Shown in pieces: positions 1 to 64,000 of a stretch of DNA of 64,000 bases; the stretch's first letter is position 1, and each line of letters opens with the position of its first letter. The stretch lies in NCBI RefSeq assembly GCF_016772315.1, contig NZ_CP053482.1, positions 2,971,501 to 3,035,500 on the forward strand, written 5' to 3'. The notes beneath the pieces are model-generated. The model was not told the origin of the DNA and searched no databases. It saw only the letters and a program-made list of their open reading frames with translations. The translations under genes and the position numbers were made by a program. Origin of the DNA: Thiothrix subterranea. GTDB taxonomy: Bacteria > Pseudomonadota > Gammaproteobacteria > Thiotrichales > Thiotrichaceae.

Positions 1-261
1 GACCTTGCCACGATTTCAGCAGGCTTTACCTATTCACAAGAATTCATGGCACTTTATCCCGTAGGTGATACTTCCGCTTTTTTATACGGTTTGTACGACA
101 ATGTGCTGGGACGCACGCCTGATGCGGGTGGTTTAGCTCATTGGCAGGCGGAAATGCAAAAAGGAATGTCAGCGGCTGCGGTGTTGTTGGCATTTAGTGA
201 GAGTGCGGAAAATCGTATAAATTTGGCTGCGATTATTGATGACGGTTTTTGGTTAGCTTAA
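1..261 (+). CDS. DUF4214-domain protein, C-terminal fragment (5' end outside window)
   Basis: The reading frame is open from the first base, so this is the 3' end of a longer gene. An internal ATG at 46 is probably not the start. The residues carry a DUF4214 unit (FLYGLYDNVLGRTPDAGGL, then HW and a FSESAENR tail). This domain is common in secreted surface proteins of filamentous and polymer-producing bacteria. The protein ends DDGFWLA: an acidic residue followed by hydrophobic residues, as seen in substrates of PrtD-type type I secretion systems. A PrtD/HlyD pair lies 8 kb downstream. The next gene starts 11 bases after the stop, so the two are probably cotranscribed. The exact function is unknown. 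Confidence 0.75.
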   Translation, partial: DLATISAGFTYSQEFMALYPVGDTSAFLYGLYDNVLGRTPDAGGLAHWQAEMQKGMSAAAVLLAFSESAENRINLAAIIDDGFWLA

Positions 262-272
262 TGAGGTGATTA

Positions 273-1514
273 ATGGCGCGTGTATTATTAAATAGAAACG
301 AGTTGTTTAATGTTATTAATAACAATGTTGATGTGGTCGGTAATACGGGTACGGAAACTATTGTCATATTTGATAATATGCCATTCGATGCCGCTAATAT
401 TATGCTTGATCAGAGTGTTGAGCATGTGCAGTTTCAAGCAGCGAGCAATGCATATAAATTTCAACAAGTTGGTAACGTCTTGCGAATTTATCAATTTGAC
501 GGGGATTTAATCGCAACAGTGCCGGTGGGAACGGGAAATAATTTAGATTTTGCATTCGATAATGGCAAAGCGGTAATTAATTTTTCAGTAAGTGGATCTA
601 GTGCGGGTAAAATTACTGTTGGTGGTGAGGCCGTATCAACCTTGGCAGGTGGTGCGCAACTGGTTGCACCAGTATTAACTAACGGTAATTCTTCGGAACA
701 GCCCAGTCATCAGCCGACCGCGCAAGAACAATTTATGCTGGAGTTATTGAATCGTGCGCGGATGAACCCGGTTGAAGAAGCGAGTCTACTCGGTATTGAT
801 CTTAATGAAGGATTAGCAGCAGGAACATTGTCCACGAATCCGCGCCAACCCTTAGCGTTTAATAATGAACTGACAGCCGCAGCACGTTCTCATAGTCAAG
901 ATATGCTGGACAATGATTTTTTTGCACATACGAATTTAGCTGGTAATTCTCCTTTCGACCGCATTCAAGCAGCAGGTTATACTTATACCACCGCAGGTGA
1001 GAATCTTGCCTATGTTGGTACAACGGCAACGCTTTCTCAAGCATTGATCAATACGTTTGTGCAAGATTCTCATGAGGACTTATTCGTAGATGAGGGAATT
1101 ATTGGGCGTGGACACCGTATCAATATGCTCAATGCAAACTTTAAAGAAATCGGTATTGGTATTGTGGATGGCAGTTTTAACAATGGTAATGCGGATTTCA
1201 ATGTAGTGATGTCCACGCAGAATTTTGCAACTCAACCAAATGCAAAAGCAATATTGCTAGGCGTAATTTATGCTGACGCGGATAACAATGCTTTCTATAC
1301 GCCTGGGGAAGGCATTGGTGATGTTAGTATTGTTATTCTCAATACTGCTACTAATACGACTCAAACACTGTATTCAATGACGGCGGGAGGGTATCAAGTT
1401 GCGTTACAAACAGGTGTTTATGATATAACGTATACGTTTGATGGCAATACACAATTTGTCAATGACTTGGTGATTGGCATCGATAACGTTAAGTCTGACT
1501 GGTTAATAGCATAA
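273..1514 (+). CDS. CAP (SCP/PR1)-domain protein, probable type I secretion substrate
   Basis: 413 residues with no N-terminal signal peptide. A beta-rich N-terminal region (about 1-125) is followed by a CAP domain (about 150-320). The CAP domain keeps its usual cavity residues: H207 in RSHSQDM, E243 in AGENLAY and H281 in GRGHRINML. A C-terminal unit (about 327-395) resembles an SdrD/Cna-B-like fold (YADADNNAFYTPGEGIGDV). The protein ends KSDWLIA, an acidic residue plus hydrophobic tail typical of PrtD-exported proteins. AGGTG lies about 7 bases before the ATG. Bacterial CAP proteins are extracellular, but their activity is rarely known. Export by the nearby type I system is inferred from the missing signal peptide, the tail and the neighbourhood. 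Confidence 0.8.
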   Translation: MARVLLNRNELFNVINNNVDVVGNTGTETIVIFDNMPFDAANIMLDQSVEHVQFQAASNAYKFQQVGNVLRIYQFDGDLIATVPVGTGNNLDFAFDNGKAVINFSVSGSSAGKITVGGEAVSTLAGGAQLVAPVLTNGNSSEQPSHQPTAQEQFMLELLNRARMNPVEEASLLGIDLNEGLAAGTLSTNPRQPLAFNNELTAAARSHSQDMLDNDFFAHTNLAGNSPFDRIQAAGYTYTTAGENLAYVGTTATLSQALINTFVQDSHEDLFVDEGIIGRGHRINMLNANFKEIGIGIVDGSFNNGNADFNVVMSTQNFATQPNAKAILLGVIYADADNNAFYTPGEGIGDVSIVILNTATNTTQTLYSMTAGGYQVALQTGVYDITYTFDGNTQFVNDLVIGIDNVKSDWLIA

Positions 1515-1537
1515 TCAGACTTAACAAGCGGTGCTGT

Positions 1538-3904
1538 TCAGGTAGCAGAGTGTTGCTGTAACGCCTCTTTGAAATGTGCGGCTAACTGTTTCCAATCCGC
1601 ATATTGCCTGACTTGCTGGTAAGCTGAATTAACAACGTGCGAGTAACTGGCGAGTTGCTGTGGGGCGATAGTGTTTAAAAACGCCGGTATTTCATCCAGT
1701 TCTTGCGCAATGTAATCACGTCCTGTCACAAAGATGCCGCCTCGCGCCCCAAAACGGGTGGATATAATCAACTGCCCGCTGGCGGCAGCTTCGAGAATTT
1801 TTAAATTAGACCCTGAACCAGCCATCATCGGGTTCAGGGAAATGTCACAGGTGTGCAACAACTTCAGTTTATCAGCATCGCTGACTACCCCTAATAAGGT
1901 GAGGTTGGTGGGTATTGCAGTGTGTATTTCTGTCGCTATGGCACGGCAGACACTGCCAGCGATGATGAAATTCAAGTGATTGCATTGCGTGGCAATATCG
2001 ATAATGGCCTTAAGTGCATGAATATTGGGCAGATGTAAACTTCCCATAAACAGTACCTTAAGGCGATTATCCTTTCTATCAGTTAAGCGTTGTTGAGTCG
2101 ACACGAACGGAATGCTATCAATATCCACGCCATTGGCAACAATAGCGCCTTGTTTAGCAGCGCCATAATAGTGTTGTAATCTATCCATATCCGCTGTGGT
2201 GCAACTGATGACGCAGCTTGATTCTTGAACACAAGCACGTTCTGCTTGCTCCACGGCGGTTAAAGCATCGTTATAACGGTGTACGTCGCCTTGAGATGCC
2301 AGCATCTCTTGTTTTAGGTCAAATTCCATATTATGGGCATCGTAGCAAAATGCCCCCGCATAAGCCGAACGTAATGCCGAGTAACCGTAAGGGTGTGATA
2401 ATACTACCCAATCAGCATTAGCCGTTTCTGTCTTGATCGTGTTTACCCATTCCGGTAGGGCATTAGGGTAAAGCAGTGCAGCAATATCACCCGCTGAGAT
2501 CCCCAGTTCTTGGGACAACAAGTGTTCACGTTGCTCGTAGTCAAGGGATTTGGCAAGACGGATTTCCTGCATTCCCGGTGCAATGGTCACTGACTCGGTG
2601 GCGTGGCTGGCAGGCACTAACGTCACTAATACCACATTCCAGACACGCGCCAGCCACCGATACAGGTGGTAAATACGCAATTGCCCACCACTGACTGGTG
2701 GATAAACCGAAAAAGTATTGATGACTACCAGTTTTTTACGTAAGCCAACCACGAGAAATTGATGCAATTCATTCCACGATACTTTATCGGCCCACTGTTT
2801 AGCGACTGCGCCGTAGCGGGCAGCTAATGCCGGTGTGTTAGCACAGGTTGTTAATGCTTGTGCCAAACTGGTGACATCCGGTGCAACGACCCAACCCGTT
2901 TCAGCGTGTTTAATCAGTTCGGTCACGCCTCCGGCATCGCTGGTGGTAATAACCGGCTTACCTGCTAACATAGCTTCCAGCGTGATTAGCCCGTAATCTT
3001 CTTGTTCCGGTACAAAAATCACTGCCAAGGCGTCAGCGTAATACCGGGCTAATTGCTCGTCTGTGACATAGCCGAGGAATACAATGCCGGGATTACCTTG
3101 CGCCAAATCTCGCCATGCGGCTTCACAAGGGCCATTACCGGCAATATATAAAGGGTTCGCAACACCAGCAGCTAACCAAGCACGAATAATCAAGTCGATA
3201 CGTTTGGGTTTGTCCAAGCGACTAGCGGTAAAAAAATAGCGTTGGCTTCCCGTGTACAAGCCGCTTAGGGATGTGGGGTGATAAAATACTTCCACGACAC
3301 TGTTGGCGGGGAAATAGCCCACACGATTGGCAACGGTATGTGAAATGGCACAATGCCGTTTCACACCGGGGCTAGATTGCCCGACAGTATCCAATAAATG
3401 CACAATACTCCGGCTAATTGCACCGGGGAAACCGTACCAATCGGCAGGTAAACGTTGTTTCCACGCCAGAAAAGTGAGTAAAGCCCGAATAATTTCCGGT
3501 AAATAGTCACGATTGGCGGGCGGTTTTAACAAAAAGTCATGCAGCGTATGCAATTCACGTGGAAATTGACGCTTATCTGGAATCGCAGTGGATAAGTGCT
3601 GCGGATAAGTGTCGTAAAGCCCCCGTAATTTATGTTGCATGTAAATAACATGGTTCGGGTGACTAATCATCCATGCAGGGTATTTTGTACTAATAACTTG
3701 ATCAAAGTGCAGCAAATCCAAACGCGCAAAGTCGATGTAACTGTGGATAATTTCATCTAAGTTGCGTTCGGGTGAGGGTATTTTGATAAGTTCAGCACTG
3801 ACGTCGGCGCGTTTATTGAGAGAGTCGACGAGCCCCCACCAAAGATTTTCTGCCCCGCCACGCACAAAAGGCACGCTGCTGGGCGCTACTACTGCAATTT
3901 TCAC
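1538..3904 (-). CDS. Bi-domain glycosyltransferase (two GT4/GT-B modules)
   Basis: 788 residues, about twice the length of a single GT4 enzyme. The first module (1-about 375) has an N-terminal Rossmann start with a GGAENLWW loop and the GT4 donor-site region EDYGLITLEAMLAGKPVITT near 300-320. The second module starts near residue 385 (VVINTFSVYPPVSGGQLR) and ends with GSNLKILEAAASGQLII. The protein probably adds two sugars, or a repeating pair, to the polymer exported by the Wzm/Wzt pair of the same operon. Linkage and donor cannot be read from the sequence. It is the last gene of the operon, and its start is two bases past the stop of the preceding glycosyltransferase. Confidence 0.85.
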   Translation of the reverse strand: MKIAVVAPSSVPFVRGGAENLWWGLVDSLNKRADVSAELIKIPSPERNLDEIIHSYIDFARLDLLHFDQVISTKYPAWMISHPNHVIYMQHKLRGLYDTYPQHLSTAIPDKRQFPRELHTLHDFLLKPPANRDYLPEIIRALLTFLAWKQRLPADWYGFPGAISRSIVHLLDTVGQSSPGVKRHCAISHTVANRVGYFPANSVVEVFYHPTSLSGLYTGSQRYFFTASRLDKPKRIDLIIRAWLAAGVANPLYIAGNGPCEAAWRDLAQGNPGIVFLGYVTDEQLARYYADALAVIFVPEQEDYGLITLEAMLAGKPVITTSDAGGVTELIKHAETGWVVAPDVTSLAQALTTCANTPALAARYGAVAKQWADKVSWNELHQFLVVGLRKKLVVINTFSVYPPVSGGQLRIYHLYRWLARVWNVVLVTLVPASHATESVTIAPGMQEIRLAKSLDYEQREHLLSQELGISAGDIAALLYPNALPEWVNTIKTETANADWVVLSHPYGYSALRSAYAGAFCYDAHNMEFDLKQEMLASQGDVHRYNDALTAVEQAERACVQESSCVISCTTADMDRLQHYYGAAKQGAIVANGVDIDSIPFVSTQQRLTDRKDNRLKVLFMGSLHLPNIHALKAIIDIATQCNHLNFIIAGSVCRAIATEIHTAIPTNLTLLGVVSDADKLKLLHTCDISLNPMMAGSGSNLKILEAAASGQLIISTRFGARGGIFVTGRDYIAQELDEIPAFLNTIAPQQLASYSHVVNSAYQQVRQYADWKQLAAHFKEALQQHSAT

Positions 3905-3906
3905 CT

Positions 3907-4937
3907 TTATCCCTCGGCTGTTAGTTTCTCAACTACATTAGACCAAGAAATACCCAGTTCTGTATACAAGGCGCGTCCAGCACGTCCTTTTTCGCGACTG
4001 AGGTGTGGTTGCGTAAACGCTTCATCAATGGCGGCGGCAATGGCTTGCGGCTCAGGTTCACAAATCCAACCATTCAGACCGTGGGTAACAAATTCAAGTG
4101 GCCCCCAGCATCCGTTACCGTAATCACTGGTTTGGCGGATAACATGGCCTCTAAGGTTACGTAACCATAGTCTTCGTCGTAAGGCACGAAACATACCGCC
4201 AAGGCATGAGCATAAAAGGCAATTTTTTCTGCCTCGGTAATATGCCCTAGCAATACGACTTGTTCAGCCACACCACATGCTGCAACCAGTTGCTGATAAT
4301 GCGTGTATTGACCACCGATACCCGCCAGTACAATTTTCACGGGAGTTTGTAAGAATTGTGCTGCTTTAATCAATAAATCTTGGCGTTTGAGGGACTCAAG
4401 GCGACTGGGGAAAAACACGTAAGGTAATGCTTCTTCACATCGGAAATATTCCACGTAACTGGGTGGGTGATACAACGCTTGGCTGGTGATTTGATTGAAT
4501 TGCATCAAGCGATCCGCTACCCGTTGTGAGTTGGCAAATACTTTTCGAGCTTTTCCCAGTGCGTCATTGTCATAGGGAACAATTGTTTCACGGAGTTGCT
4601 GGTGTGCCGGATTAGCAGTAAGGGGATCAAACAACTCGTAGACTGCCCGGTGTTGATGCATCAGCCATACCCAATGATCTTGGTGTTGAATACCGTATCC
4701 CGGAAATTGCAAGCTAATCACGCGGTCAATACTGATGCCGTTGGCTTGATTTAAATCTAGCCCTGCACAATAAGCCATGAGATGTTGTATATCCGTTTCA
4801 GGATGAAATTTAAACGGAAAACGAATCAATTCCGTCTCAAATCCAAATTGCTTTAGTGCGTTGTACAAGCCATTGATATGGTAGTCAGCACCACCTTGTA
4901 GGAAAGGGGCAATATTCGCGGTTAATAATATCCGCAT
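3907..4937 (-). pseudogene. GT4 glycosyltransferase broken by a one-base frameshift
   Basis: Two overlapping frames together make one normal GT4 enzyme of about 343 residues. The 5' frame (from 4937) carries GGADYHINGLYNAL, then EDYGYVTLEAMLSAKPVI and VTDAGG, and then runs into a stop. The next frame continues the motif as GPLEFVTHGLNGW and runs to 3907. The switch falls at the run of five C on the + strand at 4102-4106. One more C would restore the family motif DAGGPLEFV. The cause may be a real mutation, a phase-variable homopolymer or a sequencing error. The start overlaps the stop of the methyltransferase gene by one base (TAATG). N-terminal and C-terminal parts both resemble the first module of the next gene, so the two probably arose by duplication. 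Confidence 0.8.
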
Positions 4938-6556
4938 TATTCTAAATCCCCAATGGCGGCACTTTTATGTGCAATAAGTGCAAAATCCTGCGGACCACAT
5001 AAATGCCCATTAACACGCGCTGTTAATGGATCATCACCCGGTACTTTAGCGGCTTCCGGGTAGGGGTGTAGGCGCAGGGTTTGAATAGCCTGAAAATTAT
5101 GGTAAGTCAGTAAGAAAGTCAGTGCAGTCGGGGTAATCGGGTTGCGATGCGTGAAGTCGTGGTAAAAGGTATGTGAGCCTACCAGCACATTTTCTGGATT
5201 GGGTGTTTCAAAAATTAATAATCCACCGGGAATTAAGACACGATTAATTTCCATTAACACATTGAACAACGTTGCAAATGGCAAATGTTCAATAACATGA
5301 AAACTGGTGATGGCAGATAACGATGCATCTGGCAACTGTTGAAGGTGGGTGAGACCGTCAGCATGTCGTACATCTAATCCCGATTCTTGCCCCAACGTTA
5401 CCATGACGCCATTCATATCCACGCCATAAGCAGCAATGGCATTATCCCTTAGCAAGGCTAACCACTCACCCCGCCCACACCCAAGATCAAGTACGGGTAA
5501 GGTGCTTGATTGTTGTTTGAATTCAAAAACATAAGGAATATAAATAGCAAGTTTTTGGCGAATTTCTGCTAGTGTACCTCGATTAGCATCTTCAAAAGCG
5601 AGGTAATAAGCATCCATGTACTCATCTAAATGACGGGCGGCATCACTGGGTGTCAGGGTATGTATTTCCCCTTTTATATCCGCTAACAAATGCCGCAAAT
5701 GGTATTGTTGGTATAAAGCATCTTGCCGCGCCAAGCTGATGCGCTGATGTTGTGCTATAATTTCTGTTTGTAAGCGATCAGTACGACCGAGTTGTTGCGT
5801 GATATGCTCTGCAATATTTTGGTGGAATTGTTGGTGTTCTATTGTTTGTTGATGTAACTGCTGCTTCAGTGTTTCAAGTTCATGATGATAATTCAGTAAT
5901 ACTGTTTGATAGGATATAACCGTATCATTCAGTTGTTGAACAATACCTTCATTTTCGTCAAAGCGCTGTTCTAATTTATCTTGTGTGCTAGTTATTAAAT
6001 CGTTTGTTATTTCGCGGTTAGAATCAGTCAATAAAAAAACAGATGTCTTGAACAAATATTTTTTTTCGTAAATATATAAGGATTTTTTTATGATTTTACT
6101 TAAAAGTTTGGGTAAAACTGATAGCTTACCTAAATTTAATGTTTGAAGCCTACTATAAACTTTCAGGACATAACGGATTAAACCTAAACCGACTACTTGT
6201 ACACGTTGAGCTTGACCTTCCGCAGAATGTTGCAATTCATGAATAATAAGATGACGACTTTCCTTGTACTTGAGACGGCTGAGATAGTTATATTTGCCAC
6301 TGTCATCAACCTCACGTTGCAATAGGTAATGATAAACTTTATTCATAAAATCCGTATCGTCGCCAGCCAACAATTCATAAACATGTACCTGTTGCATCCG
6401 CAAGTGTCTACTTACTGGCACACGATTTTTCGGGTTTATGCTGAATGCTGCTGATGCAGTGTTATTGGTGGCAAGTTCGCTCGCAACTCCAGTAGCCGTT
6501 TGGCGCACTCGCTCAATAATCGACTTGAAAGTTGCATTTAATTCTTGATCGTTCAT
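4937..6556 (-). CDS. DUF4214-coiled-coil-SAM methyltransferase fusion
   Basis: 539 residues in three parts. Residues about 60-115 resemble a DUF4214 unit (FMNKVYHYLLQREVDDSG, later HSAEGQAQ). A long Gln/His/Leu-rich stretch (about 185-290) should form a coiled coil. Residues about 340-530 are a class I SAM-dependent methyltransferase with motif I VLDLGCGRGEW, and FHVIEHLP and PGGLLIFETPNP downstream. WbdD-type chain terminators also join a methyltransferase to a coiled coil and cap ABC-exported O-polysaccharides. The gene lies next to wzt, so a capping or chain-length role is a reasonable inference, but no kinase domain is visible. The shared DUF4214 unit links it to the gene at 1-261. Confidence 0.8.
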   Translation of the reverse strand: MNDQELNATFKSIIERVRQTATGVASELATNNTASAAFSINPKNRVPVSRHLRMQQVHVYELLAGDDTDFMNKVYHYLLQREVDDSGKYNYLSRLKYKESRHLIIHELQHSAEGQAQRVQVVGLGLIRYVLKVYSRLQTLNLGKLSVLPKLLSKIIKKSLYIYEKKYLFKTSVFLLTDSNREITNDLITSTQDKLEQRFDENEGIVQQLNDTVISYQTVLLNYHHELETLKQQLHQQTIEHQQFHQNIAEHITQQLGRTDRLQTEIIAQHQRISLARQDALYQQYHLRHLLADIKGEIHTLTPSDAARHLDEYMDAYYLAFEDANRGTLAEIRQKLAIYIPYVFEFKQQSSTLPVLDLGCGRGEWLALLRDNAIAAYGVDMNGVMVTLGQESGLDVRHADGLTHLQQLPDASLSAITSFHVIEHLPFATLFNVLMEINRVLIPGGLLIFETPNPENVLVGSHTFYHDFTHRNPITPTALTFLLTYHNFQAIQTLRLHPYPEAAKVPGDDPLTARVNGHLCGPQDFALIAHKSAAIGDLE

Positions 6557-6605
6557 ACTTTCTGGGGTTTCTCACTAAAACTTATGCAGATACGTGTGCT
6601 ATTAA

Positions 6606-7811
6606 TCACTGTAGCGTTTGTTTCAAGGTAAGCGGCAGGTATGTTAACCCCGAAAATATTGGGGTATGAAAGCCCGCTACTTCAAATTCTAACGCATTAT
6701 CCCACCAATGTTCACAATGTTCCAAGTGATCCATGTCTTTGTGTAATGCCAACGTCACAGTGTATTTGCCAATACCTAAATTCATGGGAAAACTTAGTTC
6801 TAGCTGGGTTTGTTGCCCTGCTGGAAAATTTAGGGGTAATTCATGTTCCAGTAACGCAGTATTAGTACCAAAAATATCTTGCCCAAAGCGGTCTCTAATA
6901 AGAATCCCTAATTCCAAATCTTCAATTTCCTGTTGCGCGATGACTTGGATACACAAGTACGCTTGTTCTCCGGCACTGAATGACTCTGTTTTGACAATTC
7001 CATTGTGTAACCATGCCGAAGTCATTTGAACATTTTTAAGACCGTATCCGGTTTTATCGGTTGGCGTGCTGGCATTTTCTGTGGCTTCTAAGCGAGCAAT
7101 AACTTGATAATAGTAATTGACGGCAGCTTCAGGTGTTCCCTCGAACACTTTTTGACCTTTGTCTAATACGATGGCACGGTTACACAATAACTTAACCGAA
7201 GTCAAATCGTGCGATACAAACAGCAAACTTCCACCTTGAGCTTGAAAAGCGCGGATTTTGCGTAAGCACTTTTGTTGGAAGCGGGCATCTCCCACGGATA
7301 GCGCCTCGTCCACTACAAAGCAGGATGGGTCTGCATGAATAGCAATCGCGAACCCTAGGCGCATCAACATTCCTGAGGAATACGTGCGCATAGGCTCATG
7401 AATGTAATCACCCAGTTCGGCAAATTCGACAATGGTGGCTCGGCGCATTTCAATTTCAGCAGCACTCATGCCTAGTAATCGGGCATTTACACTGATATTG
7501 TCCATACCGGAGAGTTCATGGTCGAAACCTGTGCCTAATTCCAACAGCCCAGTGACTCTACCTTGGCGTTCAATAACACCTGCATCAGGTAACAATACGC
7601 CGGTGATAAGTTTTAATAATGTTGATTTGCCTGCACCATTTTGACCAATTAAAGCTAACGATTCTCCAGCCGATAAGGTTAGGTCGATATTGTTAACGGC
7701 ACAATAATCACGATGTCGCAGCCCACCTAATAAGCGCTCTTTGAGACGGTCTAATGGCGAGTGATACAGTGAAAAAGATTTTTTTAATCCTCGGATAGCT
7801 AATAGCTGCAA
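6606..7811 (-). CDS. wzt: Polysaccharide ABC exporter ATPase with carbohydrate-binding C-terminus (Wzt-like)
   Basis: 401 residues. The nucleotide-binding domain occupies about 1-235, with Walker A GQNGAGKST (56-64), signature YSSGMLMRL and Walker B CFVVDEAL. Residues about 255-400 form a separate beta-rich domain (FSAGEQAYLCIQV, FPMNLGIGKYTVTLAL) of the Wzt C-terminal type. That type binds the modified non-reducing end of the polysaccharide. The domain implies export of a capped chain and fits the methyltransferase next door. The gene lies 9 bases after the permease gene, and together they form an ABC-2 exporter in the inner membrane. Confidence 0.93.
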   Translation of the reverse strand: MQLLAIRGLKKSFSLYHSPLDRLKERLLGGLRHRDYCAVNNIDLTLSAGESLALIGQNGAGKSTLLKLITGVLLPDAGVIERQGRVTGLLELGTGFDHELSGMDNISVNARLLGMSAAEIEMRRATIVEFAELGDYIHEPMRTYSSGMLMRLGFAIAIHADPSCFVVDEALSVGDARFQQKCLRKIRAFQAQGGSLLFVSHDLTSVKLLCNRAIVLDKGQKVFEGTPEAAVNYYYQVIARLEATENASTPTDKTGYGLKNVQMTSAWLHNGIVKTESFSAGEQAYLCIQVIAQQEIEDLELGILIRDRFGQDIFGTNTALLEHELPLNFPAGQQTQLELSFPMNLGIGKYTVTLALHKDMDHLEHCEHWWDNALEFEVAGFHTPIFSGLTYLPLTLKQTLQ

Positions 7812-7820
7812 ATTTATTCC

Positions 7821-8630
7821 TCACAATAAATCACGGACATCCTTTTCCAAGCGTTTTTGCAAGTGACGAGCAAAAAACGCCATAATGACACCCGTGCTGA
7901 ATAGTAGTACTAATAAAGCTAAATCGGGAGCTTGTCCGTGTAATATAATTTTATGCATATTGCTGACGCTCCAATAAAATGGATTAAACATCAGCCATTC
8001 TGCAACCCAAGTAGGAAGAATAGAATCCACATAAACAATAGGTGTCATCCAAAATGCTAATTGTAATAGGATGCTAATAAAATTCCTCAAATCAGGCATG
8101 AATACAGATAAAATTCCTAAAATCAAACCTAAGTTATAGGTAAAAAATACACTTAATAATACAATGACAGGCAGCCACAACCAATAAAGTGTAGGGCTGT
8201 AATGTATAGATATTAAAAATATCCCGAAAAAAGTACCAGCAATTAAAAATATGACTAATTCAACAAGTGGAACATAGAGTGGCATTAATACCAAGCTTAT
8301 GGGGACTTTTTTAATTAAACTTGCTTTTTCAGCGTATATATTTGTTAGGCGTTGTAAAATTCCCGCCATTAAATTCCACAATAAAATACCACTGATCAGG
8401 TAAATGCTATAAGCGTAAGGTGAGTCAAATTGTTGCAGACGGGCGTTCATTAGGTGTGAAAAAACTAATGTAAAAATAAGTATATAACTTAATGGTTGTA
8501 AAAATAGCCATGAGCCACCCAATAAACGATTGCGAAATTGATCACGTAGTTCCCACTTGGCAAACAGCAGGATTTTAATACCCTGCTGTTTCCAATATTC
8601 TTTACGTTCTATTGAAATATCAAGCTTCAT
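7821..8630 (-). CDS. wzm: Polysaccharide ABC-2 exporter permease (Wzm-like)
   Basis: 269 residues with an N-terminal amphipathic helix and about six hydrophobic segments, the normal size and layout of Wzm/TagG permeases (PF01061). The motif FRNRLLGGSWLFLQPLSYI before the first membrane segment and the central ILLWNLMAGIL are typical. It pairs with the adjacent Wzt-like ATPase to move an undecaprenyl-linked glycan across the inner membrane. Its start overlaps the 3' end of the membrane-fusion gene by 11 bases, so polysaccharide export is translationally coupled to the type I secretion genes. Confidence 0.93.
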   Translation of the reverse strand: MKLDISIERKEYWKQQGIKILLFAKWELRDQFRNRLLGGSWLFLQPLSYILIFTLVFSHLMNARLQQFDSPYAYSIYLISGILLWNLMAGILQRLTNIYAEKASLIKKVPISLVLMPLYVPLVELVIFLIAGTFFGIFLISIHYSPTLYWLWLPVIVLLSVFFTYNLGLILGILSVFMPDLRNFISILLQLAFWMTPIVYVDSILPTWVAEWLMFNPFYWSVSNMHKIILHGQAPDLALLVLLFSTGVIMAFFARHLQKRLEKDVRDLL

Positions 8631-10023
8631 TAAAGCTACGTGCCAACATATCGGTGAAGGGTTTCAGTAAATAATCCAATAGGGTGCGTTCTCCGGTAAG
8701 AATCATTACTTCAACTGGCATTCCAGAAACCAATTCCAATTGCTCTTTATCCAACAACGATAAACTTTCAGGTTTTAGCGATAAAGAAGTTTTGTAGTAA
8801 GACATTTTAGTGCTTGGATCGGTTAAGGTGTCGGCTGAAACGTCCTCTACCTTAGCATAGATCACGGGGAAATAACGAGCATTATCGAATACCGATAAGC
8901 GTATTTCGGCATCCAACCCCGGAGAAATGACATCAATGTGTGCAGGCTCGACTTCAGCGATAATCTTGAAATCCTGTCCATTCGGGACTATTTCCATAAT
9001 AGGTGCGCCAGCTTGCAGTACAGCACCTACGGTGACAACTTCAAAACCTTTGACTTTCCCATCTACCGGCGCTTTGATCACGATGCGTGCTAATTTATCA
9101 AGAACAGCGACTTGTTGTGAATGCAGTTGTGTACGGCGAGCTTGTAATTCACTGAGTTGGGTGCTGACTTCTTTTAGGTATTCTTCGCGGTTCAAGACGA
9201 CTTGATGCCCTGTTTCGGTCATACCTTCCCGAATTCGCGCAATTTCAGCTTTTGAGCGTGCAACTTCGGCTTTTGTTGATGCCATATCGCCTTCCAGTTG
9301 AGTGGACTCACGTTCTTTTTCGCGCAGTTCAATGTCGGAAATTAGGCGCTGATTAAATAAACCTTGTAAGCGCCCTATGTCTTGATCCAAAGAATTGCGT
9401 CTTTTTACTAAGGTGTCAAAGCGTGCCTCTAAGCCGGCGATTTGCTGTTGCAAACCGATGATTTGCTCTTGTGCTTGCGGTTGACGTTGTTTGAGTGCAT
9501 TTTGACCCGAAACTTGGGCTTGTTGCCGTGCTTCAAACAATTTTTCTTGGGTTTTGATAATGTCAGTCGGTATGGTCTTCAGGTGTGCCGTCGTCCACTG
9601 CAACGGAACGCCGTCGCGTTCTGCTCGTAAACGTTCTAAACTCGCCTCGACTTCCCATAACTGCCCTTCGGTGCTGTCTAATTGTGCTTTTAATTGAACA
9701 TCATCTAATTCCAATAAAACCGTGCCAGCGGTTACGATGTCCCCATCACGCACGTGAATTTTATTGACGATGCCGCCGTCCATGTGTTGTACGACTTTAT
9801 TTTGCGAAGCCACGACAGTGCGTCCCATGCTGACCACTGCTTGATCCAACGGAGCAAAGGCTGACCATAAAAAGAAAGCGCCGAACATCAATACCAATAC
9901 CGCTATCCCAAAGATACGGTAAGGGCCATCATCTTTTTTTAGTGTGATACTGCTTGAGCTACCTTCCGCAGCAATCAATGTACCTTCTTGTATAACGTTC
10001 CCTAGTGCGACTGAACTACTCAT
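8620..10023 (-). CDS. Type I secretion membrane-fusion protein (HlyD/PrtE family)
   Basis: 467 residues from the ATG at 10023, chosen because AAGG lies 8 bases upstream; an in-frame upstream ATG at 10068 lies inside the previous gene. A short cytoplasmic tail is followed by one membrane segment (IFGIAVLVLMFGAFFLW), a first lipoyl half (VVQHMDGGIVNKIHVRDGD), a long coiled-coil hairpin (about 130-320), the second lipoyl half (APVDGKVKGFEVVTVGAVL) and a beta-barrel end. This is the standard layout for periplasmic adaptors bridging a PrtD ATPase and TolC. It is encoded 10 bases after the ABC transporter. No TolC-like gene is in the window. Confidence 0.94.
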   Translation of the reverse strand: MSSSVALGNVIQEGTLIAAEGSSSSITLKKDDGPYRIFGIAVLVLMFGAFFLWSAFAPLDQAVVSMGRTVVASQNKVVQHMDGGIVNKIHVRDGDIVTAGTVLLELDDVQLKAQLDSTEGQLWEVEASLERLRAERDGVPLQWTTAHLKTIPTDIIKTQEKLFEARQQAQVSGQNALKQRQPQAQEQIIGLQQQIAGLEARFDTLVKRRNSLDQDIGRLQGLFNQRLISDIELREKERESTQLEGDMASTKAEVARSKAEIARIREGMTETGHQVVLNREEYLKEVSTQLSELQARRTQLHSQQVAVLDKLARIVIKAPVDGKVKGFEVVTVGAVLQAGAPIMEIVPNGQDFKIIAEVEPAHIDVISPGLDAEIRLSVFDNARYFPVIYAKVEDVSADTLTDPSTKMSYYKTSLSLKPESLSLLDKEQLELVSGMPVEVMILTGERTLLDYLLKPFTDMLARSFNEA

Positions 10024-10033
10024 GATAATTACC

Positions 10034-11818
10034 TTAACCCTTACTTCCGGCTGTAATGGATGACACAACAGCTACTCTAGGTTGTTGTTGTGAACGTGCT
10101 TGAGCAGCAGCGACTGCTTGTTGATTTTGTGCGGCTAATTGCTGCAATACGTTGTCGCGTTCCCCAAATAAGCGTACTTGTCCTTCTACCAACAACAGTA
10201 CCTTGTCAGCTATTTCTAAAATACTACGGCGATGTGTCACTAGAATTAGCGTTGTGCCTTGTGACTTGAGTTGTTTACACGCATTGACTAAGGCTAATTC
10301 CCCTGCATCATCCAGGCTTGCATTGGGTTCATCTAAAATCACGACGCTAGGTTTGCCGTAAATGGCTCGTGCTAACCCGACCCGTTGCCGCTGCCCACCA
10401 GAGAGGGTTGCTCCACCAGGACCGATCAGGGTGTCATAACCCTCTGGCAAGCGACGGATCATTTCATCAACACCCGCCATACGAGCAGCATCCATGACTT
10501 TCTCTGATTCTATTTTGTTAAATCGCGCAATATTTTGGGCAATCGTACCCTCAAAAAGTTCAACGTCTTGGGGTAAATAGCCAATATGAGAGCCAAGTTC
10601 ATCACGATTCCAATGCCCAATTTCAGCACCATCTAATCGGACTTTGCCTGCGGCTAATGGCCAGATGCCGAGTAAGGCACGTAGCAGTGACGATTTTCCA
10701 GAAGCACTAGGCCCCAATACCAATAAGGCATCTCCAGGTGCGATGTCAAAGCTAACACTTCTCAAAATGGGTTGCTGTGAACCGGGAGGAATAAGGGTGA
10801 CGGATTCAACCCGTAAATCGCCTTTAGGCGCTGGCAAAGACATTCTGCGATCGTTATCAGGGATGCCTTGCAGCAACTCTTCTAGGCGTGCATAAGCCAT
10901 GCGAGCTGAATTAAATTGTTTCCATGCGCCAATCATTTGGTCAATCGGGCCTAAAGCACGCCCCATCAGGATAGAGCCAGCAATGATCATACCGGCAGTA
11001 ATTTCATTATTGATGGCTAGGTATCCGCCTAAACCCAGCATTAATGATTGAAACATGATGCGCAAGGTTTTACTAAAGTTCATCCAAATGCCTGCTTTGT
11101 CAGAAGCATCGGATTGTGCTTGTAAAAAAGCTAAATGTTGACGCAACCAATGTTCACGCATGGCAGATTCCATGCCCATGGCGTGTAATACTTCGGCATT
11201 GCGTAACTGCGCACTCATCGCACTGGTGGATTGAATATTTCGGTTATTAGCATCTTTCATGAGATCGCGGGTAGAAACCTCATTCATGATGGCGAGTCCA
11301 ATCAAAATAGCCGCCGCAAATAGAGCGAAAACACCGAACATCGGGTGAAATACAAATAGAATAGCAAAGTAAATTGGAATCCAAGGTGCATCAAAAAAGG
11401 CGAAGGGGCCATTTCCTGTCATAAACTGACGCATACTTGTCAGATCATTCAGTGGTTGCGAAGATGCCCGACCCGGCTGACGAAGCGCCATTTTAGTCAT
11501 GGCGCTATACAGGCGAGAATTTAAGCGATCATCCAGTTGCGAACCAATTCTGACCAGCATCCGTGATCGCGCATATTCCAGTAACCCCATTGTAATGAAT
11601 AGCCAAACCACGATTAACGTAATCATTAGCAAGGTTTCTAGGCTGCGGCTCGCCATGACACGATCGTATACTTGCAACATGTAAAACGGCGGGACAAGCA
11701 TGAGTAGGTTAATGAAAAGACTGAAAAAACCTACATAAAGAAAGCTTCCGCGAAAGCTATCCAAAACCCCCTTCAGTTCTGACTTGTCGTCATTGACCCT
11801 TCTGCTTTTCGCATTCAT
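10034..11818 (-). CDS. Type I secretion ABC transporter/permease (PrtD family)
   Basis: 594 residues: a membrane domain (about 25-300) with no N-terminal C39 peptidase, then an ATPase domain. The ATPase domain has Walker A GPSASGKSS, signature LSGGQRQR, Walker B VVILDEP and the switch HR motif VTHRRS. The size and absence of a peptidase domain fit the PrtD/AprD/RsaD group, which exports repeat-rich or surface-layer proteins with an uncleaved C-terminal signal. It is the first gene of a seven-gene operon and lies 81 bases downstream of a perfect CRP-type box. Likely cargoes are the two proteins encoded at 1-1514. Confidence 0.94.
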   Translation of the reverse strand: MNAKSRRVNDDKSELKGVLDSFRGSFLYVGFFSLFINLLMLVPPFYMLQVYDRVMASRSLETLLMITLIVVWLFITMGLLEYARSRMLVRIGSQLDDRLNSRLYSAMTKMALRQPGRASSQPLNDLTSMRQFMTGNGPFAFFDAPWIPIYFAILFVFHPMFGVFALFAAAILIGLAIMNEVSTRDLMKDANNRNIQSTSAMSAQLRNAEVLHAMGMESAMREHWLRQHLAFLQAQSDASDKAGIWMNFSKTLRIMFQSLMLGLGGYLAINNEITAGMIIAGSILMGRALGPIDQMIGAWKQFNSARMAYARLEELLQGIPDNDRRMSLPAPKGDLRVESVTLIPPGSQQPILRSVSFDIAPGDALLVLGPSASGKSSLLRALLGIWPLAAGKVRLDGAEIGHWNRDELGSHIGYLPQDVELFEGTIAQNIARFNKIESEKVMDAARMAGVDEMIRRLPEGYDTLIGPGGATLSGGQRQRVGLARAIYGKPSVVILDEPNASLDDAGELALVNACKQLKSQGTTLILVTHRRSILEIADKVLLLVEGQVRLFGERDNVLQQLAAQNQQAVAAAQARSQQQPRVAVVSSITAGSKG

Positions 11819-11898
11819 ATATTATTCACCCGATAAAAATTTGAGTGGTAAAATTAACGCAATGGAGGGCTATTCAGCAAGGTCAAAGCCTGCTTTTG

Positions 11899-11914
11899 TG
11901 TGACAAATGTCACA
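11899..11914 (-). promoter_or_regulatory. CRP-type operator upstream of the secretion operon
   Basis: TGTGACAAATGTCACA is a perfect TGTGA-N6-TCACA palindrome. It lies 81 bases before the start codon of the type I secretion ABC gene. At the class II distance the -10 hexamer would be CTGAAT or TGAATA, which is weak. The box fits the CRP/Vfr consensus; the binding protein is inferred. Confidence 0.6.
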
Positions 11915-11951
11915 TAAAGTTGGGGGTGGATAAACTGTGTAATAGCGTTAT

Positions 11952-12252
11952 GCATTTTAAAAAAAGCCAGTGCGTACTTCGCGAGGCAAATCAAGTGAAG
12001 TACGCATTCATCCAGAACCATAGCCAGCAGTTCAACCTGAAAGCTCTGTGTTGCTTGTTGGAAATCTCCCGCAGCACCATTCACGGTGAACGCTTCGACA
12101 CGCGCGGAAACATGCGGCAAACCGTGTTTGAATATATCTAAACACGTTACAACCGTAACCGCCTGTATAGTACACTCGGCTATCTCAGCCCTGTGGACTT
12201 TGAGGCTCAAGCGCTCGCATCTTGAGGTGTCGGGTTTTGGGGGGTCAGATCA
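11952..12252 (+). mobile_element. Internally deleted IS3-family remnant
   Basis: Three pieces of an IS3-type element lie in order. First is the end of OrfA (ILKKASAYFARQIK then stop), with an A7G slippery run at the normal programmed-frameshift position (11957-11964). Next is the start of OrfB in the other frame (VKYAFIQNHSQQF, KALCCLLEISRS). This joins directly to the end of OrfB (ERFDTRGNMRQTVFEYI, a stop, then YSTLGYLSPVDFEAQ). The catalytic DDE core is missing, so the element is dead. The right end GTCGGGTTTTGGGGGGTCAG (12228-12247) may hold the old terminal repeat; the left end is not recognisable. It fills most of the gap between the secretion operon and the DUF29 gene. Confidence 0.8.
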
Positions 12253-12255
12253 ATG

Positions 12256-12705
12256 TTATGGGGTAATGCCTGATTCTGGCCAGAATGTCTCATCCATAAA
12301 GGTTTCATATGTCCACGGGCAGTTTTCGGGGAAATGACTGATAGGCAAACCTGTTTCACGCATTGCACCTTTTACAGCATAGCTATAAGCCCTGATTATT
12401 AATTCAGGTAGTTTGCTTTTTAGCCCCGGATTTTCCTGTAAATGCTCAAGGATGCGTTCGCGTTGTTCGATAATGGTAAATTTCCAACTATTTCCTTGAT
12501 AAGCAGGTTGGTACTGCCATTTGAGCAGGTGCATGAGCAGGGTTTCCAAAAAGGATTGTAGGACACGCTTTTCGGATTTACTCATGTCTTCGATTTCCTC
12601 GATGATGTGTTCCCAGTCCACTTGGTCAAATTTACGTTCGCGCAGGAGTTGTGATTGTTGTAATGACCATGTGTAGAGGTCTTGGTCGTAGGTGGCTTGG
12701 TTCAT
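12256..12705 (-). CDS. DUF29 family protein
   Basis: 149 residues from the ATG at 12705; an in-frame ATG at 12753 would add an unlikely 16-residue extension. The N-terminus YDQDLYTWSLQQSQLLRE, the acidic patch WEHIIEEIEDMSKSEKR and LLMHLLKWQYQP are characteristic of DUF29, a small helical family. It is common in cyanobacteria and filamentous Gammaproteobacteria and often sits next to mobile DNA. The function is unknown. Here it lies directly against the IS3 remnant and stands alone. Confidence 0.85.
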   Translation of the reverse strand: MNQATYDQDLYTWSLQQSQLLRERKFDQVDWEHIIEEIEDMSKSEKRVLQSFLETLLMHLLKWQYQPAYQGNSWKFTIIEQRERILEHLQENPGLKSKLPELIIRAYSYAVKGAMRETGLPISHFPENCPWTYETFMDETFWPESGITP

Positions 12706-12796
12706 GGTGGTGATACCTGTGAGTGTTGCCGATGTTACGATTATATACCCCACGAAACATCATCTGCGAGTAAATGATTAAGCGCTACCGCTAAAA

Positions 12797-13229
12797 TTAG
12801 TGAGTCACCCCTTCGGGGGGGATGCGGTGCACAGACCGCTCAGTACGTAAGGCGATCAAGTCATCTTGATTGAACAGGGCAGGGCGTGGGCCGACAAAGC
12901 TCATGTCGCCTTTGAGGATGCTCCACAGTTGTGGGATTTCATCAAGGCTGGTTTTACGCAGGAAACCGCCGATCGGGGTCAGGCAAGCCTTGGGGTCTTT
13001 CAGTAAGTGTGTTGCTACAGCCGGGGTATCAGTACGCATACTGCGGAATTTAGGCATTTTGAAGATACGGTTGTTTTCACCCACACGATCCGACCAGTAC
13101 AGAACAGGGCCGGGCGAGGTGAGGCGGACTAGCAATGCCACGATTAGCCCCGGTATTAGCAACACAGCGGTAGCCAGGCAGTGCTAATGCCAGATCGGAT
13201 TGGCGTTTGAAGCTTGGATGTAAGTTCAT
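12797..13229 (-). pseudogene. Broken copy of the sugar-phosphate transferase gene
   Basis: This is a second copy of the intact gene at 18195-18773 and closely matches it in sequence. It carries two lesions. One extra G near 13178 (GCCAGGCAGTGCT against GCCAGCAATGCT) shifts the frame after the N-terminal membrane segment. An in-frame deletion of about 147 bases joins HRIPP directly to the last residues EGVTH, removing the conserved GLTGWAQINGRDE part. The core [15 protein letters not shown] and [20 protein letters not shown] remains. The protein cannot be functional. The promoter region upstream is also duplicated and still carries the CRP-type box. Confidence 0.9.
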
Positions 13230-13268
13230 AATGATTCCCCTGTTAAGCCCAGCAATAAACTGACTGTC

Positions 13269-13311
13269 ATTATATAAGCTGGGTTAATTGATGGTTGTGA
13301 TGGGTATCACA
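13269..13311 (-). promoter_or_regulatory. CRP-type class II promoter (copy 1)
   Basis: The perfect box TGTGATGGGTATCACA (13296-13311) is followed on the - strand by TATAAT at 13274-13269. This puts the box centre 41.5 bases before the predicted start site, the classical class II CRP spacing. The box overlaps the stop codon of the upstream acetyltransferase. Today it would transcribe only the broken sugar transferase. Confidence 0.65.
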
Positions 13312-13900
13312 TGGGAAGTGGAAATGTGCTGTTATCGGGTAAGTCATGGGTGACGGTTGCCCCCGCTGCGATGGTGACGTGATTGCCGATGGTGATATAG
13401 GGCAAAATCACCGCACCTGCACCAACGAGGCACTGTGTGCAGAGGCGTACTCCGCCACCGATGACGGCACATTGGGCGATGTGGCAAAAGTCACCGATGA
13501 GGGTATCGTGTTCGACCACGCTGTTGTGGTTGAGGATGCAGCCTGCACCGATAACGGCATCAGGGTCGGTGATGCTGCCAGCGGTGAGAAAATTGCCCGT
13601 GCCAATGGTTGTGCTTGGGTAGCAGGTGGCACGGGGGTGAACGGCGGTTGCGGCGCTGATATCGCGCTGTTGCCATGCGGTTTGCAAGGCGTGGCGGATG
13701 CGGTTATTGCCGATGGCGAAGTGGATGGTGTAGGTGGCTGAATCCTGTATGTCAGCGGGAGTGAGGATGGGCAAGCCGCAGCGCTGTTCGTGAGTGAGCT
13801 TATCATCCAAAAACGCGGTGATGGTTTTGCCCATGCTGGCAAGGGTGTGAAACACGACTTTGCCGTGTCCGCCTGCACCGTAGATGTAGCAGTGAGTCAT
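13307..13900 (-). CDS. NeuD/PglD-type sugar O/N-acetyltransferase, copy 1
   Basis: 197 residues from the ATG at 13900, giving MTHCYIYGAGGHGKVV; an upstream in-frame codon at 13954 lies inside the preceding antitoxin gene. A Rossmann-like N-terminal part (YIYGAGGHGKV) is followed by left-handed beta-helix hexapeptide repeats (IGTGNFLTAGSITDPDAVIG, LVGAGAVILPYITIGNHVTI). The general base His is in the SVVEHDTLIGDFCHIAQ region. PglD enzymes acetylate a UDP-4-amino-sugar; with the PglC-like transferase next door a bacillosamine-type initiating sugar is possible. It is about 90% identical by eye to the copy at 18851-19441 and appears intact. Confidence 0.85.
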   Translation of the reverse strand: MTHCYIYGAGGHGKVVFHTLASMGKTITAFLDDKLTHEQRCGLPILTPADIQDSATYTIHFAIGNNRIRHALQTAWQQRDISAATAVHPRATCYPSTTIGTGNFLTAGSITDPDAVIGAGCILNHNSVVEHDTLIGDFCHIAQCAVIGGGVRLCTQCLVGAGAVILPYITIGNHVTIAAGATVTHDLPDNSTFPLPM

Positions 13901-13907
13901 GATGGCT

Positions 13908-14129
13908 TCAGGTGGTTTTCCATGACAAATCCAGTTTACGGTGCTGGGTGACACAATCCCGCAAATAGAGGTTAATGAGTGTTTGGTAGGGGATGCCGGT
14001 TTCTTCGGTCATGGCTTTGAAGTATTCCACGGCATCGTTATCCAAGCGGATGGTGACCGGTTGTTTTAAATGTTTGATGTAGGGGTTGCGTTTCCCCTGC
14101 ATAGTGGTGAAGTCGTAATGTTCTCTCAT
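13908..14129 (-). CDS. Orphan BrnA/CopG-type antitoxin-like protein
   Basis: 73 residues from the ATG at 14129 (MREHYDFTTMQGKRNP). It matches the layout of BrnA-like ribbon-helix-helix proteins: KQPVTIRLDNDAVEYFKA (strand and first helix), then EETGIPYQTLINLYLRDC and a basic-aromatic tail KLDLSWK. Such proteins normally pair with a BrnT toxin, but no toxin-size ORF with a BrnT signature lies on either side. It sits between a degraded epimerase tail and the acetyltransferase gene, 7 bases upstream of the latter. The equivalent place in the second copy is held by a phosphoribosyltransferase. Confidence 0.75.
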   Translation of the reverse strand: MREHYDFTTMQGKRNPYIKHLKQPVTIRLDNDAVEYFKAMTEETGIPYQTLINLYLRDCVTQHRKLDLSWKTT

Positions 14130-14187
14130 GGTCGGTTGCTCCAATAAGCTGCTTGTTCAGAAGCGTCAAGCTTGAGCCGTTCAGCAT

Positions 14188-14289
14188 AGGGCTACATCGA
14201 CGCTGACGGAGAATACCGCTGCGCAAGTCGCGGGTTTTGCTGATGTCGACTTACAGGTTGCCGCAGAGGCGTTGGGCGCTGGGGCGTTT
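14188..14289 (-). pseudogene. Degraded fragment of the epimerase 3' end
   Basis: About 100 bases that still align, roughly four in five by eye, with the 3' part of the SDR gene at 21393-22349. A shared stretch GCGGGTTTTGCTGATGTCGA lies at 14240-14259. The start and stop of the gene are gone. A better-preserved fragment lies at 20289-20538. Confidence 0.8.
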
Positions 14290-14315
14290 CCGTGATTGCA
14301 GGCTGGAGACGGTTT

Positions 14316-14362
14316 GCAAAGGAATCCACAGCAAGTATGCATTTGGTTGTGGATTCCTTTGC
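14316..14362. terminator. Perfect 15-bp inverted repeat
   Basis: GCAAAGGAATCCACA (14316-14330) and TGTGGATTCCTTTGC (14348-14362) are exact reverse complements separated by 17 bases. The hairpin lies 30 bases after the stop of the small secreted protein gene. It could end that transcript, although no clear T run follows, or it could be a relic of a small mobile repeat. Confidence 0.5.
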
Positions 14363-14391
14363 TTAGGGTTGTTTGGTTGTTGTTTGGTTGC

Positions 14392-14745
14392 TTAAAATAT
14401 GGTGTCAATGCGCGTACCTACGCAGTAGGCGTTAATCTTTTTGGTATTATCAATGTAAATTGTCACTTGTTTATTTAATGATGCAGCTAATAATGCGCTG
14501 GCATAATGGCGATTGCCATCACCCGCAGGAGTAGTAACTGCCTTGCAATCTAAGGATACCCAAGGAGTGGTCGGGCAAGTGTTACCGATTGATACATCGA
14601 GTTGCACCATACAGCCTCCGAATTTGCTTGAATCTGATAATATTCGAGTGATCTTTCCTGTTTTTTGAAATGTTAATGCATTAGCTTGACTGGTCGCCAT
14701 TACTACGATGGTGGTAAGCAATATTGTGAAGAATTTAGGTTTCAT
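14392..14745 (-). CDS. Small secreted cysteine-containing protein
   Basis: 117 residues. A clear signal peptide (MKPKFFTILLTTIVVMATSQ, cut after ANA) is followed by a compact domain with four Cys, including GGCMVQL, NTCPTTPWVSLDC and NAYCVGTRID. The pattern SLDC ... ASALLAASLNKQVTIYIDNT ... YC resembles a family of short periplasmic proteins seen in marine Gammaproteobacteria. I know of no assigned function. AGGAAA lies 7 bases upstream of the ATG. It is 41 bases downstream of the repeat protein gene and probably cotranscribed with it from the CRP-type promoter at 15512-15554. Confidence 0.75.
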   Translation of the reverse strand: MKPKFFTILLTTIVVMATSQANALTFQKTGKITRILSDSSKFGGCMVQLDVSIGNTCPTTPWVSLDCKAVTTPAGDGNRHYASALLAASLNKQVTIYIDNTKKINAYCVGTRIDTIF

Positions 14746-14786
14746 GTTGGTTTCCTGAATTTGCGTGGTTGGTAAATATTCGAGGG

Positions 14787-15419
14787 TTATTCCCCGCGTT
14801 GTCCGGTTTCTCGTTGGCGATATTGCGCTTCGAGTTCCGCGACTTCGGGAGTGATGGCAGCGTCTGGGGAGAAATCAATCTCATCAAGTGAATAGCGTGG
14901 CGTTTCCCCCGCGCGGTATTGTCTTTCGAGTTCGGCGGTTTCCGGTGTAACCGGAGCATTAGGCGTGGTGTCGATGTCATCAATTGTGAGTATTGGTATT
15001 TCCCCTGCGCGGTATTGCCTTTCAAGCTCGGCGACCTCTGGTGTGACAGCCGCATCGGGGGAGAAATCAACTTCATCGGATGCGCTTATTGGCAGTTTGC
15101 CTTCGCGGTATTGTTGTTCTAATGCTAAGACCTCGGCTGATACTACGTTAAAGTCATGATCTATCGCCATTTCTGTTGGGTTTATTGGCGCTGGTGCATT
15201 GATTTTATCGGGTGTGGGTAGACTTATGCGTTCTGCGCTCACCGCCGTCGTATCCGGCTCTATGGCTTGGACTGTCAGAGGAGCGGTGGTATCGTACAAT
15301 TGATGTGATGGCGATCCAGCAGGTGCAGAATCCCATAAGCTAGGGGATGCAAACAGGTAGTAACTGAAAGCCGTGCTAACAACGAGTGCAGTGACTAAAA
15401 AACGTGTATTGCGCTGCAT
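14787..15419 (-). CDS. Exported or anchored protein with 32-residue tandem repeats
   Basis: 210 residues. One N-terminal hydrophobic segment (LVTALVVSTAFSYYLFA, 8-24) could be a signal or anchor. A Pro/Thr-rich spacer follows (30-95). Then come three complete units and one partial unit of exactly 32 residues (97-128, 129-160, 161-192, 193-204), each containing the core AELERQYRAGE followed by an acidic D-E-I-D-F-S-P-D-A-A turn. The C-terminus is charged (QRETGQRGE). AGGG precedes the ATG by about 6 bases. No family is recognised. The acidic, regular repeats suggest a short surface linker or a calcium- or polymer-binding stalk, which is inference. Confidence 0.7.
   Translation of the reverse strand: MQRNTRFLVTALVVSTAFSYYLFASPSLWDSAPAGSPSHQLYDTTAPLTVQAIEPDTTAVSAERISLPTPDKINAPAPINPTEMAIDHDFNVVSAEVLALEQQYREGKLPISASDEVDFSPDAAVTPEVAELERQYRAGEIPILTIDDIDTTPNAPVTPETAELERQYRAGETPRYSLDEIDFSPDAAITPEVAELEAQYRQRETGQRGE
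14808..15131 (-). repeat. 96-bp coding tandem repeat (3.4 copies)
   Basis: The four repeat units of the 210-residue protein have an exact 96-base period and diverge mainly at synonymous or turn positions. Such tracts can change copy number by slippage or recombination. Confidence 0.8.
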
Positions 15420-15511
15420 TTACCCTGTACCCCTTAGATTAATCAATTAAGTAACGCTAACTTGCATTAAGTGGATAACCATTGACATAGCATCCATGCC
15501 AATTAGTTATT

Positions 15512-15554
15512 TTTATATCACTGGGTCTTGCTATTTTCTGTGATGATCATCACA
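15512..15554 (-). promoter_or_regulatory. CRP-type class II promoter of the repeat-protein gene
   Basis: TGTGATGATCATCACA (15539-15554) is a completely symmetric 16-bp palindrome. On the - strand TATAAA follows at 15517-15512, which puts the box centre exactly 41.5 bases before the predicted start of transcription. The start codon of the 210-residue repeat protein is 93 bases downstream of the hexamer. The rest of the 15420-15617 gap shows nothing else. Confidence 0.7.
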
Positions 15555-15617
15555 TTGATTTGGTTTAGCTGAAAAATGCTGAAAATTTTTGAATTATCGA
15601 GCGTGTCATTGCTGCGT

Positions 15618-16790
15618 TTAAGTCTTAGGTTGATTGAACAGATGCAGGTTTGGCTGACTGTTTTCCGATTGCGTCGTGGGCGATAATTGCCACCATTGCT
15701 GGGCAATAGTGCTATAAATGCCGCGAAAATCCGTGGTGAAAACAGGGTCTCCCCGATCATCTAATTGATCCAGGGCTTGATAAGTGCCGTAAAACCCACC
15801 TTTGACTGTTCCGCCCAACATCAATTGTGGGGCTGCGGTGCCATGATCAGTGCCACCACTAGCATTTTCTTGCAAGCGCCGCCCGAACTCGGAATAGGTC
15901 ATGATCAGGGTATTATCCCATTGATGGCTGGCTTTCAAATTATCAACCAAAATCGTGAGGCTTTCAGCCAATGTCTTGAGCAGATTGGCATGACGGGGCC
16001 GTTGGTTGGCATGGGTGTCAAACCCAGTCAGCGATACTTTATAGGTGGGTATATTGAGTCCGGCACTCATCAAGCCATAAACCGATTCCAGACTTTTGCC
16101 GAAGCGGTGGGTTGGGAAGGCTATTGTTGGCGCGGGTGCGGTGTTAATTTTGCTGAGAAAGCGCTGAGCAAGTGTATCGACGCTGTTTTGCACTTCCAAT
16201 ACGTGCTGTAATGCGGGGTTGATAGCGCTCTCTGCTTTGATTCCTTCTAGCTTTTTACCCAAACGGGCGAATTGTTTGGGGTTGACTAAACCGATGGTGG
16301 AAAGATCGCTACTGTATAAGGGGCCAAGAGAACAATCGACTGCGACCCCTTTTAAACCTTCCGTGGTGAGCGTTTTGGCTACCCAGCCTGTGCTGACTTC
16401 AGTGTCTTCGGTGTTGGCGCTATCCCAAATATCCATTGCACGGAAATGGGAGCGTATGGGGTTGGCATAACCCACACCTTGAATCCATGCCATGTCTCCG
16501 GCTTCCCACAATGGTTGTAGCGGGGTGAGAGCAGGGTGCATTCCGACTTTTTTATCGAGGGTGATGATTTCTTTTTGTGGGATAGCCAGCTTAGGGCGAT
16601 GTTGGTAATACAACTCATCGGCATACGGAATCAGGGTGTTCAAGCCATCGTTACCGCCTTTCAACTCGACCAGTATCAGGGTTTTGGTGGCTTGTGTGGC
16701 TGACTTGGGTGTTTCTGCCCATAATCGTGGGGTAAACAGTCCGCAACCGACAAGCCCGCTTAACTGGAGAAAGGTTCTACGATCCATCAT
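15618..16790 (-). CDS. DUF1501 family protein, Tat-exported
   Basis: 390 residues. The N-terminus DRRTFLQLSGLVGCGLF is a twin-arginine-type signal. The body has LILVELKGGNDGLNTLIPY near the start and TYSEFGRRLQENASGGTDHG near residue 300, both hallmarks of DUF1501. This family is distantly related to sulfatases and alkaline phosphatases, with probable metal ligands in the GTDHGTAAP loop. The physiological role is unknown. It starts two bases after the stop of the DUF1800 gene. The DUF1800-DUF1501 pair is a common conserved couple in Gram-negative bacteria, so the two probably work together in the periplasm. Confidence 0.9.
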   Translation of the reverse strand: MMDRRTFLQLSGLVGCGLFTPRLWAETPKSATQATKTLILVELKGGNDGLNTLIPYADELYYQHRPKLAIPQKEIITLDKKVGMHPALTPLQPLWEAGDMAWIQGVGYANPIRSHFRAMDIWDSANTEDTEVSTGWVAKTLTTEGLKGVAVDCSLGPLYSSDLSTIGLVNPKQFARLGKKLEGIKAESAINPALQHVLEVQNSVDTLAQRFLSKINTAPAPTIAFPTHRFGKSLESVYGLMSAGLNIPTYKVSLTGFDTHANQRPRHANLLKTLAESLTILVDNLKASHQWDNTLIMTYSEFGRRLQENASGGTDHGTAAPQLMLGGTVKGGFYGTYQALDQLDDRGDPVFTTDFRGIYSTIAQQWWQLSPTTQSENSQPNLHLFNQPKT

Positions 16791-16791
16791 G

Positions 16792-18086
16792 CTACCTCAA
16801 TTGGTAAACCGGGTCTTTAAGCAAAGCTAGGAATTGCTCATCGGTTGTTTGTTTGGCGATACCTGGTTTGCTCGGAAAATAGGGCAAGAGCCATTCGGCA
16901 AGTTCACGCGACTGATTCAGTTTGCTCACCAGGCTGGTGGGTTGGAGTAACTTTTCTTCATATTCAGTGGCGATATTGTCGATAAAGTCGTGACGTAAAA
17001 CCAGTGTGGTGTTATCCAGCCAAGCATTGCCGCCGCGCCAACCTTTTACATCAGGGGGGAGAATAATTCCTGCCCTAGTTGTTTGTTGATGCGGGCGAGT
17101 TTGGGATACGCGGAAAACTCATCCAGTTGCAACTCGCGTAATAATCCAATGGTGAATTCAACGGGGGATTTGATCAGTGTGGCACGGTTTTCTTGCGCCC
17201 AAAAAACATCGCTTTGGATGACACGGGCAAGGAGTGCGGAGATTTGGTAGCCGCTTTCCCGGAAGGTTTTTCCCCATTCTGCGATAATGCCTTTGTGGGG
17301 GGGGCCGGGGTTGATGAACTCGTGCCAGAATTTTTCGGCGATAAAGTCGGCGGTTCTGGGGGTGTCTAACAGGATGTTGATGATGTCGGTAGCATCAAAA
17401 TTGCCTGTTTTGCCTAAAAAGGTTTTTTTGCCGGTGTCATGCAGCTTTTTTTGGAAAACGACTTCGTTCTCTTTGGGTAAAAAACGCCAACCTGTGAACG
17501 CACGAGCAGCCTGGATAATGTCTTGTTCGGTGTAATGCCCTTCGCCTAGCGTGAATAACTCCAGCAGTTCGCGGGCGAAATTTTCATTGGGTTGCGCTGC
17601 TTTGCTCTTGTTGCCATCCAGATAGAGCAACATGGCGGGGTCTTTGTGAATGGCGTGTAGTAACTTGCTAAAGTCATCCAAAGCGTGTTTGCGGAATAAC
17701 TGGTTTTGACGGTACAGGAGTTGGGGCTGGCGTAATTTGCGTAGCTCAGAGGTGAAGTGATTGTGCCAAAACAACACCATGCGTTCGCGTTGCGGGTGTG
17801 TGGTGAGGTGAAGCTGTTTCAGCCACCAAGCCACGAGAGTGTTGGCATCTTTTCTCAGTATACGATTGCGGACTTGTTTCTGTTCTTTGGTTTTGGAGGG
17901 AAGTGCCTGTATCTCTTCCCATGAAGTGATGTCTGGTATTTCCGGTATCTTAATGGGAGCGCTAGTTTGAGCCGCCGCTAATGCGGCGATGTCTTTGCCG
18001 ATGAGGGTACTTGCATAAGTATAGTCAACACCTAAACGTAAACGTGTGCTGAAGTGACGAGCATCGTATAGGCTGTTAATTTTCAT
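16792..18086 (-). pseudogene. DUF1800 family protein with a homopolymer frameshift
   Basis: The first frame (18086 to 17046) encodes MVLFWHNHFTSEL, FARELLELFTLGEGHYTE and AARAFTGWRF, which are diagnostic of DUF1800. It then ends early after GQELFSPLM. One extra C in the G/C run at 17054-17059 would give SPPDVKGWRGGNAWLDNT, the conserved family motif, and continue to a stop at 16792 (about 431 residues). The start shown lacks the usual long signal-bearing N-terminus, so the gene may also be shortened at the 5' end. The frameshift could be real, phase-variable or a read error, like that at 4102-4106. Confidence 0.85.
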
Positions 18087-18194
18087 TTTATAAAATGCCT
18101 TGTTTAATCTTCTTCGTCGAGTCTAGCACCTTCTGGGGGCTGGATGACAAATAGATTTTTATGATCTATCTGAAGCAGAAGACTTGATAGGACT

Positions 18195-18773
18195 TTAGTG
18201 GGTCACACCTTCGCTGCGTATGACTTTGAGCGCGGTCAGCCAGATGATTTTCAGGTCAAACCAGAAGGATTGGCGTTGCAGGTATTCGGCATCCAAGGCG
18301 ACTTTTTGTGGAATAGGCAATTCATCACGCCCGTTGATTTGCGCCCAACCCGTCAAACCGGGAGGGATGCGGTGCACAGACCGCTCGGTACGTAATGCGA
18401 TCAAGTCCTCTTGATTGAACAGCGCAGGGCGTGGACCGACAAAGCTCATGTCGCCTTTGAGAATGCTCCACAGTTGTGGAATTTCATCAAGGCTGGTTTT
18501 ACGCAGGAAACCACCGATCGGCGTCAGGCAAGCTTTGGGGTCTTTCAGCAGGTGCGTGGCGACAGCGGGGGTGTCGGTACGCATACTGCGGAATTTGGGC
18601 ATTTTGAAGATGCGATTGTTTTCACCCACACGATCAGACCAGTACAGAATAGGGCCGGGTGAGGTCAAGCGGACTAGCAATGCCACGATTAACCCCGGTA
18701 TTAGCAATATGGCGGTAGCCAGCAATGCTAATACCAGATCGGATTGGCGTTTGAAGCTTGGATGTAAGTTCAT
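18195..18773 (-). CDS. Initiating sugar-phosphate transferase (PglC/WcaJ family)
   Basis: 192 residues, the size of small monotopic phosphoglycosyl transferases (PF02397). An N-terminal re-entrant hydrophobic helix ([18 protein letters not shown]) is followed by [24 protein letters not shown], the catalytic Asp-Glu pair in [19 protein letters not shown] and PGLTGWAQINGR. The enzyme moves a sugar phosphate from a UDP-sugar to undecaprenyl phosphate and so starts glycan assembly at the inner membrane. The adjacent PglD-like acetyltransferase and WbpV-like epimerase suggest a 2,4-diacetamido or quinovosamine-type sugar; the exact donor is inferred. It has its own CRP-type promoter. Confidence 0.92.
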   Translation of the reverse strand: MNLHPSFKRQSDLVLALLATAILLIPGLIVALLVRLTSPGPILYWSDRVGENNRIFKMPKFRSMRTDTPAVATHLLKDPKACLTPIGGFLRKTSLDEIPQLWSILKGDMSFVGPRPALFNQEDLIALRTERSVHRIPPGLTGWAQINGRDELPIPQKVALDAEYLQRQSFWFDLKIIWLTALKVIRSEGVTH

Positions 18774-18812
18774 GATGATTCTCCTGTTAAGCCCAGCAGT
18801 AAACTGCCTGTT

Positions 18813-18855
18813 GTTATATAAGCTGGGTTAATTGATGGCTGTGATGGGTATCACA
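18813..18855 (-). promoter_or_regulatory. CRP-type class II promoter of the sugar transferase
   Basis: TGTGATGGGTATCACA (18840-18855) is followed on the - strand by TATAAC (18818-18813), giving a box centre at -41.5. The start codon is 40 bases downstream of the hexamer. The layout is the same as in copy 1, where the hexamer is TATAAT. Confidence 0.68.
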
Positions 18856-19441
18856 TTGGGGGTGGAAACGTGCTGTTATCGGGTAAATCATGGGTGACGG
18901 TTGCACCTGCTGCGATGGTGACGTGATTGCCGATGGTGAGATACGGCAGGATCACTGCGCCTGTACCAACGAGGCATTGTGTGCCGAGGCGTACTCCGCC
19001 GCCGAGCACGGCGCACTGGGCAATGTGGCAAAAGTCACCGATGAGGGTATCGTGTTCGACCACGCTGTTGTGGTTGAGGATGCAGCCTGCACCGATAACG
19101 GCATCTGGGCCGGTGATGCTGCCAGCGGTGAGCAAACTGCCTGTGCCAATGGTTGTGCTTGGGTAGCAGGTGGCGCGAGGGTGAATGGCGGTTGCGGCGC
19201 TGATGCCGCGCTGTTGCCATGCGGTTTGCAAGGCGTGGCGGATGCGGTTATTGCCGATGGCGAAGTGGATGGTGTAGGGGGCTGAACTCTGTATGTCAGC
19301 AGGAGCGAGGATGGGCAAGCCGCAGCGCTGTTCGTGAGTGAGCTTATCATCCAAAAACGCGGTGATGGTTTTGCCCATGCTGATAAAGGTATGAAACACG
19401 ACTTTGCCGTGTCCGCCTGCACCGTAGATGTAGAGTGTCAT
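18851..19441 (-). CDS. NeuD/PglD-type sugar acetyltransferase, copy 2
   Basis: 196 residues, starting MTLYIYGAGGHGKVVF. It has the same two-part layout as copy 1: a nucleotide-sugar-binding Rossmann part, then a left-handed beta-helix of hexapeptide repeats (IGTGSLLTAGSITGPDAVIG, LVGTGAVILPYLTIGNHVTI). Differences from copy 1 are conservative substitutions, so both are probably functional. The stop codon overlaps the CRP-type box that drives the next gene. The family includes PglD (UDP-4-amino-sugar N-acetyltransferase) and NeuD-like O-acetylases. The PglC-like neighbour favours the former. Confidence 0.88.
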   Translation of the reverse strand: MTLYIYGAGGHGKVVFHTFISMGKTITAFLDDKLTHEQRCGLPILAPADIQSSAPYTIHFAIGNNRIRHALQTAWQQRGISAATAIHPRATCYPSTTIGTGSLLTAGSITGPDAVIGAGCILNHNSVVEHDTLIGDFCHIAQCAVLGGGVRLGTQCLVGTGAVILPYLTIGNHVTIAAGATVTHDLPDNSTFPPPM

Positions 19442-19466
19442 AGCGCGATGCAGATGACGCGGGGAA

Positions 19467-19589
19467 TTAGGCTACCTTATCCATTGTTGTCAGCAGCAAG
19501 CTCAATTCCCTTTGAACGTAGTCGGCGATGAATTTCTTCCGTTGCCTTAGTGCGTCGATTTCTGATTTCGTCAGCCGTCTTGAAACCAA
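19467..19589 (-). CDS. Small ORF overlapping phosphoribosyltransferase 1 in the +1 frame
   Basis: About 40 residues if a TTG at 19589 is used (a longer in-frame ORF begins at 19703). It overlaps the last 113 bases of the phosphoribosyltransferase gene and ends 10 bases beyond it. The core RRLTKSEIDALRQRKKFIADYVQ is matched by the +1-frame ORF over the second phosphoribosyltransferase (LTASEIKLLRQAKLEIA). The two host genes are strongly diverged, so conservation of the overlapping frame points to real coding. It would be a single basic helix. No Shine-Dalgarno is clear; translational coupling is likely. The function is unknown. Confidence 0.45.
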   Translation of the reverse strand: MVSRRLTKSEIDALRQRKKFIADYVQRELSLLLTTMDKVA

Positions 19590-20244
19590 TGAGATACTGG
19601 GCTTCGTTGGCAGTGAGGGCGTGGGGGCAGATGTGGAACAGATTGATGATTTCATTAGGGTATCTCCGCTCAAGTTTGCCAATGATTGTTTTATCGGGTG
19701 CAAGGCGTTTCAAACGTCCGGCATTAACTAACACTATTATAGCGGCAACTATGCCGCTATGTCGTTGAATATGATTCGCGAGTTCGGCTAAGGTTCCGCC
19801 CATATTAGTGACATCATCCACTAACACATAAGGTCGTTGTGACATCACCTTGCCTTCAAATTCAGGGCGCATCGTCAGCCGTTCCATTGGATCAGCACCT
19901 GTATGAAATACGCGAGTTACTTGTACTATACCGTTGTCCAGCTCCCCGCCCAAAATAGACTGGCAAAAGGTGGCTAATACTTGGGGAATGGCGTTGTCAC
20001 CGCCGGACTCTCTGGCGAAGGGAGCGACGAATATTGCGTCTCTGGGCAGTTTTCCTTTGATACCAATCAGAAATGGCAGTGCTAACTCTTTGAGCAATAT
20101 AAATGCAGCTTGTTCATCACCTGCTTTAGCGGATTGATAACAATTGTGTTTCTTTAGATCGGTGTCATGCTCGAATAAGCTGAAAGGCTCGCTCGCACTG
20201 ATGGGAATGCCGTATTCACGAAGTGATGTTGAGGTGGGAGGCAT
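19477..20244 (-). CDS. Type I phosphoribosyltransferase-fold protein 1
   Basis: 255 residues. The PRPP-binding loop is clear as PYVLVDDVTNMGGTLAEL (about 135-152), with hydrophobic strand, Asp-Asp and Gly-Gly-Thr. A second conserved segment ESGGDNAIPQVLA lies about 60 residues earlier, and the C-terminus LTANEAQYLIGFKTADEIRN recurs in the paralogue at 20623-21351. It is not a recognisable purine, pyrimidine or nucleotide-salvage enzyme. Its substrate is unknown. It lies between a duplicated epimerase tail and the acetyltransferase of a polysaccharide operon, where the first copy of the block has an antitoxin-like gene instead. This suggests movable cargo rather than a sugar-pathway step. Confidence 0.75.
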   Translation of the reverse strand: MPPTSTSLREYGIPISASEPFSLFEHDTDLKKHNCYQSAKAGDEQAAFILLKELALPFLIGIKGKLPRDAIFVAPFARESGGDNAIPQVLATFCQSILGGELDNGIVQVTRVFHTGADPMERLTMRPEFEGKVMSQRPYVLVDDVTNMGGTLAELANHIQRHSGIVAAIIVLVNAGRLKRLAPDKTIIGKLERRYPNEIINLFHICPHALTANEAQYLIGFKTADEIRNRRTKATEEIHRRLRSKGIELAADNNG

Positions 20245-20288
20245 GGTGTTGTTTGCTAGTGGATAACATGCCGTGAGTGTAGCACAGT

Positions 20289-20538
20289 TTAACGCTGGCT
20301 TTGCAGGTAGGCTTGGGCGGTTTGGCGCAGGGCTTCATCGACGCTGACGGGTGGTGTCCAGCCGAGCAGGTCGCGGGTTTTGCTGATGTCGACTTGCAGG
20401 TTGCCGCAGAGGCGTTGGGCGATGGCGCGTTTGCCCACTAGGGTTAGGGCGGTTTCTAGCCAGCTTTGGGGGATGGGGAGTAAGCGGGCGGGTTTGCCTA
20501 AGGCGCGGCTGAGGCGTTGCAGGAGTTGGGTTTCTGTC
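20289..20538 (-). pseudogene. Duplicated 3' tail of the epimerase gene
   Basis: About 250 bases nearly identical to the end of the SDR gene at 21393-22349. The frame and stop codon are kept for the last 80 or so residues (up to the region encoding LQRLSRALGKPARLLPIPQSW). Similarity ends abruptly near 20538. There is no start and no NAD-binding part. Confidence 0.9.
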
Positions 20539-20579
20539 AGTTCACACGCGATTTTTTCGTTCTTTTTGGATTGTTTGGC

Positions 20580-20690
20580 TCAAATTGCCTTTGAGGTCGG
20601 CGTGTTGTGCAATCGCAATAATTCATTGATCCGCAGGGCAATCTCTAGTTTGGCTTGCCGCAATAATTTGATTTCGGATGCGGTCAACAT
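20580..20690 (-). CDS. Small ORF overlapping phosphoribosyltransferase 2 in the +1 frame
   Basis: 36 residues from the ATG at 20690: MLTASEIKLLRQAKLEIALR then a leucine-rich helix and a short polar tail. It overlaps the last 68 bases of the phosphoribosyltransferase gene and continues 43 bases past it, in the same relative (+1) frame as its counterpart at 19467-19589. The shared pattern is LTxSEIxxLRQxK. No strong ribosome-binding site is visible, so coupling to the upstream gene is likely. The function is unknown. Confidence 0.5.
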   Translation of the reverse strand: MLTASEIKLLRQAKLEIALRINELLRLHNTPTSKAI

Positions 20691-21351
20691 TCGGGGTGTT
20701 GAGCAGGTAACGTGCTTCAGACTCTGTAAGGCAGTCAAGCCCGAAGCCGAAGCGTTGTTGCCACCAGTGTTCAAGTATGTTTCCATGTTTTTGCCTCAGT
20801 TGTTCCAGTGTGGATAGGGTTAAGGTTATGTTTGAGGAATGAGGCTTGCCTGTCAAGACAGTTGCGCCTAATACCGTGCCACCACCCTGTATGATATGTG
20901 CGCGTAAGTTGGCTAATGTGCCGCCTTGTCCAATGAAATCATCTACCAGCAGGTAGGGGCAGCCGTTGATAATGTCACCATCAAAGGTTGCTTGTCGTGC
21001 CAAGCGGGAAAAGCCATCTGCTCCGGTATGCCCAACGATATTGGTTTGAATAATGGCGGTGTCAGCCATCCAATCTAATTGCTGGGCAAGCATATCGGCG
21101 AGTGCTTCAGGTATGGCGTTTACACCTGAGCCTTCTACGGCATGGGCGGATACCAGCATGGGTTTGTGTGTGGCGAACCGAGTGGCTAATTGTCCAATAA
21201 TAGTGGAGTTTAATTGAGCGTTTACTAGCTGGTAAGCAGCGTCAGGGTCGCCAGATTTTGCTGCACGGTAGGCAGGGTGTTGTTTGACTGACGATTCATT
21301 GGCATGAATCCAGATGGGTGGAAAATTATCCCAAGGGTAACGCTTTATCAT
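20623..21351 (-). CDS. Type I phosphoribosyltransferase-fold protein 2
   Basis: 242 residues. It is a diverged paralogue of the protein at 19477-20244, with perhaps a quarter of positions shared by eye. It has the same segments in order: HPAYRAAKSGDPDAAY near the start, EGSGVNAIPEALA, the PRPP loop CPYLLVDDFIGQGGTLANL and a C-terminal LTESEARYLLNTPNVDRIRN. The strong divergence of the two host proteins contrasts with the near-identical epimerase tails around them. The genes were therefore probably acquired separately rather than duplicated together in place. The substrate is unknown. Confidence 0.75.
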   Translation of the reverse strand: MIKRYPWDNFPPIWIHANESSVKQHPAYRAAKSGDPDAAYQLVNAQLNSTIIGQLATRFATHKPMLVSAHAVEGSGVNAIPEALADMLAQQLDWMADTAIIQTNIVGHTGADGFSRLARQATFDGDIINGCPYLLVDDFIGQGGTLANLRAHIIQGGGTVLGATVLTGKPHSSNITLTLSTLEQLRQKHGNILEHWWQQRFGFGLDCLTESEARYLLNTPNVDRIRNQIIAASQTRDCPADQ

Positions 21352-21392
21352 CCGATGACTACTGCCTGATTGATTCGTGTGAGTATAGCAAA

Positions 21393-22349
21393 TTAACGCT
21401 TGGCTTGCAGGTAGGCTTGGGCGGTTTGGCGTAGGGCTTCGTCGACGCTGACGGGTGGTGTCCAGCCGAGCAGGTCGCGGGTTTTGCTGATGTCGACTTG
21501 CAGGTTGCCGCAGAGGCGTTGGGCGATGGCGCGTTTGCCCACTAGGGTTAACGCGGTTTCTAGCCAGCTTTGGGGGATGGGGAGTAAGCGGGCGGGTTTG
21601 CCTAGGGCGTGGCTGAGGCGTTGCAGGAGTTCGGTGGTGGAAAGGTCTTCGCCGTCAGAGACGAGGAAGATTTGGTTGGCGGCTGCGGGGTGGTCGATGC
21701 AGGTGGTGATCAGGTCGATGAGGTTGGGCAGGGCGACTAGGCTGCGTTGGTTGCGGATGTTGCCTAGGGGGAGGGGGATGCCACGCGTTACGGTTTTGAT
21801 GAGTTGTCCGAAGTTGCCGGGGGCGTTTGCGCCGTAAACCAATGGGGGGCGGATAATGACGACTTCCATACCTGTTTCGGTGGCAATTTGGCGTAGACCG
21901 ATTTCGGCTTCGTGTTTGGAAATGGCATAGGGTTCGGCAGGGGTGGGTAGATCATCGGCGGTGAAGGGTTTAGCGTAGGTTTGGTTGCCATTGACCCCGA
22001 TAGAGCTGATGAAGATGAAACGGCGTACACCTGCGTTAGCGGCTTGTTGGGCTAGGTTGAGGGTGGCGTAGGTGTTGGTTTCGCGGAAGGCGGCTAGTGG
22101 GGCAGTGGCTTGGTCTTTGAGGATGTGGGCACGGGCGGCGAGATGGATGATGGTATCTACCTTGTTAATCGCAGATGTCCAATTAGTAGATGGAAGTAGA
22201 TCAGAGACAGAGACTTGCTGAATGCCGGGAGAAAAAGCATCGCTAATTTGGCGTATCGCAGCAATGATGGGATAGCCTTTTTGGTGTAAATGTTGGGTGA
22301 GGGATGAGCCGATGAATCCTGTCGAGCCAGTTAGTAAGATATTTTTCAT
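21393..22349 (-). CDS. NAD-dependent epimerase/dehydratase (WbpV/GalE-like SDR)
   Basis: 318 residues of the extended SDR type. The N-terminal NAD-binding motif is ILLTGSTGFIGSSL, there is a Ser in FISSIGVNG, and the active-site YxxxK is in PYAISKHEAE. The C-terminal part (STTELLQRLSHALGKPARLL, TPPVSVDEALRQT) is typical of the WbpV/QuiNAc dehydrogenase and UDP-glucose 4-epimerase-like branch. That branch pairs with initiating transferases in O-antigen loci and probably modifies C4 of a UDP-sugar. The start overlaps the upstream glycosyltransferase stop by four bases. Its 3' end is present in two further partial copies in the window. Confidence 0.88.
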   Translation of the reverse strand: MKNILLTGSTGFIGSSLTQHLHQKGYPIIAAIRQISDAFSPGIQQVSVSDLLPSTNWTSAINKVDTIIHLAARAHILKDQATAPLAAFRETNTYATLNLAQQAANAGVRRFIFISSIGVNGNQTYAKPFTADDLPTPAEPYAISKHEAEIGLRQIATETGMEVVIIRPPLVYGANAPGNFGQLIKTVTRGIPLPLGNIRNQRSLVALPNLIDLITTCIDHPAAANQIFLVSDGEDLSTTELLQRLSHALGKPARLLPIPQSWLETALTLVGKRAIAQRLCGNLQVDISKTRDLLGWTPPVSVDEALRQTAQAYLQAKR

Positions 22350-23272
22350 GGTTTTTTATGACCAATAACGGATAATAAAAGACAGGAAAGTAGAAATAGA
22401 ATTTTTTCGGATGGCTTGCGGCGACAGTTATAAGCGTTAAAAGCCAGATAAAAAAAACCGCTACGTGATAGGTCGCACCAACGATTTACAAATGGGTGTG
22501 AAGCTAAGCCGCATAAGCGAGCAAGTAACACGGATTGCTCTAGAGCCTTGCCACTAAGAACAAAGCGCATTCGATACAAGAATGCTTTATAGCCAGTGTT
22601 GACCCCGACTTGATTATTTTCATGCTGACGGTACAGCATTGACGAGTATTTATCTATGTACCACTTGTAGCTATGAGAGCGTGCGAATGCGTAGATAAAC
22701 CAATCATGTAGCCAAACAGATGACATGGGTTCTTTGTTGTTGCGGACAAATGTCTGTAGTTCAAGTACAAGTTTTTTAGTCAAAACAAACGTGCAACCCG
22801 GTCCCGGTGATTGAAAGAGGTAATCCCATTCAACTTGAGGCTGGGCTTTATTTATTAGTTTTTTTCGTCCATCAGGCCAGAAAGCAGTGAAGTTACTGGA
22901 ATAGCCATCACAGTCATGTTTAGTCAACATTTGGACGGCTCTGGAAAGTTTATCGGAATGCCAAATGTCGTCTTGGTCGGCGAAGGCGACGTAATCAAAA
23001 TTAGAAAAATCTACATCTCGAATTAGTCGGAAAAAGTTGGGGGCGGCACTACCGAATTTGCCGATGTCAGGAAGAACAGTGATGTTTGAGTTTTGTTCGG
23101 CAAGTTGGTGGCAAAGAAATTCGGTATTATCAGTTGAGGGATCGATGCTTATGTAAATAAAAATGTTAATATTTTCTTGTCGAGAAATAGAATCAACTTG
23201 TTCTTTTAACCATGATTTACCATCATATGCAGCTAACAAAACAACAATTTGGGGCTTATTGAAATTATCCAT
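22346..23272 (-). CDS. Family 2 glycosyltransferase
   Basis: 308 residues. The GT-A fold is shown by IVVLLAAYDGKSWLKEQVDS at the N-terminus, SIDPSTDNTEF and the metal-binding FADQDDIWHSDKL near residue 95. Towards the C-terminus the HDWFIYAFARS region matches rhamnosyl/galactosyl-type GT2 enzymes of O-antigen loci. It probably adds one sugar to the undecaprenyl-linked repeat unit on the cytoplasmic side. It overlaps both neighbours (8 bases with the membrane-protein gene, ATGA with the epimerase). The acceptor and donor are unknown. Confidence 0.9.
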   Translation of the reverse strand: MDNFNKPQIVVLLAAYDGKSWLKEQVDSISRQENINIFIYISIDPSTDNTEFLCHQLAEQNSNITVLPDIGKFGSAAPNFFRLIRDVDFSNFDYVAFADQDDIWHSDKLSRAVQMLTKHDCDGYSSNFTAFWPDGRKKLINKAQPQVEWDYLFQSPGPGCTFVLTKKLVLELQTFVRNNKEPMSSVWLHDWFIYAFARSHSYKWYIDKYSSMLYRQHENNQVGVNTGYKAFLYRMRFVLSGKALEQSVLLARLCGLASHPFVNRWCDLSRSGFFYLAFNAYNCRRKPSEKILFLLSCLLLSVIGHKKP

Positions 23273-24395
23273 AAAATCTATAAAAAGCTAGATGAAGAAA
23301 TACAGTGATTGATAAAAATATTGAAAATAACAAGATTCGTGATTGATCATGTTTTTGTTGAAAATAATAAAAAATAAAAGGTATTAAGAAGGCATAATAT
23401 TTTCCATATGAGTAAGTTGGGATGGATAAAGTAATTAATAATATTGTTAATATAGACGAATATATGCTTACGGAAGGACTAAGACTAATTAATGATGACT
23501 CTTTTTTTATCAAAACCGCTTTTAAAGAGATTGAGTAAAGCAATGCAATTAATAGAAAAGCATAAGAAATTGGAGCTTTAATATAAGCTGATGTCATAAA
23601 AATTATAGAGGTAAAAGTTATTATTGGTCTTATTATTGGCGATAATTCCGAATTATAACCACCGGAATCGATTACGCTTAATATTGAATATACTTTATTT
23701 GTGAAAAGTGTGGAAAAATCGATAAGCAAAGGAAATAGATAAGTTAATAAAATTGAAACTAATAAAGTTAATATGATTCTCGTTATTTTTTTTGAGGCTT
23801 TATGATTTATGGTATTTAAAAAATATACATTCGTAATGAAAAATAAAACCACAATTCCATTTCCTACATCTATAACTGTGATTAATGTCAATAATAGTAA
23901 TTTTATTAAAAATTTATCCCAGAATAAAAAAATAAATAGTGATAACAAAAGTGTTGTTTGTTCATTAGAGTACAAACCAGAAAAATATATTATGCTTGGA
24001 AATGGCATAATAGCTATTAACGTTTTTTTTCTTGCTATGTAATCAAGATTAGACAGGGTTTTTTCTTTTTTTAGGAGAAAGAAAAACAATGGGAAGGAAA
24101 TAATAAGTAACCATAACGTTCTTTTGAGAACATTATGAGTATTATCATAACAATCGGTTATTGTGAAAAATATAGATTTTGGATCATGCTGATATGAGCA
24201 ACTAGTATCTGTTAAGTGAATCAAAAAAAAATCTAAATTATATTCTTTGTAAAAATCAAGCATTTGCATTGATTTTACTTCAAAGTCTGGTTCATCTCCA
24301 GGAACAAATAATATTCTACCAAATAATGAAAAAATAATGAATGCTGTAAAGCTGTATAATCCATATTTCGATGCACTTAGTTTAGAAGAGTTCAT
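23265..24395 (-). CDS. Polytopic membrane protein, candidate Wzy-like polymerase
   Basis: 376 residues with about ten hydrophobic segments and few conserved motifs. After the first segment there is an exported-looking loop (FVPGDEPDFEVKSMQML) with charged and aromatic residues, then multiple Ile/Leu/Phe-rich helices. O-antigen polymerases (Wzy/EpsG) look like this and diverge too far to be recognised by motif. The position between two glycosyltransferases and near a Wzx-like flippase makes polymerase the best guess. It is very AT-rich compared with the flanking genes. It could instead be another integral sugar-modifying protein. Confidence 0.6.
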   Translation of the reverse strand: MNSSKLSASKYGLYSFTAFIIFSLFGRILFVPGDEPDFEVKSMQMLDFYKEYNLDFFLIHLTDTSCSYQHDPKSIFFTITDCYDNTHNVLKRTLWLLIISFPLFFFLLKKEKTLSNLDYIARKKTLIAIMPFPSIIYFSGLYSNEQTTLLLSLFIFLFWDKFLIKLLLLTLITVIDVGNGIVVLFFITNVYFLNTINHKASKKITRIILTLLVSILLTYLFPLLIDFSTLFTNKVYSILSVIDSGGYNSELSPIIRPIITFTSIIFMTSAYIKAPISYAFLLIALLYSISLKAVLIKKESSLISLSPSVSIYSSILTILLITLSIPTYSYGKYYAFLIPFIFYYFQQKHDQSRILLFSIFLSITVFLHLAFYRFYG

Positions 24396-25401
24396 TTATA
24401 TATGTAACCCATTTTTTATTTATCTGTTTAATGACTTCTTGTCTTTCTGTGCTAGTTTTTTCTCGTTGATCTTTTTCGAATACTTCCATAAGACTAATGT
24501 CTATTTCTTCATTGCTATTGACAATAAAAATTTCATTGGGGTTTTTTTGATAATTATTAATTATGATTGCCGATGGTATCGGTGTCGAAATTACATTTAA
24601 ACCAGCTAAGTATGCTTCTATAATTGGTAATCCTAATCCTTCCCATTTTGAAAGGCATATATAGTAGTGTGACTTACAAAGTGTCGCTAAAAAGTCTTTG
24701 CGACTCATTGTTCCTAAAATCAATGAGTTATTATCTCCATTCGTTAAGTTATTATTTATTTTTGAATTGTTTATCATTATTATTTTTTTCTTATTTTTCA
24801 GTTTTTCAAATAATTCTAGAGTTTCTTGTGGAGCTTTATAAGCCCCATCCCTTAATATTATCAAAGCGTCATAATTTTTTTGTTGGTATTTATAGTAATG
24901 GAATTCAGTATCCGTAATAAAAGGAAAACCTATGTCTAATATATCATAACCACATTTTTTGGCTAATATATGATTCGTAAATATTATTTTTTCGCTTTTC
25001 AAATAGTTTTTCCATAACATATTACCAATATTTTTGAGCTTGTCAGGATAAAAGCTTAACTCTAAGTCTTGAACAAAATTATACTCGCATGGCCTTAAAA
25101 AATTAAAAAGGCAAGTTAAGTGATGTGTGGCTATTCTTTTGCTTCGGATGAAAATGAAATTTACTGATATGGATATATATGAGATATAGTTAAGAATAGA
25201 ATTAAGTTTTGTTTTTTTATGATTTTTAAGTTTAAGTTTATTTAGATTTAGATTTTTCTGAGAGAATCCTGTTAAAGCAATAACCTCATATCCCTTTGAT
25301 ATGAGTATCTCGCTTAAATAAACAGATATTATGTTCCCGCCAGTATTTGCAAGTCTAGGTATAGCAATGAAGATTTTATTATCCGACTTTGTATTTTTCA
25401 T
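24382..25401 (-). CDS. GT4-like glycosyltransferase
   Basis: 339 residues. The N-terminal part starts IFIAIPRLANTGGNIISVYL, as in GT-B enzymes with a Gly-Gly acceptor loop. The donor half contains YICLSKWEGLGLPIIEAYLA followed by GLNVISTPIPSAI, the GT4 EGxGLPxxEA motif. It is AT-rich and lysine/asparagine-rich. It overlaps the neighbours on both sides (14 and 23 bases), so the genes are translationally coupled. It probably adds one residue of the repeat unit. Confidence 0.85.
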   Translation of the reverse strand: MKNTKSDNKIFIAIPRLANTGGNIISVYLSEILISKGYEVIALTGFSQKNLNLNKLKLKNHKKTKLNSILNYISYISISVNFIFIRSKRIATHHLTCLFNFLRPCEYNFVQDLELSFYPDKLKNIGNMLWKNYLKSEKIIFTNHILAKKCGYDILDIGFPFITDTEFHYYKYQQKNYDALIILRDGAYKAPQETLELFEKLKNKKKIIMINNSKINNNLTNGDNNSLILGTMSRKDFLATLCKSHYYICLSKWEGLGLPIIEAYLAGLNVISTPIPSAIIINNYQKNPNEIFIVNSNEEIDISLMEVFEKDQREKTSTERQEVIKQINKKWVTYINELF

Positions 25402-26707
25402 AAATTTCTCTTAGTTCAATTGATTCTTCAATGTCAATCCATGAGTTTATCGTCCTGAGTATCATATCTTTTAGGTCATAAGAATCATCATCTGTCTCAA
25501 TTAGTATGCCAGCTTTTTTTAGATTTTTTAGGTCGTTCAGATAATGAGCAGATAAATTTTTAGGAATGTGAGGTATTATAATCAAGAATGGAATTTTATA
25601 TTTGATACAGAAATAATACAAAGTATGAGAAAGAGCATCAAATACACAAAGTGTACTTTTGTTTATTTCTGATTGTAATCTTTTAATATTTTTAATATTT
25701 TTAATATTTTTATATGCAGAATGAAATCCTGTTGGGTGTGGGTTTAATAAAAAAGGTAAGTGAACTTCTAATAATGCATTATTTATTAAATTTATGTGTG
25801 AAGTCACTGAAAATGCACTAGCATATGATGGACATATTGTTTCTAAGAAATCTTCTCTCTGAGAAGAACGGCCTACCCATAAAATTTCGGCAATTGAACC
25901 CTTTCTTCTAAACAACTCTCTTGGTTTTACAGTTTTATAGAATCTATCAATTCCCGATATATGCCAGTAATCATAATAATCACTGGCTTTCTTTTCTTCA
26001 TTCTCTATCCAATAAAAGTCCCATTCTCCATATATTCCTCCATGCATCCTTCCTATTATTTTTGTATTTTGACTAAATAGGTTTATCATTGATGGGTTTT
26101 TTATTATTTCAAATAATGACCCGTTGTATTCCTTTATAGAGAGTTTGCTTTCTTGCTTTAATAATAAATCAGAAGGAAATAAAGCAGATATAAGTTGACA
26201 ATCCACCTCATTTTCAATAGTCTGCATTAGTTTATTTTTAAGGTTTTCTTTTAGAAAAAATGTTTTTTTTCTTTGTTCGTTGTATATTTTTCCAGTCGAT
26301 GAAAAAAAAAGTGACTTTAATAGTTTTTTGGTTATAGTTAACCCAGCATTTGGAGCCGAGACTTTACCATGTAATGTTAATTTAACTTCATCAAATCTTG
26401 ATAGATTGCCATATCCATGAATGTCTGTTAACGTTATAATTTTATTAATGGCTATTTCGTTGTTAGAATTAGTTATTTTCTGATGGATCGAACTTATTGG
26501 TGATTTTGTTGAGAAAAAATCTTCGGCAATTATAAATCTTTCTTGATTCAATGATTTCGCCAAATTTATTTTTTGTTCTAATGTAAGGTATTTTAAGAAT
26601 GGCTCTATAAAATATTCATAAGTTATGCTTATAACTTGCTCGGTTGTTTTTATGGCACTGAGCTCAGAAACTTCAATAATTTTTTCTTTTATGCGTTTGT
26701 TGTTCAT
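25379..26707 (-). CDS. Putative transferase resembling the LIC12162 family
   Basis: 442 residues with no clear membrane segment. The middle part TKIIGRMHGGIYGEWDFYW, followed by DYWHISGIDRFYKT and AEILWVGRSSQRED, recalls the LIC12162 group of putative transferases. That group has a QHGGGYG-type loop and is found beside nonulosonic acid pathways. The C-terminal HTLYYFCIKYKIPFLIII would be the second Rossmann half of a GT-B-like fold. In this position, next to a complete pseudaminic acid pathway, a pseudaminyltransferase-like role is a plausible inference. A short coding repeat (NIKNIKNIK near residue 335) is present. I am not certain of the family. Confidence 0.5.
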   Translation of the reverse strand: MNNKRIKEKIIEVSELSAIKTTEQVISITYEYFIEPFLKYLTLEQKINLAKSLNQERFIIAEDFFSTKSPISSIHQKITNSNNEIAINKIITLTDIHGYGNLSRFDEVKLTLHGKVSAPNAGLTITKKLLKSLFFSSTGKIYNEQRKKTFFLKENLKNKLMQTIENEVDCQLISALFPSDLLLKQESKLSIKEYNGSLFEIIKNPSMINLFSQNTKIIGRMHGGIYGEWDFYWIENEEKKASDYYDYWHISGIDRFYKTVKPRELFRRKGSIAEILWVGRSSQREDFLETICPSYASAFSVTSHINLINNALLEVHLPFLLNPHPTGFHSAYKNIKNIKNIKRLQSEINKSTLCVFDALSHTLYYFCIKYKIPFLIIIPHIPKNLSAHYLNDLKNLKKAGILIETDDDSYDLKDMILRTINSWIDIEESIELREIYEKYKVG

Positions 26708-27975
26708 GAGATTTTATATTTCCTAGAAAAAGAAAATTTAAAAAGAAAATTAGCTATCATGGTAATAGCCAGGGCGGTAGGTATTGCCGAATAACTTATA
26801 TTTACTTTTATAAGTAAAAATGAAGTAACTATAAAAACAATCGGAAGCAGTATATTGCTTATTAATATTTCTTTGTCTTTTCCTTGTGCATACAATTGAT
26901 AATGGGGCACTAATGCTATATTGTAAAAAAAGGTCATTAAAAGTAATGGTGCTAGCATGTTTTTAGTTTGTTCTAAGTACATTGGTTTTTCAATAAGTGC
27001 TAATGCATATGGTGTTGTTATATATGTTAATAAAGAAAGAATAAGTGACCACAAAATAATTTCTTTCTGTAAACTTCTTTTAATTGATAAAAATTCGGCA
27101 AACTTTTTTTCTCTAAAAAAGAAAATCATTTGAGGATATTTAAAAGACATAACACCTGCATCTATTATTGTCGATAGAGACATAGCTATCCCGAAAAGTA
27201 ATGTATAAGCAGCCACGACTTCCAAACCATAGTATGCCTCTAATATATATCGGTCTAATGTGAAAATTATTTTTAAGCTTATTGTTGAAAGTAAGAAAAA
27301 TGAAGCTACTTTGAATCCATTAATAAGATAACTATTGTTATTTAGTGAAAAACTAGTATAAGCTATTGATTTATTTATAAATAATAAACCAAATACAACA
27401 GATGAAAATGATCCCGCTAACCAATAATAAAAAACAGATGACAAATCAAGATTATTTGTATTGTTTAGTGTCGCTGATGTTACTAGTATTGTTATCCAGA
27501 CCGCTGTCTTTATGTTTAAAAGTAAGCTTGCAATAAGAGGCATTTTTAAAATTATCAATATTCTCATGATATCCTGAGATATATGCTCGCTAACTAAAAT
27601 CAAATAAAACATAAAAAGAAAACTATAAGGCAGAATATCCAGTATAAATAGCAAGTAATGCAAAGGGAGTGTTATTCCATAAATTATGCATATGGCGGCA
27701 ATATGATTAAAAAGTACTTTTCCATTGTGCTCTTTATTGTCTAATGTTAATTCTCTTTGTGTATAGGTGTAATAGTCTCCTCCAATTAATAGCGCGCTAA
27801 ATGTAATAGTGGCTGATAATAATCCAAATAAGCCCACTTCAATGGGCTGAAGCTCTTTTGCTAAAAAGAAAATTAGAACGAACTTGCTTCCGACAGAGCT
27901 AAATCTTAGAAATATATTTGATATTTTACTAATTGATAAGATCATATGAGGTCTTAGTATTTTTATAAATACCAT
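26704..27975 (-). CDS. wzx: Wzx-like polysaccharide flippase
   Basis: 423 residues with about twelve to fourteen hydrophobic segments, the normal size for PST/MATE-type O-antigen flippases. The N-terminus FLRFSSVGSKFVLIFFLAKE followed by EVGLFGLLSATITF is the standard first helix pair. It should flip the undecaprenyl-linked repeat unit to the periplasm. Its start lies 47 bases inside the end of pseI (an internal ATG at 27945 would still overlap). Presence of both a Wzx and a Wzm/Wzt exporter in one region suggests two different surface glycans. Confidence 0.85.
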   Translation of the reverse strand: MVFIKILRPHMILSISKISNIFLRFSSVGSKFVLIFFLAKELQPIEVGLFGLLSATITFSALLIGGDYYTYTQRELTLDNKEHNGKVLFNHIAAICIIYGITLPLHYLLFILDILPYSFLFMFYLILVSEHISQDIMRILIILKMPLIASLLLNIKTAVWITILVTSATLNNTNNLDLSSVFYYWLAGSFSSVVFGLLFINKSIAYTSFSLNNNSYLINGFKVASFFLLSTISLKIIFTLDRYILEAYYGLEVVAAYTLLFGIAMSLSTIIDAGVMSFKYPQMIFFFREKKFAEFLSIKRSLQKEIILWSLILSLLTYITTPYALALIEKPMYLEQTKNMLAPLLLMTFFYNIALVPHYQLYAQGKDKEILISNILLPIVFIVTSFLLIKVNISYSAIPTALAITMIANFLFKFSFSRKYKIS

Positions 27976-28978
27976 GTTTAAGTTTTTTACCTATAATTTC
28001 TTTCAGACGTTTAGGTTGTAACCCAAACCCCGGTCTAACACTCCGCACACACTCCTCCGTAATCACTTCCCCCGCCTCCATATCCTTCACAAAATACAAC
28101 GAGCGCCGAAACTTCACATTTCCCCGTTCGCTGGCTTTCATCCCATAGTCCACTTGCCCCAATGCTTCCCAAGCTGTTTTTGTGTCGCGGCACAAGGCTG
28201 CCAATTCCTGCGGCTCTAACGAAAAGCTGTCATCCGGCCCACCACCTTTACGGTCAAGTGTCACATGCTTTTCAATGATGGATGCGCCCAAGGCAATACT
28301 GGTAATCGCGGTGGTGTTGTCAATGGTGTGGTCAGAAAGCCCTGTTACCAAACCAAACCGCTGGATCATATCGGGTATGGTTCGCAAGTTGTAATCAGAC
28401 GCTGGGGCAGGGTAGCCACTGACGCAATGCAGGATGGCTAGTTCTTTACAGCCACCTTCGCGGGCGGCTTCAATGGCTTCCTGAATTTCTTCCGCATTTG
28501 CCATACCGGTTGAGATAATCATCGGCTTGCCGGTACTGGCGGCGTATTTGATTAGTGGAAGATCAACGGCTTCAAATGAGGCAATTTTGTAGGCAGGAGC
28601 GTTTAAGTCTTCCAGTAAGTCAATCGCCGTATTATCGAAGGGTGAGCTGAAAATGGTAATGCCCAGTTTATGGGCGTAATCGAATAGCGGTTTATGCCAA
28701 TCCCAAGGCATGTAGGCTTCTGAATAAAGTTGGTACAGTGTTTTTCCATCCCATAAGCCGCCATGTATCTGGAAATCCTCAGAGTCGCAATCTAAGGTAA
28801 TGGTATCGGGTCTATATGTTTGCAGCTTGACGGCATCCGCTCCAGCCGATTTTGCGACTTCAATAATTTTGAAAGCGTTATTGATGTCACCATTATGGTT
28901 GGCAGACATTTCAGCAATAATATAAGGTGGATTTTCAGGGGAGATTTTTCGACTATTAATACATATGGTGTTTTTCAT
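27929..28978 (-). CDS. pseI: Pseudaminic acid synthase
   Basis: 349 residues of the NeuB/PseI family. The TIM-barrel part contains IIAEMSANHNGDINNAFKII, AVKLQTYRPDTITL, SSPFDNTAID and YKIASFEA. A SAF-like C-terminal antifreeze domain begins near residue 290 (RRSLYFVKDMEAGEVI). It condenses a 2,4-diacetamido-2,4,6-trideoxyhexose with phosphoenolpyruvate. It is assigned as PseI rather than NeuB because pseB, C, F, G and H are all upstream. The last 47 bases overlap the flippase gene. Confidence 0.92.
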   Translation of the reverse strand: MKNTICINSRKISPENPPYIIAEMSANHNGDINNAFKIIEVAKSAGADAVKLQTYRPDTITLDCDSEDFQIHGGLWDGKTLYQLYSEAYMPWDWHKPLFDYAHKLGITIFSSPFDNTAIDLLEDLNAPAYKIASFEAVDLPLIKYAASTGKPMIISTGMANAEEIQEAIEAAREGGCKELAILHCVSGYPAPASDYNLRTIPDMIQRFGLVTGLSDHTIDNTTAITSIALGASIIEKHVTLDRKGGGPDDSFSLEPQELAALCRDTKTAWEALGQVDYGMKASERGNVKFRRSLYFVKDMEAGEVITEECVRSVRPGFGLQPKRLKEIIGKKLKHGIYKNTKTSYDLIN

Positions 28979-28987
28979 ACTTTCAAC

Positions 28988-29536
28988 CTACTTAAACGAC
29001 TCAATTTTTGATTTCATTACATCTTTTTTTTCAGTCCATTCGGCTTTTAGCAACCCCAGTCTATGAATGTTAATATAGTGATTATCCTTGCAGTATTGTT
29101 CGCGAAATATTCCTTCTTCAGAAAAACCAAATTTTTTGTGTAGTTTTATTACTGATGAGTTGAAAGATAAAACTTCACAGTAAAGTTTGTGTAAATTTAA
29201 AATATTAAACGCATACTCTAAAGCTAAGAACTCCATCTTTGTTCCAGTGCCTTTGGCAGCTTCTGGTGAAGCATAAAATGCCCATGAGGAGTTGTTATTT
29301 TGTTTATTTATATTATTGAAGCCCACTATTCCAGTGGCGACACCTTTTAATTCATATAGAAAGTATTTTTCGGTTTTTGATGATTTTACTTTGTTCCACC
29401 AAATTACATGTTCATCTATTGTTATTTCGTGTTGATTATACATGTTAGCACGTATCGTCGGATGGTTTCGCCAAGAAAGCATTAACTCAATTTCGTTTTC
29501 TTCTATGTTTCTTAGCAGTCCAAATGTGTTTTGCAT
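28988..29536 (-). CDS. pseH: Pseudaminic acid pathway N-acetyltransferase (GNAT)
   Basis: 182 residues of the GNAT fold. The N-terminus LLRNIEENEIELMLSWRNHP is typical of PseH, the acetyl-CoA-binding loop lies near PEAAKGTGTKMEFLAL, and LHKLYCEVLSFNSSVIKLHK is the conserved C-terminal helix. It acetylates C4-NH2 of UDP-4-amino-4,6-dideoxy-AltNAc. It lies 8 bases after pseG and 9 before pseI. The sequence is AT-rich, unlike pseI. Confidence 0.9.
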   Translation of the reverse strand: MQNTFGLLRNIEENEIELMLSWRNHPTIRANMYNQHEITIDEHVIWWNKVKSSKTEKYFLYELKGVATGIVGFNNINKQNNNSSWAFYASPEAAKGTGTKMEFLALEYAFNILNLHKLYCEVLSFNSSVIKLHKKFGFSEEGIFREQYCKDNHYINIHRLGLLKAEWTEKKDVMKSKIESFK

Positions 29537-29544
29537 ATAAATTC

Positions 29545-30642
29545 TCAGTTTTTTAGAAGAAAGGAGGCTATTCTTTTAGAGCCTGTTCCATTTGTTATTT
29601 TACTAGATGTTTCAGAAAGTACTTTTAAGCGATTCGCTAAGTTAATTGAACTAAAAAAGCTTAGTAAATGGCGTTTGATTTCATCAATTTCCTGAGCAAT
29701 TTCAACTTTATCTTTAAGTAGCTCAGCGGCAAAAATTTGATTTTTTGCCGTTATAAGCATAATTGTTGGCAAACCAAGACAACAGCGTTCCCATGTTGTG
29801 CTTCCCGCCGCGCCAATACAGAGGTCACTGTTAGCCATTAACTCAGCCATTTGGGTGACATTAACCCGGACTTCAGTAGACCAAGGCAGTTGTTGGGCTT
29901 GTGCTTTAATGCTTTCCAGCCAAGGAGCATGTTCTCCCATGACGATGGTAATGTGGCAATCGTTGGGTAACTGGCTATTTGCTAAAGCAGTGAGGACTTG
30001 TCCAGTTACGTTATCTTTGTCCACACCACCCAAAGTAATCAGCAACTGTTTTAACTGTGGCTGTTGGCGGCGTTGCAGGCTGTATTCACGCCATTGGGCA
30101 AATTCAGGGCGTAACAGCGCATAGTAAGAGCCAGTAAGGATGGTGCAATGTTCAGGGACAAGTGTCTGATAATCGCGTTCATCACGTCCAAAGGTTTGAT
30201 CCAGCAGTAAATCGCAATCATGCTGACGGTCTGCCAAATCATCAATCACCATGATTTTTTGGCAATACGGTCTTAGTTGCTCTTCCCAGTCTCTATCCAA
30301 AGCATAATGATCTACAATCAACCAAGCAGACTTATCCGCCGTTAGTGATTGGATCGCCGCTATAGTTTGCTCTGCATCTTCATCTGGTGTTGCGCCGAGC
30401 CAAGACAGATATTCCTGCCGTGGGTGTTGGCTGGTAAGCGAAGTGTTAGCTTCCTTAGTCGGTAAGGCAACAACACCATGCCCTTTGCTTTGGATTAACG
30501 CCAACATATTGCCGCTATGTTCACGGCAAATGAAAGTGCAGTTTGCACCTTCATTTTTTAGCGCATCCGCCAAGGTCAGGCAGCGCATCACATGACCACT
30601 GCCTATTTGGATAGAAGCATCGACACGGAAGATAACTACCAT
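29545..30642 (-). CDS. pseG: UDP-2,4-diacetamido-trideoxy-altropyranose hydrolase
   Basis: 365 residues, MurG-like GT-B fold. The N-terminus has RVDASIQIGSGHVMRCLTLA, with the catalytic His in GHVMRC. Then follow LIVDHYALDRDWE, VIDDLADRQHDCDLLLDQ, TLGGVDKDN and CIGAAGSTTWERCCLGLP, all hallmarks of PseG. It removes UDP to release the free hexose for PseI. It is slightly longer than usual, with an AT-rich C-terminal stretch. The gene is one base after pseF. Confidence 0.93.
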   Translation of the reverse strand: MVVIFRVDASIQIGSGHVMRCLTLADALKNEGANCTFICREHSGNMLALIQSKGHGVVALPTKEANTSLTSQHPRQEYLSWLGATPDEDAEQTIAAIQSLTADKSAWLIVDHYALDRDWEEQLRPYCQKIMVIDDLADRQHDCDLLLDQTFGRDERDYQTLVPEHCTILTGSYYALLRPEFAQWREYSLQRRQQPQLKQLLITLGGVDKDNVTGQVLTALANSQLPNDCHITIVMGEHAPWLESIKAQAQQLPWSTEVRVNVTQMAELMANSDLCIGAAGSTTWERCCLGLPTIMLITAKNQIFAAELLKDKVEIAQEIDEIKRHLLSFFSSINLANRLKVLSETSSKITNGTGSKRIASFLLKN

Positions 30643-30643
30643 A

Positions 30644-31336
30644 TCAGCTATTTTTCTCTATCGCTTTAAACATCAACTCAGCTCTTATCCAATCTTCCTG
30701 GGTATCAATGTCTTGAACTAAATGCCTAGGTAAAATAATAGGATATGATTCTGAGGAGAAAATAGGTTTTTCTTCTAGCCAAGCAGTTCTTGCTCCCCAG
30801 TAAAATTGCCCCGCATCATGATAGGCTTCTTCCAAATCTTGAGAACGGGTATTGAAATGTTTAGGGGAAAACATTTGTACCATGCTGTTTTGCTGAAACT
30901 TGATCGCCCGTTGGATAGGAAAAGCATAACTGGTAACAGAAAAAGCATAATCGGCATCTTGTTGCTGGATTAACGTCAGTCCACTTCTCAACGCATTAGC
31001 AGAAATAAATGGTGCGGTTGCGTAAATACAGCATATCCATTCAGGTATAACCTGATTAGCCTCTAACCATTGAATAGCATGTTTGATGACTGGAATCGTC
31101 GCAACAAAATCACCCGATAGTCCTTCGGGTCGCATAAAAGGCACTTCTGCGCCTAAACGCAATGCTACTTCAGCAATTTCCTCATCATCGGTAGAAACAA
31201 TAATTCGCTCAAAACATCCACTTTGCAAAGCTGCTTCAATCGACCAAGCAATCATCGGCTTGCCACAAAAATCCTTGATGTTTTTCCGAGGGATGCGCTT
31301 GCTCCCCCCGCGTGCTGGAATAATGGCAATATTCAT
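30644..31336 (-). CDS. pseF: CMP-pseudaminate cytidylyltransferase
   Basis: 230 residues from the ATG at 31336, which gives MNIAIIPARGGSKRIPRKNI, the canonical nucleotidyltransferase start; a longer frame to 31366 is inside pseC. Further motifs are GKPMIAWSIEAA, IVSTDDEEIAEVA and LPRHLVQDIDTQEDW. It transfers CMP to pseudaminic acid, the last activation step. The start and the pseC stop share ATGA. Confidence 0.93.
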   Translation of the reverse strand: MNIAIIPARGGSKRIPRKNIKDFCGKPMIAWSIEAALQSGCFERIIVSTDDEEIAEVALRLGAEVPFMRPEGLSGDFVATIPVIKHAIQWLEANQVIPEWICCIYATAPFISANALRSGLTLIQQQDADYAFSVTSYAFPIQRAIKFQQNSMVQMFSPKHFNTRSQDLEEAYHDAGQFYWGARTAWLEEKPIFSSESYPIILPRHLVQDIDTQEDWIRAELMFKAIEKNS

Positions 31337-32499
31337 GCTTGTAAAACCGTTGTGAGAGTCGAGCAAACGGTCTCTTGTTGCTCATCCGTCATTGCAGAGA
31401 ACATTGGTAGGCTAATCGCTTCCTGATAATACAGTTCTGCTTCAGGGAAATTCCCAGATTCAAACCCCATTGCCTGGTAATAAGGCTGGCGATGCACCGG
31501 AATATAGTGCAGATTGACCCCAATGCCTTGTTGACGTAGCGCATCAAACACTTCCCGATGAGTCAATTGAATCGCATCCAGTTGCAGCCGTATCACATAC
31601 AAATGCAAGCCAGAATAACTATCAGGGTGCTGCCAAGGAAGGGTAAGCGGGAGGTGAGCCAGCAGTTCATTATACCGTTGTGCTAATTCATGCCGCCGTT
31701 GTACAAATGGATCCAGTCGCTGCATTTGGCTAAGCCCCAACGCAGCCTGCATATCCGTCATGCGGTAGTTAAAGCCCAAATCAACTTGTTGGTAATACCA
31801 TGCCCCATCCGATTCATGTGTCATCTGTGCCGGATCGCGGGTAATGCCATGACTGCGTAACAATGCCATCTTTTCCGCCAGTTCGGCATGATTGGTGACA
31901 GCAATTCCACCTTCAGCCGTGGTAATAATCTTCACCGGATGAAAGCTAAAAATAGTTATATCACTATAGCGACATGAACCAATAGGCTCATCCTGATATT
32001 TGCCACCAATCGCATGGGAGGCATCTTCAATAATCTTAAAACCAAACTCCTGACTTAACTGATGAATCCGCTCCATCTCGCAAGGCTGCCCGCACAGATG
32101 AACCGGAATCACCACTTTGGGTAAACGGTTCTGCTGCCGTGCTTGTTCCAGCTTCATCTGTAACTGCTCAACACTTAAATTATAAGTGCGTGGATCTATA
32201 TCGACAAAATCAACACTTGCCCCACAATACAACGCACAATTGGCACTGGCGACAAACGTAATCGGGCTAGTCCAAACCACATCGCCCTTACCAACCCCTA
32301 ACGCCAAACAAGCAATATGCAAAGCAGAAGTGGCACTATTCACCGCCACAGCATGTTGTACCCCGCAATAATCACTTACTGCTTGTTCAAAAGCCGGAAC
32401 AGCAGGCCCTTGGGTGAGGAAGTCAGAACGCAATACATCAACTACTGCCTGAATATCGGCTTCACTAATGTCTTGTCGACCGTAAGGGATAACGTTCAT
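31333..32499 (-). CDS. pseC: UDP-4-keto-6-deoxy-AltNAc aminotransferase
   Basis: 388 residues of the DegT/DnrJ/EryC1 (PLP) family. IPYGRQDISEADIQAVVDVL starts the protein, SATSALHIACLALG binds phosphate, EDASHAIGGKY holds the PLP-stacking Asp, and FSFHPVKIITTAEGG contains the catalytic Lys. It converts the PseB product to the 4-amino sugar. It begins at the base next to the pseB stop, so the two steps are tightly coupled. Confidence 0.94.
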   Translation of the reverse strand: MNVIPYGRQDISEADIQAVVDVLRSDFLTQGPAVPAFEQAVSDYCGVQHAVAVNSATSALHIACLALGVGKGDVVWTSPITFVASANCALYCGASVDFVDIDPRTYNLSVEQLQMKLEQARQQNRLPKVVIPVHLCGQPCEMERIHQLSQEFGFKIIEDASHAIGGKYQDEPIGSCRYSDITIFSFHPVKIITTAEGGIAVTNHAELAEKMALLRSHGITRDPAQMTHESDGAWYYQQVDLGFNYRMTDMQAALGLSQMQRLDPFVQRRHELAQRYNELLAHLPLTLPWQHPDSYSGLHLYVIRLQLDAIQLTHREVFDALRQQGIGVNLHYIPVHRQPYYQAMGFESGNFPEAELYYQEAISLPMFSAMTDEQQETVCSTLTTVLQA

Positions 32500-33498
32500 T
32501 TAGATATTTCCAATCTTATGCTGATTCTGCTCAATCCATTGTTTGAGCGTGTCAATACCCATCCATTCGGTATTACTATCACTTTCATAAACAAAATTTT
32601 CTGATACTTTCACCCCATCTTTAATCCGATTGGGGTCGTTGCTCCAGTTATGAATAGCAGGTAAAATTTTGAAGTGATCAGGGTACTGATAAGTATGATA
32701 AGCATCTTCCGCACTAATCATCTGCTCATGCAGTTTTTCGCCGGGGCGAATGCCCATAATGGTTTGCTCTGCATCAGGTGCAACAGCTAGTGCCACATCT
32801 GTTACCTTCATTGAAGGAATTTTCTTAACATAGATTTCACCACCTTCCATGTCTTCAAAAGCGTGCCATACCAACTCAACGCCTTGTTCCAATGTAATCA
32901 TAAAGCGAGTCATGCGTGTGTCGGTGATGGGTAGTTTACCTTGAGCTGCGATAGATAGAAAAAATGGGATAACTGAACCGCGTGAACCCATGACATTCCC
33001 ATAACGCACGACAGCAAAACGTGTTTGTTTGCCACCGCTGTAAGAGTTACCCGCTACAAACAACTTATCTGAGGCGAGCTTGGTTGCGCCATATAAATTA
33101 GCAGGGCTACTGGCTTTGTCAGTAGAAAGTGCAACAACTCGTTTCACGCCTTTATCAATGCAAGCATCAATTAGATTCATTGCACCGTTGATATTCGTTT
33201 TTACGCATTCAAAAGGATTATATTCCGCTGTTGGTACAATTTTGGTTGCTGCGGCATGAACAACATAATCAACACCATCCAAAGCACGGTACAAACGATC
33301 TTTGTCTCGCACATCTCCAATGAAAAAGCGTACTCGTGGATCATTTTGAAATAGCTTAGCCATTTCCCATTGTTTCATCTCATCGCGGGAGTAGATGATG
33401 ATTTTTTTGGGATTGTATTTAGCGAGGGTCATCGGGATGAAGGTGTGACCGAAAGAACCAGTACCACCAGTGATGAGAATCGTTTGATTAGTAAGCAT
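32500..33498 (-). CDS. pseB: UDP-GlcNAc 4,6-dehydratase (inverting)
   Basis: 332 residues. ILITGGTGSFGHTFIPMTL binds NADP, IIIYSRDEMKQWEMAK is specific for the PseB/FlaA1 group, and the active-site Lys is in ANLYGATKLASDKLF. It makes UDP-2-acetamido-2,6-dideoxy-beta-L-arabino-4-hexulose, the first step to pseudaminic acid. It is followed by pseC in the usual order. Confidence 0.95.
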   Translation of the reverse strand: MLTNQTILITGGTGSFGHTFIPMTLAKYNPKKIIIYSRDEMKQWEMAKLFQNDPRVRFFIGDVRDKDRLYRALDGVDYVVHAAATKIVPTAEYNPFECVKTNINGAMNLIDACIDKGVKRVVALSTDKASSPANLYGATKLASDKLFVAGNSYSGGKQTRFAVVRYGNVMGSRGSVIPFFLSIAAQGKLPITDTRMTRFMITLEQGVELVWHAFEDMEGGEIYVKKIPSMKVTDVALAVAPDAEQTIMGIRPGEKLHEQMISAEDAYHTYQYPDHFKILPAIHNWSNDPNRIKDGVKVSENFVYESDSNTEWMGIDTLKQWIEQNQHKIGNI

Positions 33499-33506
33499 CG
33501 AATTAC

Positions 33507-34580
33507 CTATTGTTGACTTCTATTGTGAGTGATAACTGGATTTTTTATGTTATCAATCAAAATGTTATCTGTTTGCATATACCATTCCACTGTCTTTTTC
33601 AATCCAGTCTGGAATGTTTCTTGTGGGATGTACCCTAATTCGTGGGAAAATTTACGATTATCAATCGCATAACGCCGATCATGCCCCGGTCTATCCGTCA
33701 CATACGTAATATGCTGCTGATGCGGCACATTCGGCGATTCAGGGAAACGTGCATCCAGCAGTTCACATAGGGCGTGAATCAGGTTGATATTCGCCTGTTC
33801 ATTATTCCCGCCGATATTATAGGTCTCGCCAATCTGCCCTTTGCGAATAATCAGATCAATCCCACGATTATGGTCATCCACATACAACCAGTCGCGCACC
33901 TGCAAGCCATCACCATAAATCGGCACCGCTTGCCCTTGCAGCAAACGTGAAATCGCCAGCGGTATCAACTTTTCGGGGTATTGATAAGGGCCGTAATTAT
34001 TAGAGCAGTTGCTAGTGGTCGTTTGTAACCCATAAGTATGCTGATACGCCCGCACAATATGATCCGAAGCCGCTTTACTCGCTGCATACGGTGAATTCGG
34101 TGCATACGGCGTGGTTTCCGTAAATGCCGGGTCAGTAGGGGAGAGCGTCCCATACACCTCATCCGTTGAGACATGATGAAAACGGTGTGCAAACCCCGGC
34201 TTTTCATCCAACCACACTGTTTTAGCCGCTTTCAGCAAACTGTGCGTACCATCAATATTGGTTTTCAGAAAAGCATCCGGCCCGTAAATCGAACGGTCAA
34301 CGTGTGATTCCGCCGCAAAATGCACGATGGTATCAATGGTTTCCTCACGCAACAGCGTTGTCACCAATCCCTGATCCAGAATATCACCCTGCACAAAGCG
34401 AAAATTGCTTTTCCCCTCATGCGCTTGCAGGTTCTCACGCCGCCCCGCATACGTCAGCACATCTAACACCACAATATGCGCATCAGGGTATTGTTCAAGC
34501 CAATAATGCACAAAGTTAGTGCCAATAAAGCCAGCCCCACCCGTGACGAGTAAGCGTTGCGGATTGTGTGTTGTTGTCAT
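33507..34580 (-). CDS. rfbB: dTDP-glucose 4,6-dehydratase
   Basis: 357 residues. The NAD-binding motif [29 protein letters not shown] with the catalytic Thr-Asp-Glu, and [13 protein letters not shown] with YxxxK identify RmlB/RfbB. It makes dTDP-4-keto-6-deoxyglucose. The usual partners rmlC and rmlD are not in this window, so the product may feed rhamnose genes elsewhere or another deoxysugar. It overlaps rfbA by four bases. Confidence 0.95.
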
Positions 34581-35458
34581 ACGCGAAGCAATCCTGTCAG
34601 ATAATCGCCATAACCACTTTTCTTCAGCGGTTCAGCTAATTTAAGCAATTGTTCTTGGTCAATAAAGCCCATCCGCCACGCAATTTCTTCCGGGCAAGCA
34701 ATTTTCAACCCTTGCCGCTCTTCAATCACCCGAATGTAGTTGGATGCATCCAGCAATGACGCATGTGTACCCGTATCCAACCACGCTGTGCCACGTTTGA
34801 GCATTTCGACCTGCAATTGACCCGCTTCCAAATACATCTGATTCAGGGTGGTGATCTCTAACTCGCCACGCGGGGAAGGGCGCACTTCACGCGCCATATC
34901 CACCACTTGGTTGTCATAGAAATACAACCCAGTCACCGCATAGTTTGAACGTGGTTTAACCGGCTTTTCTTCAATACTGAGAGCTTTGCCGTGCGCATCG
35001 AAATCGACGACACCGTAGCGTTCCGGGTCTTTGACATAATAGGCAAACACGGTTGCGCCGTTTTGTTGTTGTGCCACGCTTTGCAGACGCTGTGACAGCC
35101 CTTCGCCGTAATAAATATTGTCACCCAAAATCAAAGTGACGGGTGAACTGCCTACAAAGTCAGCCCCGATCAAGAAAGCCTGAGCTAACCCTTCCGGCTT
35201 TGGCTGTACCGCATATTTAATATTCAAGCCCCACTGCGAACCATCGGCTAACAGTTGCTGGAATTGAGCAGAGTCTTCCGGCGTGGTGATGATCAAAATA
35301 TCCCGAATGCCGGATAACATGAGTACGGTTAACGGGTAGTAGATCATCGGTTTGTCATAAATAGGCATGAGCTGTTTACTGACGGCTTTGGTGAGTGGAT
35401 ACAAGCGCGTACCACTGCCACCAGCGAGGATAATGCCTTTACGCTTTAAATTGTTCAT
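34577..35458 (-). CDS. rfbA: Glucose-1-phosphate thymidylyltransferase
   Basis: 293 residues, the normal RmlA/RfbA length. [20 protein letters not shown] is the nucleotide-binding signature, followed by [26 protein letters not shown] and [19 protein letters not shown]. It makes dTDP-glucose for RfbB. The start lies 20 bases inside the end of fcl. Confidence 0.96.
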
Positions 35459-36359
35459 AGGTAATTCTTAAACCTTTATGTAGCGGTGTGCTTGTTTCCC
35501 AATTCTGAGCATTTAAACGACTGACATCCAATACCTTCCGCATCGTCCCATCCGGCTTACCCGCATCAAATACAATCCGCCCCTCAAACCCCACCACATC
35601 CATAATCGTTTCCGCCAGTTTCCGAATCGTCACATCCTGCCCCGTGCCAATATTCAGCAACGACCCCGCATAACCCTGTTCCATCAAAAACACACAGGCA
35701 TCCGCCAGATCATCCACATACAAAAACTCACGCCGTGGCGTACCCGTCCCCCACACCACCAGTTCCTTATCCCCACGCAATTTCGCCTCATGCGCCTTAC
35801 GCAACAGGGCAGGCAGGACATGGCTAGTCTCCAGATCATAATTATCATTCGGCCCGTATAAATTGGTCGGCATCACACTTACATACTGCCGCCCATACTG
35901 CATGTTATACGCCTCACACAGCTTGATCCCCGCAATCTTCGCAATCGCATACGGCTCATTGGTACATTCCAACGCCCCCGTCAGCAAATACTCTTCCTTA
36001 ATCGGCTGCGGACAATCACGCGGATAAATGCAACTGCTGCCCAAAAACATCAGCCGTTGCACGCCTGCTCTGTGCGCCCCATGAATCAGATTCGCCTCAA
36101 TCATCAAATTCTGATAAATGAAATCCGCCCGATAAGTATTATTTGCGTGGATGCCACCCACCTTCGCCGCCGCAATAAAAATATAGTCCGGCTGCTCAAC
36201 CTGGAGGAACTGCTGCACCGCTGCCTGACTGAGTAAATCCAGTTCCTGCCGCGAACGGGTAATGATATTGGTATAGCCACCCACTTGCAGACGGCGCACC
36301 AAAGCACTACCGACCATGCCACGATGCCCGGTGACGAAAATTTTTGCGTTTTTATTCAT
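35439..36359 (-). CDS. fcl: GDP-L-fucose synthase
   Basis: 306 residues. [19 protein letters not shown] binds [21 protein letters not shown] contains the catalytic Ser/Cys region, and [19 protein letters not shown] holds YxxxK. It converts GDP-4-keto-6-deoxymannose to GDP-fucose by 3,5-epimerisation and reduction. The usual upstream enzyme, GDP-mannose 4,6-dehydratase (gmd), is not in the window. It is the first gene of the 17-kb operon and has a CRP-type box 183 bases upstream. Confidence 0.95.
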
Positions 36360-36388
36360 GAGTTTTTAAGAACACAGTAGCCAGACAC

Positions 36389-36428
36389 GCTACCGCCCTA
36401 CCTCGTCATTATCAGTATCAAATCAAAA
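36389..36428. repeat. Interspersed 40-bp repeat, copy a
   Basis: GCTACCGCCCTACCTCGTCA then TTATCAGTATCAAATCAAAA. It is nearly identical to copy c at 38260-38299. The whole 36360-36690 gap holds only repeats and the CRP-type promoter. Confidence 0.75.
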
Positions 36429-36456
36429 ATATAAGATGTAAGCCCGCATCAAGAAC

Positions 36457-36495
36457 GTTACCGCCCTACCTTGTCATGGTCGGCATCAGTAAACG
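36457..36495. repeat. Interspersed repeat, copy b (diverged)
   Basis: GTTACCGCCCTACCTTGTCA followed by a diverged half (TGGTCGGCATCAGTAAACG). It lies 28 bases after copy a in the same orientation. Confidence 0.65.
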
Positions 36496-36514
36496 TTGTT
36501 GTTAGATGTACCAT

Positions 36515-36557
36515 AGCTTAATGCAATGTGGGGATTATGCCTGTGATGGCGGTCACA
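36515..36557 (-). promoter_or_regulatory. CRP-type box upstream of the fcl-rfb-pse operon
   Basis: TGTGATGGCGGTCACA (36542-36557) is a perfect TGTGA-N6-TCACA site. The hexamer at the class II position on the - strand is TAAGCT (36520-36515), which keeps the TAnnnT core. The leader to the fcl start is about 150 bases and contains repeat copies a and b. Confidence 0.55.
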
Positions 36558-36596
36558 TTCTAGTCAATTGTGGGGAGTAAAATTCACGTCGAACAG

Positions 36597-36680
36597 GGCT
36601 TCGACTTCGCTCAGCCCACGGATGCCTCGTGGTAGTTCGCGAGTCCACCACTTACCCGCGCCCTGAGCCTGTCGAAGGGC
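36597..36680. repeat. REP-like imperfect inverted repeat
   Basis: The left arm GGGCTTCGACTTCGCTCAG (36597-36615) and right arm CCCTGAGCCTGTCGAAGGGC (36661-36680) face each other, separated by about 45 bases. The same CTTCGACTTCGCTCAG core occurs at 61132-61145. Such elements are scattered in many proteobacterial genomes. It ends 10 bases from the stop of the Fic gene and may also act as its terminator. Confidence 0.7.
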
Positions 36681-36690
36681 AGGGCTGCGC

Positions 36691-38169
36691 TTAGTCATTT
36701 CCAAACTGGAAAGCTTGTCGAACCACTGTCTCCACTTCATCCAGCACACTATCGGGCAAATGTGCATACTGCTTGCGCCGATGTTTCGAGAGATGTCCGC
36801 CATTGCCCCAAGCCATCCGCACCAATGCTGCTATGTCTTTCTTCGGCAAATCAAAACGCTGCTCCAGTGCAGTGGTGGCTTGATCATAGCCATCCAACCA
36901 AGCCATTTCCTGAGGCATTTCGACTTCAATCGCTTGCTGCAACATCTGATGCAGAAAGGCTACTTCACGGTCGGCATTAAAAAAACGGTAGCTGCGGCTA
37001 TCGGCTGCTTTAAGGATGTAAGGCTCAATCTCTGCCCGTCGATAATCCCAAAGCCTTGTGATTGGCTGCGAAAACCCCGTCAGTACTTCATGGTAAGTTG
37101 GGATGTTTTGCATAATCACCGCCGAAACCGGCACAATCATATCGGCGGGTAGCTGCGGGTGTCGTGCCAATACCTGATGAAACATAAAACGGTGTAAGCG
37201 CCCATTGCCATCCATAAACGGATGCAGGTAAACAAACCCAAACGCCGCGCAAGCTGCCTGCACCAATACATCAACGCCGCGTTGGCTATCATTGGTAAAC
37301 GCTTCCCAACCTTGCATTAAGTGCTGTAACACAGCGGGTGGTGGGGGGAAATACGTAACCCTGCCCAAACTGTTTTCCAGCCAGTTTTGTCGCCAGCGGT
37401 AACTGGCTTCCTGACTGTATACATCCCGTACCACGGCATTTTGCAAAATGACCAGATCATCTTCTATCAGTTGCGGGTATTCACGCACCCGTTGCAATAA
37501 CTGCACAAACCGTTCTTCTTTCTGGGCGCTGGGTGTCTCTTTCTCAATGGCAAAACTGCTACGGGTTTCCGACAGATACAGATAATGGATAGCCCGTTGA
37601 TAAACCGCTGCCGAATGCCCTTGGTAAAACAGTTGATGTGCTTGCGCTAACAAACTTTCCAATGTTGCCTTACCAGCCAGCACATCCCGCCTAACAGTGG
37701 GGCAAAACTGAGCATTTCCTAGGGCATTATTGGTGATTCGATAGGTTTTGTGTCGCTCCCCATGTTGGGCAGTAAAATAAATGTCGTTGGGAAACAGGTC
37801 GATGTATTTACCCGTCGGTGTCGTGGGTGCATCCAGCGAATCCCCGCGTAACCATTCCCACAAAAAACACAAACGTCGGATGCTTTCCCCATTGGGTGTT
37901 TGGGCGAGGCGATTCAATAGCTCAGCGGGTTGGATATGCTCAAATGCTGCATCAATCACTTCCAGATTAATGCCTTCATGCTTGATGGCAAATTCTAAAT
38001 GCCCCAGCGGCGTATCCTGCAACGCGACACCGTGCGGAAACAGCACCTTCCCCTGGGCTTCAGTACGTTGGCTGACTGTTCCCGATACTTGTGCAACCGG
38101 TGAGACGGGTTTGACAGCTAACGTTAACTGCTCTACTAAGTATGTGTAACCGACTAAACTCATGCTCAA
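36691..38169 (-). CDS. Fic-domain protein (putative AMP transferase)
   Basis: 492 residues. The Fic core motif is complete as HPFMDGNGRLHR (316-327), so the catalytic His and anion-hole residues are present. Fic enzymes usually transfer AMP from ATP to a protein hydroxyl. An N-terminal SFAIEK (205-210) resembles the autoinhibitory helix motif [S/T]xxxE[G/N], with Lys in place of the last residue. This suggests self-inhibition. Targets are unknown. A helical C-terminus (about 400-492) with GGHLSKHRRKQY may be a DNA-binding-like tail. The gene stands alone between repeat-rich gaps. Confidence 0.9.
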   Translation of the reverse strand: MSMSLVGYTYLVEQLTLAVKPVSPVAQVSGTVSQRTEAQGKVLFPHGVALQDTPLGHLEFAIKHEGINLEVIDAAFEHIQPAELLNRLAQTPNGESIRRLCFLWEWLRGDSLDAPTTPTGKYIDLFPNDIYFTAQHGERHKTYRITNNALGNAQFCPTVRRDVLAGKATLESLLAQAHQLFYQGHSAAVYQRAIHYLYLSETRSSFAIEKETPSAQKEERFVQLLQRVREYPQLIEDDLVILQNAVVRDVYSQEASYRWRQNWLENSLGRVTYFPPPPAVLQHLMQGWEAFTNDSQRGVDVLVQAACAAFGFVYLHPFMDGNGRLHRFMFHQVLARHPQLPADMIVPVSAVIMQNIPTYHEVLTGFSQPITRLWDYRRAEIEPYILKAADSRSYRFFNADREVAFLHQMLQQAIEVEMPQEMAWLDGYDQATTALEQRFDLPKKDIAALVRMAWGNGGHLSKHRRKQYAHLPDSVLDEVETVVRQAFQFGND

Positions 38170-38259
38170 ATCCGAAAAATCTTCAGTGAATCTGGAATTC
38201 TATCAGAAACAACTATTTTTTACATTTTTATTTGAATTTATTTCAGAGGGACTGGCATA

Positions 38260-38299
38260 GCTACCGCCCTACCTTGTCATTATCAGTATCAAATCAAAA
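38260..38299. repeat. Interspersed 40-bp repeat, copy c
   Basis: GCTACCGCCCTACCTTGTCA then TTATCAGTATCAAATCAAAA, one base different from copy a. It supplies the last ten codons and stop of the split Uma2 gene, so the repeat has replaced the normal C-terminus. Confidence 0.75.
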
Positions 38300-38484
38300 G
38301 TGAGAATATTTGCGTTTCGCAGCCGTACCAGTGGCACATCCTGTGATACCACCACATATTCCAACAGCGAAGGGATACTGGTGTAGTTATCGAATTTTTC
38401 TTTCAGGTCAACCCGCTCGGTGCCATCAGATAGCACCTCCACAATCAAGATGGGGTTTGAAGCAGCTACCACAAAACCCACCCA

Positions 38485-38517
38485 AACTTCTCCAATCTTT
38501 GTCATGTTGGAGAAGTT
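38485..38517. repeat. Left-end hairpin of the TnpB element
   Basis: AACTTCTCCAA (38485-38495) and TTGGAGAAGTT (38507-38517) form a perfect 11-bp stem with an 11-base loop, 27 bases inside the left end. TnpA of this family recognises such structures. Confidence 0.75.
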
Positions 38518-38608
38518 GTAAGGCACAGACTACCGTTCATCTGTCGATAGCAACATCAAAAACACCCACCCCTAGACACAAAATCTGCTGTATTGCATCC
38601 TATTCCTC

Positions 38609-39841
38609 ATGATTATCAGCCACAAAATCCGCCTAGACCCCAACAATAAACAAGCCACGTACTTGGCGAAAGCCGCAGGTACAGCGCGGTTTGCTTACAA
38701 CTGGGCGTTGGCGGAATGGCAAAGCCAATACGCGGCATGGAAAGACGACAACACCCAGCCCAAACCCAACCAAATGAGTTTGCGTCGCCAATTGAACGCC
38801 ATTAAACGCGAACAATTCCCGTGGATGCTCGACGTCACCAAAAACGCCCCACAAATGGCAATTATCCAACTGGGGCAAGCGTTCAACAACTTTTTTGCCG
38901 GACGTGCCAAGCACCCGCAGTTCAAAAAGAAAGGCAAGAGCCGTGACAGTTTCACCCTCACCAACGATCAATTTTCGCTTGATGCTTCCCGCATCCGCAT
39001 TCCCAACCTTGGGTTAGCACGGATGCGGGAAACGTTACGCTTTTTCGGCAAAATTCTTTCTGCCACGATTTCCCGCACCGCTGACCAGTGGTTCGCCAGC
39101 ATCACCGTGGATACGGATCAAAACCACCTCCCGCCTGCCGAAAACCAAGGCACGGTGGGGGTGGATTTGGGCGTATCCGCACTGGCAACGCTGTCAACGG
39201 GGGAAAAAGTGGTTGGTGCGAAGCCGCATAAAGTCTTGCTTTCACGCCTACAACGGCTCTCGCGCAGCTTGTCACGCAAAGTCAAGGGCAGTGCCAACCG
39301 CCACAAGGCAAAACAAAAACTGGCAAAACTTCACGCACGTATTGCCAATATCCGCCAAGACAGTTTGCACCAACTCACTACGGATTTAACCCGCCGTTTT
39401 TACACCATCGGCATTGAAGATTTGAATGTGTCGGGCATGGTGAAAAATCGCCGTTTATCCCGTGCTATCAGTGATATGGGGTTTTTCGAGTTTCGCCGTC
39501 AACTGGAATACAAGGCGGGAATGCGTGGAGCGGTGGTCGTGGTGGCTGATCGGTTTTTTGCCTCCAGCAAGACTTGTTCTGCCTCCGGCTGTGGGTACAA
39601 AGTGGACAAATTACCACTATCGGTACGCGAATGGACTTGCCCCGTTTGTGGCGCAGTTCATGACCGTGACGTAAATGCTGCCAAGAATTTGCAAGAGTAT
39701 GCTTCGGCTACGCTCAGCAACCACGCCGTGAGTTCCACGGTGTCTGCCTGTGGAGGGGAAGGCTCTGGTCTTGGGCGTAAGCCGAAGACGAAACCAGCCC
39801 CAATGAAGCAGGAATTTAACCGCAAACTTGACCTTGGTTAA
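38609..39841 (+). CDS. tnpB: TnpB RNA-guided nuclease
   Basis: 410 residues, normal for TnpB. The N-terminal helix-turn-helix/wedge part starts ISHKIRLDPNNKQATYLAKA. The RuvC residues are complete: D186 in TVGVDLGVSALA, E270 in FYTIGIEDLNVSG and D354 in VHDRDVNAAKNL. The zinc finger is SKTCSASGCGY ... EWTCPVCG. The enzyme is therefore probably active. TnpB cuts DNA under guidance of an RNA transcribed from the right end of its element, and so helps the element stay in place. No Shine-Dalgarno is obvious; the start ATGATTATC is chosen by homology to the family N-terminus. Confidence 0.95.
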   Translation: MIISHKIRLDPNNKQATYLAKAAGTARFAYNWALAEWQSQYAAWKDDNTQPKPNQMSLRRQLNAIKREQFPWMLDVTKNAPQMAIIQLGQAFNNFFAGRAKHPQFKKKGKSRDSFTLTNDQFSLDASRIRIPNLGLARMRETLRFFGKILSATISRTADQWFASITVDTDQNHLPPAENQGTVGVDLGVSALATLSTGEKVVGAKPHKVLLSRLQRLSRSLSRKVKGSANRHKAKQKLAKLHARIANIRQDSLHQLTTDLTRRFYTIGIEDLNVSGMVKNRRLSRAISDMGFFEFRRQLEYKAGMRGAVVVVADRFFASSKTCSASGCGYKVDKLPLSVREWTCPVCGAVHDRDVNAAKNLQEYASATLSNHAVSSTVSACGGEGSGLGRKPKTKPAPMKQEFNRKLDLG

Positions 39842-39867
39842 GTTTGTATAAGTTTAAAGGAACGGTT
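39700..39867 (+). ncRNA. Putative omega-RNA of the TnpB element
   Basis: In this family the guide RNA overlaps the 3' end of tnpB and runs through the right end, with the guide taken from the flank. Here the flank begins AGTGCGTGTATAAAGG at 39868. The 5' limit given is a guess from typical lengths. Confidence 0.35.
39818..39867. repeat. Right-end hairpin of the TnpB element
   Basis: Outer stem AACCG (39818-39822) with CGGTT (39863-39867), inner stem CAAACTT (39823-39829) with AAGTTTG (39840-39846). It lies over the tnpB stop and closes exactly at the deduced element end. Confidence 0.65.
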
Positions 39868-40476
39868 AGTGCGTGTATAAAGGTCATCTGGGTTCTCACC
39901 ACAAGCAGCCATGATGTCGGGGTAATAACCGAAGCGCTGCCATTGGTTGCGGATGACCAGTTTCATGTCAGATTGCCAGACACGGCAACTGTCTTTTAGC
40001 TGGGTTTCGATAAACGCACAAAAGGAGGTGGCAATAGTGTTGTGTGTTTCACTCGCTCCCGCCATTGCGTACACCAGTCCATCCACATATTCGCTACGGC
40101 TGTCAGCGTCGCGTTCACCCGCCAGATAATCCTCAAACGGGGTGAGGTCATATTTCAGTGCGTGTGCCATCGGTGTTTCCTTCAACTGGATGATGGAATG
40201 AGGTTAGCAAGCCCACCACTAAACCGCAAATTCAGAGGGGGAACCTTTAAAAACCCAGTGTATAGCAACGGTTAGCTTTGACCTGTCGGTATTTTATTAA
40301 AAAAACACCAACCCATCTCAATTTTTAGCACACCAAGCCACAATTAGGTTGTTTTTCCGCATTTTTGCGGTTTTTTCGGGGATTTCCCCGTCAAATGGGC
40401 ACAACTCCGCCTTCTTTGAGCGAACAGAGCCGCCGCAGGTTATACACGGTTGCCTTGATACGCCAGCACCAGACAC

Positions 40477-40515
40477 GCTACAGCCCTACCTTATACAGCC
40501 GGTATCAGCAAGCCG
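40477..40515. repeat. Interspersed repeat, copy d (diverged)
   Basis: GCTACAGCCCTACCTTATAC then AGCCGGTATCAGCA. It shares the preceding CCAGACACGCTA with copy a. The IS4-like element inserted 11 bases downstream of it. Confidence 0.55.
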
Positions 40516-40517
40516 CA

Positions 40518-40526
40518 TTTGCGCAT
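40518..40526. repeat. Target-site duplication, left copy
   Basis: TTTGCGCAT, identical to 42128-42136 on the other side of the element. Confidence 0.85.
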
Positions 40527-42127
40527 CAGCAATTCCCGCTATCCATCGGTAATCAGAGCTTCGCAGGCTTGTGAGGGCTTTGATTTTTACGGGCACAACC
40601 CCACCCTCTAAGCCCTGAAAGCCTGCCCGAATACCGCCTGACTTTTGCATAACCCAACACCCTGTTGGAAAACTCCAGCGTACCCTCAAGCCTGATTTTC
40701 ATCCGCTGCGAATGCCTTTAGGTGTCAGGTCGGTACGTTCGTAACCCCAAATGATGGCAGCATAGAAGGACTCCCAATCGCTAATCAGATGCTCACGGAA
40801 CATCCCGCGCATCTTCTCCCACAATGCAGTACGACTCTGTAAGCGGGCGCGTGCGGCTTGGAAGTACTGGCAGCAGGCTTCCTGTATCTGGTCGATCAGG
40901 AAGGCCAACATCATCAGGGTGGCGAACACGGTGGAGAGGTGCTGCTTGCCATGACCATAATTATGTTCGAGGTTGTAACCGAGGTTTTTAAGGGTGTTAA
41001 AGGTTTCGTTCTCCACCTTCCAGCGGGAACGGCCTGCGCGTACCACATCCGCCACGTTGTCGGCGGTGAGGGGGATGTCAGTCACGCAGTCATAGATAAA
41101 GGTTGTACCGTCGGGGCGTTCCTCCCAATAGTCGATGTAGTTGACCCGCACGTCTTGGTTGGCATGATTGAGCGGGATGTCGTTGGCATAACGGTAGCCA
41201 CACCGTAACTTTTTGCTTGTCGTACCTGCCAATTCTTGGGTACTGCCATTGGCTAACCCGTCCAATACGGTGTTCAGCAATAGGCTGCTACTACGGGCTT
41301 TGGCGGTAATGATAAAGCTGTAACCGTTTGATTTCAGAAGACGGATGTGCGGTGCATTGCAGGACAGGGCATCTTGCAGCAGGATCATCTCCATGCGCGG
41401 GAAGTCTTGGCGCAACTGGGGGATGAGCCGTTTAGAGGCATTGTGTTCGCAATCATTTTTCTTGCTGCCATCCTGCTTGGTGATGGCCTCTGGGAAAAAG
41501 GGTAATACGGTATTCTTGTCAGGGTGAACCAGCACTGCCGCCAGCATCTGGTGGTAATACGCCTCACGTCCGTCCTTGTGTGTCTTAATGCAACAATCCG
41601 GGCAAGAGATAGCCCCAGAGCTAAAAATACCTGTTCCATCAATACTGACTAAATACTTTCCTAGAAAACGGTAGCCTTCCAGTATGCCTTGCCGTTGCAG
41701 CTCCTGATGGATGGCGCGAAACACCGGGCGCAGACGCTGCGGTTTTACCCCGTCCAATACCGTGCGCATTTGGCTGTCACAGGGAGCATCGGGGATGCCA
41801 AACAGGGTTTTCAGGTTGTGCCGCCGCGCCTTGTCCCCGCGCTGTTTGTCAAACTGCAACAGTGAGCCGTCTTTCAACGAAAATAGGGCAAGCCCTGACA
41901 TCAACACGTCAACCAAGGGATAGTCGGGTTTGGTTTTACGGTGCTCAGTGACTTCGCTGAAACAGCCACGCACACGTTCCAGCAATCCGGGGGCTGAGAG
42001 AGTCTTGCGTAGCTTCAGGCTACCAACAGGAGGCAGGGCAGGTGGTTTTGCAGGCATTTCGTTGCACAGTGACTCGTTTTACAAGACCATGATTATACAG
42101 TCATTTTAAGATCGGCGGGAATTGCTG
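40527..42127 (-). mobile_element. Complete IS4-like insertion sequence (1601 bp)
   Basis: The terminal inverted repeats begin with CAGCAATTCCCGC (40527-40539) and its exact complement (42115-42127), with weaker similarity further in. Both ends are flanked by the 9-bp direct repeat TTTGCGCAT. One DDE transposase gene fills the interior. Perfect ends and target duplication indicate a recent, complete insertion. Confidence 0.88.
40699..42057 (-). CDS. IS4-like DDE transposase
   Basis: 452 residues. An N-terminal region SEVTEHRKTKPDYPLVDVLM is typical of ISAs1/IS4-like transposases. The DDE catalytic core is visible as SIDGTGIFSS (first Asp), LLQDALSCNAPHI (second Asp) and RWKVENETFNTLKNLGYN (Glu in the C1 region, a variant of YxxRW-type IS4 motifs). 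The frame is intact and the element ends are perfect, so it is probably active. The subgroup within IS4 cannot be fixed without a database. Confidence 0.88.
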   Translation of the reverse strand: MPAKPPALPPVGSLKLRKTLSAPGLLERVRGCFSEVTEHRKTKPDYPLVDVLMSGLALFSLKDGSLLQFDKQRGDKARRHNLKTLFGIPDAPCDSQMRTVLDGVKPQRLRPVFRAIHQELQRQGILEGYRFLGKYLVSIDGTGIFSSGAISCPDCCIKTHKDGREAYYHQMLAAVLVHPDKNTVLPFFPEAITKQDGSKKNDCEHNASKRLIPQLRQDFPRMEMILLQDALSCNAPHIRLLKSNGYSFIITAKARSSSLLLNTVLDGLANGSTQELAGTTSKKLRCGYRYANDIPLNHANQDVRVNYIDYWEERPDGTTFIYDCVTDIPLTADNVADVVRAGRSRWKVENETFNTLKNLGYNLEHNYGHGKQHLSTVFATLMMLAFLIDQIQEACCQYFQAARARLQSRTALWEKMRGMFREHLISDWESFYAAIIWGYERTDLTPKGIRSG

Positions 42128-42136
42128 TTTGCGCAT
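42128..42136. repeat. Target-site duplication, right copy
   Basis: TTTGCGCAT, pairing with 40518-40526. Confidence 0.85.
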
Positions 42137-42169
42137 AGCATCCATTATATTTTAACCAACTCACTTCTG

Positions 42170-42211
42170 TGTGACAAGGCTCACACTTTATGAATAAGAA
42201 TACATTATAAT
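42170..42211 (+). promoter_or_regulatory. CRP-type class II promoter of the LRR protein gene
   Basis: TGTGACAAGGCTCACA (42170-42185) is followed by a perfect TATAAT (42206-42211). The box centre is 40.5 bases before the predicted transcription start. The ATG is 33 bases after the hexamer. The IS4-like element inserted just 34 bases upstream of the box and leaves the promoter intact. Confidence 0.7.
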
Positions 42212-42243
42212 ATAAAGCTAAAATATTATGGTGAGGATGTTCA

Positions 42244-45200
42244 ATGAACCCCAAGTTGATCGCATGTATGGTATTAATCATGGCCTTGTTACCATTCACT
42301 GCACAAGCAAATGTTACACCAATAGCGACACCACAAGCCGTTATAGTGGATGAAGATACAGCAATCCCCATTAGCTTGATAGCTTCTGATACAGATACAG
42401 ATGAAAAACTATTAACGTATAAGATCACGCTTCAGCCTAGCACGGGTGTCGTGTCACAACTAAAATCAGGTAGTAAACAATTAATTTATACGCCATCCGC
42501 AAATTTTTCAGGAACCGACAGTTTTTACTTTCAAGTCAGTGATGGCAGATTAATTTCTAAGACAGCAAAAGTATCCATCACTGTGAACCCTGTGAACGAT
42601 GCTCCTGTTGTACCTAGTGTGACTACATTGAGTACAGAGGAGGATGCGGCTAAGTCAATGACGTTCAGCGGAACAGATATTGAGCGTGATACCTTAAGTT
42701 ATGTTATTCACACTAAAGCCGCGCATGGGCAAGCTATTATTCAGGGGGGGAAAGTTACTTACACGCCAGAACCCAATTTTTTCGGTACAGACAGTTTTAC
42801 TTACACGGCTTTTGATGGCAAAAATTATTCTGCACCGGGACACATTAACGTGACGGTAATCCCCGTGAATGATGCACCAATTGGACAACCACAAACCGTA
42901 ACGCTTCCGGCTAGTCAACCTAGTATTATTACTTTGCAGGCAACAGATCCAGACAATGATAAGTTAAGTTATCAATTAGCAAATTCACCCAATCCAAAAG
43001 GCAGTTTGGGAACTATGAATGGCAGCCAAGTTATCTACACGCCTAAAGCCGGTCTTAGTGTGGACAGTTTTGGATTTACTGCACACGATGGAATAGTTGC
43101 ATCGCTGCCAGCACTGGTAACGATAAACATACAATCGGCATTGACTACTGTTACAGATCCTAGCTTATTACAATGTTTGAAAAATATTGCACCAACCGCA
43201 GCCGATCAACAAACATTGGTAACATTTAGCTGCAATGATTTAGATCTTTCTAATGCTGATTTAACACAGCTAACATATCTTCCTAATCTGCGTAACCTTG
43301 ATTTGTCGAACACTAAATTGACGAGTATTAACGGTCTATCTGACTTAAAGCAACTAACCAAATTAAATCTAGGCTCTAATTATATTGAAAATATTAGTGC
43401 ATTGTCAGATATGCAGCAATTGCAAATCTTGAATTTGGGTTTCAATGAAATTAGTGACATTACTCCTTTGTCAAATATGAACAGTCTACAAGAGCTTTAC
43501 TTGGATGCTAATAAGTTAAGTAATTTGAGTGCACTATCAAATAAAAAATCACTACTAAAGCTTTATTTGGATGATAATCAAGTTAATTCTATTGCTGAGT
43601 TATCAGCCTTGACAAATTTGACACACTTAGGTTTGAGCTATAACCAAATTAATTCTATTAGTGCTTTATCTAAATTGAAACGACTTCAGTCATTAGCATT
43701 AGAAGCTAATGATTTATCAAATATTTCTGCACTAGCAGAATTTGTGAATTTACAATCACTTTATTTAAGTGGAAACTTGCTAACGGATATTAGTCCGTTA
43801 ACTTATCTTGTAAACATGAAGACGTTGGAATTGAGCTTTAATCAAATCACCAATGTTATTTTTTTGCAAAATATGGTCAGCCTGATTAACTTGACGCTAG
43901 ATTTTAATAATCTTACTGAAGTTACTGGTTTGACAAATTTGATGAGTTTACAACATATTGATTTGGAGAATAATGCGTTAAATACCATTAGTGGTTTGCA
44001 AAATCTAAGTGCAGTGAATGGTTTATTGCAATTAAGTCATAACCAGTTGTTAGATGAAGATATTATATTGCTTGCGTCCATGCGTAATAGCTATAGCCTA
44101 CGTTTAGAAGATAACTGTTTAGTGAATATTTCATTACCTGAAACTATTCAGGTTTATGGTAAGTCTTGGCAGTTTCCAGGCTCAAAGTGTGGGGGCATTG
44201 CGCCTGTGGCTATTGGTAAAACAGTAGAGGTTTATCCTAACACTGCAACAATAATTACCTTGGATGCTTATGATCCTAATGATAAAACCATGATTTTTCA
44301 ATTGGATAGTATTGCGGTTAATGGTGGAGTGCTAAGTGCTTCTATTGGAAAATTAGCAAGCAATCAGATAATATTTTTCCCTAATCCCGATCACTTGAAG
44401 AGTGCGGGTAATTTCACCTTCTCAGTTACAAATAGTGATGGTGAAAAGTCACAAAAAGTTACCGTGCAATTGCGTGTAATTCCTCCGATTCTGGAGACTT
44501 GCTTTGGTAAAAATATTCCTAGTGATGAGGATTTGTTAAAATTACAATCTTTGAGCTGTGAGAATAAAGGTAACAATGTTACGGATATTAGTGCATTGCC
44601 TATGTTTTTGCCTAACTTGACGCATCTATCGTTAGGAGGCAATGCTATTAGTGACTATTCAACGTTGTTAGATTTTCCTGAATTGATAGGTTTGTCTTTA
44701 AAAGGTAATGTGTTAGATGCTACAGCATTACAAATTATCGCTCAGTTATCAAAACTTAGTATTCTCAGTTTAGAGAAAAGTCAGTTGAATGACTTAGATA
44801 TTAATTTTTTGGCTGGGTTGACCAATCTAACTCAATTGTATTTGGGTGGTAATAAAATTACTAATATTAATCCGTTAAGTCAATTAAAACGTTTGGATGT
44901 CTTGACATTGGATAATAATTTTATTGGTGATTTAACGCCTTTGGCGTCGTTAACGAGTATTCGTACTTTGAGTTTGAATAATAATGGATTAAGTAAAAAT
45001 CAAGCGCTTAATTTGGCTGTTTTGTCAAAATTGCAAGCGTTAATTTATTTTGAGATTGACAATAACGGATTGACGAGTATTAATGGTTTGGAAAATCTAA
45101 CAAACTTGAGTGTACTAACGGTTCGTTATAATCGCTTAGCGACAGTCAATAACTTGAAGGTATTTCCGCAGGCTATGACTTTGCATCTGCAAGGAAATTG

Positions 45201-45351
45201 TCTCAGTGATTCAGATTTATTCGGTTGGCCAAGTAATATCAGTCTTATTGGTAGCAATAGTAGTAATCAACGCAGTTTGTTTAATAATCAGTGTCCTGTT
45301 TATCCGCAATATATATCAGCAATTGCAGGCGTTTGGGATAAGTCTCACTAG
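42244..45351 (+). CDS. Large secreted cadherin-like / leucine-rich-repeat protein
   Basis: 1035 residues with a signal peptide (IACMVLIMALLPFTAQA). Residues about 25-295 are three cadherin/Big_9-type beta domains, each ending with patterns such as NFSGTDSFYFQVSDG and VNDAPV. Residues about 320-640 are about 15 internalin-like 22-residue repeats (LTKLNLGSNYIENISALSDM type). Residues about 650-755 are another beta domain, and 780-1010 are a second LRR block. A C-terminal Cys pair may cap the repeats. No sorting or anchor motif is seen. The layout suggests an adhesin or cell-contact protein exported by Sec. GAGG lies about 8 bases before the ATG. Confidence 0.88.
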   Translation: MNPKLIACMVLIMALLPFTAQANVTPIATPQAVIVDEDTAIPISLIASDTDTDEKLLTYKITLQPSTGVVSQLKSGSKQLIYTPSANFSGTDSFYFQVSDGRLISKTAKVSITVNPVNDAPVVPSVTTLSTEEDAAKSMTFSGTDIERDTLSYVIHTKAAHGQAIIQGGKVTYTPEPNFFGTDSFTYTAFDGKNYSAPGHINVTVIPVNDAPIGQPQTVTLPASQPSIITLQATDPDNDKLSYQLANSPNPKGSLGTMNGSQVIYTPKAGLSVDSFGFTAHDGIVASLPALVTINIQSALTTVTDPSLLQCLKNIAPTAADQQTLVTFSCNDLDLSNADLTQLTYLPNLRNLDLSNTKLTSINGLSDLKQLTKLNLGSNYIENISALSDMQQLQILNLGFNEISDITPLSNMNSLQELYLDANKLSNLSALSNKKSLLKLYLDDNQVNSIAELSALTNLTHLGLSYNQINSISALSKLKRLQSLALEANDLSNISALAEFVNLQSLYLSGNLLTDISPLTYLVNMKTLELSFNQITNVIFLQNMVSLINLTLDFNNLTEVTGLTNLMSLQHIDLENNALNTISGLQNLSAVNGLLQLSHNQLLDEDIILLASMRNSYSLRLEDNCLVNISLPETIQVYGKSWQFPGSKCGGIAPVAIGKTVEVYPNTATIITLDAYDPNDKTMIFQLDSIAVNGGVLSASIGKLASNQIIFFPNPDHLKSAGNFTFSVTNSDGEKSQKVTVQLRVIPPILETCFGKNIPSDEDLLKLQSLSCENKGNNVTDISALPMFLPNLTHLSLGGNAISDYSTLLDFPELIGLSLKGNVLDATALQIIAQLSKLSILSLEKSQLNDLDINFLAGLTNLTQLYLGGNKITNINPLSQLKRLDVLTLDNNFIGDLTPLASLTSIRTLSLNNNGLSKNQALNLAVLSKLQALIYFEIDNNGLTSINGLENLTNLSVLTVRYNRLATVNNLKVFPQAMTLHLQGNCLSDSDLFGWPSNISLIGSNSSNQRSLFNNQCPVYPQYISAIAGVWDKSH

Positions 45352-45361
45352 ACGATCGTGA

Positions 45362-45385
45362 AAGGGTTGTGTACTCTGAACCCTT
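45362..45385 (+). terminator. Hairpin after the LRR gene
   Basis: AAGGGTT (45362-45368) and AACCCTT (45379-45385) form a 7-bp stem 10 bases after the stop. No clear T tract follows, so termination is only probable. Confidence 0.45.
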
Positions 45386-45410
45386 CTACCATCAGTCAGG
45401 CTAGAAGAAC

Positions 45411-46487
45411 TTGCTAACATACCTCCTGCGCCGTTTACTCTTGATGATCCCCACGCTGCTGGGGATCACCATTGTCGTGTTTACCGTCATGGCACTTTCC
45501 CCCGGTGGCATTACCGCGCAATCGCTGGTTGGCGGTGCGAATATGAACCCGCAGGAAAAAGCCGCGCTGACCGCCTATTACAACCAGCGCTACGGCCTCG
45601 ATCAACCCGCGCCGCTCCAGTATGTACGCTGGCTCAACAATGTTTCCCCCATCGGTTTTACCCAAGATGCGGAAGGCGCATTCACTGGCTTTTCCTTCAC
45701 CAAGGGCATGGATTTGGGCAATAGCTTTATGTATGGGCGACCGGTCAGCGAGATTCTGGCGGAACGCATTCCCATCACCTTGCTGCTCAATCTGGTGACC
45801 TTGCCGTTGATTTACGTGATTGCGATTGTGATCGGGGTGAAAGCGGCGACGGATAGGGGCGGGCGTTTTGATATTGCCTCCGGCGTGTCGATGCTGGCTT
45901 TGTGGTCGATTCCGACCATGTTAGCCGGGGTGTTATTGCTGGGCTTTTTTGCCAATACCCAATATTTTCAGTGGTTTCCGACGGCGGGGATTTCCAGTCG
46001 TGCCGCGCAAGACATGCCGTTTTTGCCGCATATGCTAGGGGGTGAATTTGTCCCCGGTTACTTGCTCGATCGCCTCTGGCATTTGGTGTTGCCGGTCATT
46101 TGTTTGTCTTACGCCGGGTTTGCGGGGTTGGCAAAACTCACGCGCACTTCGGTGTTGGAAAATCTGCAAGCCGATTATGCCCGTACCGCCCGTGCCAAAG
46201 GCTTAGCGGAAGAGGATGTACTGTGGAAACACGTGTTCCGCAATAGCCTGTTGCCGTTGATTACCGTTTCTGCCGGATTATTGCCGAGTTTATTGGCGGG
46301 TTCGCTCATCGTGGAAAACATTTTCAGTATCAATGGCATGGGGCAATTGGCAGTCGAGGCGGTGAAAGGGCGTGACCGCGAATTGGTGCTGTCGATTACC
46401 TGGATCAGCGGCTTTTTGACCCTGATCGGTTATTTGATTGCGGATTTTTGTTACACGTTGGTCGATCCGAGGGTGTCGTATGACTGA
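45411..46487 (+). CDS. yejB: Peptide/microcin C-type ABC permease YejB
   Basis: 358 residues. The TTG start at 45411 gives LTYLLRRLLLMIPTLLGITI, the conserved YejB/DppB N-terminus, with AGAAGA just upstream; no ATG fits better. The large periplasmic loop (about 40-130) and the cytoplasmic EAA loop EDVLWKHVFRNSLLPLITV are present. YejB and YejE form the inner-membrane channel of the oligopeptide importer that also takes up microcin C. The binding protein yejA is not adjacent. ATGA overlap couples it to yejE. Confidence 0.92.
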   Translation: MLTYLLRRLLLMIPTLLGITIVVFTVMALSPGGITAQSLVGGANMNPQEKAALTAYYNQRYGLDQPAPLQYVRWLNNVSPIGFTQDAEGAFTGFSFTKGMDLGNSFMYGRPVSEILAERIPITLLLNLVTLPLIYVIAIVIGVKAATDRGGRFDIASGVSMLALWSIPTMLAGVLLLGFFANTQYFQWFPTAGISSRAAQDMPFLPHMLGGEFVPGYLLDRLWHLVLPVICLSYAGFAGLAKLTRTSVLENLQADYARTARAKGLAEEDVLWKHVFRNSLLPLITVSAGLLPSLLAGSLIVENIFSINGMGQLAVEAVKGRDRELVLSITWISGFLTLIGYLIADFCYTLVDPRVSYD

Positions 46488-47670
46488 AATAAGCGCACAG
46501 GCGGTCAGCCGCGAATCGTTTTCCCGACGTATTTGGCTCAAAACCTTGCAAGGTGTCGGGGTGAAATTCGGCTTGGCGTGGGTGGGGGTGTTGATTTTCA
46601 TGGGGGTGTTTGCGCCGTTTTTGGCAAACTCCATGCCTTTGCTGATGAGCAAAGACGGAGTGTTGTCTGCGCCGGTATTGGCGTATTTGACGGCGGAAGA
46701 TGCCTTGGTGCTGGCGATGTTTGCTCTGGCGCTGCTGTTGGCGTGGTTGCCATTGAGTGGCGGTAGGCGAATAATGTTTTTCATCGTGGGAACTTTGCTG
46801 GCAGCGTTATTGGCAAACTGGCTGGTAAAACCGCCTGCGGTGAAAATTTACGACGAATTCCGCACCCCCGCGTACACCGACGTCGATTGGCGGATTATGC
46901 CGCCTGTGCCTTACGCGCCCACCGATTACTTGCGTGATTACCCCGAACACGGTTTGGAAGCGCCCTTGGCGGCAACTGAGCGGTTTCATCTGATGGGGAC
47001 AGAGGAAAATGGTGCGGATGTGTTCAGCCGCATGATTCATGCCTCGCGGATTGCGTTGAGCATTGGGTTGATTGCGACCGGCATTGCGCTGGTAATCGGG
47101 GTGATTCTGGGCGGGCTGATGGGTTATTTTTCCGGCGTGGTGGATATGCTGGGAATGCGTCTGGTGGAAATTTTCGAGGCGATTCCCACGCTGTTTTTGC
47201 TGCTGACGTTTGTGGCGTTTTTTGGGCGCAGTTTGTACATGATGATGATTATTATCGGTCTTACCAGTTGGTCAGGGTATGCGCGTTATGTGCGTGCCGA
47301 ATTCCTTAAGTTGCGTAAGCAGGAGTATGTGCAAGCGGCGGTTGCCAGTGGTCTGCCCTTGACCTCTATTTTGTTCCGCCACATGTTGCCGAATGGGGTA
47401 GCGCCGTTGCTTGTAGCGGTGAGTTTTGGGGTGGCGTCGGCGATTTTGGCGGAAGCAACCTTGAGCTTTCTGGGGCTGGGTTTGGTCGGTGAGCCGTCAT
47501 GGGGGCAAATGTTGGATCAGGCGGTGAAATCGTCCACCTTCAATTGGTGGATGGCGGCATTCCCCGGTGGCGCGATTTTCTTCACGGTGTTTGCGTACAA
47601 TCTGATTGGGGAGGCGTTCCGCGATGCGATTGATCCGAAATTATCGCGCAATGCTGGGGTAGGCTCATGA
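46480..47670 (+). CDS. yejE: Peptide/microcin C-type ABC permease YejE
   Basis: 396 residues from the ATG at 46480, which overlaps the yejB stop. The protein has an N-terminal membrane anchor and a second hydrophobic segment before the periplasmic part (DVDWRIMPPVPYAPTDYLRD), with HLMGTEENGADVFSRMIH as in YejE. The EAA loop is QAAVASGLPLTSILFRHMLPNG. It has a longer N-terminus than DppC-type permeases, typical for YejE. Confidence 0.92.
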   Translation: MTEISAQAVSRESFSRRIWLKTLQGVGVKFGLAWVGVLIFMGVFAPFLANSMPLLMSKDGVLSAPVLAYLTAEDALVLAMFALALLLAWLPLSGGRRIMFFIVGTLLAALLANWLVKPPAVKIYDEFRTPAYTDVDWRIMPPVPYAPTDYLRDYPEHGLEAPLAATERFHLMGTEENGADVFSRMIHASRIALSIGLIATGIALVIGVILGGLMGYFSGVVDMLGMRLVEIFEAIPTLFLLLTFVAFFGRSLYMMMIIIGLTSWSGYARYVRAEFLKLRKQEYVQAAVASGLPLTSILFRHMLPNGVAPLLVAVSFGVASAILAEATLSFLGLGLVGEPSWGQMLDQAVKSSTFNWWMAAFPGGAIFFTVFAYNLIGEAFRDAIDPKLSRNAGVGS

Positions 47671-49304
47671 GTCAGACCTTGCTTGACATCCGCCACTTAC
47701 GCACTTACCTGAAGAGTGACGGGCGCACCGTGAAAGCGGTCGATGATGTGAGTTTTAGCATCCCCAAGGGCGAAACCTTTTGTTTGGTCGGAGAATCAGG
47801 CAGCGGCAAGTCGATTACGGCGTTGTCGGTGATGCGCTTATTGCCGCAGGATATTGCTTCGCACCCCGGCGGCGAAATCCTGTTTAACGGGCAAGATATT
47901 CTTACCCAACCCGAAACGGCATTGCAGCACATTCGCGGTTCGCAAATTGCGATGATTTTCCAAGAGCCGATGACTTCGCTTAACCCTGTATTTTCGGTGG
48001 GCGAACAGATTACCGAAGCCTTGCAATTGCATCACCCGTCGATGAGCGATGCGGATGCGATAGAACGGGCAATGTTAGCGCTGGAACAGGTGCAAATCCC
48101 CAAAGCACGCGAACGTTTCCGCGACTTTCCGCACCAATTATCCGGCGGGCAACGCCAACGGGTGATGATTGCAATGGCGTTGGCGTGCGAACCGGAATTG
48201 CTGATTGCTGACGAACCGACCACCGCGCTGGATGTGACCGTACAGGCTGAAATTTTGCGCCTGCTGCGCCAACTGCAAGATGATAGCGGCATGAGCACGC
48301 TGTTTATCACCCACGATTTCGGTGTGGTCGCACAAATGGCGCAACAAGTCGGCGTCATGCAACAAGGGCGTTTGGTGGAGGTTGGTAGTACGGCGCAAGT
48401 ATTACGCCAGCCGCAACACGCTTACACGCGGCAATTGCTCGCGGCAGTGCCGGAGAATTTGGCTCGCCGCCGATCCAGTAGCTCGGACTTTAGTCCGACA
48501 GTAAAATCCGATCTACCGCTGCTTTCCATCCGCCACCTAAACGTCTGGTTTCCCATCAAAAAAGGCATTCTGCGCCGCACGGTTGACCATGTACGCGCCG
48601 TCGATGATGTGTCCCTCGACATTCCGCAAGGGCAAATCGTGGCACTGGTGGGTGAGTCCGGTTGCGGCAAAACCACCTTGGGGCGGGCGGTATTACAATT
48701 AGAAAAGCCCACTTCCGGCAGTATTCAGCTTCACGGGCAGGAATTGGTCGGCTTATCGGCGCGGGAATTACGCCCCTTGCGCCCGAAAATGCAGATTGCC
48801 TTCCAAGACCCGCAATCGTCGCTGAATCCGCGTTTGCTGATCGAAACCACCTTAACCGAGCCGCTGAAAGCCCACAGCATCGGCGCAAACCATGAGGAAC
48901 GCATCGAACGTGCCGCGCAGATTCTGGAGGATATGCAGCTTCCGCGTGACACGCTGTGGCGTTACCCGCACGAATTTTCCGGCGGGCAAAGGCAGCGGAT
49001 CGGTTTGGCGCGTGCTTTGGTATTGAACCCCGAATTCATCGTCTGTGATGAAATTACCAGCGCATTGGATGTATCGGTGCAAGCGGAAATCTTGCAATTG
49101 CTGCTAAAAATCCGTGAGGAACATAACCTGACCTTGCTGTTTATTACGCACAATATTGGGGTGGTAGAGTACTTAAGTGATCAAACGGTGGTGATGTACA
49201 AAGGCAAAATTGTGGAGCGGGGGACTACCGCTGCGGTATGCGGTAATCCCCAAGAAGCGTACACACAGAAGCTGTTGCAGGCTGTGCCACGCTTGCTTAC
49301 TTGA
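47667..49304 (+). CDS. yejF: Peptide/microcin C-type ABC ATPase YejF (double domain)
   Basis: 545 residues with two ATPase domains. Domain 1 has Walker A GESGSGKS, signature [12 protein letters not shown] and Walker B ELLIADEP. Domain 2 has [20 protein letters not shown] and EFIVCDEI. The linker (about 265-290) is short. It supplies energy to YejB/YejE. The start overlaps the yejE stop (ATGA), completing a three-gene operon without yejA. Confidence 0.94.
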
Positions 49305-49310
49305 TGGGGA

Positions 49311-49529
49311 TCAATCCTTCTTCCAGAACTTCTCGCCGCAATCCTGACACCAGAATTTGTGCTGGCGAGTCAGCAGCTTTTCATACCAAGTGCGCCGCAC
49401 TGCCATCACGTAAGAACTTTTGCAACTGGGGCAACCGATGCGGCTGTGTTTCAACCAATCAAAATGGTGCTTTTGCGAAAACGGACGCGGTGGGGATGTA
49501 ACCACCAACGCTTTGGATGTACTTAACAT
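49311..49529 (-). CDS. Small zinc-ribbon protein
   Basis: 72 residues. Two Cys pairs, RIGCPSCKSSY and KFWCQDCGEKFWKK, spaced about 27 residues apart, would bind one zinc ion. The C-terminus is rich in Lys, Arg, Trp and His. AAAGGG lies 8 bases upstream of the ATG, which supports real expression. It converges with yejF 6 bases away. The role is unknown; it may bind nucleic acid. Confidence 0.65.
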   Translation of the reverse strand: MLSTSKALVVTSPPRPFSQKHHFDWLKHSRIGCPSCKSSYVMAVRRTWYEKLLTRQHKFWCQDCGEKFWKKD

Positions 49530-49541
49530 AACACAAGCCCT

Positions 49542-49574
49542 TTAACACTCAGAATAATATTCATACAGTGTTAA
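49542..49574. promoter_or_regulatory. Inverted repeat just upstream of the zinc-ribbon gene
   Basis: TTAACACT (49542-49549) and AGTGTTAA (49567-49574) are exact complements 17 bases apart, and the near arm abuts the AAAGGG ribosome-binding site. A repressor operator or leader hairpin is possible. A second small stem AATCAA/TTGATT lies at 49601-49617. Confidence 0.4.
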
Positions 49575-49641
49575 GGTAAGGTAAGTTTAGCCATAGATGA
49601 AATCAATTATTTTGATTATAGATAAGTTTTAGGTATCCACA

Positions 49642-50631
49642 TTACTTAATCGCATCGTCGCTTTGCCACAAATAGCGTCCGACCGCTAACCATGAGCCAA
49701 TAACGCCTAACACGCTGCTGGCAAGCAGAATTTTCAGGGTCATCACAACATCAATGCCACTGAGGATAAACGTGCTGCCATACAAACTGGCAAGTTTAGT
49801 GACCGGCTCGACCAAAAATAACAGCGCGACGTGGACAATCACCAAGCTCAGAACGCCGCCAAACAACCCCAGCCAAACACCGTTATAAATGAACGGGCGG
49901 CGGATATAAGCATTGGTCGCGCCGATCAATTGCGTGACGCGGATTTCTTCCTTGCGGTTCTCAATGTCGAGACGGATAGTGTTGCCGACCACCAGCAACA
50001 CGGTTAGCCCCAGCAACACCGATACCACTAGCACGATGCGTTCGGCAATGCGCAAAATCCCGCGCAGGCGCTGCACCCATTCTACGTCAATTTGCACATC
50101 GTCAACTTCGGGGTAAGCTTTGAGCTTTTTAGACAAACCCGCCACATCCATTTCTAAATCGCCGAGCAGACTGAGGCGCGGCGTCAGAATCAGCACATGT
50201 GGCAGGGGGTTTTCGTCCAGCGTTTCCAAGGTTTGCGCAAAGCCAGTGATTTTGCGGAAATCGGCCAGCGCTTCTTCGCGTGTCACCACGCGCACATTGT
50301 CGATTTCTGGCAATTCAGACAGCAATTCCGCGCGGTCTTTGGCTTGCTGCTCGACAACGGCGGGTTTGAGGAAGAGTGTAATCGTGGGAACTTCGCGCTT
50401 ATCCGCCGTCAAGGTTTGCATGTTTTTCAGGAGTAAATGCAAACTGGTGGGCAAGGATAGCGCAATCGCAATCGCCGCCAGCGTGATCCAGGTCGATACC
50501 GGGTTGAACCACAAGCGTTCCATGCTGAAATGGATGGCACTGGATTGCTGATTCCACCAAGCGCTCAACGGATTAGCGCTGGAGGCGGCATTGCGTTTCG
50601 GGGGCGTTTTCTTATTACTGGGGTTCGCCAT
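49642..50631 (-). CDS. ftsX: Cell division protein FtsX
   Basis: 329 residues. A polar N-terminal tail precedes four membrane segments, with the large periplasmic domain after the first (VPTITLFLKPAVVEQQAKD, VVTREEALADFRKITG). The RKEEIRVTQLIGATNAYIRRPF loop identifies FtsX. It pairs with FtsE to control septal cell-wall hydrolases. It begins at the last base of the ftsE stop. Confidence 0.95.
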   Translation of the reverse strand: MANPSNKKTPPKRNAASSANPLSAWWNQQSSAIHFSMERLWFNPVSTWITLAAIAIALSLPTSLHLLLKNMQTLTADKREVPTITLFLKPAVVEQQAKDRAELLSELPEIDNVRVVTREEALADFRKITGFAQTLETLDENPLPHVLILTPRLSLLGDLEMDVAGLSKKLKAYPEVDDVQIDVEWVQRLRGILRIAERIVLVVSVLLGLTVLLVVGNTIRLDIENRKEEIRVTQLIGATNAYIRRPFIYNGVWLGLFGGVLSLVIVHVALLFLVEPVTKLASLYGSTFILSGIDVVMTLKILLASSVLGVIGSWLAVGRYLWQSDDAIK

Positions 50632-51275
50632 TAGTCCACCTTTTGTAAGACGATGGTGCGTTTTTTCATGCGTTCCACCAGTGCATGGTCGTGGCTGGCA
50701 ATCATCACTGTGGCACCGAGTTCGTTGAATTGCGCAAAGGTAAACATAATGTCTTGCGCGAGTTCCGGGTCGAGGTTGCCGGTGGGTTCGTCCGCCAGAA
50801 TAATGGTGGGTTTATTGACCATCGCGCGGGCAATACCCACCCGCTGTTTTTCCCCGGCGGAAAGCATCAGTGGAAAGGTGGTATCGCGCCCGGTTAGCCC
50901 GACTTTATCCAACGCGGCTTGCACGCGGCGGCGGGTTTCGCTTTGCCCCATGCCAGCAATGCGCAAGGGCAGGGCGATATTGTCGAATACGCTGCGGTCG
51001 TACAATAAGTGCGGGTCTTGGAAAATGAACCCAATGCGGCGGCGGTAGTTGGGGATTTGGCTACGCCCTAATTTGCTCAAGGAACGCCCACCAATCAGCA
51101 CCTCGCCTTTGCTGGGGCGTTCAAGCATCGCGACCAGTTTCAATAAGGTACTTTTGCCTGCGCCGGAATGCCCGGTGATGAACACCATTTCACCGGCCTC
51201 CAGCGTCAGGTTGATATTGTAAAGGGCAAGCTGCCCCGTGGGGTATTTCTTACTAACCTGTTTGAATTCAATCAT
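50631..51275 (-). CDS. ftsE: Cell division ATP-binding protein FtsE
   Basis: 214 residues. [20 protein letters not shown] is the FtsE start, Walker [10 protein letters not shown], signature [14 protein letters not shown] and Walker [13 protein letters not shown]. It provides ATPase activity to FtsX at the division septum. It is 5 bases downstream of ftsY in the conserved ftsY-E-X order; no rpoH follows. Confidence 0.96.
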
Positions 51276-51280
51276 GTGGC

Positions 51281-52282
51281 TCAGTCGTTTCCGGCGAGCA
51301 GGGCGCTGGTGAATTCATACGCATCAAATTCTTGCAAGTCGTCGATGCTTTCACCCACGCCAATAAAGCGTACCGGAATGTTAAGTTGTTGGGCAATCGC
51401 GAACAGAATCCCGCCTTTGGCAGTTCCGTCCAGTTTTGTGACGGTGATTCCCGTCAGCCCCAATGCTTCGTTGAATTGTTTGGCTTGTACCAAAGCATTT
51501 TGACCAATGCTGGCATCCACAATCAGCATGATTTCATGCGGTGCAGTGCCGTCGAATTTCTGAATAACCCGTTTGACCTTTTTCAGCTCATCCATCAAAT
51601 TGGTTTGAGTGTGCAAGCGTCCGGCAGTATCCGCCAGCAACACGTCGATTTTACGCGCTTTGGCGGCTTGAAACGCATCGAAAATCACCGAGGCAGAATC
51701 CGCGCCACTGCCTTGCGCAATCACCGGAATATTATTGCGTTCGCCCCAAATGGTGAGCTGTTCGACGGCGGCGGCGCGGAAGGTATCACCCGCTGCTAAC
51801 ATCACCGATTTGCCGTCTTGCTGGAATTTTTTCGCCAGTTTGCCAATGGTGGTTGTTTTGCCCGCGCCATTGATGCCGACCATGAGTAACACAAAGGGCT
51901 GGTGTGAGCCGTCGATTTCCAAGGGTTGCGCGGCAGGGCGCAGAATGCGGTGCATTTTATTGTAGAGCGCTTGCATTAGCGCATCCATATCCGCAAGTTC
52001 CGCCCGTTTGACGCGGCTGGTGAGGTCGCTCATGATTTCGCGGGTTGCTTCCATGCCAACGTCGGCGGTGAGTAAGCGCGTTTCCAGCTCCTCCAGCACA
52101 TCGTCGTCGATTTGCTTTTTGCCCACTACCAACGTTTCCATTCCCTCGGTAAGGGCATGGCTGGTTTTGGACAAACCGCGTTTTAACCGTGCAAATAAAC
52201 CTTCCGCCGGGGCAGGGGCTTGCGGAACTACCGTAGTGGCATCAGGTAATTCCGGCTTTTTTTTCTTTCCGAATCCAAACAT
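51281..52282 (-). CDS. ftsY: Signal recognition particle receptor FtsY
   Basis: 333 residues from the ATG at 52282 (MFGFGKKKKPEL, the usual FtsY start); a longer frame from 52342 would run into the divergent promoter. A short acidic/proline A region and the N domain precede the GTPase: G1 GINGAGKTTTIGKLA, G2/G3 DTFRAAAVEQL and DTAGRLHTQTNL, G4 TKLDGTAKGG. It targets membrane proteins at the inner membrane. The membrane-binding N-terminus is shorter than in E. coli. Confidence 0.95.
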   Translation of the reverse strand: MFGFGKKKKPELPDATTVVPQAPAPAEGLFARLKRGLSKTSHALTEGMETLVVGKKQIDDDVLEELETRLLTADVGMEATREIMSDLTSRVKRAELADMDALMQALYNKMHRILRPAAQPLEIDGSHQPFVLLMVGINGAGKTTTIGKLAKKFQQDGKSVMLAAGDTFRAAAVEQLTIWGERNNIPVIAQGSGADSASVIFDAFQAAKARKIDVLLADTAGRLHTQTNLMDELKKVKRVIQKFDGTAPHEIMLIVDASIGQNALVQAKQFNEALGLTGITVTKLDGTAKGGILFAIAQQLNIPVRFIGVGESIDDLQEFDAYEFTSALLAGND

Positions 52283-52323
52283 CGTACAATGACCGTCCAG
52301 CTTTATTATCGTCAGGTGCGAGA

Positions 52324-53748
52324 ATGCGAAGAATACTACCATTTGCCAGACAAAACCGTAATATCAAAACAATTCTAGCGGTTTCCGTCATATTTTCAGG
52401 TTTTTTTACAGCCCCTGCGCCCGCCATCGAGCGTGTAAAAGTGCAAGTACCCGTCCACGAATACAAGCTGGATAACGGTTTGAAGGTGCTGGTGAAACAG
52501 GATAAGCGTGCGCCGATTGCGGTGGTTCAATTGTGGTACAAAGTGGGTTCGAGTTACGAACACAACGGCTCGACCGGCTTATCGCACGTGGTCGAACACA
52601 TGATGTTTAAGGGGACGCAAAAATACCCAACAGGCGAATTCAACCGCATCATTGCGGAAAATGGCGCGGAAGATAATGCCTTCACCGGGCAAGATTACAC
52701 CGCTTACTACCAAGTGATTGCCGCCGATCGGTTGGAAGTCGCGTTTGAATTGGAATCGGATCGGGTGCGCAACCTTACCTTGCCGCCCGCCGAATTCAAA
52801 AAAGAAATCGAAGTGGTCAAAGAAGAGCGCCGCTGGCGTACCGAAGACAAGCCTACGTCCTTGACCCGCGAACAATTCGAGGCGGTGGCTTTCCTCAACA
52901 GTCCGTACAAAAATCCGGTCATCGGTTGGATGGCGGATTTGGATGCCATGCAAGTCGAAGACCTGCGGGCATGGTATGAACGCTGGTATGCGCCTAACAA
53001 TGCCACGCTGGTCGTCGTCGGTGATGTCGAGCCAGAAAAAGTGCTAGAACTGGCAAAAAAATATTACGGCTCACTCAAACCGACGGAGAACATTCCCCCG
53101 CCCAAGCCGCAAACCGAAGTTGAGCAAAAAGGCGTGCGCACGATCAAAGTCAAAGCGCCTGCTGAACTGCCGTACATTATGATGGGTTACAAAGTCCCCG
53201 GCATGATCAATGCCAAGGAAAAATGGGAGCCGTATGCGCTGGAAATGTTAGCCAGTATTTTGGATGGCGGTAACAGTTCACGTTTATCCAAAGAGCTGAT
53301 TCGCGGCAAAGAAATTGCCTCCAGCGCCAGTGCTTGGTACAGCGGGTTTGGGCGTTTGCCGGATTTATTCAGCTTGAGCGGAATGCCGACCAAGGGCGAA
53401 AAACTTGAAACGGTGAAAGCCGCCTTGCTGGAACAGGTGGAAAAACTCCGCAACGAGCCGGTGACTGCCGACGAATTGGCACGGGCCAAAGCCCAAGTGA
53501 TTGCCAGCGAAATCTACGAGCGCGATTCCCAACAAAATCAGGCGAATGTGTTAGGTACTTTGGAAACCGTGGGCTTGGGTTACAAGCTGGCGGATGAATA
53601 CGTGGACAACATTCTGGCGATTACCCCAGAGCAAATTCAGGCAGTTGCGAAAAAATACCTGATCGAAGATTCACTGACGATTGCGGAACTTGACCCGCAG
53701 CCCATTGACCCGAATAAGCCGAAAAACACGCGCAGCTTTGTGAGATAA
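52324..53748 (+). CDS. M16 zinc peptidase, active subunit
   Basis: 474 residues with a signal peptide (about 1-34). The inverted zinc motif is HVVEH (88-92), followed by the third ligand in EVVKEERRWRTEDKP. Then come a second half with RYY-like binding region (EIASSASAWYSGFGRL) and a C-terminus NKPKNTRSF. Periplasmic M16 proteins usually work as a pair of one active and one inactive subunit, and the next gene, three bases on, is the partner. The substrate is unknown, probably short peptides. Confidence 0.92.
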   Translation: MRRILPFARQNRNIKTILAVSVIFSGFFTAPAPAIERVKVQVPVHEYKLDNGLKVLVKQDKRAPIAVVQLWYKVGSSYEHNGSTGLSHVVEHMMFKGTQKYPTGEFNRIIAENGAEDNAFTGQDYTAYYQVIAADRLEVAFELESDRVRNLTLPPAEFKKEIEVVKEERRWRTEDKPTSLTREQFEAVAFLNSPYKNPVIGWMADLDAMQVEDLRAWYERWYAPNNATLVVVGDVEPEKVLELAKKYYGSLKPTENIPPPKPQTEVEQKGVRTIKVKAPAELPYIMMGYKVPGMINAKEKWEPYALEMLASILDGGNSSRLSKELIRGKEIASSASAWYSGFGRLPDLFSLSGMPTKGEKLETVKAALLEQVEKLRNEPVTADELARAKAQVIASEIYERDSQQNQANVLGTLETVGLGYKLADEYVDNILAITPEQIQAVAKKYLIEDSLTIAELDPQPIDPNKPKNTRSFVR

Positions 53749-53751
53749 CTG

Positions 53752-55065
53752 ATGTTAAAAACTATTATTGTAGCGCCGTTGGTGCTGTTATTTGCCCTGT
53801 TTACTGCGCAGGTATCCGCCGCCCCGAAAATTGAACATTGGACAACTGTCAATGGCTTGCGGGTGTATTACGTCCCCGCGCCGGAATTACCGATGTTGGA
53901 TATGCGCCTGATTTTTGCTGCCGGTAGCGCCCGTGATGGTGCAAAACCGGGCTTGGCAATGTTGACCAATGCCATGTTGGATAAAGGCGCGGCGGGTTTG
54001 AGTGAAGATCAACTCGCCGAGCAGTTTGAAGCCATTGGCGCGGTGTTTTCTTCCAGTACCTCCAACGACATGGGCTGGGCAGGCTTGCGCACCATTACCT
54101 TGGAAAAAGAGCAGCAAGCGGCGCTGGAGCTGTGGTTAAAAGTGGTGTCGAAACCCGATTTCCCGCAAAAGGATTTCGAGCGGGTGCAAAAGTTGGCGTT
54201 GGTGGATTTGCAAGGTGAAAAACAAGATCCTGCCAGTCTTGGTGGCAAAGCATTTTACCAAGCGCTCTACGGCGATCACCCGTATGGGCAGCCCGAAAAC
54301 GGCACGGAAGCCAGCGTGCAAGCCTTGAAAGTTGACGATTTAAAAGCGTTTTACCAACAGCATTACGTGGCGAAAAACGGTCTGCTGGCGATTGTCGGCG
54401 CGGTAGACCGTGCGCAAGCCGAAGCGTTAGCGGAAAAGGTGTCGGGGGCGTTGCCGGTGGGTGAAGCCGCTGCCGCGTTGCCTGAGGTTAAACCGTTGAC
54501 TGAAGCGAAAACGGTGAAGATTCCTTACCCTTCCACGCAGGCGCACATTTTGGTGGGGCAGGTCGGTAATAAGCGTGGTGATGAAGACTTTTTCACCTTG
54601 TACATGGGCAATCAGGTGTTGGGGGGCAGTGGTTTTACCTCGCGTTTGATGAAGGAAATCCGCAATGATCGGGGCTTGAGTTACAGCGTATACAGCTATT
54701 TTGCGCCTTCAGCACAACTTGGGGTGTTCCAAGTGGGCTTGCAAACCAAGTTGGAGCAAACCGACGAGGCATTAAAAGTGGTGCGCGATGTATTGGGTAA
54801 ATTCCAGCAAGACGGCCCGACGGCTGAAGAGTTGGAAGCTTCCAAAAAAGACGTGAGTGGCGGTTTCCCGTTGCGTACCGCCAATAATAGCCAGATTGTG
54901 GAATACATCGGCATGATCGGTTTTTACCAATTGCCGTTGGATTATTTGGATACCTTTACTACTAAGGTGAATGCGTTGACGCGCGAACAAATTACCGAGG
55001 CGTTTACGCGCCGTGTCCAGCCCGATAAAATGGTGACAGTGATTGTGGGCGGTGATGAAAAATAA
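53752..55065 (+). CDS. M16 peptidase-like inactive partner subunit
   Basis: 437 residues with a signal peptide (IIVAPLVLLFALFTAQVSA). It has the M16 fold (VNGLRVYYVPAPELPMLDMR, SARDGAKPGLAMLTNAMLDK) but no HxxEH, so it should not bind zinc. The substrate-binding Arg/Tyr region is kept in NDRGLSYSVYSYFAPS. It forms a pair with the preceding gene. Its last ten or so bases overlap the start of rsmD. Confidence 0.9.
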   Translation: MLKTIIVAPLVLLFALFTAQVSAAPKIEHWTTVNGLRVYYVPAPELPMLDMRLIFAAGSARDGAKPGLAMLTNAMLDKGAAGLSEDQLAEQFEAIGAVFSSSTSNDMGWAGLRTITLEKEQQAALELWLKVVSKPDFPQKDFERVQKLALVDLQGEKQDPASLGGKAFYQALYGDHPYGQPENGTEASVQALKVDDLKAFYQQHYVAKNGLLAIVGAVDRAQAEALAEKVSGALPVGEAAAALPEVKPLTEAKTVKIPYPSTQAHILVGQVGNKRGDEDFFTLYMGNQVLGGSGFTSRLMKEIRNDRGLSYSVYSYFAPSAQLGVFQVGLQTKLEQTDEALKVVRDVLGKFQQDGPTAEELEASKKDVSGGFPLRTANNSQIVEYIGMIGFYQLPLDYLDTFTTKVNALTREQITEAFTRRVQPDKMVTVIVGGDEK

Positions 55066-55603
55066 TCTTTTGCGCATTATTGGGGGCGAATGGCGCAGCC
55101 GCCAGTTGCGCTTTGCCGATGTTCCCGGTTTACGCCCAACCCCGGATCGGGTGCGCGAAACCTTGTTCAATTGGCTGCAACTGCAAATACCGGGGGCGCG
55201 TTGCCTCGACTTGTTTGCAGGCAGTGGTGCCTTGGGTTTGGAGGCGTTGTCACGCGGGGCGAGTGAGGTGGTGATGGTGGAAAAACACCCCGCTGCTGCC
55301 AAAGCCTTGCGTGACAATATTGCCTTGTTGGGGGCGCAACACGCGCAGTTGGTACACGATGATGCCTTGCGGTTTCTGCAACGGGAAACGGAAGGGTTTG
55401 AGGTGATTTTCCTTGACCCGCCGTTTCGCAAAAACTTGTTGGAACCCGTGCTGGATACCTTGTTGGCGAAATCCCTGTTGAAACCGGGGGCCATGATCTA
55501 TCTGGAACACGAGTCTGATGCCACGATTGACTTCAGCCGTTTCAACTTAAACATCCATCGCGAAACCCAAGCGGGGCAGGTAAAAAGTTTCTTGCTAATT
55601 TAA
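55055..55603 (+). CDS. rsmD: 16S rRNA (guanine(966)-N(2))-methyltransferase
   Basis: 182 residues from the ATG at 55055 (MKNNLLRIIGGEWRSRQL); an upstream in-frame codon at 55043 is inside the peptidase gene. PGLRPTPDRVRETLFNWLQ is the RsmD signature, motif I is LDLFAGSGALGLEALSRGA, and the catalytic motif is EVIFLDPPFRK. It methylates G966 of 16S rRNA. The four-way coupling with M16 genes is common in Gammaproteobacteria. Confidence 0.94.
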   Translation: MKNNLLRIIGGEWRSRQLRFADVPGLRPTPDRVRETLFNWLQLQIPGARCLDLFAGSGALGLEALSRGASEVVMVEKHPAAAKALRDNIALLGAQHAQLVHDDALRFLQRETEGFEVIFLDPPFRKNLLEPVLDTLLAKSLLKPGAMIYLEHESDATIDFSRFNLNIHRETQAGQVKSFLLI

Positions 55604-55680
55604 TCATATTTGTTCAGCAAAGATTCAGGTTCTGACCTAGACTTTTTATTGTTAAGTGAGGGAGATGTCGTAAGTCAATT

Positions 55681-55705
55681 AGGGGAAGTATTAGGTTTTT
55701 CCCCT
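55681..55705 (+). terminator. Possible terminator hairpin after rsmD
   Basis: AGGGGAA (55681-55687) and TTCCCCT (55699-55705) form a 7-bp stem with a T-rich loop, 77 bases after the rsmD stop. The rest of the 55604-55753 gap shows no gene. Confidence 0.35.
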
Positions 55706-55753
55706 TGCCTTACAGGTATCAAGGTTGTGTGGTGTTGAGTGGAGGATGTCCAG

Positions 55754-56296
55754 ATGTCTGGTATTATCATGCAAGGATTTGCAGTTCTGTTGGTGTGTGC
55801 TTCGGTTGGTTGTAGTGCGGTGTCTGAATCTTCTCAAGCCGAATCGACGAAAGCGGTCAGTGTGGCGCAAATTCCGGTGGTACAGCAGCAGCCAGCGGTG
55901 AGTTTGCTGGATAAAGTCGTGTGGAATGCGCAAAAGCAGCAAGGCAAAATGTACCGCTGGGGTGGCACTAGCCCGGTGACGGGTTTTGATTGCAGCGGCT
56001 TGACGCAATACGCTTTCAAAAACGGTGCTCGCGTGGCTATTCCGCGTACTGCTGCTCAGCAATATGCTGCCGCTGTCAAAGTATCCCAAGCGCAAAGTCA
56101 GAAAGGCGATTTGGTGTTTTTTAATACCAGCGGCAGGCGTGTGAGCCACGTGGGTATTTATTTGGGCAATGACAAATTTGTCCACGCACCACGGAAAGGC
56201 AGGGCGATTGCTACCGATGAACTCAAAGGTTATTGGTCGCAGCGTTTGATTGGGTTTGGGCGCATTCCCGGCGCATGTAAACCCAGTTATTCCTAA
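55754..56296 (+). CDS. NlpC/P60 family peptidoglycan hydrolase
   Basis: 180 residues from the ATG at 55754, which has GGAGG 8 bases upstream; a GTG at 55739 is in frame but has no such site. An N-terminal hydrophobic stretch ends VCASVGC, a weak lipobox. The NlpC/P60 domain (about 55-175) has the catalytic Cys in GFDCSGLTQYAF, His in VSHVGIYLG and a third polar residue near FVHAPRKG. It cuts peptide stems in the periplasm. The gene stands alone. Confidence 0.9.
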   Translation: MSGIIMQGFAVLLVCASVGCSAVSESSQAESTKAVSVAQIPVVQQQPAVSLLDKVVWNAQKQQGKMYRWGGTSPVTGFDCSGLTQYAFKNGARVAIPRTAAQQYAAAVKVSQAQSQKGDLVFFNTSGRRVSHVGIYLGNDKFVHAPRKGRAIATDELKGYWSQRLIGFGRIPGACKPSYS

Positions 56297-56340
56297 GCGT
56301 GTAGCGCGGCGTGACCATTGCCCGCCGTGCTTGAGTTAAT

Positions 56341-56574
56341 TTACAAGCCGATCAACTCGGCGTGATAACCACGATGCTGTACAGCATGGAGAATTTCACC
56401 GGAATATACCTGTTCGGGGTCATAATCAATCACCATTAAATGGCGAGCGCGTTCGTTAACGCAAGCAGAACGGATACCGGGAGCGAAAGAGAGGTCGTAT
56501 TCCAATTGATGAATTTCAGTGTCGGAAAGTTCTTCGTCAATGTGCATGACGACGGCTACGTCGTAAGATTTCAT
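56341..56574 (-). CDS. Small ferredoxin-fold (HMA-like) protein without metal motif
   Basis: 77 residues with a beta-alpha-beta-beta-alpha-beta pattern: SYDVAVVMHIDEELSDTEIH, LSFAPGIRSACVNERARHLM and EILHAVQHRGYHAELIGL. It resembles heavy-metal-associated domains, but the CxxC ligand pair is missing; only one Cys is present. The gene lies alone and divergent from the ParA-like gene. A role in metal handling is possible but not shown. Confidence 0.65.
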   Translation of the reverse strand: MKSYDVAVVMHIDEELSDTEIHQLEYDLSFAPGIRSACVNERARHLMVIDYDPEQVYSGEILHAVQHRGYHAELIGL

Positions 56575-56755
56575 AAGCCACCTCGCTTGGATGTCAAGCC
56601 AACACAGTAAAAACGTGCTTGCGAAATGTCAAAAACTACCACTTTTTATGTTTAATTAGCCTGTATCATGCAGAGCTTGCTTGGAAGCATTGGTTTGAGC
56701 TGGCTTGAATGTTGCATAATGCGCATTTTAACCACCAGCAATCATGGAGATAATA

Positions 56756-57451
56756 ATGGGTAGGGTACATTTCATTGGCGGCGAAAAAGGCGGCGTTGGC
56801 AAATCGTTGACCGCACGTCTGTTGGCACAATATTTCATCGACAACGCCACACCGTTTACAGGTTTCGATTCCGATCAATCACACGGCACATTTTCCCGCT
56901 TTTACAAGGACTTCTCTTCACCGCTGCGGGTGGATGATTACGAAAGTCTGGATAATATTATCACCATCGCTGAAACCTTGCCGGAACATGACCTCATTAT
57001 CGACCTTGCGGCGCAAACCTCGGCACGCTTGGGGCAGTGGATGGCGGAAAGTGACGTACTCGGCATTTTCACCGAAATGGGGCATAAGGTATTTATCTGG
57101 CATGTGATGGATGATGGCGCAGATGCCATGAGCTTGCTGGACAAAACGTTGGATAGCTACCCACAGCAAGACGTTCAGTTCATTGTGGTGCAAAACATGG
57201 GGCGTGGTGAAAACTTCGAGGCATTCGAGCGCTCGCCAATTTTCCAGAAAGCGCAACAACGCAATGCGTATTGCATGACACTGGGCAAATTGCACGCCAA
57301 ATTGGTGCAGAAAGTGGATTTCAACGACCTCAGTTTTTGGGCAGCAGCGAATAACCGTGACCTAATGAACACGCCGGAACGCCAGCGGCTGCGGGTATGG
57401 TTAGACAATGCTTACACGCAATTCGACCACTTCCTCAAACACGACGATTAA
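56756..57451 (+). CDS. ParA/TraL-like P-loop ATPase (orphan)
   Basis: 231 residues from the ATG at 56756, with GGAG 8 bases upstream; an earlier in-frame ATG is at 56744. The deviant Walker A is GGEKGGVGKSLTAR (Lys at both positions, as in ParA/MinD). FTGFDSDQSHGTFSRFY is the Walker A' region and LIIDLAAQTSARLG is the switch/Walker B segment. The C-terminal part is like TraL/MobD-type plasmid ATPases more than chromosomal ParA. There is no ParB-like partner, no centromere-like repeat array and no plasmid gene around it, so its cargo is unknown. Confidence 0.8.
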   Translation: MGRVHFIGGEKGGVGKSLTARLLAQYFIDNATPFTGFDSDQSHGTFSRFYKDFSSPLRVDDYESLDNIITIAETLPEHDLIIDLAAQTSARLGQWMAESDVLGIFTEMGHKVFIWHVMDDGADAMSLLDKTLDSYPQQDVQFIVVQNMGRGENFEAFERSPIFQKAQQRNAYCMTLGKLHAKLVQKVDFNDLSFWAAANNRDLMNTPERQRLRVWLDNAYTQFDHFLKHDD

Positions 57452-57511
57452 GCCCAACGTCCGATAAACAATTTCCTGCGAATGGCTGCATTGTCTGAGA
57501 AATTTCAGCAC

Positions 57512-58537
57512 TTAGCCCGGTGGGTTAGAGGCAAAACGCTTGGCTTCGTGCTGATGGAGCGCTGTTTGCAAGCTTGGGTTTGCACCGTACTGCTGTTCCC
57601 AGTGTTGCAACCAATGGCGGGTGCTGAGATTGGCAGGCCAGCCGTGTGCGGCGGAACAGGCGTCCAATGTTTGGCGCACGCTTGATGCATCGGCGTTTTG
57701 TTGTAAGGCTTGCTGGACTTGCCGCTTGCTACGCCAACGGCGCAGGCGGCGGTAGGTGAAGTATCCGGCGGTGCGTAACCCCAGCAATAGCAAGAGTCCG
57801 CCGCTAATGGCGAGTATCACCCGCCATGCCCACGCCAAAACCCACGGAGTCGGGGGCGCGTATTGTTGCCGTTCCAAGCGTCCGGTTTCGGGGTCAAACC
57901 AATGCCATTGCAAAGTCGGTAAATCCAATTTGCCGCTGCTTTGTGCCTTCAATGGAATACGATAATTCAACGTTTGTAGGGGCGGTTCATGAACCGCCCC
58001 TACGGTTGCTGGGAAAACCTCGACGCCTTGGGTGGTCTGTATTTGTTTGAGAATCGGTGGAAATTGCGCTGTGCTTACCGCGTCGCTGTGCAAACGGATG
58101 TGCCAATACGCGAGATGATCCGGTTGCAACCAGCCGCTGGGTTCAATGCGGGATTCGATTTGCACCTTACCGACGGGGATGGTTGGCGGCAAATAGGGTG
58201 GTAAAGCTTGCACGTCTAGCGTTTGCAAGGGCGGTTGCCATTGCGCCGCATCGCGTCCGTTGAGGTTATAGCGGATGGCGGGAAGTTGAATCGTTTGTTT
58301 GCCGGGTGTGTGCGCAGACAATTGCCAAATCAGGCGCAGGATACGTTTGCCATCAGGACTTGCTTCATTAGTGGCAGGCAGGGCTTGCACATCGACACCT
58401 TCAATGCGCGGCAAGCTGGCTTCGAGTATGGCGAAACGGTCGGTGGATTGCACTTCTACGGTCAACGTGGTGCGTTCGCGTTGCCAAACTTGCGCGTCTT
58501 CGAGTTGAATTGTCCACGGTAAATCAGCGGCTACCAC
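57512..58537 (-). CDS. BatD-like protein (short form)
   Basis: 341 residues from a GTG at 58537, 4 bases past the batC-like stop. Residues 1-about 225 form two beta-rich BatD units (VWQRERTTLTVEVQST, LDVQALPPYLPPTIPVGKVQ). A membrane segment (VILAISGGLLLLLGL, about 237-251) and a cytoplasmic helical tail follow. It is shorter than most BatD proteins and has no obvious signal peptide at this start. A 28-bp palindrome is inserted in frame and encodes VGAVHEPPL. Bat proteins are linked to oxidative and aerotolerance stress in Bacteroides and to MoxR function. Confidence 0.75.
   Translation of the reverse strand: MVAADLPWTIQLEDAQVWQRERTTLTVEVQSTDRFAILEASLPRIEGVDVQALPATNEASPDGKRILRLIWQLSAHTPGKQTIQLPAIRYNLNGRDAAQWQPPLQTLDVQALPPYLPPTIPVGKVQIESRIEPSGWLQPDHLAYWHIRLHSDAVSTAQFPPILKQIQTTQGVEVFPATVGAVHEPPLQTLNYRIPLKAQSSGKLDLPTLQWHWFDPETGRLERQQYAPPTPWVLAWAWRVILAISGGLLLLLGLRTAGYFTYRRLRRWRSKRQVQQALQQNADASSVRQTLDACSAAHGWPANLSTRHWLQHWEQQYGANPSLQTALHQHEAKRFASNPPG
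57976..58003. repeat. 28-bp perfect palindrome inside batD
   Basis: The first half is GTAGGGGCGGTTCA and the second half is its exact complement TGAACCGCCCCTAC, with no loop. It sits in the coding frame without breaking it. Confidence 0.9.
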
Positions 58538-59241
58538 GGCAGGACTCCCGGTAATTCGTTGGGTTGGGTTTGCGGGGCGGGGTAGCCTTCTTCGACTTCA
58601 AACAAACGTTTCCATAGAGTAGCGGGGTCGTCATCAAGTTGTTGCAAGGCAATGCGGGCATCATCGAGTGATTGTTGGCTTTTGCGCCATGTTTGCGGGT
58701 CGGTTGCGCCGGTTTCGGTCAAGCGTGCCATGCCTTTGTCGACCAGTTTGTCGAAATCTGGGGGTAAGTCGGGCGGTGGAGTATTGACGGGTGCGTCTTT
58801 GCCTTCGCCCAACGTCAGGGTGCTGGCTTGATCCCAGTCGAGGGTATTGGTGTTGCGTTCGCGGCGTGCGCCAGTGCTGGCGTTGTCGGCGGCGGCGCGT
58901 TGTCCAGCTTCGCGGCGGCGTTCGAGTTCGGCTTGGATTTCGATGGCAAGGTCGAGGTTTTGTTGGGTGGTTGGGTGGTTGGGGCGATAGGTTAGGGCAT
59001 CGCGGAATACTTGCGCGGCGGCGGAGTAATTGCCTTGTTGGAAATAGCTGTTGCCGAGGTTGTGTAGGGCGCGGGCGCGTTCGGTGTCATTGGTGGCGGC
59101 GAATACGGCGGCGGTGAAGTGTTGGATGGCGGTGTCGTAGTGTTCGGCGCGGTAGGCTTCGATGCCGTTGCGTAGGTTCGTTTCATCCGCTTGGACGCTA
59201 CACGTCAACAGCAGTAGTAGCGCAAACAGCTTATGCTTCAT
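58531..59241 (-). CDS. TPR-containing Bat-operon protein (BatC-like)
   Basis: 236 residues with a signal peptide (KLFALLLLLTCSVQA). Two to three TPR units (about 25-105: HYDTAIQHFTAAVFA, GNSYFQQGNYSAAAQVFRDA) are followed by a charged linker and a Pro-rich end. This is the normal BatC arrangement, between the second VWA gene and BatD. TPRs should hold the periplasmic Bat complex together. Confidence 0.82.
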   Translation of the reverse strand: MKHKLFALLLLLTCSVQADETNLRNGIEAYRAEHYDTAIQHFTAAVFAATNDTERARALHNLGNSYFQQGNYSAAAQVFRDALTYRPNHPTTQQNLDLAIEIQAELERRREAGQRAAADNASTGARRERNTNTLDWDQASTLTLGEGKDAPVNTPPPDLPPDFDKLVDKGMARLTETGATDPQTWRKSQQSLDDARIALQQLDDDPATLWKRLFEVEEGYPAPQTQPNELPGVLPW

Positions 59242-60241
59242 TTTTTCTTCCTCTTATTGCCAGCCATGCACACACCATCCCCAGTAACAACGTCCACACA
59301 TACAACTCCTGCCATTGTTGCGTATCGTTGGTAGTGGCAGGAAACGCCTGTGCAATCCCGTTGGTGTACAGCGTTTGCCAATCGCTGGCATCGTCTTTCA
59401 CTGCGCTGTAGCTTCCCGCCGCTTGTGCGGTCAGGTTTTGCAGCAAGGCGCTGTCGAGGCGCGAACGTACCGCTTGCCCAGCGTGTTCCAGCCATTTGCC
59501 GCCGGGGAGTGGGATGGCTTCGCCATCTTCTGTGCCAACGCCAAGGCTGTACAGTGGAATGCCAGCCGTTTGCAGGGTTTGCACACGGGTTTGCAAGGCG
59601 GAGTATTTGTCGGCGGGAATATCGCCATCGGTAATCCACAGCACGGCAGCGGGTAATGCTTGTTCACGCGCTGCAAGTTCTTGCTGGGCGAAGCCGAGCG
59701 CGGCGGCGTGGTCGGTGCCGTGCGTCGGCAACACCAGCGTTTCCAGATGTTGCAGGTAAAAGCGCACGGCGTTGGCATCGTTGGTCAGCGGTGCGAACAG
59801 GTGCGGACGTGCGCCATACACCACGATGCCGACGCGGCTACCTTGGACAAGGCTGAGGAATTCGTGCAATTCCAGCGCGGCACGTTGCAGGCGGTTGGGG
59901 GCAAGGTCGGTGACTTGCATGGAGCGCGAAATATCCAGCACCACCAGCACGTCGAATTGGGCGGGGCGCAGGTCATCGGGTTGGGTTTGCGGAATGCGCG
60001 GCCCGGCAAGGCTGATGGCGAATAGTAGCCATATAATCGCCCACAGTGTTTGCGGTGAGAGCCATTTGCGCCAACCGTGTTGGCTGGCGGTCACTTGTAC
60101 CCACGGCAATAAATGCGGGTCGGCGTAGGTTTGCGCTTGGCGGCGTTGCTGGAAATAGCCCCATGCCGCCAGCAGCAGCGGGAACAGTGCCAGCAATAGC
60201 CATAAGGGTTCGCGCCAATGCAGGGTTTGCCATAAGTTCAT
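59231..60241 (-). CDS. VWA-domain membrane protein (BatB-like)
   Basis: 336 residues from the ATG at 60241, which overlaps the batA stop (ATGA). An open frame extends to 61519 but only across the antisense-like third frame of the neighbouring genes. Two N-terminal membrane segments are followed by the VWA domain with the MIDAS start VLVVLDISRSMQ and VLWITDGDIP. A third membrane helix (ELYVWTLLLGMVCAWLAI) is C-terminal. It forms the Bat complex with the next genes. Confidence 0.88.
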   Translation of the reverse strand: MNLWQTLHWREPLWLLLALFPLLLAAWGYFQQRRQAQTYADPHLLPWVQVTASQHGWRKWLSPQTLWAIIWLLFAISLAGPRIPQTQPDDLRPAQFDVLVVLDISRSMQVTDLAPNRLQRAALELHEFLSLVQGSRVGIVVYGARPHLFAPLTNDANAVRFYLQHLETLVLPTHGTDHAAALGFAQQELAAREQALPAAVLWITDGDIPADKYSALQTRVQTLQTAGIPLYSLGVGTEDGEAIPLPGGKWLEHAGQAVRSRLDSALLQNLTAQAAGSYSAVKDDASDWQTLYTNGIAQAFPATTNDTQQWQELYVWTLLLGMVCAWLAIRGRKNEA

Positions 60242-61239
60242 GCGTTTGCCCTCCGTTGCCAGAGTTGCCACAGCATTAGCGGCAATAAGCCAGCGAGTAG
60301 CAGCCAGTGGTACAGCGGTTGCTGTTCGTAGCGCTGGGTTTGTTCGGCGGCGTTTTGGTGTTGGCGGGTAATGTCGGCAAGGGCTTGTTCGACGGCTTGT
60401 GTGTCTCCGGCTTGGTAGGTTTTTGCGCCAGTGCGTTCCGATAAGGTTTGTAACAGGGCGAGGTTGACGGGTTGGTAGGCTAATCCGCCGGTGCCGCCTG
60501 TCATTGTCGCAGCGGTTGAGCCGATGGCGATAGTGTAGAGCGGAATGTTGCTTGCGGCGGCGAGGGCGGCGGCGGCTTCGGGGTCTACGCGCCCGATGGA
60601 TTCGTCGGCATCGGTGAAGAGTACGAAAATGGGTTTGCGTTGTGGCTGTTTGCTGGCTTCTTTGAGTGCGAGGGTGATGGCATCGCCGACGGCACTGACG
60701 CGCCCCGCCAGCGTTGGGGTTAGGCGTTGTAGTTGGCGTTGTACTAGTGTCGGGTCGCGGGTCAGCGGTACAAGCAGGTAGGGGTTTTCGGCGAACACGA
60801 TCATGCCGAGGCGTTCGCCCTGCAAGCGGTTGGCGAAATCGTGCAGCAGGGTTTTGAGGACTTCCATGCGGCTGCGTTTTTGCCCGCCGAGGGTGTAGTC
60901 GGTTAGGGTCATGCTGATGGATACGTCTACCAGTAGCAGGATGTCGCGTTCGGGAGGGAGATCGGGGAGTTTTGCGCCGCGTTGCACGGGTTGGGCGATG
61001 GCTAGGGTTAGGCAGAGCCATAGCCAGAGGAAGATGGCGCGTTGGAGGTGGCGTTGCCATTGGGGGATTTTGGTAGTGGGTAATAGGTGCGCTAGGGGGT
61101 GAAGAAAGACCCCCTTCCCCGTGTTGTTCCCTTCGACTTCGCTCAGGGAACGGTTGGTGCGTTGGCTGAGCGTAGTCGAAGCCAACCATAACACCACAGG
61201 TATTAACGCCAGATACGTGGTAAGCCAGTCGATGTTCAT
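60238..61239 (-). CDS. VWA-domain membrane protein (BatA-like)
   Basis: 333 residues from the ATG at 61239 (MNIDWLTTYLALIPVVLWLA), which overlaps the DUF4381 stop; a longer frame from 61302 is inside that gene. The VWA domain has a full MIDAS (LLLVDVSISMTLTDYT, later LFTDADESIG). A C-terminal helix (LLLAGLLPLMLWQLW) anchors it. A REP-like repeat at 61127-61187 is carried in frame just after the first membrane segment and encodes QRTNRSLSEVEG, probably an inserted loop. Confidence 0.88.
   Translation of the reverse strand: MNIDWLTTYLALIPVVLWLASTTLSQRTNRSLSEVEGNNTGKGVFLHPLAHLLPTTKIPQWQRHLQRAIFLWLWLCLTLAIAQPVQRGAKLPDLPPERDILLLVDVSISMTLTDYTLGGQKRSRMEVLKTLLHDFANRLQGERLGMIVFAENPYLLVPLTRDPTLVQRQLQRLTPTLAGRVSAVGDAITLALKEASKQPQRKPIFVLFTDADESIGRVDPEAAAALAAASNIPLYTIAIGSTAATMTGGTGGLAYQPVNLALLQTLSERTGAKTYQAGDTQAVEQALADITRQHQNAAEQTQRYEQQPLYHWLLLAGLLPLMLWQLWQRRANA
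61127..61187. repeat. REP-like inverted repeat inside the batA-like gene
   Basis: CCTTCGACTTCGCTCAGGG (61130-61148) and GGCTGAGCGTAGTCGAAGCC (61164-61183) face each other. The core matches that at 36597-36680. The coding frame stays open. Confidence 0.8.
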
Positions 61240-61571
61240 CGGGCTTGCTCCAACAGGGTGCGGGCTTCGCGTTTGAGGGTGGCGAAGGTTTCGGGCGTGC
61301 AAGGCGTTGGGGCAAAGCGGGTGTGGTCGAGAGCGGCAGGGGAGGTAAGCCCTGCTTCGCGCAAAATGCTTGCCAGTTTCGCCGGATTGGGGGGTGAATT
61401 GGGCAAGCGTTCAAGCTGACGCAAAGCCCGCGCCACGGGGTGTTGCCATTTGCGCCACCACACCAATCCTGCAAGCAACAACAACAGCACAACCAACGCC
61501 AGCAGCCACCACACATCATCCGGCAAGGGTACAGGAGGAAGTTCTAAATCGTGCAGGACGGGCGAATTCAT
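61236..61571 (-). CDS. DUF4381 family protein
   Basis: 111 residues. A Pro-rich N-terminus (LHDLELPPVPLPDDVWW) is followed by one membrane segment (LLALVVLLLLLAGLVWW) and a cytoplasmic helical domain (ALRQLERLPNSPPNPAKLA, ETFATLKREARTLLE). DUF4381 proteins occur almost only in MoxR-DUF58-Bat operons. It overlaps both neighbours by four bases. Confidence 0.88.
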   Translation of the reverse strand: MNSPVLHDLELPPVPLPDDVWWLLALVVLLLLLAGLVWWRKWQHPVARALRQLERLPNSPPNPAKLASILREAGLTSPAALDHTRFAPTPCTPETFATLKREARTLLEQAR

Positions 61572-62938
61572 GCGGATGGTTTACCCCGCCCCTGTTCAAG
61601 AATTTGCTGGGCTGCCCGCAAGCCGGACAGGTACGCACCGTGGACGCTGCTGAAATGTTTGCGCTCGGTAGCTTCTCCGGCAAAAAACAGCGTATTGCCC
61701 AGACGTTCTGCCAAATGGTCACGCATGGCAGGCGTTGAACCCACGCTATTGAAGGAATACGCGCCCTGCGCATACGGGTCAGTATTCCAGCGGGTAATCT
61801 GGTAATCAAGCGGTTCAGGGATGTTAGCCCCGAACAGTTTGCGCAATGTTTGCATGGCATCAGCGACGATTTGTTTGTCCGTCCACTGCTCGATGCGCTT
61901 GCCGCGCTTTGCCGCATTGAAGCCTAACAGCACCGGCCAACCTGCTACCCGCGTCAGGCTAACCCATTCTGCCCATGCGCCCGCTTCGGTGGGAATGTAT
62001 TCCAGCCAGTCCTGATCCTCCGGCCAGAAAACGTTGGGGAATTGCAGGTAGCACTTGTTTAACGTCCCCATTCCCAGCGTATTAATGGCTTGTTGTTTGC
62101 GGGCAGGCAACGGCGGCGAAAAGGCGATCTGCCTACTTTTCAACACGCCCAGCGGTAAGGTGATAACGGCGTGATCGGCTTGAAACGCACCCCGGTTGGT
62201 TTGCACCGTCACCTGTTGTTCTGACCATGTGACTGTTTTCACGACGTGTTGCAACTGCACATTCAGCCCCTTCGCCAGATGATCGACGATGATTTGGTAG
62301 CCATCCGGGAACAGCGCATCATCGCCCTTGAATGCGGCGGCTGCATCATGCCAGTAGGCGGAAAGCTCATGGATGCTGCCTGCATACTCTTGCTCCAAGG
62401 TACTGTTGAGGATGAATTGCACGAGTTGGCGTTCGCTTGCCTTCAGGCTATTCCAGCCCAGTGCTGTTTCGACAGCGGCTTGAACGGATTGATCGGTGTC
62501 GGCGGCTTGCGCGGCGTCCAATGCGCTGTCGATACGCGCTTGCCATTGTTCCAACTGGCGGTTTTCGCTGTTGTTCAGGGGTTTGCCAGCGGTGTTGTAG
62601 GTGGTGGTGTTTGCGTAACGGGTGATCAAACGTTTTGCGCCGATGCGGTCAGCCAAAGCGGATAAGGGGTTGTCTTTTGCGCCGTGAATCCACGTTGCGC
62701 CGAGGTCTACGGGCATGTGTTGCCAGCGTTTGCTTGTCCACAAACGCCCGCCCAGTCGGTCACGCGCTTCCACAACGGTCACGGAATGCCCTTGCTGGCG
62801 CAGGGTTTGTGCGGCAGTGAGACCGGCGATGCCTGCACCGACGACGACAATGCGTTTGGCGGGGGTAGCAGACAGGGGCGCAATGGTGCTGCTTGCTAAC
62901 AGACCAGCGATTAGGTGTAAGAATTTTCTTCGGCTCAT
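61568..62938 (-). CDS. Tat-exported flavin amine oxidase (polyamine oxidase-like)
   Basis: 456 residues from the ATG at 62938. The N-terminus SRRKFLHLIAGLLASSTIAP is a twin-arginine signal. FAD binding is shown by IVVVGAGIAGLTAAQTLRQQ, VVEARDRLGGRLWT and the C-terminal FFAGEATERKHFSSVHGA. The middle contains LGATWIHGAKDNPL, as in polyamine and histone demethylase-like oxidases. It should oxidise an amine in the periplasm and release H2O2. Unusually, it is translationally coupled at both ends (ATGA overlaps) inside the Bat operon, between DUF58 and DUF4381. Confidence 0.9.
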   Translation of the reverse strand: MSRRKFLHLIAGLLASSTIAPLSATPAKRIVVVGAGIAGLTAAQTLRQQGHSVTVVEARDRLGGRLWTSKRWQHMPVDLGATWIHGAKDNPLSALADRIGAKRLITRYANTTTYNTAGKPLNNSENRQLEQWQARIDSALDAAQAADTDQSVQAAVETALGWNSLKASERQLVQFILNSTLEQEYAGSIHELSAYWHDAAAAFKGDDALFPDGYQIIVDHLAKGLNVQLQHVVKTVTWSEQQVTVQTNRGAFQADHAVITLPLGVLKSRQIAFSPPLPARKQQAINTLGMGTLNKCYLQFPNVFWPEDQDWLEYIPTEAGAWAEWVSLTRVAGWPVLLGFNAAKRGKRIEQWTDKQIVADAMQTLRKLFGANIPEPLDYQITRWNTDPYAQGAYSFNSVGSTPAMRDHLAERLGNTLFFAGEATERKHFSSVHGAYLSGLRAAQQILEQGRGKPSA

Positions 62939-63894
62939 GTTCCTATTCCATGCGGTAGTGGTATTGTCAATTCTGGCGCATCCACCTCTGTGAGGAGTTG
63001 TGTGTAATGGCATCCCCAGCCACGTAAACGTTGCGCTTGCCCATCATGCAATGCCGCTGCTTGCTGGCGGAATTGTTCGCGCAACACGGGATCAGCCAGA
63101 TTGACGTGGTGGGTAACGCCATCCAACCCTTGCAGGTTTAAACGTCCGGTAGCGGGTAATTCGCATTCGGCAGTGTCCAGCACTTGCACTGTGAACAGCG
63201 GGTGATGATTGAGGAGTTGCAGGATATGCGCCTCACAAGCTGCGTCGAGGTCGGCGAAATCGCTCAGCAAATAGACGTGTGTACCACGTACCGATTGCGC
63301 ATTGATAAGGGGCAAAATGCTTGCCAAGGCAGGTTCAGCCGTCGGCGGTAACGATGGGCAAGTTCCTGCGCACTGGCGCACGAACTCCCACGCGGCATGG
63401 GTGTCGGCGGAGGCTGGAAACCAGTGCGGGTGCGCTTCCAACACGACACCGGAGACTGCCCAGCCTTGTTGCGTGGCGGCGAAAGCGACCAGCGCCGCAA
63501 CGCGGGCGGCTTGTGCGGCTTTGAGGCGTACCCGCGTGCCGAAGCGCATGGCTTTGCGCCGATCCAGCAGGATGAAAACGGCGGGGCGGCGCTCTTCGCG
63601 GAATTGTTTGACGTGCGGTTTGCCGGTGCGAGCGGTGATGCTCCAGTGCATAAAGCGCGGTTCATCGCCGGGTTGGTAGGGGCGGCTTTCGGCGTAATCC
63701 AGCCCAGCACCGCGATAACGCGAGGCTACGTCACCCGCTTGACGTTGTTCCAGCAGGTTTTGCAGGGAACTATCGGCGGCAGCACTGCGGGCGCGTTGGT
63801 ACAATGCTTGTAATTCCGTTTCGGTGAGCAGTTGGTTATTGCCCGTGGTGGCATGACGGCGGCGTTTGCTAGTGATGTCGCTGATGTCCGACAT
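62935..63894 (-). CDS. DUF58 family protein
   Basis: 319 residues. The DUF58 signature RYRGAGLDYAESRPYQPGDEPRFMHW (about 60-84) is followed by HVKQFREERRPAVFILLDRR, a degenerate VWA-like strand-Asp. The C-terminus is beta/alpha (LLSDFADLDAACEAHILQLL). DUF58 proteins are the normal partners of MoxR ATPases. AGGAGG lies 6 bases upstream of the start. The MoxR gene would be expected just outside the window. Confidence 0.9.
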   Translation of the reverse strand: MSDISDITSKRRRHATTGNNQLLTETELQALYQRARSAAADSSLQNLLEQRQAGDVASRYRGAGLDYAESRPYQPGDEPRFMHWSITARTGKPHVKQFREERRPAVFILLDRRKAMRFGTRVRLKAAQAARVAALVAFAATQQGWAVSGVVLEAHPHWFPASADTHAAWEFVRQCAGTCPSLPPTAEPALASILPLINAQSVRGTHVYLLSDFADLDAACEAHILQLLNHHPLFTVQVLDTAECELPATGRLNLQGLDGVTHHVNLADPVLREQFRQQAAALHDGQAQRLRGWGCHYTQLLTEVDAPELTIPLPHGIGT

Positions 63895-63948
63895 TGCATC
63901 CTCCTTGGGCGGTTAAATAGAGAAAGTCTGTTATTGGCTACTTTTGGG

Positions 63949-63999
63949 TTAGACCAAACCCTTGCCCCGCAAGCGGCTCATAAACGCCGGACGGCGACT
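63949..63999 (-). CDS. Possible C-terminal end of an upstream gene (partial)
   Basis: A 16-residue open end (SRRPAFMSRLRGKGLV then stop) runs to the window edge. In a Bat operon a moxR gene is expected here, but the fragment is too short to identify and another frame is also open. Confidence 0.25.
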   Translation of the reverse strand, partial: SRRPAFMSRLRGKGLV

Positions 64000-64000
64000 G

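What the first reader, a model, noticed from the sequence alone, without database searches (positions are those of the whole stretch)
38269..40170. TnpB element inserted in a Uma2 gene can be removed on paper to restore the frame exactly
Deleting 38458-39867 rejoins DLYTRT to NPILIVEVLS, matching the Uma2 family, and shows both element ends. TnpB keeps all RuvC residues (D186, E270, D354) and the zinc finger. This gives a defined insertion site (TGGGGTT/AGTGCG), a candidate target-adjacent motif ending GGTT and a predicted guide beginning AGTGCGTGTATAAAGG. There is no tnpA, so the element moves in trans or is kept only by TnpB action.
Basis: partly seen in the sequence, partly recalled or inferred. 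Interest (0 to 1): 0.58.

Follow-up and report, generated by a model that had tools for sequence, protein, structure and literature searches.

The report
TnpB satellite element interrupting Uma2 gene
A small mobile DNA element that carries only the RNA-guided DNA cutter TnpB sits inside a Uma2-type gene of a Thiothrix-like bacterium; it is an IS607-type element that probably borrows the transposase of a sister copy elsewhere in the genome, a new example of a known kind of element.

Summary
A 1410-bp tnpB-only element (38456-39865) splits a uma2 gene; a sister genome has the empty site with exactly the predicted junction (96% identity, no gaps). The interpretation needs correcting. It derives from IS607, not IS200/IS605: the genome has no Y1 transposase, but a sister copy about 1 Mb away carries an intact IS607-type serine recombinase. 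In 48 copies from eight Thiothrix genomes the left flank is RGGG in 42 of 42 scorable copies and the bases after the right-end GG vary. So the predicted TAM is RGGG, not GGTT, and the guide starts TTAGTGCG, two bases earlier than proposed. The right end bears CGG, which would spare the element itself. The guide-RNA scaffold lies largely inside the tnpB reading frame: synonymous change falls there, 20 of 38 pairs show two-sided changes, and there is a sub-threshold RAGATH-18 match. TnpB-only copies keep the helper's phased end repeats, so movement in trans is likely but unproven. uma2 also carries a separate 158-bp 3' deletion, so excision would not restore a full gene.

The parts
38452..38455 (+). 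Left target flank GGGG = predicted TAM (RGGG); its last GG is the IS607-type recombination core
   Evidence: 42 of 42 scorable left ends among 48 copies have RGGG (23 GGGG, 19 AGGG); only GG was used as anchor; the empty site L096 keeps it
38456..38608 (+). Left end of the element (153 bp) without tnpA; AAAC-type boxes at +19 and +29 (38474, 38484), candidate TnpA-binding repeats
   Evidence: same 153-bp spacing in 36 of 42 scorable copies; boxes at the same offsets in the tnpA-bearing copy L036
38609..39841 (+). tnpB, 410 aa: HTH, RuvC (D186, E270, D354), zinc finger (C323, C328, C344, C347)
   Evidence: Pfam OrfB_IS605, Cas12f1-like_TNB, HTH_OrfB_IS605; residue positions; PDB 8bf8 TnpB at 6.9e-64
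39725..39865 (+). Predicted guide-RNA scaffold (reRNA/omega-RNA), mostly inside the tnpB reading frame
   Evidence: six helices, 38 pairs, 20 with two-sided changes in 30 sequences; synonymous change drops from about 0.56 to 0.13-0.21
39747..39814 (+). RAGATH-18-like core of the scaffold
   Evidence: Rfam RF03064, 27 bits, E 0.022, whole model 1-71, below the gathering score 44.9
39841..39865 (+). Right terminus with two AGTTT boxes (39841, 39851), inverted relative to the left-end boxes, ending AACGG; CGG instead of GGG precedes the guide
   Evidence: AACGG seen in the 45 right ends printed (it then served as anchor); boxes
39866..39885 (+). Predicted guide (first 20 nt of flank, TTAGTGCGTGTATAAAGGTC), also the target in the empty site
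   Evidence: directly follows the right end; the 29 positions shown of the empty allele L096 are identical
39866..40170 (-). uma2 N-terminal part
   Evidence: Pfam Uma2 profile 1-87
38269..38455 (-). uma2 C-terminal part; homology to intact uma2 stops near 38320-38322, where 158 bp are missing relative to L096; the rest is an aberrant tail

Best explanation
The feature is a TnpB-only satellite of an IS607-family insertion sequence, inserted at a GG within RGGG in a uma2 gene. Inferred mechanism: (1) the serine recombinase TnpA encoded by the sister copy at G000:C1:2005842-2006459 binds the phased AAAC-type boxes at both ends and moves the element by recombination between GG dinucleotides, leaving no duplication. 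(2) The 3' part of the tnpB transcript folds into a scaffold of about 140 nt whose 3' extension, starting TTAGTGCG, is the guide. (3) When the element leaves, RGGG becomes joined to the guide-matching sequence and TnpB cuts this empty site; repair from a chromosome copy that still holds the element restores the insertion. The element does not cut itself because its right end reads ACGG, not RGGG, before the guide. Shown here by sequence: ends, empty site, helper gene, scaffold covariation, flank motif. Inferred from published TnpB work: nuclease action, RNA production, TAM recognition, movement in trans.
For: Eight full or nearly full copies plus a fragment in the genome; no PF01797 Y1 transposase; one IS607-type tnpA with MerR and Resolvase domains overlapping its tnpB. 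Of six sites tested, four have gap-free empty alleles in relatives. RGGG at 42 of 42 scorable left ends. Box offsets agree in helper and satellites, 11 left and 6 right ends examined. Covariation score 0.410 against 0.178 shuffled; 143 cells with two-sided changes against 43; pairs with such changes 20 against 14.8; slid controls 28-46% paired against 96%. In the own genome the only match to 16 bases of TAM plus guide with fewer than 2 mismatches is the element's own right end, which has CGG. ISXfa1 TnpB, an IS607 nuclease, has TAM GGG and a scaffold that includes the first flanking nucleotide (PMC10711439, passages); the published IS607 TAM GAGGG also ends in AGGG (PMC11061315, passages).
Against: No expression, cutting or transposition data. 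RGGG could be a target preference of TnpA and not a TAM; the data do not separate them. One empty allele (L098) reads ACGG where the occupied site reads AGGG, and one distant relative (L224) reads CGGG. G002 and G013 hold TnpB-only copies but no IS607-type tnpA match (G002 is a draft in 60 contigs), so a resident helper is not universal. PMC9956272 argues that TnpB-only IS1341 elements may have evolved independently of IS605 and IS607 (passages). The tnpB tree shows no clean split between helpers and satellites.
Confidence: 0.88

Rival explanations
1. The element is an IS200/IS605-derived element that moves by a Y1 transposase in trans, with GGTT as target motif.
For: Among solved structures TnpB is closest to an AI-designed nuclease and to the TnpBs 8bf8 and 8h1j (8exa, same sequence as 8bf8, is called ISDra2 in PMC11061315), ahead of 8iaz; TnpB-only elements are common (PMC9956272, passages).
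Against: No Y1 transposase in the genome, while the same search rings in 5 of 14 control genomes; ends carry GG at both borders and match those of a serine-recombinase element in the same genome; the base after the right-end GG varies.
Confidence: 0.03
2. The element is an immobile, decaying remnant kept only by TnpB self-maintenance; the helper is irrelevant.
For: This copy lacks tnpA; G002 and G013 have copies without a tnpA match; some copies are broken (L013, L127, L019).
Against: Polymorphic insertions with empty alleles in sister species; 42 different left flanks among 42 scored copies; phased end boxes kept; many left ends in G009 are 96-99% identical to one query.
Confidence: 0.08
3. 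Part of the motif, the purine in RGGG, is a target preference of TnpA, and TnpB recognises a looser motif such as GGG. (This concerns one step only and is otherwise compatible with the best explanation.)
For: The motif holds in nearly all relatives, with and without tnpA; ISXfa1 TnpB depletes GGG (PMC10711439, passages).
Against: IS607 transposases are described as having minimal specificity for target DNA (PMC4058570, abstract in the listing).
Confidence: 0.35

Closest known systems
ISXfa1 (IS607 family, Xylella) TnpB and reRNA (PMC10711439, passages)
   Same: IS607 element with GG core; TAM GGG; reRNA of about 150 nt that extends past the right end, with the first flanking nucleotide inside the scaffold
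   Different: this copy lacks tnpA; predicted TAM one base longer (RGGG). I did not compare the sequences, did not see the RuvC signature of ISXfa1, and found no statement on overlap of its reRNA with the gene
RAGATH-18-guided IS607 TnpBs such as ISFba1 (PMC11061315, passages)
   Same: RuvC TnpB of IS607 elements, G-rich 5' TAM, scaffold with a RAGATH-18-like core between 5' and 3' flanking parts
   Different: published TAMs are AGGAG (18 of 22 strains) or GAGGG (4 of 22) and the reRNA is described as totally independent of the coding sequence; here the RAGATH-18-like core lies inside tnpB, and the Rfam match is below the gathering score
IS1341-type TnpB-only elements (PMC9956272, passages)
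   Same: tnpB alone between IS ends
   Different: here an IS607 relation is visible because a tnpA-bearing copy with the same ends sits in the same genome; that paper calls it unclear whether IS1341 elements are autonomous or decayed IS605/IS607 copies, and leans to independent evolution
ISDra2 TnpB (PDB 8bf8, 8ex9, 8exa)
   Same: aligns over residues 7-383 including the RuvC triad
   Different: IS200/IS605 element with a Y1 transposase (recalled) and AT-rich TAM (PMC11061315, passages)

Membership tests
IS607 family | serine recombinase TnpA with N-terminal MerR-type HTH in the element | tested here: not met
   absent from this copy; met in the sister copy L036 with shared ends: PF00239 1e-21, PF00376 6.5e-15. 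Hence filed as an IS607-derived satellite, not as an IS607 element
IS607 family | GG at both borders, no target duplication beyond the dinucleotide | tested here: met
IS607 family | helically phased short motifs in left and right ends | tested here: met
   boxes at LE +19 and +29 (this copy; +39/40 as well in several others) and RE -25, -15; IS1535 pattern seen in PMC6188088 passages. TnpA binding itself not tested
IS607 family | double-stranded circular intermediate | not testable with these tools
   needs PCR on cells
TnpB RNA-guided nuclease | RuvC D-E-D triad and zinc finger | tested here: met
   D186, E270, D354; C323, C328, C344, C347; first cysteine pair is CX4C where 8bf8 has CX2C
TnpB RNA-guided nuclease | structured guide RNA at the right end | tested here: met
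   by comparative sequence only:
TnpB RNA-guided nuclease | guided DNA cleavage | not testable with these tools
   needs biochemistry
RAGATH-18 RNA (RF03064) | score at or above the curated gathering score | tested here: not met
   27 bits against 44.9; 5 of 17 other loci match at 27.7-29.8 bits, 12 of 17 not at all at E up to 1
IS200/IS605 family | Y1 transposase sharing the ends | tested here: not met
   none in the genome
IS1341-type (TnpB-only) element | tnpB between IS ends and no tnpA-derived sequence | tested here: inconclusive
   no tnpA match at protein level; the nucleotide criterion of PMC9956272 (no match over 20 bp) was not tested

The most novel reading that the evidence does not exclude
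A TnpB-only satellite lineage has outgrown its transposase-bearing parent within a genus: one or two intact helper tnpA genes per genome serve up to about 19 full-length satellites (G009), the satellites keep tnpB rather than shrinking to bare ends, and the guide-RNA scaffold is encoded inside tnpB so that gene and RNA cannot be separated. In one relative (T. fructosivorans, G004) a group II intron has entered exactly this scaffold-coding site in three copies, a counterpart to the group I introns of IStrons.
Probability: 0.4. Interest if true: 0.5.

Novelty: new member of a known kind. Interest (0 to 1): 0.36.

Why it matters
It gives a natural set for testing why TnpB-only elements persist: many satellites, an identifiable helper, empty alleles in sister species, and a precise TAM and guide prediction for each copy. 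PMC9956272 (passages) calls it unclear whether TnpB-only elements are autonomous or decayed IS605/IS607 copies; in this lineage an IS607 relation is visible. If the RAGATH-18-like reading holds, it adds a gene-overlapping layout to guide RNAs that PMC11061315 (passages) describes as separate from the gene, in Proteobacteria, which are not among the seven phyla named there.

Tried and rejected
Rejected: GGTT as TAM (bases after the right-end GG vary); IS200/IS605 origin; self-targeting of another uma2 copy in the own genome (42 matches with up to 3 mismatches against 50 for the reversed control; best non-self matches have 2 mismatches). Looked for copies with both ends and no tnpB: none noticed in the list, but for G009 only 40 of 51 candidates were scored there, and some right-end matches have no partner (for example G009 at 552457 and contig ends of G005), not followed up. 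Two G004 loci, L246 and L247, have a left end with tnpA and no tnpB. Two of the six tested sites (L015, L036) matched relatives on one side only and gave no empty allele; a second, diverged homologue of the L018 site (L115) aligned with gaps. No structure prediction was run. The tnpB tree did not show a single clean origin of the TnpB-only form.

Rows dropped before counts: left ends not scored in 6 of 48 copies (L013, L126, L133, L134, L135, L146); right ends of 3 of 48 (L123, L125, L126) left out because a group II intron puts them beyond the fetched stretch (still counted three chance matches there). AACGG was the search anchor, so its constancy there is by construction; the evidence for it is the printout. 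Among distant relatives two right ends differ: L206 reads GGACGG and L213 AACAG. Synonymous test: 14 of 23 coding sequences used; 4 dropped for stops or frameshifts, 5 for another tail type. Scaffold alignment: 71 loci found, 3 false matches dropped, 46 distinct, thinned to 30 below 97% identity.

Full report
OBSERVATION. The window holds an intact 410-aa tnpB (38609-39841) inside a uma2 gene on the other strand. Both uma2 pieces match Pfam Uma2. RuvC residues D186, E270 and D354 and four zinc-finger cysteines are present.

EMPTY SITE. The window lies in G000:C1. Joined flanks of six insertion sites were searched in the 16 genomes held for the genus. Four of six sites have gap-free empty alleles: uma2 in G013 (L096, 96.2% over 286 nt), the L012 site in G013 (97%), the L014 site in five genomes (91.7-99.7%), and the L018 site in G013 (97%). 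Eight further uma2 homologues (74-79% identity, L104-L111) also lack an insertion there. So the excision product predicted on paper exists in nature. Against a simple story, the L018 empty allele reads ACGG where the occupied allele reads AGGG.

A SECOND LESION. Compared with L096, the window's uma2 lacks 158 bp at about 38322; the joined ORF is 163 aa with an unrelated tail, against 193 aa in G013. Loss of the element would therefore not restore a complete protein.

WHICH FAMILY. The own genome has eight full or nearly full copies and a fragment of this tnpB, plus two distant ones at 34-35% identity, and no Y1 transposase. One copy (L036) carries, directly upstream and overlapping by 4 bp, a 206-aa protein with MerR and serine-resolvase domains, the IS607 type of TnpA. 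Its ends equal those of the TnpB-only copies: left GGG|TTTGAA, right GTTTAAAGGAACGG. A second right-end type, TTTGAAATAACGG, occurs in L016 and in the G009 copies. AAAC-type boxes recur at about +19 and +29 (and +39/40 in several) at the left end in the 11 copies examined, and AGTTT-type boxes at -25 and -15 at the right end in the 6 copies examined, helpers and satellites alike (four AAACT in the 51-nt L036 left end, reached in 0.00015 of 20,000 mononucleotide shuffles). IS1535 shows the same layout of phased motifs bound by TnpA (PMC6188088, passages). I therefore file the element as a TnpB-only satellite derived from IS607, not as a full IS607 element.

TAM AND GUIDE. Anchoring only on GG before the element's first bases, 42 of 42 scorable left ends have RGGG (23 GGGG, 19 AGGG), all with different flanks. 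The 45 right ends printed end in AACGG; the next base is T 29, C 11, A 5 and never G. Nineteen further recognisable left ends (17 from relatives, and L133 and L134) read by eye RGGG in 18; L224 reads CGGG. Thus TT is not part of the element, the predicted TAM is RGGG and the guide begins TTAGTGCGTG. The element's own copy of the guide-matching sequence is preceded by ACGG, so it lacks the TAM; in the own genome no other place matches 16 bases of TAM plus guide with fewer than two mismatches. ISXfa1, another IS607 TnpB, depletes GGG, and its scaffold includes the first flanking nucleotide (PMC10711439, passages). Published TAMs of RAGATH-18-guided IS607 TnpBs are AGGAG and GAGGG; the second ends in AGGG (PMC11061315, passages). 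Whether the purine at -4 is read by TnpB or by TnpA is open.

GUIDE RNA. Synonymous differences among 14 relatives run near 0.56 just upstream and fall to 0.13-0.21 over the last 40 or so codons of tnpB; stretches at columns 101-120 and 191-210 dip to about 0.26, so the fall is strong but not unique in kind. An alignment of 30 right ends folds into six helices with 38 pairs, 20 of which show two-sided changes. With that structure 96.1% of cells pair, against 83.3% in shuffles and 28-46% when slid; covariation score 0.410 against 0.178; pairs with two-sided changes 20 against 14.8; none of 500 shuffles reaches the observed values. The structure was derived from these sequences, which favours it over the slid controls, and related rows inflate such scores. 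Helices 1-4 lie wholly inside the reading frame. Rfam gives RAGATH-18 over its whole length at 27 bits (gathering 44.9, E 0.022) and the same weak match in 5 of 17 other loci (E 0.15-0.54). RAGATH-18 RNAs are guide RNAs of IS607 TnpBs (PMC11061315, passages); that paper names seven phyla, Proteobacteria not among them, and states that the RNA is independent of the coding sequence, while here it overlaps it.

HELPER AND SATELLITES. Of the 48 copies, 40 have no tnpA match; 8 have all or part of it. Intact tnpA (205-206 aa matched, no stops, 83% identity or more) was found once in G000, G003, G004 and G008 and twice in G006 and G009; G002 and G013 have satellites and no such gene; G005, a fragmented assembly, has tnpA pieces at contig ends and elsewhere. 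G009 has 19 full-length TnpB-only copies beside one fetched tnpA-bearing copy. The left end to tnpB distance is 153 bp in 36 of 42 scored copies. The midpoint-rooted tnpB tree places the helpers L036 (G000), L121 (G004, tnpA with an internal deletion) and L132 (G003) together, L154 (G009) and L131 (G006) among satellites, and L133-L135 (G008, G006) with the satellite L128. This suggests exchange between copies; TnpB-driven copying could do this, but I did not test it.

LITERATURE. The held library is open PMC papers only. A search with Thiothrix, TnpB and IS607 found 33 papers with two of the terms; in the 20 listed, Thiothrix occurs in none. Papers seen as passages: PMC10711439, PMC11061315, PMC9956272, PMC6188088; PMC4058570 and PMC4227781 only as listing abstracts.

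VERDICT. Real, well defined, and a new member of a known kind. The useful additions are the corrected family, TAM and guide, the empty allele, the helper, and the scaffold inside the gene.

Noticed in passing
L251:2253-4629, and the same place in L123 and L126 (genome G004): Three tnpB copies carry a group II intron (Rfam group-II-D1D4-7 at 7.3e-26 in all three; Intron_gpII and RT, maturase and HNH Pfam domains checked in L251 only) at the same point of the guide-RNA-coding segment, with different left flanks and divergent tnpB (89-96% to the query). Splicing would give back the scaffold; retrohoming into a conserved scaffold site is my inference. Searches listed 2 and 3 papers, none about this by title or abstract; I opened none for it.
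   Followed up: partly
window 38298-38322: Junction of a 158-bp deletion that removed the 3' end of uma2, separate from the element.
   Followed up: yes
L098 (G013): Empty counterpart of the L018 site reads ACGG instead of AGGG: either a point change after divergence or a TAM-less, cut-proof allele.
   Followed up: no
L246 (G004:C6:431300-436500): Intact IS607-type tnpA with a left end but no tnpB match in the fetched stretch and no right end listed nearby: an immobile helper candidate.
   Followed up: partly
window 40699-42057: 452-aa ORF on the minus strand next to uma2 that looks like a transposase; judged by eye, not searched.
   Followed up: no
   Followed up: no
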